A DNA stretch of 45,422 nt. Origin: Hyphomonadaceae bacterium (GTDB lineage Bacteria > Pseudomonadota > Alphaproteobacteria > Caulobacterales > Aquidulcibacteraceae). Made by a program: the position numbers and the translations under genes. The first letter of the stretch is position 1, and every line of letters begins with the position of its first letter. The DNA lies in contig JALHOC010000014.1 of NCBI GenBank assembly GCA_022843225.1, positions 1-45,422 of the forward strand, read 5' to 3'. The notes below the pieces were generated by a model. It was not told the DNA's origin. It was given only the letters and a program-made list of their open reading frames with translations, and searched no databases. Shown piece by piece: positions 1 through 45,422 of the stretch.

Positions 1-114
1 TGTGACCATGGGCACAGTCTGGACATGCTGGGGATTACAATGGTTTAGCTCGGTGACTCGGGTTGAGCTGCGTCCCAGCCCCCTCCACCCGTCGGTGTCG
101 GGCGAACAACAACA

Positions 115-144
115 AGGAGCGCGGAGGTCGCCCTCCGCGCTCCT
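115..144 (-). terminator. Rho-independent terminator of nrdA
   Basis: A perfect 13-bp inverted repeat (arms 115-127 and 132-144) with a 4-base loop lies just downstream of the nrdA stop on the minus strand. Read on that strand, the stem is followed at once by a T-rich run (TTGTTGTTGTT, about 114-104), the classic intrinsic terminator form. The remaining bases 1-114 hold no ORF I can support. Confidence 0.85.
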
Positions 145-166
145 GCTGCTCACCTAGTTCAGCGCG

Positions 167-2062
167 TCACTGGCACGCCAAGCATTCCTCGTAATCGGTC
201 TTTTCGCCGATCGACATGGCGTGGGATTCGATGTCGGCCTTGTTGTCTTCGCCGGCGAAGCCCGCGCGCTGCACGCTCTTGGAGCGGCAATAATACAAGC
301 TCTTCACGCCGCGCTCCCACGCCATCCAATGCAGCATGTGCAGATCCCACTTATCGACATCGCCCGGCAGGAAGATGTTGAGCGATTGCGACTGGCAGAT
401 CAAAGGCGTGCGGTCGGCGGCCAATTCGATCACCCAGCGCTGATCAATCTCAAACGCGGTCTTGAAGATGGCCTTTTCGTCCTCGCTCAGACAATCGAGA
501 TGCTGCACGGAGCCTTCGTTCTTCAGGATCGAGGACCACACAGTCTCGGTATTCTTGCCCTTTTCTTCGAGCAATTGTTCGAGATAGGGGTTCTTCACCG
601 CGAATGAGCCCGAGAGCGTCTTGTGGGTGTAGATATTGGCCGGGATCGGCTCGATCCCCGCCGACGTGCCGCCGCAAATGATCGAGATCGAGGCTGTCGG
701 CGCGATCGCGAGCTTGTGCGAGAACCGCGCCATCACATTGTTCTCGGCCGCATCCGGGCAGGGGCCGCGCTCTTGCGCGAGCTTCACCGAGGCCGCATCG
801 GCGCCGCGGCGGATGTGGCGGAACAATTTGTTGTTCCACACCTTCGCCATCGCCGATTCCATCGACACGCCTTGCTTCTGCAGGAACGAGTGGAAGCCCA
901 TCAACCCCAAGCCCACGCTGCGTTCGCGCATGGCGGCGTAAATGGCGCGCTCCATTTCCGGCGGCGCCCGCTGGATAAAATCTTCGAGCACGTTGTCGAG
1001 GAAGCGGAACACGTCTTCGAGGAAGCCTTCTTCCTTTTCCCATTCCAGGAAGGTTTCGGCGTTGAGCGAAGAGAGGCAGCATACGGCGGTGCGCTCGCGG
1101 CCATTATGATCCATGCCGGTGTGCAGCATGATTTCCGAGCACAGATTCGACTGACGGACCTTCAGGCCGAGCTTCTTCTGGTGGCTTGGCATCTGCTTGT
1201 TCACGGTGTCGGAGAAGATGATGTAGGGCTCGCCGGTTTGCAGGCGCAGCTCCAGCACCTTCTGCCAGAGCTTGCGCGCATTGACGTGCTTCAGCGCTTC
1301 GCCGTTCTTGGGGCTACGCAACGCGAACGGAAGATCGTCGCGCACCGCGATCATGAATTCGTCGGTGATGTTGAGGCCGTGATGGAGGTTCAAGCTCTTG
1401 CGGTTGAAATCGCCGGCGGCTTTGCGGATTTCGAGGAATTCCTCGATCTCGGGGTGGTGGATGTCGAGATACACGGCCGCTGAGCCGCGCCGCAGCGAGC
1501 CTTGGCTGATCGCGAGCGTGAGCGAATCCATCACCCGGATGAACGGAATGATGCCGCTCGTTTGTCCGTTCTGGCCGACCTTTTCGCCGATGGAACGAAC
1601 GCCGCCCCAATAGGTGCCGATGCCGCCGCCATTAGACGCGAGCCACACGTTTTCGTTCCAGGTGTCCATGATGCCGTCGAGCGAATCTCCGACTGCGTTC
1701 AAGAAGCACGAGATCGGCAGTCCGCGCTCGGCGCCGCCATTCGACAGAACCGGCGTCGCCGGCATGAACCAGAGCTTGGAGATGTAATCATAGATGCGTT
1801 GCGCGTGACCGATGTCGTCGGCGAACGCGGTGGCGACACGCGCGAACATGTCCTGATAATCTTCGCCGGGCAGCAGATAGCGATCGGTGAGCGTGGTCTT
1901 GCCAAACTCGGTGAGCAGCGCGTCGCGGCTCGGATCCGTAACGACCTTCTCGACCACCTTGAGCGGACGCAGAGGCTTGGGCTTGCCGCGATGGACGTCA
2001 CCCATGCGGTGGACCCCCGCTTTTTCCGCTCGTGCCTGCATATCAAACGCCCCCTGTTTCAT
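167..2062 (-). CDS. nrdA: Ribonucleoside-diphosphate reductase, class I alpha (catalytic) subunit
   Basis: This subunit reduces ribonucleotides to deoxyribonucleotides in the cytoplasm using a radical supplied by a beta subunit, which is not in this window. The 631-aa protein shows the 10-stranded barrel signatures: the redox cysteine C119 (SCFLN), the radical-site motif NLCSE (N306, C308, E310), the second redox cysteine within CCLSS (328-329), the radical-transfer tyrosine pair Y590-Y591 (LYYCR), and a C-terminal thiol pair CLAC (627/630) that would be re-reduced by thioredoxin or glutaredoxin. Classical NrdA proteins are about 760 aa with an N-terminal ATP-cone; here only about 50 residues precede the conserved core, so the allosteric activity cone appears absent. 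An alternative start at 2041 (MQARAEK) has an AGGGGG Shine-Dalgarno 8 bases upstream and may be the real one. Candidate NrdR boxes lie upstream and a strong terminator lies downstream. Confidence 0.95.
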   Translation of the reverse strand: MKQGAFDMQARAEKAGVHRMGDVHRGKPKPLRPLKVVEKVVTDPSRDALLTEFGKTTLTDRYLLPGEDYQDMFARVATAFADDIGHAQRIYDYISKLWFMPATPVLSNGGAERGLPISCFLNAVGDSLDGIMDTWNENVWLASNGGGIGTYWGGVRSIGEKVGQNGQTSGIIPFIRVMDSLTLAISQGSLRRGSAAVYLDIHHPEIEEFLEIRKAAGDFNRKSLNLHHGLNITDEFMIAVRDDLPFALRSPKNGEALKHVNARKLWQKVLELRLQTGEPYIIFSDTVNKQMPSHQKKLGLKVRQSNLCSEIMLHTGMDHNGRERTAVCCLSSLNAETFLEWEKEEGFLEDVFRFLDNVLEDFIQRAPPEMERAIYAAMRERSVGLGLMGFHSFLQKQGVSMESAMAKVWNNKLFRHIRRGADAASVKLAQERGPCPDAAENNVMARFSHKLAIAPTASISIICGGTSAGIEPIPANIYTHKTLSGSFAVKNPYLEQLLEEKGKNTETVWSSILKNEGSVQHLDCLSEDEKAIFKTAFEIDQRWVIELAADRTPLICQSQSLNIFLPGDVDKWDLHMLHWMAWERGVKSLYYCRSKSVQRAGFAGEDNKADIESHAMSIGEKTDYEECLACQ

Positions 2063-2093
2063 TCGGTGTTAACTAGACTCGCTTCTGGCGGAA

Positions 2094-2143
2094 ACCACGA
2101 CCCCTTGTGGTGATCCGCCGAAGCATACCGCTATATGTAGTGA
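2094..2143 (-). promoter_or_regulatory. Candidate tandem NrdR boxes upstream of nrdA
   Basis: The core CTATATGTAG at 2131-2140 matches the palindromic NrdR core CWATATATWG at 9 of 10 positions. A second palindromic element, ACCAC-N8-GTGGT (2094-2111), is centred 33 bp away, close to the roughly three-helix-turn spacing of paired NrdR boxes; its centre is GC-rich and atypical. NrdR is the known repressor of ribonucleotide reductase genes. The first box is fairly convincing and the second weak. Confidence 0.5.
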
Positions 2144-2324
2144 TGCCACCCGTTAATGCAGGGTCAATGGGCAAAGCCTCCGGCAGCTCTTTTTTTCGTG
2201 AACAACTTGTGAAGTTGACGCGCGCGCCGGTGAATCCCCGGTAACCATAAATGCCCGCGGGTTTGTGGCTTGGGCGGGCGATAGGCCCTTGCCCGGCGTG
2301 CTTTTCCGGCGTCTTTCCAAGGTC

Positions 2325-3209
2325 ATGAACCAGGCTGAGGGACGGACAGGCGCGGCCTTTGCCGCGCTGGGGGGGGCGGCACTTCTGGGGCTTTCGCCGA
2401 TCGGGATCCGGCTTTCCGAGCTTGGGCCGCAGGCGACAAATCTGTGGCGGTTCGTCTTTGCACTGCCGATTCTCTTGGCGTGGGCGCTGCTCAGCCGCCG
2501 AATGCCGAGTGCGGGTCACACAGGATGGCTGGTGCTGGCGGGTTTGCTGTTCGGCTTTGAGATTTCGCTCTGGGCCGAGGCGCTCTCGCACACGACCGTC
2601 ACCAACGCGACATTGTTCTCCAACATGACGCCGATCTTCGCGGCGGCGTTCGCGTGGTTCGTGTTCAAGGAACGCCCGAAGGCTGGCGTGTTCTGGGGCG
2701 GAGCGATTGCGCTCGCGGGCGCGCTGACGTTGGCCATCGCGCGCGCGCGCGCGGGCACGGGACCTGCGGCCACGCCGGAAGAGGGCTGGTACGGCGACGC
2801 CTTGGGCTTCTCCTCCGCGATTGGCTATGCGGGCTATCTGCTGATCGTGCGCCATTTGGGCGGGCGCGTGAGCACGGGCGCTGTGATGTTCATCGCAACG
2901 GCGGCCGCCGCGCTCTATGCGCTCGCATTGAGCTTAGCGCTCGGCGAAGCGCTGTTGCCGCAGACGCTCAATGGCTGGCTGGTGCTGCTTGGGCTTGGCG
3001 TGGTCGTACAAGCCGCCGCGCAAGGCTTGATCGCGTATGGCGTCGCGCGGCTACCGATCGCGGCGTCCACGATCATGCTGTGGATGCAGCCCGTGATGGC
3101 GGCGGTGTGGTCGTGGGTGTTGTTCAGTGAAAGCCTCGGCCCGCTCGCGCTTGGCGGCGCGGTGCTTGTGCTTGCTGGAATCTTCGTGGTGCAGCGCGCG
3201 CGCCAATGA
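2325..3209 (+). CDS. DMT-superfamily (EamA) transporter
   Basis: This is an integral membrane protein of about 294 aa with the ten hydrophobic helices and internal two-fold repeat of EamA/RhaT-type drug/metabolite transporters. Typical features are the first helix with GLSPIG followed by a conserved arginine, the TLFSNMTPIFAAAFAW segment, FKERP at the end of the first half, and a second-half repeat ending in ILVLAGI-like hydrophobic sequence before a short basic tail. Family members export metabolites or amino acids, but the substrate cannot be inferred here. The start at 2325 (MNQAEGR) is preferred; an upstream GTG at 2265 would add 20 residues without transporter character. The gene is divergent from nrdA, and a small inverted repeat (CAACTT-GTG-AAGTTG, 2203-2217) lies between them. 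Confidence 0.85.
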   Translation: MNQAEGRTGAAFAALGGAALLGLSPIGIRLSELGPQATNLWRFVFALPILLAWALLSRRMPSAGHTGWLVLAGLLFGFEISLWAEALSHTTVTNATLFSNMTPIFAAAFAWFVFKERPKAGVFWGGAIALAGALTLAIARARAGTGPAATPEEGWYGDALGFSSAIGYAGYLLIVRHLGGRVSTGAVMFIATAAAALYALALSLALGEALLPQTLNGWLVLLGLGVVVQAAAQGLIAYGVARLPIAASTIMLWMQPVMAAVWSWVLFSESLGPLALGGAVLVLAGIFVVQRARQ

Positions 3210-3219
3210 TCCCCGAGGA

Positions 3220-3954
3220 TCAATGATGCAGCGGCTTTAGCCAACGCGGCATCGGGCAGGCGACCGTGTGGTCGGTGCAGGGATTGACGTAATAGACAAG
3301 CTCCGCGCGCCCGACCAGGTTCTCGATCGGCACCGGCCCCATGCCCTCCCAGCGGCTGTCGAGCGAGTTGTCGCGATTGTCGCCCATGGCGAAAAACATG
3401 TTCGCGGGCACGACGTAGGGGCCAAACTCGTCGAACGGGCCGCCATTGGTCAAATTGTGGATGGCGTGGGTGAGGCCGCCGGGCAGCGTCTCTTCGCGCC
3501 GCTCGGCCCATTCGCGTTGACGCTCCGGGCGCACCGCGCGCATCAGCAGCTCCGGCTCGCCCTGGACCGCCTCTTCGCCATTGATCCACAAAATGCCGTC
3601 GCGCACCGCGATCTCGTCGCCGGGCAGGCCGATGATGCGCTTGATCATGGTGTCGCCAGTGCGCGGATGGATGAACACCACAACATCGCCGCGCCGGGGC
3701 GTGTTTTGGAACAAGCGCTGGCCGCTCACAGGCAGCAGAGTCCCGAGATTGAACGGCAGCGAGTGGCGGCTATAGCCATAGGCGAACTTCGATACGGTGA
3801 CCCGATCATCTACTTCGAGATGGGGCACCATGCTCTCGGACGGAATCCGGAACTGCGCGAACGCCACGGTGGTGAAGGCGAGATAGGCGAGGAACGCCCC
3901 GCCGATCACGCGCACCCATTCAATGATCTCTTCGCGTAGTTTTTCTATGGTCAT
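3220..3954 (-). CDS. lepB: Signal peptidase I
   Basis: This membrane-anchored serine protease removes signal peptides on the periplasmic side. From the start at 3954 (MTIEKLREE) the protein is 244 aa. It has a hydrophobic anchor at about 14-35, box B PSESMVPHL with catalytic Ser41 just before the Met, box D IKRIIGLPGD with catalytic Lys105, and box E FAMGDNRDNSLDSR. A start 36 bases upstream (3990) is possible but adds only a short basic stretch. In many alphaproteobacteria lepB sits in an acpS-lepB-rnc-era cluster; here it stands alone, convergent with the DMT transporter (10 bp apart), so it may be a second copy or a relocated gene. Confidence 0.95.
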   Translation of the reverse strand: MTIEKLREEIIEWVRVIGGAFLAYLAFTTVAFAQFRIPSESMVPHLEVDDRVTVSKFAYGYSRHSLPFNLGTLLPVSGQRLFQNTPRRGDVVVFIHPRTGDTMIKRIIGLPGDEIAVRDGILWINGEEAVQGEPELLMRAVRPERQREWAERREETLPGGLTHAIHNLTNGGPFDEFGPYVVPANMFFAMGDNRDNSLDSRWEGMGPVPIENLVGRAELVYYVNPCTDHTVACPMPRWLKPLHH

Positions 3955-4001
3955 GGGCGCGACCGTGCGGCGGCGCGCGGCATGGGTCAAGTTGGGGGCG
4001 A

Positions 4002-4388
4002 TCAGCCTTTAAAATACGCGACGAACTTATTGCCGGTGGGGTCGCGCACATATGCGCCGTAATAGGGTGGGTCGTACTCGCCGCGCACGCCCGGCGCGCC
4101 TTCATCCGTGCCGCCATGGGCGAGCGCGGCTGCGTGGAATGCTTCGACCGCGGCGCGCGAGGGCGCCTTGAAGGCGAGCATCGAGCCATTGCCGAAGGTG
4201 GCGGGCTCGCCGTTGGCGGTCGCCTGCACGATGTAGATTTCGAGGCCTTCCTTCTTGCCGCCGGGGCCGTAGCCTGCCCAGCCGCCGTCCTTGAACGTGG
4301 GTGCATAATTCAACGGCGCGAGGGCGGCGTCGTAGAACGCGCAGCTGGCGTCGATGTCCTTCGACCCGATGGTGACGTATCCGATCAT
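4002..4388 (-). CDS. VOC (glyoxalase/bleomycin-resistance fold) family protein
   Basis: This is a single-domain 128-aa protein with the paired beta-alpha-beta-beta-beta modules of the vicinal-oxygen-chelate fold: an opening strand with GYVTIGSKDID, then CAFYDAAL in the first helix, a central GLEIYI strand, and the closing DPTGNKFVAYF. It resembles small alphaproteobacterial VOC proteins of unknown substrate. The usual metal ligands are not obvious: the first-strand His is replaced by Thr and the last-strand Glu by a neutral residue, so it may not be a standard metalloenzyme. It is too divergent to call methylmalonyl-CoA epimerase despite the nearby mutase genes. A Shine-Dalgarno-like AGGGAGAG precedes the ATG at 4388. 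Confidence 0.8.
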   Translation of the reverse strand: MIGYVTIGSKDIDASCAFYDAALAPLNYAPTFKDGGWAGYGPGGKKEGLEIYIVQATANGEPATFGNGSMLAFKAPSRAAVEAFHAAALAHGGTDEGAPGVRGEYDPPYYGAYVRDPTGNKFVAYFKG

Positions 4389-4515
4389 GTGTCTCTCCCT
4401 CGCGCGGGCACAGTAGCGGAGTGGAAGCAGGCGTCAAGAACAAAAAGGGAACTTTGACGTCGTAGTATTGGCGAGTGATTGGGTTGCGGCGAAGCGCGGC
4501 ACATACAGAAAAGCG

Positions 4516-4857
4516 CTAAAGCGACTGCGCGCAGTGAAACGACAGGTCGCTGAGATGATCATAGCTGGCCGATGTTTCGGCCAGGTTATCGACGCAGGAG
4601 ATGAAGATGCGCACCGTGGCAGGGTCGCGCGCGGCAGAGGGGCTAAGTGCGCCGACCGAAGCCATGGCGTAGGCGATGCGCGCTTCTGTGCTCGCCTTGT
4701 GCCAATCGCTGACGCTGCCCGAGATCAGTTGGGCTGCTTCCAGTCGGCCTGCCTCTAGAGCGACTTCTCTCTGTGAATCTGACGTCGCCGCCGGCGTGGG
4801 CATCGGCGGGCTGCATGCCACCGCCGCTACTGCCAACGCAATCGACCAGTGCCGCAT
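4516..4857 (-). CDS. Small putative lipoprotein, unknown function
   Basis: From the start at 4857 (MRHWSIALA) this is a 113-aa protein with a short basic N-terminus, a hydrophobic stretch and a cysteine after AVAAVAC, consistent with a lipoprotein or cleaved signal peptide, followed by a Ser/Pro/Thr-rich linker and a mostly helical domain containing two further cysteines (SCVDN and HCAQSL). A GGGGAT sequence lies just upstream as a possible ribosome binding site. The frame stays open to 4980 but the extra N-terminal residues would mask the signal peptide. I recognise no family. Plus-strand frames here are overlapping shadows. The flanking gaps (4389-4515, 4858-5015) show nothing supportable. 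Confidence 0.55.
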   Translation of the reverse strand: MRHWSIALAVAAVACSPPMPTPAATSDSQREVALEAGRLEAAQLISGSVSDWHKASTEARIAYAMASVGALSPSAARDPATVRIFISCVDNLAETSASYDHLSDLSFHCAQSL

Positions 4858-5015
4858 CGATCCCCAAAACTGCCTGTGATGTCTCACGAGCTTAGATTTC
4901 CAGAGCGCGTCGGCGCGAGATATTTGAAGCATGGAATAGCGACCTCGTCGACCCGCAATGCGCGACAGATCTCCAAACACGTGTGCATCTGAGCCCTTCT
5001 CGGCCTGAGGCAGGC

Positions 5016-7166
5016 CTAACGCCGCTCCCTCTGCTTATACCCCAGCTTCGCGTTCAGCGCGTCGAGCAGGTGTTGCGCGATATCCGCGAGCGCGCCGCCG
5101 GGCGGATAGACCGCCGCCGCGCCCATGTCCTTCAAGGTTGGCACGTCTTCCGGCGGGATGACGCCGCCGATCACGATCATGATGTCGCCGCGCCCGCGCG
5201 CTTCCAACGCGGTGCGCAAAGCTGGCGTCAGCGTCAAATGCCCCGCCGCGAGCGAGGACACGCCAACGATGTGCACGCCCGATGCAATCGCTTGCTCCGC
5301 GACTTCGTCGGGCGTGGCGAACAGCGGCCCGATCTCGACCTCAAAGCCTAAGTCTGAAAACGCGCTCGCGACCACTTTCTGCCCTCGATCGTGGCCGTCC
5401 TGACCCATCTTGGCGACGAGGATTTTCGGTCTTTTGCCTTCGCTTTCCTCGAACGCCGACACGCTCTGGCGCGCGCGCTCAACGGCGACGTTCGATCCCG
5501 CTTCCTTGGCGAACACGCCGGTGACCAAACGGATCGGCGGTTGGTGGCGCTTGAACGCGCGCTCCAAAGCATCGGACATTTCGCCAACCGTGGCCTTCGC
5601 GCGCGCGGCGTTGACGGCGAGTTCCAAGAGGCTGCCATTCCCCCGTGCTCCGGTCTCCAGCGCTCGCAATGCCGCATCCACGTCCGCTTGGCTGCGCTCC
5701 GCTTTTAGCCGCGCGAGCTTCTCCAGCTGCATCGCGCGCACCTTGGCGTTGTCGACCTTCAGCACGGGGATGTCCTCGGCCTCGTCGAGCTTGAACTTGT
5801 TCACGCCAACGATGGTTTGCGCTCCGGTATCAATGCGCGCCTGCGTGCGTGCGGCGGCTTCCTCGATGCGCGCTTTGGGTAGGCCTTGATCGATGGCGGC
5901 AGCCATGCCGCCCAGCTTCTCCACTTCCTCGATGTGCGCCCAGGCCTTTGCGGCGAGATCGGCCGTGAGGCGTTCGACATAATAGGAGCCGCCCCAGGGG
6001 TCGGCGGGGCGGGTGACTCCCGCTTCGGTCTGCAACAGGATTTGCGTGTTGCGGGCGATGCGGGCGGAGAAATCGGTGGGGAGCGCCAAGGCTTCGTCCA
6101 GCGAATTGGTGTGCAGCGATTGCGTGCCGCCATAGGCCGCCGCCATCGCTTCGACGCACGTGCGCACGGCGTTGTTGTACACATCCTGCGCAGTCAGGGA
6201 CCAGCCGCTGGTCTGGCAGTGCGTGCGCAGGGCGAGCGATTTATCGTCCTTCGGATTGAACGCGCGCATCAGTTTCGTCCACAACAGCCGCGCCGCGCGC
6301 ATTTTCGCGATTTCCATGAACGGGTTCATGCCAATCGCCCAAAAGAAGGAGAGCCGCGGTGCGAACGCGTCGATGTCGAGCCCCGCCGCCACGCCCGCGC
6401 GTACATATTCAACGCCGTCGGCCAACGTGTAGCCAAGCTCAAGGGCCGCTGTCGCGCCGGCTTCTTGCATGTGATAGCCGCTGATCGAGATCGAATTGAA
6501 CTTCGGCATTTCGCGCGCGGTATAGGAGAAGATGTCCGAAACGATCCGCATCGAGGGCTTGGGCGGATAGATGAACGTGTTCCGCACCATGAATTCTTTG
6601 AGGATGTCGTTCTGGATCGTGCCGGAGAGCTTGGAATGGGGCACGCCTTGTTCTTCGCCGGCGACGATGTAGAGCGCGAGGATCGGCAGTACCGCGCCGT
6701 TCATGGTCATCGACACGCTCATCTGATCAAGCGGAATGCCGGAAAACAGTGTGCGCATGTCGTAGATGCTATCGATGGCGACGCCCGCCATGCCGACATC
6801 GCCAACAACGCGCGGGTGATCGCTGTCGTAACCGCGATGGGTGGCGAGATCGAACGCGACCGAGAGGCCTTTCTGTCCCGCCGCCAGATTGCGGCGATAG
6901 AAGGCGTTGGAATCTTCCGCCGTGGAGAAGCCAGCGTACTGCCGGATTGTCCATGGCTGTTGTACATACATTGTCGGATAAGGCCCGCGGCCAAAGGGCG
7001 CCAGCCCCGGAAATCCATCGACAAAGTCGAGGCCTTCGCGATCTTTAGCCGTGTACGCGCGCTTCACCGCAATGCCTTCGGGCGTGAGCCAGGGATCGCC
7101 TTGCGGTGGCGCGCCTTTGGCGGCGTTGGCTTCGAGGGAGAGTTTGGAGAAATCGGGGAGGGTCAT
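5016..7166 (-). CDS. mutB: Methylmalonyl-CoA mutase, large (B12-binding) subunit
   Basis: This adenosylcobalamin enzyme interconverts methylmalonyl-CoA and succinyl-CoA, linking propionyl-CoA, odd-chain fatty acid and branched amino acid breakdown to the TCA cycle. The 716-aa protein has the TIM-barrel substrate domain (with [18 protein letters not shown] and [12 protein letters not shown]) and a C-terminal B12 domain with the base-off motif D590-x-H592-x-x-G595, where H592 would be the lower cobalt ligand, followed by GVSSLAAGH and [10 protein letters not shown]. Its length is normal for the catalytic subunit. It is the last gene of the unit mutA - GH25 - mutB; its ATG overlaps the GH25 stop as ATGA (7163-7166), which suggests translational coupling. 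No meaB chaperone or epimerase gene is nearby. Confidence 0.97.
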
Positions 7167-7873
7167 GACGTGTGCTCTTGAGCGAAGTCCGCAAGTTGGG
7201 TCGCATTACCTCGAAACGCATTCAGATCGATGGGGCCTTGTACGCCGCGTCGGCGCGCCTTGTTGTGGTGTTGCCAGATCACCCAGTCGTTCTGGCGGAA
7301 GCGTGGAGCGACGCCAAGCGATCTGATCCAGAAGCGTTCTCCGGTCACATCGCGCAGATGCGCATCGTGAAACTCGCGCGTGGTGTAAATCAAAGGCCGA
7401 GCGCCGTAATGCGCCTCCACCAGATCGAGCCAAACGCGCATCTCGCCGACGACATCGCTCATCGTCGGCCCTTCGCGACAAGGCCCCATGTGCTCCATGT
7501 CGAGCGCGTGCGGCAGTGCGCCGGCCACGCGCGGCACAGCCGCGATGAAATTCGCTGCCTGGCGCGCGCCAGGTTGGCAGAGCGTGAAGAAGTGATACGC
7601 GCCGCGATAAAGGCCAACCGCACCGGCTGCTTCCCAGTTATCGGAAAAGCGGGTGTCGACGTGCGTGGCGCCCTCGGTCGCCTTGATGTAGGCGAAGGCG
7701 ATGTCTTGACTTGCCAGCGTGCGCCAATCGATCGCGCCCTGATGGTGCGAGACATCGACGCCTTGAGTGTAACGGCTGCTCGCCCACGGCGTCCACAGGC
7801 CTGCGAACATGGCGACAAGTGCGCTGAGAACAGCTGCGCCTGCGGCCGCTGCGATGAGGAAGCGCCGCGTCAC
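7163..7873 (-). CDS. Glycoside hydrolase family 25 (Chalaropsis-type) lysozyme
   Basis: This family cleaves the MurNAc-GlcNAc bond of peptidoglycan. The 236-aa protein has an N-terminal hydrophobic segment (about 5-27) that serves as a signal peptide or membrane anchor, then the complete GH25 domain: GVDVSHHQG (38-46) with IDW, YIKATEG, GAYHFF, and the catalytic acidic pair in HALDMEH (D125, E127). It starts with GTG at 7873 inside the mutA stop (GTGA overlap) and ends inside the mutB start (ATGA overlap). It is therefore physically embedded in the mutase transcription unit, unusual company for a wall hydrolase. It could act in wall remodelling, or be a phage or horizontally gained gene captured between the subunits. 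Confidence 0.9.
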
Positions 7874-9726
7874 GCGACCCCCAAAGCCGCGTGCAGCGTT
7901 TCAAGCTCCTTCGGCACATCGACGCCGACGAAGATGAACTGATCCACGCCAGCTTCGCTCAGCGCCGCCTCGCGCTCGCCCGGTTTGCCGGCGAGCACGA
8001 TCCAGCTTACGCCTGCGCTTTTCAGCGCGCGCGCTGTGCTAACGGCGTGGTCGGCGTAGGCGGCGTCGGTTCCAGCGATGATGGCGACGGGCGATGCGCT
8101 TGCCTTGAAGGCAGCGATGATCGCGTCGAGAGAAGCGTAAGCTGCTTCAGGCTCAATTGAAGCAACACCCCCCACGGCCAACAAGTTCAGCGCGAATTGT
8201 GCGCGGGGCGTGAAGTCCGCGAGTGCGCCAAGGTTTGCGAAGAACACGCGGGGCGACTTCCTCTCGGCTTTGTCGCGCAGCGCTTCGAAGGGCGCCGCCC
8301 AGCGGATGGGGGTAAGCGCAAGAGGATCGCCGGCATCTTGTCGGCCAACATCGCTGCCGGCTGGAAGCCGGCGGTCCGTCAGAGTCTCTGGCGTCTTCTG
8401 TCCAAGCAACGGAAAATCGGTAACGCCGGTGATCGTCTCTTTGCGTCTGGCAAACGCGGCTTGCCGTTTGGCGCGCGCTTCAGCGACATGGCGCTGCGTT
8501 TCGCCGGCTTGTGTCACGGCGACGATACCGCCGGATGCCTCGATCTTTTGCATCTTATCCCATGCAAGCTCGGCGAGGTCGCGCGTGAGCTTCTCGACGA
8601 ACCAGGCCCCGCCGGCGGGATCGGCCACGTGATTGAGATGGCTTTCTTCCATGAGCACTAATTGCGTGTTGCGCGCGACACGGCGCGCGAACGGCGTGGG
8701 CAAGCCCAGCGCGTCCGTGAAGGGGAGGGTGGTAATGGCGTCCGCCCCGCCGATGGTGGCCGCGAACGCGGCGGTTGTGACGCGGAGGATGTTGGTTTGC
8801 GCATCGTGGCGCGTCATCATGCGTTTCGAAGTCACGGCGTGGATGCGCGCAGCGCGGTTCTCTGGCTTGACGCCGCTGGCTTCCAGCACCCGCGCCCAGC
8901 ACAAACGCAGTGCGCGCACCTTTGATGCTTCAATTAGAACGTCAGGACCGACGGAGAGTGTAAACCCGAGCGTGCGCGACGCGTTGTCGATGCTGACGTC
9001 GGCCGCGCCCAGCGCGCGCAGATAGGCGATGCCACTCGACAACGCGGCGGCGATTTCTTGCGCCTCCGTGCCGCCGGCTTCGTGCACAGCGCGCGCATCG
9101 ACGCGCAGAGCGGTCGCGGCGGGTAGTGTGGCGTGAATACGCGCTGCGAACTGCGCCGCGTTGGCAATGTCGTCGGCCCCGAGCGTTCCGGTGCGCATCA
9201 ACGCGCCAATCGGATCGATGTTGAACGCGGTCCCCGGCGCGGCGACGCCTTTGAGCTTGGCCTCCAGCAGCTCCGCCGCCCAAAGCCCGCGCGCGCCAGC
9301 GTCAAGAGAAACCGGCGCTGCTTCCAGGATCACGTCGGCGAGCGCGAGGTCGAGATCGGCGTTGCTCTGGATGGCGACGCCATCGGCGCCGCTCGGATCG
9401 ATCTTCAGCTCGATCGCGGAAACCCCGCCACGCAAATCGGCGAGGATGTCGCGATTGGTTTGGTCGGGCGAGGGGTGTTCAAAGCATTGGCGGATCGCCC
9501 ACGCGCCTTGGCGCGCGCCGCGCACGAACGGGGCAACGCCGGCAAAGCCGGCTTCATCGCGCGCGGTGGCGATATCGGCTTCGCGATACAGCGGCTTAAG
9601 CTCGATCCCATCGGCGGTTTTGCCGACGAGTTTTTCCATCGGCGCGCCCTTGAGGCCCTTCTCGACCAGCTTGCGCCAATCGGCTTCATCCGCTGTTTCC
9701 CCGAGCTGCAGGGGCGCCTCCGCCAT
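7870..9726 (-). CDS. mutA: Methylmalonyl-CoA mutase, small (non-catalytic) subunit
   Basis: This is the partner subunit of the heterodimeric mutase. From the start at 9726 (MAEAPLQLGE; AAGG lies 9 bases upstream) it is 618 aa. It has the mutase barrel fold, with TNILRVTTAAFAATIGGADA and ARNTQLVLMEESHLNHVADP as family landmarks, and a degenerate C-terminal cobalamin-like domain: at the place of DxHxxG it has RVFFANLGALADFT, so it lacks the cobalt-ligating histidine, as expected for MutA. An upstream extension to 9792 is possible but would run through the divergent promoter region. The gene opens a minus-strand unit with GH25 and mutB, and is divergent from the flavoprotein gene at 9804; the 77-bp gap should hold both promoters. 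Confidence 0.93.
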   Translation of the reverse strand: MAEAPLQLGETADEADWRKLVEKGLKGAPMEKLVGKTADGIELKPLYREADIATARDEAGFAGVAPFVRGARQGAWAIRQCFEHPSPDQTNRDILADLRGGVSAIELKIDPSGADGVAIQSNADLDLALADVILEAAPVSLDAGARGLWAAELLEAKLKGVAAPGTAFNIDPIGALMRTGTLGADDIANAAQFAARIHATLPAATALRVDARAVHEAGGTEAQEIAAALSSGIAYLRALGAADVSIDNASRTLGFTLSVGPDVLIEASKVRALRLCWARVLEASGVKPENRAARIHAVTSKRMMTRHDAQTNILRVTTAAFAATIGGADAITTLPFTDALGLPTPFARRVARNTQLVLMEESHLNHVADPAGGAWFVEKLTRDLAELAWDKMQKIEASGGIVAVTQAGETQRHVAEARAKRQAAFARRKETITGVTDFPLLGQKTPETLTDRRLPAGSDVGRQDAGDPLALTPIRWAAPFEALRDKAERKSPRVFFANLGALADFTPRAQFALNLLAVGGVASIEPEAAYASLDAIIAAFKASASPVAIIAGTDAAYADHAVSTARALKSAGVSWIVLAGKPGEREAALSEAGVDQFIFVGVDVPKELETLHAALGVA

Positions 9727-9803
9727 TTTCGTGTCCCTTGACCTTAAGTGACTGTCGACGCCGTATTCGCCAGAAGCTAGGCAACCACGCAAGAGGAGTG
9801 ACC

Positions 9804-10766
9804 ATGGCCCTGCCGCCCCTGTTCGACAAGTTGCGCTTGCCCCTGGTGGGCGCGCCCCAATTCATCGTCGCGAATCCGGAATTGGTGACGGCGCAGTGTA
9901 AGGCGGGCATCGTCGGATCATTTCCCGCTTTGAACGCGCGGCCCCAGCCCTTGCTCGACGAATGGCTCACGCGAATCGAAGACGACCTCGCCGCTTGGGA
10001 TGCCGCCCATCCCGATACGCCGGCCGCGCCTTATGCGGTGAACCAGATCGTGCACCGGACCAACGAACGTCTGGAGCAGGACGTTGCGTCATGCGTCAAA
10101 CACAAAGTCCCGATTGTCATCACGTCTTTGGGCGCGCGCCAGGATGTGAATGACGCCATCCATTCTTACGGCGGCATCGTGCTGCACGACATCATCAATG
10201 TGGCTTTCGCCAAGAAGGCGCTGGAGAAGGGCGCTGACGGTTTGATCGCGGTGTGCGCGGGCGCTGGCGGCCACGCCGGAGGCTTGTCGCCGTTCGCGCT
10301 GGTGCAGGAAATTCGCGAATTTTTTGACGGGCCGCTGCTGCTTTCGGGCGCGATCGCGAACGGCGGTGCGATCTTGGCGGCGCAAGCCATGGGCGCCGAC
10401 CTTGCGTATGTTGGCTCGGCGTTTATCGCGACCAAGGAAGCCAACGCCGCAGACGCCTACAAACAGATGATCGTCGATAGCGCCGCTGAAGATGTGATTT
10501 ACACCAACCTCTTCACAGGCGTTCACGGCAACTACCTCAAGGGGTCCGTGGTCAATGCCGGCCTCGATCCCAATAATCTGCCTGAGAGCGATCCCTCCAA
10601 AATGAGCTTCGCCAGCGGCGAGGGCTCCAAGGCCAAAGCCTGGAAGGATATATGGGGCGCGGGCCAGGGCGTCGGCGGCGTGCATGAAATCGTCTCTGCC
10701 GGGGAACTCGTGGCGCGTTTCAAACGCGAGTACGACGCGGCCAAAGCGAGGATAGGCGTGCGCTAG
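9804..10766 (+). CDS. Nitronate monooxygenase / 2-nitropropane dioxygenase-type FMN protein
   Basis: This is a 320-aa TIM-barrel flavoprotein. Family landmarks are the N-terminal LPLVGAPQFIVA, the phosphate-binding loop region GAGGHAGG (FMN site and catalytic His region), LLLSGAIANGGAILAAQAMGA and YVGSAFIATKEA. Relatives oxidise alkyl nitronates, or act as FMN-dependent enoyl reductases or dehydrogenases of unknown substrate. The chosen ATG has a good AGAGGAG Shine-Dalgarno; the frame is open further upstream (9738), but that stretch overlaps the divergent mutA promoter region. An 18-base palindrome follows 7 bp after the stop. Confidence 0.88.
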   Translation: MALPPLFDKLRLPLVGAPQFIVANPELVTAQCKAGIVGSFPALNARPQPLLDEWLTRIEDDLAAWDAAHPDTPAAPYAVNQIVHRTNERLEQDVASCVKHKVPIVITSLGARQDVNDAIHSYGGIVLHDIINVAFAKKALEKGADGLIAVCAGAGGHAGGLSPFALVQEIREFFDGPLLLSGAIANGGAILAAQAMGADLAYVGSAFIATKEANAADAYKQMIVDSAAEDVIYTNLFTGVHGNYLKGSVVNAGLDPNNLPESDPSKMSFASGEGSKAKAWKDIWGAGQGVGGVHEIVSAGELVARFKREYDAAKARIGVR

Positions 10767-10773
10767 TCCAACA

Positions 10774-10791
10774 GGTTTTTCGCGAAAAACC
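10774..10791 (+). terminator. Short perfect palindrome after the flavoprotein gene
   Basis: GGTTTTTCGCGAAAAACC is a perfect 18-base palindrome starting 7 bases after the stop codon. It could fold into a hairpin and act as a weak terminator or RNA-end stabiliser, but no T-run follows it, so its role is uncertain. Confidence 0.3.
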
Positions 10792-10842
10792 ACGCCAAAC
10801 CGCGATTTTGTAAAAATCAATCCGACCGAACCCGGGCGGGCA

Positions 10843-10872
10843 TAAGCTCTTCGTCTGAAAACGAGGAGCTTA
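10843..10872 (+). promoter_or_regulatory. Hairpin sequestering the ribosome binding site of the 10877 gene
   Basis: Bases 10843-10853 pair with 10862-10872 to form an 11-bp stem (one G-U pair) with an 8-base loop. The 3' arm contains the Shine-Dalgarno AGGAG (10864-10868) for the ATG at 10877, so the folded leader would hide the ribosome binding site. This may be translational control or coincidence; no ligand-binding riboswitch architecture is visible. Confidence 0.45.
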
Positions 10873-10876
10873 CCCC

Positions 10877-11092
10877 ATGACTATCGCGCCATTCGAAAAA
10901 GCAGCGATCCAGTCGCTGACATTACGCAGCGCCGCCGCGCTCGCTATCGCCGCCGCCGCGCAAAGGCTAGGCGTCGCGCTGCCGGAGGGATTCGCCCAGG
11001 ACTTTGCCGGCGCGCTTATCGACATCGTCGTGATGCTGAGCCTGATCGGCGTCGCCGTGGGCCGCACGCGCGCACGCGGGCCGCTGGTTTGA
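10877..11092 (+). CDS. Small two-helix membrane protein, phage holin-like
   Basis: This is a 71-aa protein with an Ala-rich hydrophobic stretch (about 17-30) and a second hydrophobic helix (IDIVVMLSLIGVAVG) ending in a basic tail, GRTRARGPLV. The arrangement of two helices, a connecting acidic segment and a GR-x-RA-x-x-P tail resembles small holin-like membrane proteins of tailed-phage lysis modules; this is a resemblance only. It is the first of three closely spaced small genes (10 bp to the next) and its ribosome binding site lies in a hairpin. A function other than lysis is possible. Confidence 0.6.
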   Translation: MTIAPFEKAAIQSLTLRSAAALAIAAAAQRLGVALPEGFAQDFAGALIDIVVMLSLIGVAVGRTRARGPLV

Positions 11093-11102
11093 GAGGCGCG
11101 CC

Positions 11103-11552
11103 ATGAGACATTCACTTCGCGCCATTGTCCTGTGTTGCGCATTGGCGTTGACGCCAGCGTGCGCTTCCATCGGTCAGCCGCCCGTCGCCAACCCCGTGGC
11201 CGCTGCGAAAACATTGGATCAGCGCGCCTACGCGCTATTGCGCACTTATGCGGCGCTCGTCGAGGAAGCGACCGACATCGTCGGCGATCCCGCGACGCCG
11301 CGCGCGGTCTCTCGCGCATTGGGGCAGGCCGAGCGTATCGCGACGCCGGCAGCGGAGACCCTGACCGTCGCGGTGGGCGCCTATCTCCGCGCCCAGGCCG
11401 ACTTCAACGCCTTGAGCGGCCAAAGTCAGCCCGCGCTCGAACGGGCGTCTTTGGCGCTCACCATCGCCGCCCAAGGGCTCAATCAAGCCATCGCCGCGGC
11501 GCAGGCGCCGATCGGCGAACTCGAACACCACGTCCGCGCTGGGCGCGGCTAA
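11103..11552 (+). CDS. Putative secreted/lipoprotein, helical, unknown function
   Basis: This 149-aa protein starts with a basic N-terminus and a hydrophobic core ending LTPAC (Cys20), a plausible though imperfect lipobox, so the mature protein is probably exported and perhaps lipid-anchored. The remainder is Ala-rich and predicted helical, with heptad-like spacing through ALLRTYAALVEEATDIV and the C-terminal half, suggesting a coiled coil. It sits between two small membrane-associated genes (10 and 12 bp gaps) in what looks like one transcript. In phage lysis modules an outer-membrane lipoprotein spanin occupies a similar place, but typical Rz1 proteins are much shorter. I do not recognise a named family. 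Confidence 0.6.
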   Translation: MRHSLRAIVLCCALALTPACASIGQPPVANPVAAAKTLDQRAYALLRTYAALVEEATDIVGDPATPRAVSRALGQAERIATPAAETLTVAVGAYLRAQADFNALSGQSQPALERASLALTIAAQGLNQAIAAAQAPIGELEHHVRAGRG

Positions 11553-11564
11553 GGAGACGCGCTC

Positions 11565-11885
11565 ATGCTCAATCTGATGCTTCAATTGCAAATGCTGCTC
11601 GCTGCGCTGTCGGCTTTCCTGCCGCTGGTGCCCAGCGATAGCCGCGTCCGTGTCGCCGAAATTCTTGACATGGCGGCCAAGGCGTTGGCGGCCGGCGGCG
11701 TTGTGGCGGTCAATCTTGACGATCTGGCGCGCAAGCTCGCCGATGTACGCAGCGAAGTGGAGGCGATGGCCGCTGCAGGGCGCGTGCTGACGTCAGAGGA
11801 TCTCGATGCCGCCATGGCGCACGTGCGCACCGCGTCCGCCGCATTCCGCGCGGCGCTCGAAACCGCGGAGGCCCAGCCCAACTAA
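11565..11885 (+). CDS. Small protein with N-terminal hydrophobic helix, phage-module-like
   Basis: This 106-aa protein has one N-terminal hydrophobic segment (MLNLMLQLQMLLAALSAFLPLV) followed by a soluble helical domain with LDDLARKLADVRSEVEAM, AAGRVLTSEDLDAAMAHV and a helical tail. Its pattern (hydrophobic start, about 100 aa, a 'maa.Gr..t' turn before the last helices) recalls small uncharacterised proteins encoded next to endolysin/holin genes in alphaproteobacterial prophages. It is the last gene of the three-gene set and is followed by a GC-rich hairpin. Its function is unknown. Confidence 0.55.
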   Translation: MLNLMLQLQMLLAALSAFLPLVPSDSRVRVAEILDMAAKALAAGGVVAVNLDDLARKLADVRSEVEAMAAAGRVLTSEDLDAAMAHVRTASAAFRAALETAEAQPN

Positions 11886-11905
11886 GCCTCCACGTCAGGG
11901 GAGGC
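11886..11905 (+). terminator. GC-rich hairpin after the three-gene cassette
   Basis: GCCTCC (11886-11891) can pair with GGAGGC (11900-11905) immediately after the TAA of the preceding gene, with a second GGCGGC/GCCGCC pairing option just downstream. No T-tract follows, so this is only a weak terminator candidate. Confidence 0.25.
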
Positions 11906-11994
11906 GGCGTGCCCGAGGGTTGATCCTTCCCAGCCGCCGGCTCTTGGGAGACGTCAGCATTGACCTCGCCGCCTCCCCGCTCTTTTCTGCGCCG

Positions 11995-13491
11995 ATGAGC
12001 ACCCATATCCTGGCCATCGACCAAGGCACGACTTCAACACGCGCAATCGCCTTCGATCTTGAGTTCAGCCCGCGCGCGAGCTCGCAGGTCGAACTGACGC
12101 AGTATTTCCCCCAACCGGGCTGGGTCGAGCACGATGCCGAGGAGATTTGGGCCGCGACCTTAAAGGTTTGCCGCGATGTGATCGATGCCGTGGGCGGGGC
12201 CGGCGCCATCGCCGCTATAGGCATCACCAACCAAAGAGAAACCAGCGTCGTCTGGGATGCAAAAAGCGGCGCGCCGGTGCATCGCGCGATCGTCTGGCAA
12301 GATCGGCGCACGGCCGATGTCTGCGATCGCCTGCGCGCGGCGGGCCACGAAGCGCGGGTGCAAGCGGCCACCGGCTTGCTGCTCGACCCGTATTTCTCTG
12401 GGACGAAACTACGCTGGATCTTGGATCGATTGTCACCCTCGCCAGCGCAAACCGACGCCACAGGCCTTCGCTTTGGCACTATCGATTGTTTCTTGCTCCA
12501 CCGCCTCACGAGCCGTCGCATCCATGCAACCGATGCGACGAATGCGTCGCGCACGCTTCTGTACAATCTGGACGCACGAGGCTGGGACGAGGATTTGTTG
12601 GCGTTGTTTGGCGCGCCGCGCGACATGCTGCCCGAGATCAAGCCGTGTGCGGGATTGTTCGGCGCGACCGATCCAGCTTTGTTTGGGCGCGCCATCCCGA
12701 TCACCGGCATGGCGGGCGATCAACAGGCCGCGTTGGTAGGCCATGGCTGCTTCAAGCCAGGCGAAGCCAAGGCCACCTATGGCACTGGTTGTTTTCTGGT
12801 GATGAATACCGGTGCTGCGATCGCGCACTCGAAGAACCGTTTGCTCGCGACGGTCGGTTATCAAATCGGCGATCAAACGGCTTACGCCATCGAAGGCTCG
12901 ATCTTCTCGGCGGGCGCGACGCTGCAATGGCTGCGCGATGGCTTGAAGCTGTTCGTCAATACGGCGGACTCGGAAGCGATGGCGGCTTCGCTCGCCGACA
13001 ATGGCGGGGTGTATCTGGTGCCGGCGTTCGCCGGGCTCGGCGCGCCGCAATGGGAGGCGCAAGCCCGCGGCACTATCATGGGACTCACGCGCGATTCCAC
13101 GCAAGCGCATATCGCGCGCGCGGGCCTTGAGGCGGTGGCGTATCAGACGCGTGATCTGTTGGACGCCTTGCGCGCCGATGGCGCGCCAGCGCCGTCCGCA
13201 CTGCTGGTCGATGGCGGCATGACCGCCAATGCCTGGTTGATGCAATTCCTGGCTGACATTTGCGAGGTCCCGGTCGAGCGGCCGACCTTCCAGGAAGTCA
13301 CCGCGCTGGGGGCGGCCAAGCTCGCGGCGCTCGGGGCGGGGCTCATCCGCTCGCTCGACCGCCGCGCCAGTGCGCCCGCCAAACGCTGGACGCCCCAGAT
13401 GGCGGCGGATCAGCGCGCCAAGCAGGTTTCGGGCTGGCGTGCGGCCATGGGCGGCGCCTTGGCGGTTGCGCGCGGGGCCAAGCACGCGTAA
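11995..13491 (+). CDS. glpK: Glycerol kinase
   Basis: It phosphorylates glycerol to sn-glycerol 3-phosphate using ATP in the cytoplasm. The 498-aa protein (about 500 is normal) belongs to the FGGY kinase family. The N-terminal phosphate loop ILAIDQGTTSTRAI, the glycerol-contacting GITNQRE and IVWQDRRT, the ITGMAGDQQAAL segment and the C-terminal VDGGMTANAWLMQFLADI signature are all present. The start at 11995 (MSTHIL) is preferred because the open frame upstream overlaps the preceding gene. No glpF transporter or glpD is adjacent, so glpK appears to be monocistronic, ahead of a tRNA gene. Confidence 0.96.
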   Translation: MSTHILAIDQGTTSTRAIAFDLEFSPRASSQVELTQYFPQPGWVEHDAEEIWAATLKVCRDVIDAVGGAGAIAAIGITNQRETSVVWDAKSGAPVHRAIVWQDRRTADVCDRLRAAGHEARVQAATGLLLDPYFSGTKLRWILDRLSPSPAQTDATGLRFGTIDCFLLHRLTSRRIHATDATNASRTLLYNLDARGWDEDLLALFGAPRDMLPEIKPCAGLFGATDPALFGRAIPITGMAGDQQAALVGHGCFKPGEAKATYGTGCFLVMNTGAAIAHSKNRLLATVGYQIGDQTAYAIEGSIFSAGATLQWLRDGLKLFVNTADSEAMAASLADNGGVYLVPAFAGLGAPQWEAQARGTIMGLTRDSTQAHIARAGLEAVAYQTRDLLDALRADGAPAPSALLVDGGMTANAWLMQFLADICEVPVERPTFQEVTALGAAKLAALGAGLIRSLDRRASAPAKRWTPQMAADQRAKQVSGWRAAMGGALAVARGAKHA

Positions 13492-13512
13492 CAGCCTGCG
13501 TCCCCATAGTCC

Positions 13513-13588
13513 GAGCCCGTAGCTCAGCCGGTAGAGCATCTGACTTTTAATCAGGGGGTCTCGGGTTCGAATCCCGACGGGCTCACCA
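13513..13588 (+). tRNA. tRNA-Lys (anticodon TTT)
   Basis: This is a complete 76-base cloverleaf. The acceptor arms (13513-13519 with 13578-13584) pair over 7 bp, the D arm is GCTC/GAGC, and the anticodon loop CTTTTAA (32-38 numbering) gives anticodon TTT. The T arm is TCGGG/CCCGA with loop TTCGAAT, and CCA is encoded at the 3' end (13586-13588). Confidence 0.97.
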
Positions 13589-13643
13589 TTTCACCAGGAT
13601 CAGATCGCGCGGTCTCGCGCGTGCGGCGGTTGGGAGAGATCAT

Positions 13644-14840
13644 ATGCGTAGAGCCGCCATCGTTTCACCGCTGCGAACACCCGTCGGCAAATTCATGGGC
13701 AGTTTGAGTTCGATGCAAGCGGGCGATCTTGGCGCGGTCATTCTGCGCGGGCTCATTGAGCGCACCGGCATTGATCCCGAACGCATCGACGATGTTGTGT
13801 TCGCGCAAGGCTACGCCAATGGCGAGGCGCCGTGCGTGGCGCGCTGGTCGGCTCTGGCGGCGGACCTTCCGATTCGCGTGCCGGGTTATCAGCTAGACCG
13901 GCGCTGCGGCAGCGGGCTGCAATCGGTGATCGACGCGGCGATGATGGTGCAAACCGGCGCCGCTGATGTCGTCATCGCCGGCGGCGTCGAGAGCATGAGC
14001 AATGTCGAGTATTATTCGAACGATATGCGCGGCGGCGCGCGCGCTGGACAATCGATCATGCATGACCGCTTGACGCGTGGGCGGGTGATGTCGCAGCCAA
14101 TCGCCCGCTTCGGCGTGATCACGGGCATGATCGAAACGGCGGAGAACCTCGCCAAGGATTATTCCATCACACGCGAAGCGGCCGACGATTATGCGGTCAT
14201 AAGCCACAAGCGCGCAACGGCGGCTTGGGCCGAGAACAAATTTGCGGACGAACTCGTGCCGGTTCCGGTTCCGCAGAAACGCGGCGAGGCGATTCTGTTC
14301 CAGAAGGACGAGGGCTATCGTGCGGACGCGACGATGGAGACCTTGGGCGCGCTGAAAGCCATCGAGAAGGGTGGGATCGTCACCGCCGGCAACGCCAGCC
14401 AGCAGAATGACGCGGCCGCGGCGTGCCTTGTCGTCGCGGAGGACAAACTGACGGAGCTCAGGCTTGAGCCCATGGCGTGGTTCCATTCCTGGGCGGCGGC
14501 GGGCTGTGAGCCTTCGCGCATGGGCATTGGGCCAGTGCCCGCCGTGGAGCGTTTGTTTCAGCGCACGGGACTTGGTTGGAAGGACATCGACCTTGTCGAA
14601 TTGAACGAAGCCTTCGCGCCGCAAGTGCTCGCCGTGCTTAAGGGCTGGGGGTGGGACGATCGCGACAAGCTCAATGTCAACGGCTCGGGCATTTCCTTGG
14701 GCCATCCAATCGGCGCCACTGGCGGACGCATTCTCGCCAACCTCGTGCGCGAGTTGCGCCGTCGCAACGGCCGGTTCGGGCTGGAGACGATGTGCATTGG
14801 CGGCGGCCAGGGCTTGGCGGCGATTTTCGAGCGCGCCTAA
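13644..14840 (+). CDS. Acetyl-CoA C-acetyltransferase / thiolase family
   Basis: This 398-aa thiolase carries all catalytic elements: acyl-accepting Cys88 in LDRRCGSGLQ, His354 in SLGHPIGATGG, the NEAFA loop (ELNEAFAPQVLAVL), and the second Cys384 in MCIGGGQG. Enzymes of this type condense or cleave acetyl-CoA/acyl-CoA units in ketone, polyhydroxybutyrate or fatty acid metabolism. The degradative and biosynthetic subtypes cannot be separated by eye, so I give no symbol. A GGGAGAG Shine-Dalgarno lies upstream of the ATG. It is followed 42 bp later by zwf on the same strand. Confidence 0.93.
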   Translation: MRRAAIVSPLRTPVGKFMGSLSSMQAGDLGAVILRGLIERTGIDPERIDDVVFAQGYANGEAPCVARWSALAADLPIRVPGYQLDRRCGSGLQSVIDAAMMVQTGAADVVIAGGVESMSNVEYYSNDMRGGARAGQSIMHDRLTRGRVMSQPIARFGVITGMIETAENLAKDYSITREAADDYAVISHKRATAAWAENKFADELVPVPVPQKRGEAILFQKDEGYRADATMETLGALKAIEKGGIVTAGNASQQNDAAAACLVVAEDKLTELRLEPMAWFHSWAAAGCEPSRMGIGPVPAVERLFQRTGLGWKDIDLVELNEAFAPQVLAVLKGWGWDDRDKLNVNGSGISLGHPIGATGGRILANLVRELRRRNGRFGLETMCIGGGQGLAAIFERA

Positions 14841-14882
14841 CAAGGGGTGCCGGGCGGCGGCGATTCCTCGTAAGAGGAACCT

Positions 14883-16349
14883 ATGGCTGAATTCATTCCG
14901 GTTCCGGCGTTCGATCTTGTGGTCTTCGGCGCGACCGGCGATCTGGCGCTGCGCAAATTGTTCCCAGCGCTGCTGCATCGATTTCTTGACGGGCAAATCC
15001 CGCCGCAATCGCGCATCATTGGCGTGGCGCGCTCGGAGCTGGATACCGGGCGTTTCCGTCAGCTGGTGCACGAAAGCCGCGGCAAGTTCGCGCCCAATGC
15101 CTGCGTGGACGAGGCCAAGTGCGCGGACTTCTTGAACCATGTCGAGTATGCGCGCGTCGACGCCAGCGCGCCGGCAAGCGAATGGCGCGGGCTCGCCGAC
15201 ACGCTGAACGACGGCGCCGGCAAGGCGCGCATCTTTTACCTGTCCACCGCGCCGGGCCTGTTCGTCACTATTGCCCAACGCCTGGGCGAAGCTGGCTTGG
15301 CCACGCCGACCTCGCGCATCGTCGTCGAGAAGCCGATCGGGCGTGACCTCGCCTCGGCGCGCGCCATCAACGACGGCATCGGCGCCGTGTTCGACGAAGG
15401 CCGCACCTTCCGGATCGATCACTATCTCGGCAAGGAGACAGTCCAGAACCTCTTGGTGCTGCGCTTCGCCAATATGTTGGTCGAGCCGCTTTGGTCGCGC
15501 GCGACCATCGATCACGTGCAAATCACCGTGGCCGAGGATCTCGGGGTCGAGGGACGCGCCGATTATTACGATAAGTCAGGCGCGTTGCGCGACATGGTGC
15601 AAAACCACTTGCTGCAATTGCTGTGCTTGGTGGCGCTCGAGCCGCCGAACTCTATGGATGCGGACGCCATCCGCACCGAAAAGCTCAAAGTGCTGTCGGC
15701 GCTACGTCGCATCGATGCAAAGGACGCTGCCGCCAAGACAGTGCGCGGGCAATATCGCGCGGGGCTGGTCGGCGGGCAGCCAGCACGCGGCTATGCCGAT
15801 GAGGTCGGCAAGGCCACGCGAACCGAAACCTTCGTTGCGATTAAGACGGAGGTCGACAATTGGCGCTGGGCCGGCGTGCCGTTCTATCTGCGCACCGGCA
15901 AACGCATGGGCGAGCGTCGCTCCGAGATCGTAGTGCAATTCAAGGACACGCCGGTGCCGATTTTTGGCGCCGGCGCGGCGGCGCCAAACCGTTTGGTGTT
16001 GAGGCTTCAGCCGGACGAAGGCGTGCGGCTTTGGCTCAACATGAAAGAGCCGGGGCCGGGCGGATTACGCATTAAGGCCGCGCCTCTCGACCTAACTTTC
16101 GCGGAAGAGTTCAGCGTGCGCTATCCCGACGCCTATGAGCGCCTGTTGATGGATGTCGTGCGCGGCAATCTCTCGCTGTTCATGCGTCGTGACGAAGTCG
16201 ATGCGGCGTGGAGCTGGGCCGATGCTTTGCTGGCCGCATGGGATGCGGTGGGCGGCGATCCACAGCCTTACGCGGCTGGCTCGAACGGACCGACGCAATC
16301 AGCGCTGCTGCTGGATCGAGATGGGCGCGCGTGGTGGGATCCGGAATGA
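14883..16349 (+). CDS. zwf: Glucose-6-phosphate 1-dehydrogenase
   Basis: It oxidises glucose 6-phosphate to 6-phosphogluconolactone with NAD(P)+, the entry to the Entner-Doudoroff and pentose phosphate routes. The 488-aa protein has the N-terminal dinucleotide loop [12 protein letters not shown] (15-26), the EKPIG motif (150-154) and the active-site signature RIDHYLGKE (178-186). An AAGAGGAA Shine-Dalgarno precedes the ATG. Its stop overlaps the start of edd (ATGA, 16346-16349), so the two enzymes are probably translated in a coupled way. No pgl (lactonase) gene lies between them. Confidence 0.97.
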
Positions 16350-18166
16350 TGCTCAATCCTACAATCGACGCCGTCACGCGCCGCATTGCCGAACGCTCCG
16401 CCGAGCGTCGCCGGCGCTATCTCGATCTGATCGACGCGTACGATCCGACCACACCCGCGCGCGTGAAGCTCGCCGAGGCGAACCAGGCCCACACCTCCGC
16501 CGGGTGCGCGGTGCAGGACAAGACCATGTTGCTCGGCAGCAAATGGCCATCGATTGGCGTAGTAACGGCCTACAATGACATGCTCTCCGCGCACGCGCCT
16601 TATGAACGTTTCCCGGATCTCATCCGCAAAGCCGCGCGCGAGGCGGGCGCTGTCGCGCAAGTCGCGGGCGGCGTGCCGGCAATGTGCGATGGCGTCACGC
16701 AAGGCTTCGAGGGCATGGAGCTGTCGCTCTTTTCGCGCGATGTGATCGCGTTGAGCACAGCGGTGTCTCTCTCGCACGCGACTTTCGATTCAGCGCTTCT
16801 GCTTGGCATCTGCGACAAGATCGTGCCGGGGCTTTTGATTGGCGCGCTACGATTTCCGTGGTTGCCGGTGATCTTCGTGCCGGGCGGGCCGATGCCCTCG
16901 GGCTTGCCCAACAAGGAAAAGGCCGCGCGCCGGCAAGCGTTCGCAGAAGGCAAGATCGGGCGGGAGGCTTTGCTTCAGGCCGAAGCCGAGAGCTATCACG
17001 CGCCGGGAACGTGCACTTTCTACGGCACGGCGAACTCCAATCAGATGCTGATGGAGGTGATGGGCCTGCACCTGCCGGGCGCGGCGTTCGTCAATCCCAA
17101 CACGCCCTTGCGCGATGCGCTGACGGCGGCGGCGACGCACCGCGCCGGGCGCATCACCGGGCTCGGCGACGATTATCGTCCGATTGGCCGCATCATCGAT
17201 GAGAAGGCGATCGTCAATGCGATTGTCGGCCTCATGGCGACGGGCGGCTCGACCAACCATTTTATCCATCTGCCCGCGATCGCCGCCGCCGCAGGCATCA
17301 AGATCAATTGGGACGATTTTGCAGATATCTCACATGTAACGCCGCTGATGACGCGCATCTATCCTAATGGCGCGGCGGACGTGAACCATTTCCATGCTGC
17401 CGGTGGGATGGGGTTTCTGACCCGGGAACTGATCGACGCTGGCTTGCTGCACGCCGATATCGCAACCGTGACGCAAGGCGGGCTCGCGGCTTATGCGCAA
17501 GAGCCGTTCCTCGCGGGCGAGACCATCGCGTGGCGCGATGCGCCTGCTGCGAGCGGTGATGAAAGCATCTTGCGCGGCGCGCGCGCGCCATTTTCGACCG
17601 ATGGCGGATTACGGCTCCTGACCGGACCGCTTGGCCGCGCGGTGACGAAAGTGTCTGCGGTCGCTGAAGACAAACGCGCGGTGGAGGCGCCGGCGCTCGT
17701 GTTCGAGTCCCAAGCTGCGGTGCAGGCCGCTTTCAAGCAGGGCGCGCTCGATCGCGATTGCATCGTGGTGGTGCGCGGGCAGGGGCCGCGCGCCAATGGC
17801 ATGCCGGAATTGCACAAATTGATGCCGCTCTTGGGCGCGCTGCAGGATCGCGGCTTCAAGGTCGCGCTGGTGACGGACGGACGGATGTCAGGCGCGAGCG
17901 GCAAGGTGCTGGCCGCCATCCATGTCACGCCCGAGGCGGCTGAAGGCGGGGCGCTGGCGAAGCTGCGCGATGGCGATGTGGTGCGGGTGGATGGGGAGGC
18001 GGGGACGCTCTCGGTGATGGCCCCGGAGGATTGGACGGCCCGGTCGCCAGCCCCGATTGACCTTAACGGCAATGCACGGGGCGTCGGGCGCGAATTGTTT
18101 GCGTTATTCCGCCGCAACGCCGCCTCTGCTGAGGCGGGCGGCGGACCGTTGGGCGACCTCGACTAA
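16346..18166 (+). CDS. edd: Phosphogluconate dehydratase
   Basis: It dehydrates 6-phosphogluconate to 2-keto-3-deoxy-6-phosphogluconate, the committed Entner-Doudoroff step. The 606-aa protein (about 603 is usual) is of the IlvD/Edd iron-sulfur family. The cluster cysteines appear at C114 ([10 protein letters not shown]), C156 (GICDKIVPG) and in [13 protein letters not shown]; further landmarks are [15 protein letters not shown] and [11 protein letters not shown]. The start within the zwf stop region is chosen because the frame opens far upstream inside zwf. The eda aldolase is not adjacent. The gene ends 1 bp from the stop of a convergent 35-codon ORF. Confidence 0.97.
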
Positions 18167-18167
18167 A

Positions 18168-18275
18168 TCAGCGCTCGATGCCGAGGTCGGCGATCAGCAG
18201 CGACTTGAAGTCGTCACTCTTGCTGCCAAAGAGGCCGTTGAACCAGTCCGCCAGGGCTTTGAAGGCCATGCTCAT
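18168..18275 (-). CDS. Small 35-aa protein, unknown function
   Basis: On the minus strand an ATG at 18275 opens a 35-codon frame, MSMAFKALADWFNGLFGS and onward, ending in TGA at 18168-18170. A strong AAGGGG Shine-Dalgarno lies about 7 bases upstream of the ATG. The N-terminal half can form an amphipathic helix with aromatic residues on one face (F5, W11, F12, L15, F16) and the C-terminal half is acidic/basic mixed. It is tail-to-tail with edd, one base apart. I recognise no family; an inner-membrane-associated microprotein or a chance ORF are both possible, with the ribosome binding site and composition favouring a real gene. Confidence 0.5.
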   Translation of the reverse strand: MSMAFKALADWFNGLFGSKSDDFKSLLIADLGIER

Positions 18276-18498
18276 CGCGTTTCCCCTTCCGGGTCGTCTC
18301 GTCCTCCGCTTCTACGGAGGCCCAGCGCCCATCGTTTCATCAGTCCCTGAATCCAAGATGACGCAGATTCCGTGATTTGGATGCTCGTGGAGTAAACTTG
18401 CTCGAGCTGTGTTGTTGGCGACACGGTTTAGGGCTGAGTTGTGACATTCGCGTCCTTGCTGAAGCTTTAGGCGCCTGCCGTCACGTGGAAACGTGTCG

Positions 18499-18504
18499 TT
18501 AACC
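18499..18504 (+). promoter_or_regulatory. Possible CtrA half-site upstream of fliQ
   Basis: TTAACC at 18499-18504 lies 66 bp before the fliQ ATG, next to a small inverted repeat CACGT-GGAA-ACGTG (18482-18495). In Caulobacter, early flagellar operons including fliQ are CtrA targets with TTAA-N7-TTAA sites. Only one half is evident here. The surrounding 18276-18569 stretch (294 bp) holds no ORF I can support and presumably carries the fliQ promoter. Confidence 0.2.
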
Positions 18505-18569
18505 GTGGTGAGCGTCCTTGGGTGATGGGCCGGCAGAATTTGCCGGGTTCCTGAATCCGAGGAGCGGCC

Positions 18570-18833
18570 ATGAGCGGCGCTGAAGTTCTGGACATTGGGC
18601 GCGATGCGATCTGGGTGACGGTGCTGGTGGCGGCCGGCCCAATGATCGTGGGCCTTGTCGTGGGCCTAGTGGTGTCGCTGCTACAGACGCTGACGCAGAT
18701 TCAAGAACAGACCTTGGTGTTCGTGCCGAAGATATTGGCGATCTTCCTCTCGATCATTCTGTTTCTGCCGATCATGGGCGGGCTGTTGGGCGGCTTCACC
18801 CAGGGCATGTTTGAACGCATCGCGGCGTTCTGA
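18570..18833 (+). CDS. fliQ: Flagellar export gate protein FliQ
   Basis: FliQ is a small inner-membrane component of the flagellar type III export gate, assembling with FliP and FliR in the basal body. The 87-aa protein has the two long transmembrane helices typical of FliQ/SpaQ, with VLVAAGPMIVGLVVGLVVSLLQ, the LTQIQEQTL linker and a second helix through ILAIFLSIILFLP. A GAGGAG Shine-Dalgarno precedes the ATG. It begins a tight run fliQ-fliR-flhB-cckA; fliR starts one base after its stop. FliP is not in the window. Confidence 0.95.
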   Translation: MSGAEVLDIGRDAIWVTVLVAAGPMIVGLVVGLVVSLLQTLTQIQEQTLVFVPKILAIFLSIILFLPIMGGLLGGFTQGMFERIAAF

Positions 18834-18834
18834 C

Positions 18835-19590
18835 ATGGACCTCACGATCTACGGCATCGAGATCTGGGCGACAGCGCTGCTGTTCGCGCGTCTCGGCGCC
18901 ATGATCATGTTGCTGCCGGGCTTCGGCGAAACCGTTGTTCCGGCGCGCGTGCGGCTCGCCTTCGCTTTGGTGTTCGCGATCATGCTGTCGCCGACCTTGG
19001 CGGATCGCATGCCGCCTCCGGGCGACACCGTATGGAGCATGGCGTTCCAGATTGGCTCCGAGACGCTGATTGGCGCGCTGCTGGGCGGCGCGGCGCGCAT
19101 TCTGGTCTCCGCGACCGCGACAGCCGGGCAAATCATTGGCCTCGAAATCGGCTTGGCTTTCGCGCAGACGGCTGATCCGACCATGACGCAATCGGGTCAG
19201 CTTATGGCGGTGTTCCTGAGCTTGCTCGGCGTAACGTTGATTTTCGCGACTGGCTTGCATCACATGTTCATTGAAGGCGTCGCGGGCTCCTACGACATCA
19301 TCGCGCCCGGCGCCGTAGCCCCCGTTGGCGACGCTGCGCAGCTTGCGCTGGAAGCCACCGCCACGTCGTTCCGTGTCGGGTTTCAGATCGCGATGCCTTT
19401 GATCGCGGCGGGCCTGATCTTTCGTCTCGGGCTTGGCGTGCTGTCGCGGCTTATTCCGCAGATCCAGGTGTTTTTCATCGCTTTGCCGTTGCAGGTGATG
19501 GGCGGGCTTGTGGTCTTCGCGCTGGGCCTTTCAACCGGCATGCTCATCTGGCTCGATAGCCTCGAGCGCTACGCCAACTGGCTGAGGTAA
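18835..19590 (+). CDS. fliR: Flagellar export gate protein FliR
   Basis: FliR is an inner-membrane component of the export gate that packs with FliP and FliQ. The 251-aa protein has about six hydrophobic segments, the early FARLGAMIMLLPGFGE region, VRLAFALVFAIMLSP and the mid-protein LEIGLAFAQTADPTMTQSG followed by the conserved hydrophobic LMAVFLSLLGVTLIFATGLH. The start at 18835 (MDLTIYG) is favoured over an in-frame start inside fliQ. It is 4 bp from flhB. Confidence 0.94.
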   Translation: MDLTIYGIEIWATALLFARLGAMIMLLPGFGETVVPARVRLAFALVFAIMLSPTLADRMPPPGDTVWSMAFQIGSETLIGALLGGAARILVSATATAGQIIGLEIGLAFAQTADPTMTQSGQLMAVFLSLLGVTLIFATGLHHMFIEGVAGSYDIIAPGAVAPVGDAAQLALEATATSFRVGFQIAMPLIAAGLIFRLGLGVLSRLIPQIQVFFIALPLQVMGGLVVFALGLSTGMLIWLDSLERYANWLR

Positions 19591-19594
19591 GGCC

Positions 19595-20683
19595 GTGGCC
19601 GAGCAAAACGAAGATGATAAAACCGAAGAGCCGACGCCGCGAAAGCTGGAGCAGGCGCGCGAGAAGGGCGACATCATCTATTCCACGGAGGTGGGCTCGG
19701 CGCTGTCTCTGTTGGCGGCGACGGGTGTGGTGGCGTTTCTCTCCGGGCCCATCGCGGGCGACACAGCGCAGAGCCTGATCGGCTTCATCTCGATGCCTGA
19801 TCAGTACTCGACCGAGCCTGCGGCTTTGACTTCGATCTTCATCAGCCTGGGTCTAAAGTGCGCGATGATCCTTGGGCTCGCGATGCTGGCGTTCTCGGTC
19901 GCGGGTGTAGTCTCGCGCTACGTGCAGGACAAACCCACCTTCACGTCCGAAAAGCTCCAGCCGAAGGTCGAGAAGATCAATCCGATCGAAGGCTTCAAGC
20001 GCGTGTTCGGCAAGGCGGCGGCGGCCGCCTTCCTCAAGTCGGTGGCGAAGCTTCTGGTTGTCGGCGGTGCGTTGGCGTGGGCGCTCTGGCCGCACAACGC
20101 CGAACTCGAAAATCTCTCTCTGCTTGACCCCGCGGCGCTCTTACCGTTCGTGAAGGACCGCGCGGTGGCGCTCATGATCGCGCTGGCGAGTGCGGCAACG
20201 CTGCTCGCGGTGATTGATTATGTGATGACGCGCCAGTCTTTCATGGAGCGCATGAAGATGAGTCGGCGCGAAATTCGCGACGAGTACCGGCTCAGCGAAG
20301 GCGACCCGATGGTCAAGGCGAAGCTGCGCCAGGTGCGCACCCAGCGCTCGCGACTGCGCATGCTGCAATCGATGCCGCAAGCCAGCGTGGTCGTCACCAA
20401 CCCGACTCACTACGCGGTTGCGCTGCGCTACGAGGAGGGCGAGACGCCCGCGCCGATCTGCCTGGCCAAGGGCGTCGATGCGGTGGCGCAACGGATTCGC
20501 GAAGCAGCGGAAGAGCACGGTATTCCGATCGTGGAAGACCCCCCTTTGGCGCGGGCGTTGTTCGCTACCGCGGAGGTGGACGAGCCGATTCCCAAAGAAC
20601 ATTACGAGGCGGTCGCCAAGGTGATCGGCTTCGTTCTGCGACTGGCGCGCCGCCGAGGCCGGGCCAGGGCAGCGAAAAGATAG
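19595..20683 (+). CDS. flhB: Flagellar export switch protein FlhB
   Basis: FlhB controls the substrate-specificity switch of flagellar export from hook to filament proteins. The 362-aa protein starts with GTG and the family N-terminus EDDKTEEPTPRKLEQAREKG, has four transmembrane segments, and a cytoplasmic domain with the autocleavage motif N269-P-T-H272 in VVTNPTHYAVALRY. The C-terminal tail is very basic. The gene is 11 bp upstream of the CckA-type kinase. Its length is normal. Confidence 0.96.
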   Translation: MAEQNEDDKTEEPTPRKLEQAREKGDIIYSTEVGSALSLLAATGVVAFLSGPIAGDTAQSLIGFISMPDQYSTEPAALTSIFISLGLKCAMILGLAMLAFSVAGVVSRYVQDKPTFTSEKLQPKVEKINPIEGFKRVFGKAAAAAFLKSVAKLLVVGGALAWALWPHNAELENLSLLDPAALLPFVKDRAVALMIALASAATLLAVIDYVMTRQSFMERMKMSRREIRDEYRLSEGDPMVKAKLRQVRTQRSRLRMLQSMPQASVVVTNPTHYAVALRYEEGETPAPICLAKGVDAVAQRIREAAEEHGIPIVEDPPLARALFATAEVDEPIPKEHYEAVAKVIGFVLRLARRRGRARAAKR

Positions 20684-20694
20684 CGGAGAGCCCT

Positions 20695-23301
20695 ATGGCG
20701 GATGGATTCGGTGTCGCGCATGGCCGTGCTCTGGGGCCCGAATCGGGGTCAAGTGCGTCCGTAAGCGCGCTGATGACAGACCATGCACACCCCACACCCC
20801 CGCGAAGCGGCGGGCGGCTAGACCCGCTCCAGATCTTATTCTGGATCGCGGTGGCTGTTGGCTTGGCGGCGGCTGGCGTTGCCATCACGGCCGGGCCGTC
20901 GGTGGGCCAGTCGGGCGCGGTGTTGCTCGTGCTCGTGGCTGCGTCCGGCATGGTGTTGTTTTTTTGGATGTCGCGCGGCGCCGGTAGCAAGCACGGCGCC
21001 TTTCCCGAGCGCGGCGCTGTGGCGGCGTCGGCGCTGATGTCTGGGCGCAGCGAGTTCGCGCTGATCGAAGCGATGGATGAGCCGGCTTTGATCACCGACA
21101 AGAGCTTATCGCCGCTTGCGGCGAACGCGGCGTATCTGGACATCGCGGAATCCGCCGGCGTGTTGGGCGAGAGTGATCGCCCGCCGATGATGAGCCGGCT
21201 GTTTGGCGGCGATCCGGTGCTGTCGGCGCCGATGTTCAGATTGTCCAAGGCCGCGCAATCTGGCCAAGCCCGGCGCGAGGACTTACCCGCGACGAGCGCG
21301 CTGAACGGTAAGCTCGTGCGATATCAGGCCAGCGTCGGCCCCGCGTCCAATGGCTGCGTATTGTGGCGCTTGCGCGAAACCGGCGTAGCTGGTGAGCACG
21401 CTGCCCCTGCAGGGGAGGGTGCGCGCGATCTGTTCCTGGACGATTCACCCGTGGGCTTCTTCGCCGCACAAGCCGATGGCGCTATTGTCTATATGAACCG
21501 AGCCCTGCGCTCGGTTCTGGGCATTGGCGACGATCCGACCCCGCTGCGTGTCAAGGATGTCGTGCGCGAGGATGCGGCGCGCCTGATCCGGCGCGATCGC
21601 CGTGGCTTTGGCCCCGCGCGCGCGCGCATTACATTGAAGGCCCGCGATGGCGTCGACACGCAAGCCTCGGCGCTCTCCTTCTGGCCCATCGACGAGGGGG
21701 ACGGCGCTTCGCGCACCTTCGTGTTTTTCACCGAAGCGGAATCGCCGGAAACCAGCGCACCTCAGCGGGTCGAAACCGATGGCGTTGACAGCGTGTTCGC
21801 GCATGCGCCGTTCGGGGTCGCGGTGCTTGATGGGATCGATCCGGCCTCCACGGCGCTGCTCGATTCCAACATGGCGCTGATGGACATGACGCAGGGCCGC
21901 GCCACGCCGGGCGCGCCGTTTGCGGACTTATTCGATGCCTCCGAAGGTCCCGCCGCTTTGGCGCAGCGTCTGCGCATGGCGATGAACGACCCGGTCGAGA
22001 TCACGCTCGCCACCAATCCGCCAATCGCGGTGCACGTGCACTTCGCGCGCGGCGCCGATGGCAAAGGCCTCGCTTACGTGATGAATGTGAGCCAGCAGCG
22101 CGAACTCGAAACTCGCCTCGCGCAGTCCGAAAAGATGCGCGAGATCGGCGAGCTTGCCGCAGGTGTCGCGCATGACTTCAACAATCTGCTCACCGTCGTG
22201 ATGCAGACGTGCTCGTTCCTGTTGCGCCGCCACCCGGTGGGCGACGCCGATTATCCAATGCTGCGCGAGATTTCCGATCACGCCACCACGGCGAAGGAGT
22301 TATCGGAAATGTTGCGCGCCTATGCACGCCAGCAGACCTTTGCGCGCGAAGTGTTCGACGTCGGCGATTTTGTCGGCTCGCGGCAGGAATTGATCCGGCG
22401 CATTCTCGGCGCCTCGATCCAATACGAAATCCGCCATGGGCGCGATCTGCCCTATGTGAAGGTGGACAAAACCCAGCTTGAGCGCGTGATCGTCAATCTC
22501 GCCACCAATGCGCGCGACGCGATGACGCCCAAGGGCGCGCAGCTGCCGAAGGATGGCAAGCTTACGATGCGCACCTCGCGCATCAGCGCGGAAGCCGCGC
22601 GGGGGCTGGGCCACAATCCGATCGAGGACGGCGAGTACGTAATGATCGAGGTCGAAGACACGGGCTCGGGCATCAAGCCCGAGCACGCGGCGAAAATCTT
22701 CCGCCCGTATCATTCGACCAAGGAGGCCGGCAAAGGCACGGGCCTCGGCCTCGCCACCTCCTATGGCATCATCAAGCAATCGGGCGGCTACATCTTCTTC
22801 ACCTCGAAGCTCGGCCAAGGCACGACATTCCGCATCTTCCTTCCGGCCTATGAGCCGACGCAGGAAGAGATCCAAGACATCATGGAAAAGGAGCGCGCTT
22901 TGCTCGCGCCGCCTACCAAGGACGTCGCGGGCCGCGGCAAAATCCTATTCGTCGAGGATCAGACAGCCGTGCGCCGCTCGATTGTGCGTAATCTGAAAGA
23001 GTGCGGCTATGAGGTCGAAGAGGCCGAGAACGGCGAAGAGGCGCTCGAAATTCTAGGCCGCAAGCCCGGCGCCTTCGACATCATCATCTCCGACGTCTCG
23101 ATGCCGATCATGACCGGCCCGGAGATGCTGCAGGAAGCGGGCACGGAGATGATCGGCGCGGCGAAAGTGCTGTTCCTGTCAGGCTATGCGCCCGAAAGCT
23201 TCAGCCACATGCTGGAGAATTATCCGGTGCATTATATGAGCAAGCCCGTGACTATGGAGCAGCTCGTGGGCCGGGTGAAGGAGATTTTGGCGGCGGCGTG
23301 A
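20695..23301 (+). CDS. cckA: Hybrid histidine kinase, CckA-type cell-cycle kinase
   Basis: In Caulobacter CckA phosphorylates or dephosphorylates CtrA and CpdR through ChpT and so sets cell-cycle and flagellar timing. This 868-aa protein has two N-terminal membrane helices (about 47-66 and 75-92), three PAS-like regions (about 120-225, 245-345, 365-465; the first and third are divergent), a HisKA domain with His493 in GVAHDFNNLLT, an ATPase domain (N605 box, DTGSGI about 655-660, GTGLGL about 681-686), and a C-terminal receiver with acidic E754/D755, phospho-acceptor D800 and K850. A GGAGAG Shine-Dalgarno precedes the ATG; a later Met27 is an alternative start. Gene order fliQ-fliR-flhB-cckA supports orthology. 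Confidence 0.93.
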   Translation: MADGFGVAHGRALGPESGSSASVSALMTDHAHPTPPRSGGRLDPLQILFWIAVAVGLAAAGVAITAGPSVGQSGAVLLVLVAASGMVLFFWMSRGAGSKHGAFPERGAVAASALMSGRSEFALIEAMDEPALITDKSLSPLAANAAYLDIAESAGVLGESDRPPMMSRLFGGDPVLSAPMFRLSKAAQSGQARREDLPATSALNGKLVRYQASVGPASNGCVLWRLRETGVAGEHAAPAGEGARDLFLDDSPVGFFAAQADGAIVYMNRALRSVLGIGDDPTPLRVKDVVREDAARLIRRDRRGFGPARARITLKARDGVDTQASALSFWPIDEGDGASRTFVFFTEAESPETSAPQRVETDGVDSVFAHAPFGVAVLDGIDPASTALLDSNMALMDMTQGRATPGAPFADLFDASEGPAALAQRLRMAMNDPVEITLATNPPIAVHVHFARGADGKGLAYVMNVSQQRELETRLAQSEKMREIGELAAGVAHDFNNLLTVVMQTCSFLLRRHPVGDADYPMLREISDHATTAKELSEMLRAYARQQTFAREVFDVGDFVGSRQELIRRILGASIQYEIRHGRDLPYVKVDKTQLERVIVNLATNARDAMTPKGAQLPKDGKLTMRTSRISAEAARGLGHNPIEDGEYVMIEVEDTGSGIKPEHAAKIFRPYHSTKEAGKGTGLGLATSYGIIKQSGGYIFFTSKLGQGTTFRIFLPAYEPTQEEIQDIMEKERALLAPPTKDVAGRGKILFVEDQTAVRRSIVRNLKECGYEVEEAENGEEALEILGRKPGAFDIIISDVSMPIMTGPEMLQEAGTEMIGAAKVLFLSGYAPESFSHMLENYPVHYMSKPVTMEQLVGRVKEILAAA

Positions 23302-23351
23302 GGGGTCTTGGCCGGGAGTTCGCTTCCGCCCGCATATTTGTGGCGCGCTCG

Positions 23352-24160
23352 TCAACGTGCCCCCAGCAAACCCAGAAAACCGCCAGATGTGAGCAAAGCC
23401 GCGTTCGCCAAGGCGAGCGGCAGCGAGACGTGGCCGGGCGCCACGATAAACACTGGGCGCCATGTCGGCGCGAACTTGGATTTGTAGGAGCGCAACCCCT
23501 TGAACCCGTAAAAATCCTCGCCGCCTTCGTAGAGCGTGGCGCCGAGTTTGCTCAACAATGGCGCATAGCGTGAGGCCGAAAGCCCGGCGAGCGGCGTCAT
23601 GCCGAGATCGATGGATTTAAATCCCGCAGCCTTGCTCCACTCGATGGCGCCGACGAACAGATAATCCATCACGCCATGGAGCGCGTCCTGTCCGTGGCGC
23701 ATCAGATCGACAGAGATTTCCCCAAGATCATGCGCGCTGGCGCCAGAAGCAGCGCGATTACGCTCAATCCAGTCGCCTCTTCCCAGTCTAACGCTTTAAA
23801 CAGCGAGAAAATCGCTCCCGCTACTAACAACGCCAACGCGATCCAGTAAGCGCCATCAAGACGCCGCCACAACCCGCCTGCAACGATCAGCAGCAGCATG
23901 CCGACGATGGAGGCAAGAAAGTGAGACAGCTCTGCCGCCGCGAGCGGCCACATACGCAGCAGGGCGTCAAGCCTATCTGGCAAGGCGGGTTGAGCCGCTG
24001 ACGCCAACAGCGCCAGCCCGCCCAAAAATGTGAGCACCGAAAACACTGGCGGGGCGATCTCGCGGGCGGCCACGCGCCACCCAAAAGCGCCGTCACGACC
24101 TGTGTTCACCGCCAGGTCAGAGTTGAACTCTACCACCGCCGCGCGTGTCCGCTTTGTCAT
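23352..24160 (-). pseudogene. mprF (phosphatidylglycerol lysyltransferase) remnant with internal deletion
   Basis: Two adjacent minus-strand frames both look like MprF. The first (24160-23702, 152 aa) matches the membrane segment just before the synthase domain: an AAAELSHFLAS helix, LWRRLDGAYWIALALLVAG and FKALDWEEA. The second (23702-23352) matches the last ~115 residues of the DUF2156 synthase domain: SVDLMRHGQDALHGVMDYLF, IDLGMTPLAGL, FYGFKGLRSYKSKF. At about 23700 the frames change: the first ends in SLSI-stop, while the shifted frame reads ISVDLMRHG, the normal family sequence. Roughly 300 central residues (most of the acyltransferase) and the N-terminal flippase helices are missing. 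The protein cannot make lysyl-phosphatidylglycerol; the 152-aa frame could still be expressed as a small membrane protein. Confidence 0.75.
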
Positions 24161-24193
24161 TCTGTTTCCAATGAAATCGAGAGTAACCTGATC

Positions 24194-24553
24194 TTAATCG
24201 CGCCCCTCATCGACATGCATGGCGTGCAAGACGCGGTGCAATACGGGTGCGAGCACCACGCCAGAGGTCAAGACAATGATCAGTCCGCAGAATAACGCGT
24301 AGAACCCGGCAAACAATTTCCCGGCGTCGCTATGGAGCGTGTCCACGGGCCCCATCCCGCCCAGCAACATCGCCGCATTGAGAAATGCGTCGAGCCAATC
24401 CATCCGTTCGGTGAGCCGATAGCCGAGCATGCCGAGGCTGAGCGCGAAAAGAATAAGCCCAATAGCCGCGGCCAAGCTCCGCCCAAGCCTGCCCAGGAAG
24501 ACCGTATGGCTGGCCAGACGATCGCGTCGGCGCTCAAATCGGAACAAATTCAT
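24194..24553 (-). CDS. Small membrane protein, ion-channel-2-like
   Basis: This is a 119-aa protein with a basic cytoplasmic N-terminus (MNLFRFERRRDRL), a first transmembrane helix (AAAIGLILFALSLGMLGY), a loop entering a re-entrant segment FLNAAMLLGGMGPVDTL and a last helix (FAGFYALFCGLIIVLTSGVVL). The TM-pore-TM layout with GGMGP at the pore position resembles two-TM ion-channel domain proteins, but the potassium filter TVGYG is absent, so ion selectivity cannot be assigned. AGAGGA lies upstream of the ATG. It is followed 33 bp later by the mprF remnant on the same strand. Confidence 0.65.
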   Translation of the reverse strand: MNLFRFERRRDRLASHTVFLGRLGRSLAAAIGLILFALSLGMLGYRLTERMDWLDAFLNAAMLLGGMGPVDTLHSDAGKLFAGFYALFCGLIIVLTSGVVLAPVLHRVLHAMHVDEGRD

Positions 24554-24607
24554 GCGCGTGCCGTCCTCTGCCGGCGATCCTACTGAGTTGCGGGCGCGCG
24601 CCCAAAA

Positions 24608-24622
24608 GTTCCCCTTGTGTTC
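24608..24622 (+). promoter_or_regulatory. LexA (SOS) box of recA
   Basis: GTTC-CCCTTGT-GTTC matches exactly the alphaproteobacterial LexA operator GTTC-N7-GTTC. It overlaps a plausible -35 (TTGTGT, 24615-24620) with a -10-like TACAAA at 24637-24642 (16-bp spacer), so LexA binding would block RNA polymerase. The recA start lies about 100 bp downstream. Confidence 0.85.
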
Positions 24623-24718
24623 CAGAACAAAAGTGGTACAAAGAGATTCTAACTGAACGGAGGTCCCGGTTATCGACTCCGGGGCATGGACTCAGGGCAA
24701 GCGGGAGGCGGAAAAGCG

Positions 24719-25795
24719 ATGTCCAAGCTGAAACTGGTTGAGACGGATATGGAAACCGACAAGCAGAAGGCGCTGACCGCCGCCCTGAAGCAGATCGATC
24801 AGGCCTTTGGCAAGGGTTCGGTCATGCGCCTGGGCGAGAAGCCGGTGGTGGAGATCGAGTCGATTTCCACGGGCTCGCTGTCGCTCGATATCGCGCTGGG
24901 CATTGGCGGCCTGCCCAAGGGCCGGATCGTGGAAATCTACGGTCCCGAAAGCTCGGGCAAAACCACGCTCGCTCTGCATTGCATTGCCGAGGCGCAAAAG
25001 TCTGGCGGCGTGTGCGCCTTCGTGGACGCCGAGCACGCGCTCGATCCGATCTATGCCCGCAAGCTCGGGGTTGATCTCGACGATCTCCTGGTGTCGCAGC
25101 CCGACACGGGCGAGCAGGCGCTGGAAATCACCGACACTTTGGTGCGTTCGGGCGCGATCGACGTGCTGGTGGTGGATTCGGTGGCGGCATTGACGCCGCG
25201 CGCGGAAATCGAAGGCGAGATGGGCGATCAATTACCGGGTCTGCAAGCGCGGCTGATGAGCCAGGCTTTGCGCAAGCTCACGGGCTCGATCAACAAGTCG
25301 AAGACACTCGTCATCTTCATCAATCAGATCCGCATGAAGATCGGCGTGATGTACGGCAATCCGGAGACCACAACCGGCGGCAACGCGCTGAAATTCTACG
25401 CGTCGGTGCGCCTCGATATTCGCCGCACAGGCCAGATCAAGGAGCGCGATGAAGTCGTAGGTTCTGAAACGCGCGTCAAAGTGGTGAAAAACAAGGTCGC
25501 GCCGCCGTTCAAGCAGGTGCAGTTCGACATCATCTATGGCGAAGGCATCTCTAAGACGGGCGAGTTGATCGAGCTTGGCGTCAAAGCCGGCGTGATCGAC
25601 AAATCCGGCGCCTGGTACGCCTATGGCAGCCAGAAGATCGGCCAAGGCAAGGAAGCCGCCCGCCGCTTCTTGAAAGAGAACAAGGCGGTCGCGCTCGATA
25701 TCGAGGATAAGATTCGCGGCAAGTCTTCGGTCGTGGCCGATGCGATGTACTCGCCACCGACGGATGACGAGGCCAAGGACGCTGCGGAAGGCTAA
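24719..25795 (+). CDS. recA: Recombinase A
   Basis: RecA forms ATP-dependent filaments on single-stranded DNA for homologous recombination and activates LexA self-cleavage. From the start at 24719 ([10 protein letters not shown], with GGAGG upstream) it is 358 aa. Walker A GPESSGKT is at 75-82, the Walker B region is [12 protein letters not shown], the L2 loop region follows [21 protein letters not shown], and the tail is acidic. An earlier in-frame Met (24686) is possible. An alphaproteobacterial SOS box lies upstream. The recA-alaS order is common in this class. Confidence 0.98.
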
Positions 25796-26001
25796 TAGAG
25801 TTCGAGTTTCGCTGGCCGGCTCGGGGGCGTTGCGCCGACCCGACCCCATGCCCTGGCCCCGTCTCTGGGCCGGCCTGCGATTTACTGATGGTTCAGGCGC
25901 GGTGACATTGCCGCACTGAGGCGCGCCTCTCTCGCCCCAGCTTGGCGCGCGCACGAGGGCTCCCTATACCAAGTCCATCTTTGATTTGACTTGGAACGGC
26001 A

Positions 26002-28668
26002 ATGGCGAGCGTCAGCGAGATACGTGGGCAGTTTTTGGAGTTCTTCCGGTCGCGCGGGCACGAAACGCCGGCATCGGCGCCGCTCGTGCCGCAGGACGAC
26101 CCGACGCTCCTGTTCACCAATGCCGGAATGGTGCCGTTCAAGAATTATTTCACCGGGGCCTCGAAGGCGCCGTATCCGCGGGCCGCCACTAGCCAGAAGT
26201 GCGTGCGCGCCGGCGGGAAGCACAACGATCTCGATAATGTCGGCTACACCGCGCGCCATCTCACATTCTTTGAGATGCTGGGCAATTTCTCGTTCGGCGA
26301 TTACTTCAAGGAACAAGCGATCGATGCGGCGTGGACGCTGATCACCAAGGGCTATGGACTCAAAAAGGACAAGCTCCTCGTCACCATCTATCATGACGAT
26401 GACGAAGCCGCCGCGCTCTGGAAAAAGATCGCGGGCTTCACTGACGACAAGATCATTCGGATCGCCACCAGCGACAATTTCTGGTCGATGGGCGATACCG
26501 GCCCTTGCGGTCCGTGCTCGGAAATCTTCATTGATCGCGGGGAGCACATCTGGGGCGGGCCGCCGGGCTCGCCTGAACAGGACGGCGACCGCTTCCTAGA
26601 ATTCTGGAACCTCGTGTTCATGCAGTTCGAGCAATTCGCGGATGGTCGGCGCGAGAAGCTGCCAAAGCCGTCAATCGACACCGGCATGGGGCTGGAACGC
26701 ATGGCCTGTGTCATGCAGGGCGTGGAGTCCGTGTTCGAGACGGATCTATTCCGCACTTTGATTGCGACGTCGGAGGAGCTGACCAAAACCAAGGCCGAAG
26801 GCGAGCGCGCGCCCAGCCACAATGTGATTGCCGACCATCTGCGCTCATCGTGCTTCCTGATCGCTGACGGGGTGTCGCCGTCGAACGAGGGGCGAGGCTA
26901 TGTGCTGCGCCGGATCATGCGCCGCGCCATGCGCCATGCGCACATCCTGGGCGCCAAAGAGCCGCTCATGCATCGCCTGGCGCCGACCTTGATCGCGGAA
27001 ATGGGCGAAGCCTATCCCGAACTCGAACGCGCGCGCCCGGTGATAGAAGCGCAATTGCACGAAGAGGAGGAGCGCTTCCGCCGTACGCTTGGCAATGGCT
27101 TGAAGCTTCTCGACGAAGAATTGGCTGGCCTTAAGAACGGAAAAAAGTTGGCGGGGGAAGCCGCGTTCAAATTGTACGATACGTTCGGTTTCCCGCTCGA
27201 TCTGACGCAAGACATTTTGCGTGGACGCGGGCTTGAGGTTGACACGGACGGTTTCGACGCCGCCATGGAGCGCCAGCGAGAGAAGGGGCGCGAGAGCTGG
27301 GCGGGTTCAGGCGAAGCCGCCGGCGAGGATGTATGGCTTAAGCTTGCCGACCAAGGCGGCGCCACGGAATTTCTCGGGTACCAAAATGAAAGCGGCTCCG
27401 CGACGCTTGCCGCGATTGTGCAGAAGGGCGAGGTCGTGCGCTCGCTCGCTGGGCCCGCCGACGCCGCTTTGTTGTTCGACAAGACGCCGTTCTACGGCGA
27501 AAGCGGCGGCCAGGCCGGCGACCAAGGCGTGATCCATTTCGACAACGGCGCCGAGTTCATCGTCGACGATACGCAGAAACAGGCGGGTCTGCACGTTCAC
27601 ATCGGCCGCTTGAAGGGTGGCAAGATTGCGGCGGGCGACAAAGCCGCGTTGGAGATCGATCGCAAGCGCCGGGCGCATATCCGCGCCAACCACTCCGCGA
27701 CGCACTTATTGCATGCCGCGTTGCGCAATGTGCTCGGGCCGCACGTAACGCAAAAGGGCTCTCTGGTGGAAGCCGACTATTTCCGCTTCGATTTCAGCCA
27801 CGGCCAGGCGCTGACCGCCGATGAGATCAATCGCGTGGAAGACGAAGTGAACGCGGTCATTCGCCAAAACGCTGAAGGCATGATCAAGGAAATGGCGCCG
27901 GCGAAAGCCATTGAGGAAGGTGCGCTGGCGCTGTTCGGCGAGAAGTACGGCGATCAGGTGCGCGTGCTGCGCCTTGGCGATGCGCTCGATGGCGGCGCGA
28001 AAGCCTATTCGGTCGAATTGTGCGGCGGCACGCATGTGAAGCGCACTGGCGACATCGCACTGTTCGCGATCACATCCGAGGGCGGCGTTGCGGCTGGCGT
28101 GCGACGGGTCGAAGCGACAACGGGAGCGGTCGCGCTCGCACACCTGAAGGCGCAGGCGGCGCTCGCCAAAGCTATCGCCGCCAACATCAAGGCGCCGCTT
28201 TCCGAAGTCGCTGAGCGCGTCACCGCCATCGCGGACGAACGCCGCAAGCTCGAACGCGAGTTGAGCGAGACCAAGAAGAGGCTCGCGCTTGCGGGTGGGG
28301 ACGGGCAGACCGCGCCCTCGGGCCCGGAGCAGATCGCGGGCGTGGCCGTTCTCGCGCGCGTGCTTGACGGCGTGCCTGCGAAAGAACTGCGCAGTTTGGT
28401 CGATGAAGGCAAGACGCAGATTGGCTCAGGCGTGGTTGCGTATGTTGGCGTCGACGACGGCAAGGCCGCGATCGCTGTGGGCGTAACGGACGATCTCAAA
28501 GCCAAGCTCAACGCCGTCGATCTGGTGAAAGCCGGCGTCGCCGCGCTCGGCGGTCAAGGCGGCGGCGGTCGCCCTGACATGGCGCAGGGCGGCGGGCCGG
28601 ATAGCGCGCAGGCGGCCGCTGCGTTGGACGCTGTTCGCGATGCGGTTAAAGAGAAGTTCTCGGCGTGA
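26002..28668 (+). CDS. alaS: Alanine--tRNA ligase
   Basis: It charges tRNA-Ala in the cytoplasm and edits mischarged Ser/Gly. The 888-aa protein has the class II catalytic core at its N-terminus ([11 protein letters not shown], the [32 protein letters not shown] region, and the AP-binding [11 protein letters not shown]), the editing-domain zinc motif with H564 and H568 (NHSATHLLH) and C674/H678 in CGGTHV, and the C-terminal oligomerisation domain ending in the Gly-rich [15 protein letters not shown] segment. Its stop overlaps the start of a GNAT gene (GTGA). The 206 bp between recA and alaS contain GC-rich inverted sequence but no ORF I can support. Confidence 0.98.
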
Positions 28669-29183
28669 GCGACATCGTCTATCGTAAAGCGACAAGAGCC
28701 GACGCAGAAGCGCTCGCCGCCTTCGCAGCGCGCACGTTCACCGAGACCTTCGGCCATCTTTACCCGCCCGAAGATCTCGCGGCGTTTCTAGCGGCGAAAT
28801 ATGGCGCCGACATCCAAGCGCGCGAGATCGCCGATCCGGAAACGATGTACACGCTGGCGCTGCGTGACGGCGTTACCGTTGGATATTGCCAACTCGGCGC
28901 TTATGAATTGCCTATCGCCTGCGATGGCGCACCGCTGGAGATTCACAGGCTCTATGTCGATTCAAGCGTGAAGGGCGCCGGCGTGGCGCGAGCACTTATG
29001 GATGATGCACTGGCGCAAGCGCGTTCGCGCGGCGCGACGTCGCTGTGGCTCAGTGTTTGGGAAAACAACGCGCGGGCCCAAGCATTTTACAACCGCTACG
29101 GTTTCGAGCACATGGGCGAGCACAAATTCATGGTCGGCAAGACCGCCGATCGCGATTTCATTTGGCGCCTGCGACTAGGATGA
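28665..29183 (+). CDS. GNAT family N-acetyltransferase
   Basis: This 172-aa protein has the GNAT fold: the N-terminal [19 protein letters not shown], strand beta-4 with [22 protein letters not shown] (acetyl-CoA pyrophosphate loop around residues 100-112), and the C-terminal [25 protein letters not shown] motif. It starts with GTG inside the alaS stop codon (4-bp overlap, 28665-28668), so it should be translated with alaS. The acceptor substrate is unknown. The last 9 bp overlap the convergent DUF6985-like gene. Confidence 0.88.
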
Positions 29184-29750
29184 GTGGCGGCGATCCGGCC
29201 TGACCGCGAGCTTGTCGGCTAGAGATCGCCGCGGCAGTTTAGCAGAGGGGTCCGCCATCCAGTCGTCAAGCGCGCTGCGACCGTAGCTGTCGCCGTCGGT
29301 TAGATGGCCCGTGAAGCTCGACACCTTGACCCAGCGCTCGCCGCGCTGGAGCACGAGTTGCAAACCGTGCTCCACCTCCCAGTCGCACTCGCCTTCGACG
29401 CTTACATAGAGCAAGCCGTCGTTGCGTTCTTCGACGCCGACAAAGCGAGGTTGAACATGGCGCCATATGTCAGCGCCATCCGGAATCTCGATGATGTCGG
29501 GAGCACCAACGCTATCCCATAACTCACGATAGTACTGCCATAGGTGCGGCACGATCTCTTCGGCGTGCGAGCGTGGAAGCGAAAAAAATCGCCTCAACAC
29601 TTCGGCTTCCTGCTCTGTGAGGAGCGTGACATCGGCGTCCGAGCCGAAGACCTGGATATGGAGCGGCGCGTCACCAAAGACGGGCGTGGCGATGGGCTCG
29701 GATACCCACGCGCCTCCGTCCCATGTGAACTGCCCAAGCTCTGTGCGCAC
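29175..29750 (-). CDS. DUF6985-like protein, unknown function
   Basis: This 191-aa acidic cytoplasmic-looking protein has no signal peptide or membrane segment. Its C-terminal half, with VSVEGECDWEVEHGLQLVLQ, RWVKVSSFTGHLT and Asp/Tyr pairs, matches what I remember of the DUF6985 family; the N-terminal half (LGQFTWDGGAWVSEP, LTEQEAEVLRRFFSLP) is consistent with the same family. Members are often small stand-alone or immunity-like proteins in bacterial genomes, with no known activity. It is convergent with the alaS-GNAT unit, overlapping by 9 bp. Confidence 0.6.
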   Translation of the reverse strand: MRTELGQFTWDGGAWVSEPIATPVFGDAPLHIQVFGSDADVTLLTEQEAEVLRRFFSLPRSHAEEIVPHLWQYYRELWDSVGAPDIIEIPDGADIWRHVQPRFVGVEERNDGLLYVSVEGECDWEVEHGLQLVLQRGERWVKVSSFTGHLTDGDSYGRSALDDWMADPSAKLPRRSLADKLAVRPDRRHSS

Positions 29751-29860
29751 GGAGCGTCTCTCCCCCAGGGTAGTTCGCCCCGAGATGATCGCACACCAGT
29801 AACGTCTCCGAAACCAAATCAGATTCTTTTGGGCGAATCGCTTCTGGTTTGGGGGACCCG

Positions 29861-30202
29861 ATGACGCAGAATGATGCTCTGGCCGCGTTTTTGGGGCCAG
29901 AGCTTTTTGAGCGACTCGATTGGGGCCGCCTCACGCTCGCACAACGTGATGCGATTCTCTCTGTCTTCCGAGTCGGATTGGGGGCCGGGGCGCAATCGGG
30001 CGTGGTTTCGACCATCGATTGTGTATTGGGGCGGGGCAAGGTGCTGATCACCGAGGACGGCGCGCGCTTTGCCGCCCGCGAGCGTGACGACGCCGAGTTG
30101 ATTGAGGATTGGGGTGCGGGCGCGATGGTCGCCATCCACCGCCAGCTGATCTACCGGCTCGACCCCTACCAAGCGGCGGAGGTGGAACTCCTGCAGCTTT
30201 AG
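29861..30202 (+). CDS. Hypothetical protein
   Basis: From the ATG at 29861 (MTQNDALAAFLG) this is a 113-aa protein. A TTG 12 bases upstream is in frame and less likely. It has a helical N-terminal region (PELFERLDWGRLTLAQRDAILSVFR), a Gly-rich turn, a beta-rich centre (VSTIDCVLGRGKVLITEDGARFA) and a C-terminal segment ending in EVELLQL. No signal peptide or membrane helix. I recognise no family. Codon use matches its neighbours. It lies between the divergent DUF6985-like gene and the crotonase gene and could share a transcript with the latter. Confidence 0.55.
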   Translation: MTQNDALAAFLGPELFERLDWGRLTLAQRDAILSVFRVGLGAGAQSGVVSTIDCVLGRGKVLITEDGARFAARERDDAELIEDWGAGAMVAIHRQLIYRLDPYQAAEVELLQL

Positions 30203-30214
30203 GGCGGCGGGAGC

Positions 30215-30260
30215 TTAGGGCAGTAGGGAGATATTGCCTTATTGCCCTAATCCCGTACTG
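30215..30260. repeat. Nested inverted repeats upstream of the crotonase gene
   Basis: TTAGGGCA (30215-30222) is the exact inverse of TGCCCTAA (30243-30250), and CAGTAGGGA (30221-30229) nearly mirrors TCCCGTACTG (30251-30260), so two alternative, mutually overlapping stems are possible. A short direct repeat ATTGCC also lies between them. It may be an operator, an alternative-folding leader, or a copy of a dispersed intergenic repeat. Confidence 0.45.
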
Positions 30261-30268
30261 GCTTGGCC

Positions 30269-31144
30269 ATGGCCTACGAAACCATCCAGCTCGCCGTCGT
30301 CGACGGCATCGCGACCCTCACCCTGAACCGGCCCGACCGCATGAATGCGTTCACGCCGCTGATGGGGAGCGAGATGATCGACGCATTCGATCAAACCGAC
30401 GCCAACGACGAAGTCCGCGTGGTGATCGTCACGGGCGCGGGTCGTGCGTTCTGCGCCGGCGCCGATCTGGGCTCCGGCGGATCGACCTTCGACTACCAAA
30501 AGCGCGCCGCCGCGCGTGGCGAGGTGTTAGACCCCGCGAGCGAGCGCGATGGCGGCGGCACTGTCGGCATACGCATCTATGAAAGCCTGAAGCCCGTGAT
30601 CGCGGCGATGAATGGCCCTGCGGTCGGCGTTGGCGCCACCATGCAATTGCCCATGGACATCCGCTTGGCCGTCGAGGGGGCGAAGATGGGGTTTGTGTTC
30701 GCGCGCCGGGGCATCATCCCAGAGACGCTCTCGTCGTATTTTTTGCCGCGCCTCGTCGGCATGCAAACGGCGCTGGAGTGGACCATGACCGGGCGTGTGT
30801 TCACGACGGAGGAAGGCAAGGCGCGGGGTCTCATTCGCTCGTTGCATAAGCCGGAAGATTTGTTACCGGCAGCGCATGCACTCGCACGCGAAATCGCCGA
30901 CAATACCGCGCCGGTGTCCGTAACGCTCGCGCGGCGCATGATGCTCGACATGCTGGACGCCAAACATCCAATGGAGGCCCATCGCCTGGAGAGCCGCTGG
31001 ATGGTCGCACGCGGCCAATCCGGCGACGCGAAGGAGGGCGTGGCGTCGTTCTTGGAGAAGCGCACGCCGAATTATCCGGACAAGGTCTCACGCGACCTGC
31101 CCGACACCTGGCCCTGGCGGAAAACGCCGCCGTTCAAGGAATAG
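30269..31144 (+). CDS. Enoyl-CoA hydratase/isomerase (crotonase) family protein
   Basis: This 291-aa crotonase-fold protein has the acyl-CoA oxyanion-hole segment GRAFCAGADLGSGG and the second oxyanion element NGPAVGVGATMQ. At the two positions where classical hydratases have catalytic glutamates (E144/E164 in rat numbering) it shows Thr and Phe, while a glutamate is present in the GIIPE segment, the position used by Delta3-Delta2-enoyl-CoA isomerases. I therefore favour an isomerase-like or unknown acyl-CoA activity over hydratase. The preferred start is the ATG at 30269; an upstream TTG is possible. An inverted-repeat region precedes it. Confidence 0.88.
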   Translation: MAYETIQLAVVDGIATLTLNRPDRMNAFTPLMGSEMIDAFDQTDANDEVRVVIVTGAGRAFCAGADLGSGGSTFDYQKRAAARGEVLDPASERDGGGTVGIRIYESLKPVIAAMNGPAVGVGATMQLPMDIRLAVEGAKMGFVFARRGIIPETLSSYFLPRLVGMQTALEWTMTGRVFTTEEGKARGLIRSLHKPEDLLPAAHALAREIADNTAPVSVTLARRMMLDMLDAKHPMEAHRLESRWMVARGQSGDAKEGVASFLEKRTPNYPDKVSRDLPDTWPWRKTPPFKE

Positions 31145-31150
31145 GGTCGC

Positions 31151-31807
31151 CTAATCCCGTTCAGGCGCGCCAGGCGGGAAGAGATGTCGAAATGGCCGCG
31201 CTTCGTCCACGGTGCGCTTGACGGAAGGGCGCGTAAGCAGGCGCTGGCGATAATCTCGGAGGGTTGCCGCCGCCGCCGGTATCTGATGCACCCAGTCGGC
31301 GTAGAGTAGCGCCGGCGCCGCAGAGCAATCGGAAAGGCTGAAGTCTTGGCCGCACGCCCATTCTTCTCGCGGTAGTTCGCCGTCGAGCCAAGCATAGGCG
31401 CGGTCGAGCAGGTCGCGCGCCTTGGCGACGCCGTAGGGGTCGCGGGCGCCTTCTGGGCGAATGAAGTCAAACACGATGCGCTGCCTCGGCGTCATGACGT
31501 AATTGTCGAACACGCGATCGAGGAAGCGCGTGCGGAGCGCCGCGCGCGGATCCGCGGGGACGAGCGGTGGCGCGCCGGCATGGAACAAGTCCAGGTGCTC
31601 GATGATGATCGTCGCCTCACGCACGGGCGTTCCATCATCGACGAGGACAGGCATGTGTTGGATCGGCCAGAGTGACGCGAACGCCGCGCCGTTTGCGGGA
31701 GTATCTTGAGAGAGAAATTTCAGTTCGAATGGCGCGCCGATTTCGTAAAGCGCGATGATCACCTTTTGGCAGTAGGAGGAGAAGGGGTGGGCGTAGAGCG
31801 TGAGCAT
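31151..31807 (-). CDS. Glutathione S-transferase family protein
   Basis: From the start at 31807 (MLTLYAHPFSSYCQKV) it is 218 aa, with an N-terminal thioredoxin-like domain containing the S/C site SSYCQK, a cis-proline region (HMPVLVDDGTPVREATIIIEHLD) and a C-terminal helical GST domain. GSTs conjugate glutathione or act as small-molecule reductases and isomerases; substrate unknown. The open frame upstream overlaps the GNAT gene and is not used. It is the last gene of icd-GNAT-GST, 5 bp after the GNAT stop, and is convergent with the crotonase gene (6 bp apart). Confidence 0.9.
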   Translation of the reverse strand: MLTLYAHPFSSYCQKVIIALYEIGAPFELKFLSQDTPANGAAFASLWPIQHMPVLVDDGTPVREATIIIEHLDLFHAGAPPLVPADPRAALRTRFLDRVFDNYVMTPRQRIVFDFIRPEGARDPYGVAKARDLLDRAYAWLDGELPREEWACGQDFSLSDCSAAPALLYADWVHQIPAAAATLRDYRQRLLTRPSVKRTVDEARPFRHLFPPGAPERD

Positions 31808-31812
31808 AGAGG

Positions 31813-32250
31813 TCAGTCTCGCCGGTATTGTATAAAGCCACGATTTTTCGCGACCTGATCGTAGAGCTTGCGCGCTGTACTGTTGCTCTCGTGCGTGAGC
31901 CAATAGACGCGTGCGCAGCCGAGTGCATCGGCGCGCCCATAAACTGCTTCAATCAGCGCGCGCCCGATTCCTAGCCCACGTGCGTCTGGCGATACGAACA
32001 GGTCTTCCAGATAGCAGAAATCGCCGATCGCCCAGGTGCCGCGATGCAGCACGCAATGGACGATGCCGAGCAGCGCGCCGTCGTCGCCCTCCGCAACCAA
32101 GCAGAACATCGGCTCAGAGGGATCGAGCAAGCGCGCCCAGGTTGTGTCCGTGACTTCTGGCGCAAGTGTGCTTTCGTAGAAGGCGAGATAACCGGCCCAG
32201 AGAGACTGCCACTGAGCCCGGTCTTCTACGCTTAGGTCGCGGACGATCAC
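31813..32250 (-). CDS. GNAT family N-acetyltransferase
   Basis: This 145-aa single-domain GNAT protein contains the [15 protein letters not shown] acetyl-CoA loop (about residues 90-104), an upstream [12 protein letters not shown] strand, and the tail [23 protein letters not shown]. It starts with GTG (32250) inside the icd stop codon (GTGA), so expression is probably coupled to isocitrate dehydrogenase. The substrate is unknown. It is unrelated in close sequence to the alaS-linked GNAT. Confidence 0.9.
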
Positions 32251-33464
32251 GCCTTCGCCATCGCGGCGTCGAGATTGTCGCCAACGGCGTCGAGGAAGCC
32301 TTCGGTGGTCAGCCAGGATTGCGCGTCGCCCACGAGGAGTGCGAGGTCTTTGGTCATCTGGCCGGCTTCCACTGTGTCGACGGTGATCTTCTCCAACAGC
32401 AGCGCGTACTCGATGAGCTTCTGGTTGTTATCGAGCTTGCCGCGATGGGCGAGGCCGCGCGTCCAGGCGAAGATCGACGCGACTGAATTGGTGCTGGTTG
32501 GTTCACCCTTCTGATGCTGGCGATAATGGCGCGTCACCGTGCCGTGCGCGGCTTCGCTTTCGAGCGTCTTGCCATCCGGCGTTAGCAATACAGACGTCAT
32601 CAGGCCGAGTGAGCCAAAGCCTTGCGCCACGGTATCCGACTGCACATCGCCATCATAATTCTTGCACGCCCACACAAAGCCGCCAGACCATTTCAGCGCC
32701 GAGGCGACCATATCGTCGATCAGGCGGTGTTCGTATGTCAGCTTGCGCTTATCGAACTCGGCTTTGAACTCGGCGTCGAAGATGTCCTGGAAGATGTCCT
32801 TGAAGCGCCCGTCATAGGCTTTGAGGATCGTGTTCTTGGTCGAAAGATAAACCGGCCAGCCCTTCATCAGGCCGTACATGAAGGACGAGCGCGCGAATTC
32901 CTTGATGCTTTCATCCAAATTGTACATCGCCATGGCGACGCCGGCGCCGGGCGCGTCGAACACTTCGTGCTCGATCACGGCGCCATCTTCGCCGACGAAC
33001 TTGATGGTGAGTTTGCCCTTGCCTGGGAATTTGAAATCTGTGGCGCGGTATTGATCGCCGAAAGCATGGCGGCCGACCACGATTGGTTTGGTCCAGCCCG
33101 GCACGAGACGGGGCACGTTCTTACAAATGATCGGTTCGCGGAAGATAACGCCGCCCAGGATATTGCGGATAGTGCCGTTGGGGCTCTTCCACATTTTCTT
33201 GAGCTTGAATTCCTCGACGCGTGCTTCGTCGGGTGTGATCGTCGCGCACTTTACGCCGACGCCGTATTGCTTGATCGCGTTGGCGGCCTCGACCGTGACC
33301 TTGTCCTCGGTGACGTCGCGATGCTCGACGCCGAGGTCGTAGTATTTGAGATCGATGTCGAGATAGGGGTGGATCAGCCGGTCCTTGATCAGTTTCCAGA
33401 TGATCCGGGTCATCTCGTCGCCGTCGAGGTCCACAACCGGATTGTCCACTTTGATCTTGGCCAT
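32247..33464 (-). CDS. icd: NADP-dependent isocitrate dehydrogenase
   Basis: This TCA-cycle enzyme makes 2-oxoglutarate, CO2 and NADPH from isocitrate. The 405-aa protein is of the eukaryote-like NADP-IDH type. The N-terminus [20 protein letters not shown], the substrate loop [13 protein letters not shown], and [20 protein letters not shown] with metal-binding aspartates are all typical, as is the phosphate-binding [12 protein letters not shown] segment. The open frame extends 56 codons further upstream into a region with no family similarity; the start at 33464 is preferred. It heads a unit with a GNAT gene (4-bp overlap) and a GST, and is divergent from trmJ. Confidence 0.97.
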
Positions 33465-33562
33465 ACACAGCATCCCTTGGAGATTTCGCGCCGGGTGGTA
33501 GCACCTCCGCCCGCGCGCGCAAGCTTGCGTGGGCACCCATGATGGGAAATGACGGAGGCGGA

Positions 33563-34345
33563 ATGACGCGCGCCCCCAATATGCCCCCGCCCATCGAGGA
33601 GCCGTGGCCGGCTGTGTGCCTCGTACGCCCACAGATGGGCGAAAACATCGGCGCGGTGGCGCGCGTGATGCTGAATTTCGGGCTCACGGGTCTGCGGCTG
33701 ATGGCGCCGCGCGACCGCTGGCCCAACCCGAAGGCGCAGGCGGTGGCAGTGGGCGCCGATCGGGTACTCGATGCCGCGCGCGTGGATTGGAAATTGGAAG
33801 ATGCACTTGCGGACGCTACTTTGGTCGTGGCTGCTACGGCGCGGCCGCGCGGCATGGAGAAGCCGGTGTGGGGCCCGCGTGAGGCGGCGGAGAAGCTCCG
33901 CGCGGCGATCGCCGTGGGCGAGCGACCGGTCGTCATGTTCGGCCCGGAAGCTGCTGGACTGGAAACAGAGGAAGTCGCCCGCGCCGAGGCGATCCTGACG
34001 CTGCCGGTGAACCCTGGCTTTGCCTCGCTCAATCTGGCGCAGACGGTGGCGGTGTTTGCGTTTGCCTATGCTGAAGCGCGTCAGGGCGCGGACGCGCCGG
34101 CCTGGTTTCATGGTGGCGACAGCCCGCCTGCGACTTACGAAGAATTGGAGAACATGTTTCTCCATTTGGAAAGCGAACTCGAGCGCGGACGCTTCTTTCA
34201 TCCACTCGACAAGGCGCCGCTGATGAAGCGCAACCTACGGACAATCTTCCTACGCGCGCGGCTCACGCAACAAGAGGCGCAAACAATGCGTGGTGTGATC
34301 AAGGCGCTGACGATTGGACGGGGGGGGAGGAAGCGGGAAGATTGA
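33563..34345 (+). CDS. trmJ: tRNA (cytidine/uridine-2'-O-)-methyltransferase TrmJ-type, SPOUT class
   Basis: It methylates the 2'-O of nucleotide 32 in tRNAs using SAM. From the start at 33563 ([10 protein letters not shown], with GGAGGCGG upstream) it is 260 aa. The SPOUT knot signatures are present: [20 protein letters not shown] (N-terminal RNA-contacting loop), [14 protein letters not shown] and [19 protein letters not shown] (SAM-binding knot). A helical C-terminal extension follows. Related families share the fold, so the exact target is inferred from family resemblance. It is convergent with the aminopeptidase gene, one base between the stops. Confidence 0.85.
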
Positions 34346-34346
34346 G

Positions 34347-36158
34347 CTAAATCACCGCCGTCGCTTCCTCCAGCCAAGCCTTTGCCTCGCCATCCAGCTG
34401 CGGGCCGATCTCGACCCAGACGCGTGCGTGATAGGCGTTGAGCCAATCCCGCTCTTCCTTGGTCAAGAGTTGTTTGACCACCAGCGCGCGATCGATTGGC
34501 GCAAGCGTTAGCGTCTCAAAGCCAAGCATTGGCCGTTCGCCGCCGTCGATGTCGGCAGCGGGCGTCACCACCTGCAAATTCTCGACGCGAATGCCGTAGC
34601 CGCCGGTTTTGTAATAGCCGGGCTCGTTCGAGACGATCATGCCGGGTTCGAGGGGCTGCGTGTTCACGAACTTGGCGATGCGATGCGGGCCTTCGTGCAC
34701 GCCGAGATAGGAGCCCACGCCATGGCCGGTGCCATGATCGTAGTCGAGGCCAGCCTCCCATAAGCTCATGCGCGCCAGCGCATCGAGCTGATGCCCGGTG
34801 GTGCCTTTCGGGAACCGCACGCGCGAGAGCGCGATATGGCCCTTGAGCACGCGCGTGAAGCGCTCGCGCATTTCCTTGGTGGGCCGGCCAATCGCGACGG
34901 TGCGGGTGATGTCGGTGGTGCCGTCGAGATATTGGCCGCCGGAATCGATCAGGAAGAGCGAGCCGCGTGCGAGGCGGCGGTTGGTCTTCTTGCTCACGCG
35001 ATAGTGAACGATGGCGCCGTTCGGGCCCGCGCCAGAGATCGAGTCGAAGGAGAGGTCCTTCAACGCCCCGGTCGCGCGGCGAAACTCTTCGAGCTTGGCG
35101 CAAGCTGTGATCTCATCGACCTTGCCGCTCTGCGCTTCGATCGCTACCCAATGCAGATAGCGCGAAACCGCCGCGCCATCGCGGCGGTGCGCCTGCCGAG
35201 AGCCTTCGACTTCCGCATCGTTTTTGCACGCGCGCGGCAAGACGACAGGGTCGGTTCCGCGCTTGATCGCAGCGCCAGCGGCCTTGAGCTGTTCGAAGTA
35301 CCACGCTGACGCCGAGCTCGGATCGAGTCGCACGCTCTTGCCGGCGAGCGCTTGCAGCGCCGCAGGCAAATCCGCGCTTGGCCGCACCGACACTTCATTG
35401 CCTAGCCATTGTTTGAGTTCGCTGGAGACTTTTTCTTCCGCCAAGAACAAGTCAGCGGAGCCGTCGGCATTGAGGATCGCTTCGCCGAGCGGCAGTGGCG
35501 TGCGCGCGACATCGCCGCCGCGTACATTGAACAACCACGCGAGCGAAGCCGGCGAGGTGATCACGGCGGCGTCCGCTTTGTCCCTCAGAAGGCCTTCGCC
35601 AAGACGCCGGCGTTTCGAGGCGGAACTCTCGCCCGCGAATTTCTCCGGATGTGGTTCGACGCGTGCACTCGGGATCGGCGGGCGGTCGTCCCAGATGACG
35701 TCGATCGGGTTTCGCTCGACGGCGACAAGCGTGGCGCTTGCAGCATCGGCGGCGGCGCGCAGACGATCTAGGCTGTCGGGCGAGTGCAGTTTCGGATCGT
35801 AGCCGATCTTGCCATCCTTCGGCGCGTGCTCACGCAGATACGCCGGCACGCCGCCATCGATAAGATCGCGGTAGGCGAACAATTCTGAGTCCACTTGGGC
35901 GCGTACCTGCAGCGTGTAGCGGCCGTCCACGAAGATCGCGGCATCGCTCGCCAATACGACAGCGGCCCCGGCCGAGCCTGTGAAGCCTGTCACCCACGCC
36001 AAGCGATCATAGGCGGGCGGCACATACTCATTCTGCCACTCGTCCTCGTGCGGTACGATAAAGCCATCGAGGCCGGCGGCTTTCAGCGCTTTGCGCAGCT
36101 TTGGCAGATGCTTGCGGCCAAGAGCCGGGCCGCCCGGTTCGTCATAGGTTTGGAACAC
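34347..36158 (-). CDS. Xaa-Pro aminopeptidase (M24B, aminopeptidase P)
   Basis: It removes the N-terminal residue from peptides with proline in position two. The 603-aa protein is of the long M24B form: two creatinase-like N-terminal domains followed by a pita-bread catalytic domain. The dinuclear metal site is complete: two Asp in SGGQYLDGTTDITRT, a His in HGTGHGVGSYLG, Glu in NEPGYY and Glu in RVENLQVV. A C-terminal domain with LLTKEERDWLNAYHARVW is typical. No signal peptide, so cytosolic. It lies 54 bp downstream of prmA and probably shares its transcript. Confidence 0.93.
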   Translation of the reverse strand: MFQTYDEPGGPALGRKHLPKLRKALKAAGLDGFIVPHEDEWQNEYVPPAYDRLAWVTGFTGSAGAAVVLASDAAIFVDGRYTLQVRAQVDSELFAYRDLIDGGVPAYLREHAPKDGKIGYDPKLHSPDSLDRLRAAADAASATLVAVERNPIDVIWDDRPPIPSARVEPHPEKFAGESSASKRRRLGEGLLRDKADAAVITSPASLAWLFNVRGGDVARTPLPLGEAILNADGSADLFLAEEKVSSELKQWLGNEVSVRPSADLPAALQALAGKSVRLDPSSASAWYFEQLKAAGAAIKRGTDPVVLPRACKNDAEVEGSRQAHRRDGAAVSRYLHWVAIEAQSGKVDEITACAKLEEFRRATGALKDLSFDSISGAGPNGAIVHYRVSKKTNRRLARGSLFLIDSGGQYLDGTTDITRTVAIGRPTKEMRERFTRVLKGHIALSRVRFPKGTTGHQLDALARMSLWEAGLDYDHGTGHGVGSYLGVHEGPHRIAKFVNTQPLEPGMIVSNEPGYYKTGGYGIRVENLQVVTPAADIDGGERPMLGFETLTLAPIDRALVVKQLLTKEERDWLNAYHARVWVEIGPQLDGEAKAWLEEATAVI

Positions 36159-36212
36159 GGGGTTTGGTCTTTCCGTTACTTGTCAGCAGAATAGGCGTTT
36201 TGTGGCCGGAGT

Positions 36213-37085
36213 TTAAGTGGGGACGCTGCCCAAATCGCGCTCTGGCTTACGCCAAACCAAAGTCATCCAGGCTTCCTTCGGGATTTGGCGCTCCAGCACC
36301 ATGCCGCGATTGGCGTATGCCTCGCGCACCAGCGGGGCCTGTGAGCGCAGCAGGCCCGACAGTATGAGCGTGCCGCCGGGCGCCGTGGCGCGCACCAGCT
36401 TGGGCGCGAGCCGGATCAGCGGGCGCATCAGAATATTGGCGAACACCAGATCGAAGCTCTTGCCGGCGATGAAGCGCGCGCCGTCGCCAGCGATCACGCG
36501 TAGGCGATGAGCGACATTGTTCTGCTTGGTATTAATCGTTGCAATCGCTGCTGCACGCTCATCGATTTCGATCGCAAGCGCTTCGGCGCCGTGTTTGGCG
36601 GCAGCGATCGCGAGCACGCCGGAGCCCGCGCCAACATCCAAAACATTGCGCACGCGTCTTTGACGCAGCACACCCTCCAACGCCATCAGGCAGCCCCATG
36701 TGGTGCCGTGATGGCCGGTGCCGAAAGCTTCGCTCGCTTCGATCCAGATGCCAGTGCGCCCGCCGCTCTCGCGCGCAAGCGCATGCGCGCCCGCCACGAT
36801 GAAGCGACCCGCGCGTACTGCGGGCAGGCCTTCGAGCGACAACGCCACCCAATCGGCAGCGGCCAATTCACTCTGTACGAGATGCAGCTCGGGCGAAGCG
36901 GCGCCGACAATGGCGCGGATGCTGTGGGCGTCTTGCTCGGTCGGCGCATAGGCTTCGAGCCGAAACTTGCCGGGGCCTTCCTCGAACCAGCTCACCGCAT
37001 CGGCGGGCGAGGGATCGTGGCGGTCGAGTTCATCGGCGGCGGCGCGGACTTGCGCCAGTGTTCCAAGGGCGGAGAGGAGGAGCAT
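36213..37085 (-). CDS. prmA: Ribosomal protein L11 methyltransferase-type SAM enzyme
   Basis: PrmA methylates ribosomal protein L11. From the start at 37085 (MLLLSALGTLAQ) it is 290 aa. The C-terminal Rossmann domain has motif I VLDVGAGSGVLAIAAAKHGA, the acidic EIDERA at the end of strand 2 and the L11-type LVFANILMRPLIRLAPKL in place of NPPY. FGTGHHGTTWGCL before motif I is the family hallmark. The N-terminal substrate domain is short and divergent. The open frame upstream of 37085 adds unrelated residues. Confidence 0.9.
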   Translation of the reverse strand: MLLLSALGTLAQVRAAADELDRHDPSPADAVSWFEEGPGKFRLEAYAPTEQDAHSIRAIVGAASPELHLVQSELAAADWVALSLEGLPAVRAGRFIVAGAHALARESGGRTGIWIEASEAFGTGHHGTTWGCLMALEGVLRQRRVRNVLDVGAGSGVLAIAAAKHGAEALAIEIDERAAAIATINTKQNNVAHRLRVIAGDGARFIAGKSFDLVFANILMRPLIRLAPKLVRATAPGGTLILSGLLRSQAPLVREAYANRGMVLERQIPKEAWMTLVWRKPERDLGSVPT

Positions 37086-37144
37086 GGGGTAGCGAACTAG
37101 AGAGCAGTGGATGGGCTGTCGATGATATTCTTTGTATCCGAAAC

Positions 37145-37435
37145 TTAGGGCGGCTCGCCCCATCTCACTGGTCCCCAGGGTTGTTCGTCTGCCCATGCCT
37201 TTGCAGCGTCCATGGTTTGGAACAAACCAGATTGGCTGGGCTCGATGCGGTAAAGGAGACCATCCTGGCCTAGCGGCGTTGGTTCTTCATTCGGCTCAAG
37301 GTAGCCGTCCTCCTGCGCCATCGCATAGTACAAGTCGTAGTTATGACCTACGATGGTTATCTTCGTGGGGATGACGCCAGCATAGAGGAACTCGCCCTCA
37401 GTTATCACGATGCCCCTGGAGTCGTTTGTGGCCAT
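37145..37435 (-). CDS. Hypothetical protein
   Basis: This is a 96-aa acidic protein with no signal peptide or membrane helix, and patterns of beta strands (GIVITEGEFLYAGV, KITIVGHNYDLYYAM), then DGLLYRIEPSQSGLF and a helix DAAKAWADEQPW. I recognise no family. Its ATG (37435) lies 3 bp after the stop of the uvrD-type helicase gene, so it could be translated on the same mRNA, but there is no clear Shine-Dalgarno. The base composition is somewhat less GC-rich than its neighbours, hinting at a later arrival. Confidence 0.5.
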   Translation of the reverse strand: MATNDSRGIVITEGEFLYAGVIPTKITIVGHNYDLYYAMAQEDGYLEPNEEPTPLGQDGLLYRIEPSQSGLFQTMDAAKAWADEQPWGPVRWGEPP

Positions 37436-37438
37436 GGC

Positions 37439-39898
37439 TCACGCCGCGCTCGCCGGGATCACAAAGCTATCGATCACGCGCTTTTCCCCGGCCTTGTCGA
37501 AATCGACGGTGAGCTTGTTGCCCTCGACAGCGCGGATGTAGCCGTAGCCGAACTTCTGATGAAAGATGCGGTCGCCGCGCTGGTAGTGTGAATCCTCGTC
37601 GCCGCTCTTGGCGATGAGGCGCGCTTCGCCCTCCAACATCGGCGGTTTGCCGCGTTTGCCGGCGTTTTCCTGCGCGCGCCGCCAACCGGGCGATTGATAG
37701 GCGCTGTTGAAGCCGGCGCCTGGCGCGTAGGCGTCGAACCGCACGGCAGCCTCGCGCACGCCGCCCGCCTGCATCGTGTAGCCGGTTTCGCTGATTGCAT
37801 CGACGTTGGCCGGCGGCAATTCGTCGATGAAGCGTGACGGCAGCACCGTCTGCCAGCGACCATAGATCTGGCGATTGGCGGCGAAGGAAATGCGTGCGCT
37901 TTCACGGGCGCGGGTGATGCCGACATAAGCGAGCCGGCGCTCTTCCTCCAGGCCCTTCTCGCCACTTTCATCGATGGAGCGCTGCGAGGGAAAAACGGTC
38001 TCCTCCCAACCGGGCAGGAACACGAGCGGCCATTCCAGGCCCTTGGCCGCGTGCAGCGTCGAGAGCTGCACGTTCTCAACGTCGCTTTCGGCTTCGATGT
38101 CGAGCACCAAAGCTACGTGTTCGAGATAGGCTTCGAGCGTATCGTACTGGCCCATCGATTGGACCAATTCTTTCAAGTTCTCGAGCCGGGTCTGCGCTTG
38201 CGGGGATTTGTCGTTTCGCAGCATTTCTGTGTAGCCGCTTTCGTCGAGAATGGTCTCGGCCAGTTCGACATGACTGACCGAGCGAGAAAGCTCACGCCAC
38301 CGATCCAGGTCGCTCAGGAAAGCGCGCAGCGCCGTGCGTGCTTTCAGCGGCAAATCGTCGGTGAGAACCATCTCGCGGGCGGCGGCGATCAGCGAGCGGA
38401 ACCGTGTCGCCCCGCCGGGCGCTTGCTCTTGCGCCGTCACCACTTCGCCGGTTTCAGAATCGAAGAGCGGCCCATGATCGGTAACGAACCGCACGGGCGG
38501 TTTGCCGGCGTGGGCGTGCAGTTTCTGCACCGTGCTTTCGCCAACGCCGCGCTTGGGCTGGTTCACCACGCGCTCGAAGGCGAGGTCGTCATCTTCGGAG
38601 CGGATCAAACGCAAATACGCGTGGGCGTCGCGCACTTCGGCGCGTTCGAAAAAGCGCGGGCCGCCGATCACCTTGTAGGGAATGCGCAGCATCAAGAAGC
38701 GCTCTTCGAAGGCGCGCATTTGCCAAGCGGCGCGCACGAGCACGGCGCAATCGGCGTAGCTGTGCCGCCGCCCGGACTGCGGTTCGGGAGAGGAGACCTT
38801 CCCCAGCAGAGGGAGCGAGGCCTGTTGCGTCACCCATGCCTCGATGTCGTCGCCGATCAGCCGCGCTTCGGCTTCGCCGTCCCAGACGCCGCGCACCTTC
38901 ACGCGGTTGCCGAGATCGTCGTCGGTGAACAGCGTTTTACCGAGCCGCCCGCGATTGTGCGCGATCAGATGCGAAGCGGCGGCGAGGATGTGGCCGGTGG
39001 AGCGGTAGTTGCGTTCCAAACGCACGACGTGCGCGCCAGGGAAATCGTGCTCGAAGCGCAGGATGTTGTCGACCTCGGCGCCGCGCCAGCCATAGATCGA
39101 CTGATCGTCATCCCCAACCACGCAGAGATTCTTGCGCGCCTGCGCCAGTAACCGTAGCCAGAGATACTGCGCGACGTTTGTATCCTGATATTCGTCCACC
39201 ATCAGGTGGCTGAGCTTTTTGTGGTATGTTTCCAGCACGTCGGGGTGACGTTGGAACACGTCGATCATGTGCAGCAGCAAATCACCGAAGTCGCAGGCGT
39301 TGAGAATTTTCAGCCGCGCCTGGTAGATCCCGTAGAGGCGCACGCCTGCGCCGTCGGCGAAGGAGAACGCTTCGCCCTTCGGCACTTTATCGGGGGTCAG
39401 CGCGCGATTCTTCCAGCTATCGATCACGCTTGCGAGTTGGCGCCCGGGCCAGCGTTTTTCGTCTATGCCTTCGGCGTCGATGATCTGCTTGAGCAGGCGA
39501 ATCTGATCGTCGGTGTCGAGGATAGTGAAGGTGTTCTTCAGCCCAACGAGTTCGGCGTGTGTGCGCAGCATACGCGCGCTGATCGAGTGAAACGTGCCCA
39601 GCCATGGCAAACCGCCAGCGCCCGGCCCGAGCAAAGCTTCGACACGCTCGCGCATTTCGCGCGCGGCCTTGTTGGTGAAGGTCACCGAAAGCACGCTCCA
39701 TGGCTTGGCGCGCCCGGTCGTGAGCAAATGGGCCAGCCGCGTCGTCAGCACGCGCGTTTTGCCGGTGCCCGCGCCAGCAAGCACCAATACGGGGCCATCC
39801 ATCGCCTCGACGGCGGCACGTTGCTCAGGATTGAGCGCCGCGAGATAGGGTGGCGTCGCCATGGCGCGCTGGGAGATGGGGAGCGTGTCTTCTGACAT
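37439..39898 (-). CDS. UvrD/PcrA-type ATP-dependent DNA helicase
   Basis: This superfamily 1A 3'-5' helicase acts in nucleotide excision/mismatch repair and replication restart. From the start at 39898 it is 819 aa. Helicase motifs in order: Q-motif LNPEQRAAV, motif I AGAGTGKTRVL, motif Ia FTNKAAREM, motif II VDEYQDTN, motif III VGDDDQSIYGWRGA, motif IV LERNYRST, motif V LHAAKGLEW and motif VI YVGITRARE. The C-terminus carries the short UvrD tail YQRGDRIFHQKFGYG, which binds RNA polymerase or repair partners in relatives. UvrD and PcrA cannot be told apart by eye. No adjacent uvr genes. It is divergent from the ArsR gene. Confidence 0.95.
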   Translation of the reverse strand: MSEDTLPISQRAMATPPYLAALNPEQRAAVEAMDGPVLVLAGAGTGKTRVLTTRLAHLLTTGRAKPWSVLSVTFTNKAAREMRERVEALLGPGAGGLPWLGTFHSISARMLRTHAELVGLKNTFTILDTDDQIRLLKQIIDAEGIDEKRWPGRQLASVIDSWKNRALTPDKVPKGEAFSFADGAGVRLYGIYQARLKILNACDFGDLLLHMIDVFQRHPDVLETYHKKLSHLMVDEYQDTNVAQYLWLRLLAQARKNLCVVGDDDQSIYGWRGAEVDNILRFEHDFPGAHVVRLERNYRSTGHILAAASHLIAHNRGRLGKTLFTDDDLGNRVKVRGVWDGEAEARLIGDDIEAWVTQQASLPLLGKVSSPEPQSGRRHSYADCAVLVRAAWQMRAFEERFLMLRIPYKVIGGPRFFERAEVRDAHAYLRLIRSEDDDLAFERVVNQPKRGVGESTVQKLHAHAGKPPVRFVTDHGPLFDSETGEVVTAQEQAPGGATRFRSLIAAAREMVLTDDLPLKARTALRAFLSDLDRWRELSRSVSHVELAETILDESGYTEMLRNDKSPQAQTRLENLKELVQSMGQYDTLEAYLEHVALVLDIEAESDVENVQLSTLHAAKGLEWPLVFLPGWEETVFPSQRSIDESGEKGLEEERRLAYVGITRARESARISFAANRQIYGRWQTVLPSRFIDELPPANVDAISETGYTMQAGGVREAAVRFDAYAPGAGFNSAYQSPGWRRAQENAGKRGKPPMLEGEARLIAKSGDEDSHYQRGDRIFHQKFGYGYIRAVEGNKLTVDFDKAGEKRVIDSFVIPASAA

Positions 39899-39920
39899 CC
39901 GAATCCAGTGTAATGCGTCG

Positions 39921-39962
39921 CCCCTAGCACGAAATAGGAACATGCTAAGGGGTGTGTTGACA
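39921..39962 (+). promoter_or_regulatory. Inverted repeat and -35 element between uvrD-type gene and arsR-type gene
   Basis: CCCCTAGCA (39921-39929) mirrors TGCTAAGGGG (39943-39952) with one bulged base, a plausible operator for the adjacent ArsR-type repressor. A consensus TTGACA follows at 39957-39962; its -10 (a TAACGG-like hexamer near 39980) would place the transcription start almost on the ATG at 39992, suggesting a leaderless or near-leaderless mRNA, which fits the lack of a clear Shine-Dalgarno. Confidence 0.4.
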
Positions 39963-39991
39963 GAGGGGTAAGCGCAAGCTAACGGTAAGTA

Positions 39992-40294
39992 ATGGCTTAC
40001 TCATTGGCGCTGGCCGCCCTAGGCGACCCCACGCGCCGCGCGGTGTTTGAGCGCCTGCGCTACGGTCCTGCAAGCGTCGGTGAGATTGCGCGCGGATTGC
40101 CGGTCAGTCGACCCGCTGTGTCGCAGCATCTGAAAGCGCTGAAGGACGCGGGCCTCGTGCGCGACGAGCCGCGCGGGACCGCGCGCATCTATCGCATCCA
40201 CGCCGACGGCCTCGTTGAATTGCGCGAATGGCTCGACAGCTTCTGGGACGACGCGCTGACGCGTTTCAAGCATCATGCGGAGAAGGACCAATGA
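39992..40294 (+). CDS. ArsR-family winged-helix transcriptional regulator
   Basis: This 100-aa protein has the canonical ArsR helix-turn-helix: ALGDPTRRAVFERL, then PASVGEIARGLPVSRPAVSQHLKALKDAGLV and a wing RGTARIYRI. No metal-binding Cys pairs (ELCVCDL or similar) are present, so it is not a classic arsenic/zinc sensor. This subtype is usually encoded with an SRPBCC/AHSA1 protein, as here: its stop overlaps the next start as ATGA (40291-40294). It probably represses its own operon through the inverted repeat upstream. Confidence 0.92.
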   Translation: MAYSLALAALGDPTRRAVFERLRYGPASVGEIARGLPVSRPAVSQHLKALKDAGLVRDEPRGTARIYRIHADGLVELREWLDSFWDDALTRFKHHAEKDQ

Positions 40295-40758
40295 ACGTTC
40301 TTGAGATCGCGCCGGTCGTCAAAACCATAGACGTGCGCCGCTCAGCGGCGGATGCGTTTCGCATATTTACTGCGGAGATGGGCGCGTGGTGGCCTCTCGG
40401 CACGCATGCGCTCTCCCCGGAGAACGGAACCAAGGCGGTTGCAGTCATTGTTGAGCCGCGCGTTGGCGGACGTGTCATCGAGCGCGGCGAAGATGGTCGA
40501 GAATTCCACTGGGGCGATGTCCTGGCTTACGAACCGGGCCGCCGTTTCGTGATGACTTGGCGGTTAGGGAGGGCGCGGGAAAAGTCAGGTGAGGTCGAGG
40601 TTGTGTTCTCTTCGCTCGATAATGTGTCGTGTCGCGTGACCCTCACGCACAGCGGCTGGGATCGCATGGAAGACGGCGGGCGTCTGCGCGAGGGTTACAA
40701 TATGGGTTGGATTGGCGTGTTCGAGCATGCCTACGCGCAGCACTGTTCTCGGATGTGA
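40291..40758 (+). CDS. SRPBCC (AHSA1-like) domain protein
   Basis: From the start at 40291 (MNVLEIAPVVKT) this is a 155-aa protein with a START-like hydrophobic-pocket fold: VDVRRSAADAFRIFT-type opening, EMGAWWPLGTHAL, VGGRVIERGEDGREFHWGDV, YEPGRRFVMTW and a C-terminal helix GWIGVFEHAYAQH. Such proteins often bind a small hydrophobic ligand, and are paired with ArsR regulators; the ligand and role are unknown. Translation is coupled to the ArsR gene by the 4-bp overlap. Confidence 0.88.
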   Translation: MNVLEIAPVVKTIDVRRSAADAFRIFTAEMGAWWPLGTHALSPENGTKAVAVIVEPRVGGRVIERGEDGREFHWGDVLAYEPGRRFVMTWRLGRAREKSGEVEVVFSSLDNVSCRVTLTHSGWDRMEDGGRLREGYNMGWIGVFEHAYAQHCSRM

Positions 40759-40840
40759 ACAGCCTGCAATCCGAGATGTTGTGGACGCGTCGCGAAGTTG
40801 CGCTAGCCTCCGTTTCGGGGAATCGTAAGCGGGAGCGCCC

Positions 40841-41704
40841 ATGGCCGATGTGTTTATCTCCTATGCTCGCGAAGATCGCGTGAAGGCCGACCAGGTCGCG
40901 CGCGGATTGCAGGCGCTCGGGCTAGAGTGCTTCTGGGACACTGAAATCCCGCCAGGTCAGACCTGGGCCGATTACATCGAAGGGAAGCTCTCGCAGTGCA
41001 AGGCCGTGATCGTGCTGTGGAGCGCGCACTCCACCGGCTCGCAATGGGTGCGCGAGGAAGCGCGCATGGGCCGCGACAAGGGCAAGCTCATTCCAGCGAT
41101 GCTCGATTCTTCACCCGCGCCGTTCGGCTTTGGCGAAGTACAGGCGGCGAATTTGGCGTCTTGGACCGGCGCGGCCAATCATCCTGATTGGGTGCGATTT
41201 TCGAACGCGGTGCATGCCGCGGTACGCGGCGCTGATGCGCCGGCGCCTGTTCGCAGCGCCTCGTCGCCCATGTTTGCCGCAGCGCCTGTAGCAAGTTCGC
41301 CATCGGCAATCGCGCCCAGCCAATCTCCGATCAGTCACATCGCACAATGCCTACGCCTTTATCTGAACGGCGCTGGCCGTGCGCGGCGCGCGGAGTACGG
41401 CTGGTTTGTGGCGTTCACCTTGGTGGTTTTGCTCATTGCGGCGATGGTGGACGTATCGCTGTTCGGCGTGAATTCTTATACTGGAGCGGCAAACTCCATT
41501 GTGATCACGGGTCTCGTGTCGCTTGCGCTCTTGTGCCCAATGGTCGCGGCGGCCAGTCGGCGTGCACATGATTTCGGACAATCGGGATGGTTGGCGGCGC
41601 TGACGGCGATCCCGTATCTCGGCTTCCTCGCGACTTTGGTGTTTATCTTCATCCCGGGCCAACCGGGCGAAAACAAATACGGCCCCGATCCCAAAGGGGT
41701 TTGA
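40841..41704 (+). CDS. TIR domain - DUF805 membrane protein fusion
   Basis: This 287-aa protein has an N-terminal TIR domain (about 1-130; FISYAREDR box 1, FWDTEIPPGQTWADYIEG, SQCKAVIVLWS, and W69 with putative NADase glutamate E73 in SQWVREEAR), then an Ala/Ser/Pro-rich linker (about 131-165), then a DUF805 integral membrane domain (about 166-287; LRLYLNGAGRARRAEYGWF, RRAHDFGQSGW, PGQPGENKYGPDP). TIR enzymes can cleave NAD+ or make signalling nucleotides; DUF805 is an uncharacterised three- to four-helix domain. GGGAG lies upstream of the ATG. It is followed by a second TIR gene with a nearly identical TIR domain. Confidence 0.85.
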   Translation: MADVFISYAREDRVKADQVARGLQALGLECFWDTEIPPGQTWADYIEGKLSQCKAVIVLWSAHSTGSQWVREEARMGRDKGKLIPAMLDSSPAPFGFGEVQAANLASWTGAANHPDWVRFSNAVHAAVRGADAPAPVRSASSPMFAAAPVASSPSAIAPSQSPISHIAQCLRLYLNGAGRARRAEYGWFVAFTLVVLLIAAMVDVSLFGVNSYTGAANSIVITGLVSLALLCPMVAAASRRAHDFGQSGWLAALTAIPYLGFLATLVFIFIPGQPGENKYGPDPKGV

Positions 41705-41708
41705 AGAT

Positions 41709-41720
41709 GGCGCATGCGCC
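41709..41720. repeat. 12-base palindrome between the TIR genes
   Basis: GGCGCATGCGCC is a perfect palindrome in the 44-bp gap between the two TIR genes, directly ahead of the strong AGGAGGGG Shine-Dalgarno of the second. It could be a small RNA structure or an operator; no further support. Confidence 0.3.
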
Positions 41721-41748
41721 CTGCTAGGACAGAACTCCAGGAGGGGAC

Positions 41749-42771
41749 ATGGCCGAAGTATTTCTATCCTACGCACGCGAGGACCGGGCCCGCGCCGAAC
41801 AGGTTGCGCAGGGACTGGCGGCGGCTGGGATCGATGTCTTCTGGGACAGTGAAATCCCGCCCGGTCAAACCTGGGCCGACTATATCGAGAACAAGCTCGC
41901 CCAGTGCAAGGCGCTGATCGTGCTGTGGAGCGAGCATTCCACGAAGTCGCAATGGGTGCGCGAAGAAGCGCGCTTGGGTCGCGACAAGGGCGTGCTCATC
42001 CCGGCGATGATTGACGCAAGCCAAGCGCCCTTCGGTTTCGGCGAAGTGCAGGGCGCGAATCTAGCTGATTGGAACGGTGACGCGGAGCACCCAAATTGGC
42101 GCCGCTTCGTGGAAGCCGTTCGCAGCGCCGCCGCGCGCGAAGCGCCGCCACGCGTGCAGCCGGCCATGAGCGCGCCGCCACGCGCCGCGTCGTCCGCACC
42201 AAGCACCCCGGCGCCGGAGAAGAGGAGCGGAATTCCAACCTGGGTTTGGGTCGTCGGCGCCGTGGTCGGCACTTTGGTGCTCCTTGGCGTTTGGGGATCG
42301 ACGCTGCCGGATACGACAACCGACAAGCCGCCAGAGACCGCGGCGATTCAGCCTGCGGCGCAGCAGCCAAATGTCGTCCCGCCGACAACGGATGGTTCGC
42401 CCCAAGCCATCATCCTCGCGCAATTGCAGCAGGCGCAGGCAGCTTTGGCGCAACAGGGTTTTCAGGTGATCGGCCAGCCGGCGACAGGCGGGCTCAACCA
42501 GGCGCAAACCTGGAACATCCCGGCTGAACTGCACATGGGCTTCGAGTATCGCATTCTCGGCGTTTGCGACCGCGACTGCACCGATCTCGACCTCGTCTTG
42601 TACGATGGGAACGGCGCCGCCATTCTGCAGGACACGGCGGTCTCCAGCCAACCGCTGATGGGGCTGCAACCCAATTATACCGGGCCGTACACAATTCAGG
42701 TGCAGATGTACCAGTGCACTATAGAGCCCTGCTATTGGGCGGTGGCGTTGTACGGGCGGGCGCTGCAGTAA
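41749..42771 (+). CDS. TIR domain protein with single membrane helix and extracytoplasmic beta domain
   Basis: This 340-aa protein has an N-terminal TIR domain (about 1-130) about three quarters identical to the upstream paralogue by my count, keeping W69/E73 in SQWVREEAR. A Pro/Ala-rich linker follows, then one transmembrane helix (about 174-192, WVWVVGAVVGTLVLLGVWG), a disordered Thr/Pro/Gln-rich stretch, and a C-terminal domain (about 240-340) with several cysteines (VCDRDCTDLDLVLYD, QMYQCTIEPCYW) whose beta-strand pattern resembles PPC-like accessory domains. The topology predicts TIR inside and the beta domain in the periplasm. AGGAGGGG lies upstream of the start. Confidence 0.82.
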   Translation: MAEVFLSYAREDRARAEQVAQGLAAAGIDVFWDSEIPPGQTWADYIENKLAQCKALIVLWSEHSTKSQWVREEARLGRDKGVLIPAMIDASQAPFGFGEVQGANLADWNGDAEHPNWRRFVEAVRSAAAREAPPRVQPAMSAPPRAASSAPSTPAPEKRSGIPTWVWVVGAVVGTLVLLGVWGSTLPDTTTDKPPETAAIQPAAQQPNVVPPTTDGSPQAIILAQLQQAQAALAQQGFQVIGQPATGGLNQAQTWNIPAELHMGFEYRILGVCDRDCTDLDLVLYDGNGAAILQDTAVSSQPLMGLQPNYTGPYTIQVQMYQCTIEPCYWAVALYGRALQ

Positions 42772-42774
42772 AGC

Positions 42775-43032
42775 CTAGACGCGGTTCTCAAGCACAAACA
42801 CGCGGACAGCCGAAGCGAGCGAGGCTTCGGGCGCGTCCTTGCCACGTCGTTCGTCGATTGACGCGATCAGCAGAGGCATGCTGGCGCCGCGCTCGCGCGC
42901 AATGCGCTCAAGCGCCGACCAGAATTGCGGCTCAAGCGCAAGCGATGTCCGATGGCCGGCGATTCGCATCGAGCGCTTCTGCAATGCGCCCTTCAAGCTC
43001 ATCTCCCGATTAGCGCGGGGGCGCTCATTCAT
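42775..43032 (-). CDS. Ribbon-helix-helix domain protein
   Basis: From the start at 43032 (MNERPRANREM) this is an 85-aa protein; a later Met at 43002 (MSLKGAL) is an alternative. It contains the ribbon KRSMRIAGHRTSLALEPQFW followed by two helices (ALERIARERG, SLASAVRVFVLENRV), matching RHH_4-type ribbon-helix-helix proteins that are usually encoded after DUF4169 and fumC in alphaproteobacteria. A DNA-binding or structural role is likely; targets unknown. It overlaps the DUF4169 gene by 8 bp and ends 3 bp from the convergent TIR gene. Confidence 0.8.
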   Translation of the reverse strand: MNERPRANREMSLKGALQKRSMRIAGHRTSLALEPQFWSALERIARERGASMPLLIASIDERRGKDAPEASLASAVRVFVLENRV

Positions 43033-43225
43033 CAGACTTGCGGTCATCAACCTTGTGTCCGTCGAGCTTGCGCGCGACGGCCTCCTGCTCAGCCTTGGTC
43101 AGGCGCTTCTGGGATTTGGTTCGCCCGAATGCGGCGCGGTTCGAAGCGGCGTCCCTATCGGCCTCGGTTCGGGCTTTCGCCTTCCGCGCCTGCCGGAGAT
43201 TGATCACTTCGCCCATGCTCATCAT
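43025..43225 (-). CDS. DUF4169 family protein
   Basis: This is a 66-aa, highly charged protein with the DUF4169 pattern: MGEVINLRQARKAKARTEA at the start, then NRAAFGRTKSQKRLTKAEQE and KLDGHKVD near the end. It is almost entirely helical by composition. The true start may be Met4 (43216). The family is found next to fumC and a ribbon-helix-helix gene in many alphaproteobacteria, and its role is unknown. TATATA on the minus strand near 43265-43270 could be part of its own promoter. Confidence 0.85.
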   Translation of the reverse strand: MMSMGEVINLRQARKAKARTEADRDAASNRAAFGRTKSQKRLTKAEQEAVARKLDGHKVDDRKSDE

Positions 43226-43303
43226 CTAGGCCCAAGCCGACGCACGGCCAAGGGCTACCGCGTCTATATACGCATTCGTACGGATCATGTTGATCATGCG
43301 CAA

Positions 43304-43320
43304 AATCGCTTGTCGCGATT
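43304..43320 (-). terminator. Weak hairpin downstream of fumC
   Basis: AATCGC and GCGATT (6-bp stem, 5-base loop) lie 19 bases after the fumC stop on the minus strand, followed by a short TTTT. It may be a weak terminator or attenuator between fumC and the DUF4169 gene. Confidence 0.3.
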
Positions 43321-43338
43321 GACAATAGGCGACCACCC

Positions 43339-44724
43339 CTAGCCCGGCCCGATCATCTTTTCCGGGCGTACGATGGCGTCGAAATCGGCTTCGGGGATGC
43401 CGTCCTTGATTGCTTCTTCGCGAAGAGTGGTCCCGTTCTTGTGCGCGGTCTTGGCGATCTTGGCGGCGCGGTCATAGCCAAATTTGGGCGCCAGCGCCGT
43501 CACCAGCATGAGCGAGCGGTCGAGATTGGCTTTGATGTTGTCTTCGCGCGCTTCCATGCCGACCACGCAATTATCCGCAAATGAAACGCTGGCGTCCGCC
43601 AACAAGCGCGTCGATTGCCAGAAATTGTATGCCATCACGGGGTTGAACACATTCAACTCGAAATGCCCGCTGGCGCCTGCGAACGTGATGGCGGCGTGAT
43701 TGCCGAACACCTGACAGCACACCATGGTCAGCGCTTCGCACTGCGTGGGGTTGACCTTCCCCGGCATGATCGAGGACCCCGGCTCGTTCTCCGGCAGCAT
43801 CAATTCGCCTAAGCCTGAGCGCGGGCCTGAACCCAAAAACCGGATGTCGTTGGCGATCTTGAACAGCGACGCCGCCACGGTGTTGAGCGCGCCGTGCGCG
43901 AATACCATCGCGTCATGGGCAGCCAAAGCCTCGAACTTGTTGGGTGCGGACGTGAATCTCATCCCCGTGATTGCGGCGATCCGTTCGGCGACCTTCTCGG
44001 CGAAGCCCACGGGCGCATTGAGCCCAGTGCCGACCGCCGTTCCGCCCTGCGCTAATTGCATCAGCAACGGCATGCTCTGCTCGATGCGGTGCAGGCCGTT
44101 GTCGATCTGTTGCACATAAGCTGAGAACTCCTGGCCGAGCGTCAACGGCGTCGCGTCTTGCGTGTGGGTGCGGCCGATCTTGATGATGTGGTCCCAGGCT
44201 TTCGCCTTGTCGTTCACCGCATTGCGTAACTTTTGCAAAGCCGGCTTCAGGCGATGTTCGATCTCTTCCGCCGCCGCGATGTGCATGGCGGTCGGGAAGG
44301 TATCGTTCGAGCTTTGGCTCATGTTCACGTGATCGTTAGGGTGGACGGGCTTCTTCGAGCCCATCTCGCCGCCCAGCATCTCGATCGCGCGGTTCGAGAT
44401 CACTTCGTTGGCGTTCATGTTCGATTGCGTGCCCGAGCCCGTCTGCCACACGCTCAAGGGAAAGTGTGCGTCCAGCTTGCCTTCGATTACCTCCTGCGCC
44501 GCTTTCACAATAGTTTCGCCCAAGGCCGGTTCGAGCCGCCCCAGCGCCATATTGGTCTCCGCCGCCGCGCGCTTGACGATGCCGAGCGCCCGAACCACAG
44601 GGCGCGGCATTTTTTCCTCGCCAATCTTGAAGTTTCCAAGCGATCTTTGCGCTTGAGCCCCCCAGTATTTATCAGTTTCCACCTGGATCGGTCCGAACGT
44701 ATCGGTTTCAGTGCGGGTGTTCAT
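43339..44724 (-). CDS. fumC: Fumarate hydratase, class II
   Basis: This oxygen-stable, iron-independent fumarase interconverts fumarate and malate in the TCA cycle. The 461-aa protein has the superfamily signature [35 protein letters not shown] and [20 protein letters not shown]. The length is normal for FumC homotetramers. It is followed by DUF4169 and ribbon-helix-helix genes on the same strand, and is divergent from the partial membrane gene at the window edge (47-bp gap). Confidence 0.97.
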
Positions 44725-44771
44725 AACGTTCTACCTTGCGAGAATCTGACGCGTTGTCGCTCGGGAGGGAT

Positions 44772-45422
44772 ATGGTGATGAGTGGGCGCGATCAAGCCGA
44801 TACCTCGCGGCGTGATGGGGGCGATTGGCGTATGCAGCTGAGGGACATGCGAACCGTCGCCGCTTTGCGCGCGCAGATGCCGTCGCAGGATGCGGTGGCG
44901 CGCCTCTCTGACCGCGCCTTGCGCGCCGCCGCGCATAATCCTGATCACAGCGATTTCGCCCGGGCCGCCGCCGTAGGCGAGCTGCGCGCGCGCAATCTTT
45001 CGCTCGATCCTTGGCGCATCGTCGTGCCGGGCTTCATCAAGCCAGCGGACATCGCCCGGCATGGCGAGCGGCTCTTCTTTGGCTGGGGCAGGGCAGTGCG
45101 GGTGTGGAGCGGGCGAGCGCTGTTCGTGATCCTGGCTGGTATGTTCATCGCGGTTGCGCTGTCGCCGAACCGCGAGCCGCTGACCACGGAGACGCGCTTC
45201 TGGATCGACTTTGCCGGGATGCGCTTTGACTCCGACGATGTCTTCGCGGCGCTCGGTCTGAGCATTCTGTCGCTGATCGGCATTTGGTTCTTCGCCTCGG
45301 CCTTGCGGCGTAAGCCCGCGCGCGTGTTGCTGTTGCGCAAATTCAACCAGCGCGCCTTGAGCGTGCCGCTCGAACGCATGATCGCCAGGGAACTACGGCC
45401 TTATGGCCATGTCGCTTCGCTC
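44772..45422 (+). CDS. Membrane protein, partial (runs off window end)
   Basis: An ATG at 44772 (GGGAGGGAT just upstream as Shine-Dalgarno) opens a frame with no stop to the window end, at least 217 codons. It has a soluble N-terminal part (about 1-115, Arg-rich, with DPWRIVVPGFIKPADIARHG), a transmembrane helix (about 119-135), a short extracytoplasmic loop, a second helix (about 160-178), and a cytoplasmic C-terminal segment beginning RVLLLRKFNQRALSVPLERM. The C-terminal pattern (LLLRkF, then an ELRPYG helix-turn) recalls an uncharacterised Rossmann-like domain found after membrane helices in some bacterial proteins, but too little is present to assign it. The minus-strand frames across here are shadows. 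Confidence 0.75.
   Translation, partial: MVMSGRDQADTSRRDGGDWRMQLRDMRTVAALRAQMPSQDAVARLSDRALRAAAHNPDHSDFARAAAVGELRARNLSLDPWRIVVPGFIKPADIARHGERLFFGWGRAVRVWSGRALFVILAGMFIAVALSPNREPLTTETRFWIDFAGMRFDSDDVFAALGLSILSLIGIWFFASALRRKPARVLLLRKFNQRALSVPLERMIARELRPYGHVASL

Follow-up and report, generated by a model that had tools for sequence, protein, structure and literature searches.

Near the end of the window, the 45,422-nucleotide stretch of Hyphomonadaceae DNA analyzed here, two genes lie in tandem on the forward strand. Gene A (40841..41704) encodes a protein of 287 amino acids in which a TIR domain (residues 4-108) is followed by a proline-rich linker (about residues 125-160) and a DUF805 membrane module (174-282), as delineated by Pfam, an AlphaFold2 model and hydropathy. 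Gene B (41749..42771) encodes 340 amino acids, for which Pfam, alignment, AlphaFold2, Foldseek and hydropathy give a TIR domain (residues 4-110), a proline-rich linker, a membrane helix (166-184), a further helix (218-235) and a beta domain (239-338). The genes are separated by 44 bp (41705..41748) with an AGGAGG-like ribosome site and, given this arrangement, are likely to share one transcript.

In Pfam profile searches both TIR domains lie above the curated cut-off of 28 bits for TIR_2 (PF13676), A with 78.7 bits (E 6.9e-22) and B with 83.9 bits (E 1.6e-23). The C-terminal part of A matches the DUF805 profile (PF05656) over its full length (positions 1-111 of 111; 91.9 bits against a cut-off of 25.7, E 4.5e-26) and contains three hydrophobic cores in hydropathy plots (residues 189-207, 220-238 and 253-271); B has a single one (166-184). 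In the AlphaFold2 model of B, residues 239-338 form an eight-stranded beta region, and alignment reveals four conserved Cys residues in this domain (C273, C277, C323 and C328). Local alignment of the C-terminal parts of A and B yields a score of 35, against a mean of 32 for shuffled sequences, and 53 of 200 shuffles reach it, so that no relation between the two is detectable. An earlier note, made from the letters of the DNA, had described two different membrane modules with unrelated C-termini, and both descriptions hold.

The best Foldseek matches to the model of B are the secreted subtilase Tk-SP (E 3.9e-7), similar subtilases and GOLD domains (target TM-score 0.80). These matches come without an aligned range and probably fall on residues 239-338. 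As modeled, this domain resembles the beta-sandwich-type fold of subtilase beta domains (Tk-SP, KP-43), GOLD and collagen-binding domains, but unlike them it has no significant sequence family, the sole Pfam match in the C-terminus of B being a sub-threshold PPC (PF04151; E 0.27, 12.6 bits against a cut-off of 25.9). Lysine or arginine residues precede the membrane helix of B and aspartate follows it. Membrane topology is commonly read by the positive-inside rule, and these flanking charges, together with the secreted-looking relatives of the beta domain, suggest an N-in/C-out orientation. A B-type beta domain is likewise present in a free-standing gene whose N-terminus looks signal-like by eye (L090:3995-4435), and at L092:7721-8881, where it is combined with a lipobox-like start, again by eye, and a TonB_C match of 24.9 bits (cut-off 24.6).

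Whereas the C-termini differ, the TIR domains of A and B are closely similar. Residues 1-110 comprise 85 identical and exactly 25 different positions, in agreement with the earlier count of about 25 in about 110; identity amounts to 77% over 110 residues, 73% over 128 and 68% over the first 160. The nearest other TIRs of the same genome are 40% and 38% identical to A, as expected if, as proposed earlier, a duplication gave rise to the two genes with their two membrane modules. At the DNA level 276 of 375 bases are identical over the first 125 codons, and third positions match at 69 of 125, which makes the copies old.

W69, E72 and E73 are present in both proteins. In an alignment of 57 TIR rows (28 A and 29 B, the G014 chimera described below and a second B of G004 counted in), F5, E72 and E73 are invariant (57/57), as is the stretch WSxxSxxSxxVREEAR across A and B; the segment of A from F5 to E73 (residues 5-73) corresponds to positions 40853..41059 of the forward strand. 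W69 is found in 54 of the 57 rows. The W69/E73 pair that had been put forward as catalytic-type therefore exists in both proteins, but only its glutamate, together with E72, is invariant.

Aligned by HMMER, at the level of sequence and with no superposition, E73 coincides with a glutamate of PdTIR (3h16), TcpB/BtpA and RUN1, which bears out the comparison with the NADase glutamate suggested in the earlier note; we presume that this is the catalytic residue of these proteins. The match of entry 7s2z, titled as an E100A mutant, ends at column 70 and not at 73, and the TcpB/BtpA chains, in which the Glu is present, likewise stop at 71; that the Glu aligned with E73 is the one studied in RUN1 is only hinted at. 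Both AlphaFold2 models match TIR structures in Foldseek, namely those of TcpB/BtpA, AbTir, SARM1 and the SPARTA TIRs. A and B thus share TIR fold and aligned glutamate with PdTIR, TcpB/BtpA and AbTir, but differ from them in that the match is confined to the TIR part. NADase chemistry may accordingly be supposed for both proteins. According to PMC7075850, more than 70% of all TIRs conserve the glutamate, which is thus common in TIRs generally.

A search of 61 genomes (the own genome and 60 relatives) gave a match to A in 56, mostly via the TIR domain, and 30 stretches from 28 genomes were compared with the genes of the window. Of 30 genus genomes, 26 have the A + B pair (G000-G011, G013, G016-G027 and G029), A being split over two contig ends in G017 and B cut by a contig end in G016. 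The order is A then B, with a gap of 27-86 bp in all 26 measured pairs, those of the window and G036 among them. As for the other four genus genomes, G012 has A alone with RHH_4 directly after it, G014 has a single gene joining an A-type TIR to a B-type C-terminus, and in G015 and G028 the interval enclosed by the flanking genes lacks a TIR match (G028 is 57% complete, with this interval on one contig).

UvrD and RHH_4 enclose the pair in almost every case. RHH_4 and DUF4169 genes (42775..43225, reverse strand; Pfam, synteny) follow B in the window. RHH_4 adjoins the TIR gene, with FumC beyond, in 27 of the 30 stretches, the other three reaching a contig edge first; 23 of those 27 also have a DUF4169 match (those without are G022, G026, G029 and G036). 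UvrD lies upstream in 26 of the 30, three stretches reach a contig edge and the 9.2 kb available in G005 contain no UvrD match. The names UvrD, PrmA, PepP and FumC are putative and were given from the sequences. An ArsR-type regulator and an SRPBCC (AHSA1) gene (39992..40758, forward strand; Pfam) are upstream neighbours in part of the relatives and are not thought to be part of the system. Beside FumC an open frame runs off the end of the window (44736-45422); many relatives match it at 31-56% identity, and Pfam assigns it to no family. Pfam revealed no known effector or defence gene among the tested neighbours in the window, and the flanks are those of a housekeeping region and not of a defence island.

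Two further observations concern these flanks. In many relatives a stand-alone, secreted-looking gene with a B-type beta domain (27-41% identical, tblastn) is located between PrmA and PepP, a few kb from the pair, at loci that include L090:3995-4435, L057:3985-4347 and L072:892-1233; it is absent from the window, where the space between PrmA and PepP (36159-36212) is too small. Some housekeeping genes match as two adjoining pieces, namely FumC, UvrD and PepP in L064 (G023) and FumC and UvrD in L090 (G015), which in these few-contig assemblies suggests indel errors.

A family search covering 60 genomes of 14 genera (E up to 1e-40), 30 of them outside the genus, detected the pair beyond the genus in G036 and G071, one genome in each of two further genera, and B alone at the site in G070 and G072. 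Co-occurrence of the two genes, which the earlier note had proposed to look for in other genomes, hence extends well beyond this one, although the partnership is not strict (A alone in G012, B alone in G070 and G072, a chimera in G014, neither gene in G015 and G028). Three genomes of two other genera (G079, G081 and G082) carry beside RHH_4 one TIR gene with a third kind of C-terminus, at L086:6770-8056, L087:8464-10017 and, in L088, near 8766-10043; UvrD is near the gene in G079, and the stretches of G081 and G082 show DUF4169 and FumC. This C-terminus consists of a hydrophobic stretch and a glycine/tyrosine-rich part that is MORN-like by eye only, with no Pfam match above threshold in the two proteins scanned (G079 and G081). 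Across the order, 398 genomes from 59 genera searched at E up to 1e-45 yielded full-length TIR-DUF805 proteins only in 26 genomes of the genus, G036 and G071. In a sample of the class with 385 genomes from 277 genera (E up to 1e-36), the window was the sole hit. Both searches scored the five best candidates per genome, so that weaker TIR-DUF805 proteins could be missed.

B finds no counterpart among 50,697 phage records, nor does its alignment in viral contigs. Among 118 plasmid records matching A, none covers 80% of the protein, and the best 20 of the 118 match over the DUF805 part only (about residues 169-285). Mobile anti-phage carriage was rejected on the basis of these searches of B in phage records and viral contigs and of A in plasmid records.

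The modules of the two proteins evolve at unequal rates. Over 21 genomes (G003, G005 and G006, having no UvrD, were left out) mean distances are 0.47 for DUF805, 0.43 for the beta domain, 0.26 for TIR-A, 0.19 for TIR-B and 0.13 for the four flanking housekeeping proteins, the membrane modules thus diverging about twice as fast as the TIRs. In six genome pairs dN/dS ranges from 0.012 to 0.077 for the TIRs, a sign of purifying selection; for DUF805 it is 0.05-0.30 and for the beta domain 0.02-0.43, with dS saturated in some cases. The closest pairs give 0.02-0.09 for DUF805 and beta, indicating purifying selection on these modules too, and the turnover of the membrane modules is therefore no proof of adaptive diversification. 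With species distance removed, DUF805 and beta domain co-diverge weakly (partial Mantel, r 0.215, 48 of 5000), not more strongly than most other module pairs, so that this signal does not single out a partnership of the membrane modules; a matching of DUF805 type to beta type was accordingly discarded as proof of partnership.

The DUF805 module also has a history of its own. Six species (G003, G004, G007, G024, G027 and G029) form one clade in a tree of FumC, UvrD, PrmA and PepP (100/100; some rows are sparse, that of G003 being 14% filled) as well as in the TIR-A tree (100/98), and their TIR-A domains have in common a two-residue deletion after R78. Their beta domains likewise form one clade (100/100), the second G004 copy included, and their TIR-B domains group together with that of G013 (91/86). 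Their DUF805 modules, in contrast, occupy three places in the DUF805 tree, that of G003 grouping with G018 and G023 (96/90), species of another clade. Pairwise identities among the six are 85-91% for TIR-A, 89-96% for TIR-B and 74-92% for beta, against 48-77% for DUF805; between G003 and G004 the values are 91, 96, 92 and 51%, respectively. Short and longer forms of DUF805 occur in 12 and 15 of 27 genomes. Tree tests reject a single DUF805 clade of the six species (AU p 6.85e-6). They also reject one clade of the short form, with p 1.1e-4 on the tree of TIR-A and p 5e-76 on that of the species. Since these groups were chosen once the TIR tree and DUF805 alignment had been inspected, the p-values serve as description; the pairwise identities do not depend on that choice. 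Exchange of DUF805 between species is thus supported. For the beta domain, the two types form one clean split (11/28) that the TIR-B tree does not reject (p 0.105); exchange of this module was dropped as a candidate, and we claim swapping for DUF805 only.

G014 carries an apparent A/B chimera. The TIR of its single gene is 89% identical to A of G013, with 2 of 13 thirty-base windows of the TIR DNA closer to B than to A of that genome, and its beta domain groups with B of G013 (99/96). The chimera comes from one draft genome (280 contigs, 81% complete). Taken together with the conflict in the six sister species, it sustains the module swapping postulated in the earlier note. In G004, a second B with a DUF805 end is located on another contig.

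Phylogenetic analysis of 73 TIR rows (29 A, 32 B, 3 third-module and 9 outgroup; 128 columns; the distant L006 left out) unites the 27 B's of the genus (100/96) and its 27 A's plus the G014 chimera (93/90). Sequences from other genera fall outside these groups: their B's stand together (96/91), A of G071 joins two third-module rows (95/87) and A of G036 stands alone. The data do not reject a single clade that unites all B's except G014 (p 0.341), and with only 128 columns the deep branching order is unsure. Gene conversion between the TIRs of A and B was also considered and rejected, identity within genomes being 0.679 versus 0.673 for random pairing (reached by 307 of 10000 permutations); this marginal excess and the separate A and B groups in the genus argue against strong homogenisation. 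Judged from these sequences, A and B had diverged before the genus arose, and exchange of the DUF805 part came later.

Among described systems, Thoeris offers the closest comparison. For ThsB1 and ThsB2 of Staphylococcus, PMC11312562 reports that binding and catalysis can be shared out between two TIRs, with an active site in which a Glu faces a Phe. The resemblance lies in TIR proteins encoded together, residues of the Glu-Phe type and a possible division of labour. Unlike ThsB1 and ThsB2, which act with the effector ThsA, A and B carry membrane modules and are flanked by housekeeping genes, with no effector recognised beside them: no thsA was found among the neighbours scanned (ArsR-type, SRPBCC/AHSA1, RHH_4, DUF4169 and one protein without a family). 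A search for STALD (ThsA-type) domains was negative in all 30 genus genomes, but also in the control genomes; SIR2_2 is present in 10 of the 30. Against the curated Thoeris model ThcB4, B scores 37 and A 27.8 bits (cut-off 220), and PADLOC ThsB matches, for which there is no curated cut-off, are weak (best E 4.6e-7) and mostly limited to the TIR stretch. Thoeris and the other listed defence systems were rejected.

A second comparison, for B only, is with animal Toll-like receptors, which likewise have a cytoplasmic TIR, a single span and an extracytoplasmic domain, the topology of B being that predicted above. The order is reversed in B, with the TIR at the N-terminus, and a beta-sandwich replaces the LRR; the comparison is one of working, not of shared ancestry. 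The best-studied bacterial TIR sensors are soluble and reside in mobile defence islands. In open-licence literature we found no paper on DUF805 together with a TIR domain, nor was this TIR pair named in the titles and abstract starts among the matches listed (subscription journals being outside this scope).

The A/B pair looks like a paired receptor. The reading that we prefer, with a probability of about 0.4, is that A and B are a co-expressed pair of membrane-anchored TIR receptors that read the state of the envelope and act on NAD+. Encoded as an operon, both would reside in the inner membrane, with the TIR of A held in the cytoplasm by the multi-helix DUF805 module and that of B held there too, its one helix carrying the secreted-type beta-sandwich domain into the periplasm. 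A change of the envelope, through damage or through a phage that enters or assembles at the membrane, would be felt by the beta domain and/or DUF805 and would bring the related TIRs together, which, once assembled, would split or cyclise NAD+ and set off a stress or abortive-infection response. In this scheme co-transcription, topology, heteromeric assembly, NADase chemistry, trigger and outcome are all putative. The stable flanks, the lack of phage or viral matches for B and of full-length plasmid matches for A argue against a mobile defence role, while the DUF805 exchange and the genes missing or merged in 4 of 30 genomes argue for a role in conflict; a stable chromosomal site and a conflict role are compatible. 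A more specific version, in which a two-receptor TIR unit at a stable site couples a slow TIR pair to a membrane-sensor module swapped like immune-receptor alleles, making it a Toll-like, envelope-reading NAD+ system of one family, is rather doubtful. If true, a stable chromosomal pair with two membrane anchors, one of them exchanged, would represent a bacterial equivalent to membrane TIR receptors. It would also provide a way to find what TIR receptors sense, sister species differing mainly in DUF805 being a natural domain-swap experiment, and a testable context for DUF805, a Pfam family of unknown function.

Other readings overlap with this one and with each other, and their odds do not sum to one. 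A and B might be independent receptors with different inputs, their tandem a leftover of the duplication. Genomes with A only or B only, and A/B TIRs that are only marginally closer within genomes than random pairs, point in this direction; a close tandem of one order, retained in 26 of 30 genus genomes despite wide sequence divergence, points away from it, and we regard it as somewhat unlikely. Another idea is that the pair serves envelope-stress or surface signalling as a core function of the lineage and not immunity, the TIRs making an NAD-derived signal or setting the NAD level in response to the state of the envelope. The stable chromosomal setting, the strong constraint, the inheritance of TIR-A and beta as a clade along with the six sister species, and the lack of phage and viral-contig matches for B and of 80%-length plasmid matches for A speak for it. 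Exchange of DUF805 would nevertheless be unusual for a housekeeping sensor, and in 4 of 30 genus genomes A, B or both are absent or the two are merged; we judge this alternative unlikely too.

The TIRs could also be non-enzymatic docking domains that build a membrane complex, with E73 kept for fold or assembly. Loss of W69 in 3 of 57 rows fits such a role, as does the occurrence of the glutamate in over 70% of all TIRs, most of which are described as assembly units in the survey cited above (PMC7075850); the invariance of F5, E72, E73 and WSxxSxxSxxVREEAR arguably exceeds what docking by itself needs, and we consider the proposal improbable. Finally, exchange and chimera could be assembly errors of draft genomes. 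The fragmented state of G014, a single incomplete genome in which a few TIR windows are nearer B, and the DUF805-ended second B of G004 on its separate contig would fit. The DUF805 conflict, however, is seen in G027, a one-contig genome, and in G029, with 10 contigs and 99% completeness, and both DUF805 forms recur in many genomes; we take an explanation by error to be very improbable.

The pair is one of several TIR loci in these bacteria. In the own genome, an assembly of 2.86 Mb in 117 contigs, TIR_2 is matched 11 times, on 8 contigs and in 10 cases above the cut-off, and genomes of the genus contain 4-18 matches to A. In some relatives, more TIR genes with other C-termini occur near the pair (L054:13896-14390, L057:11859-12275, L056:987-1403 and L072:3658-4149), suggesting that the interval from PepP to FumC gathers TIR genes.
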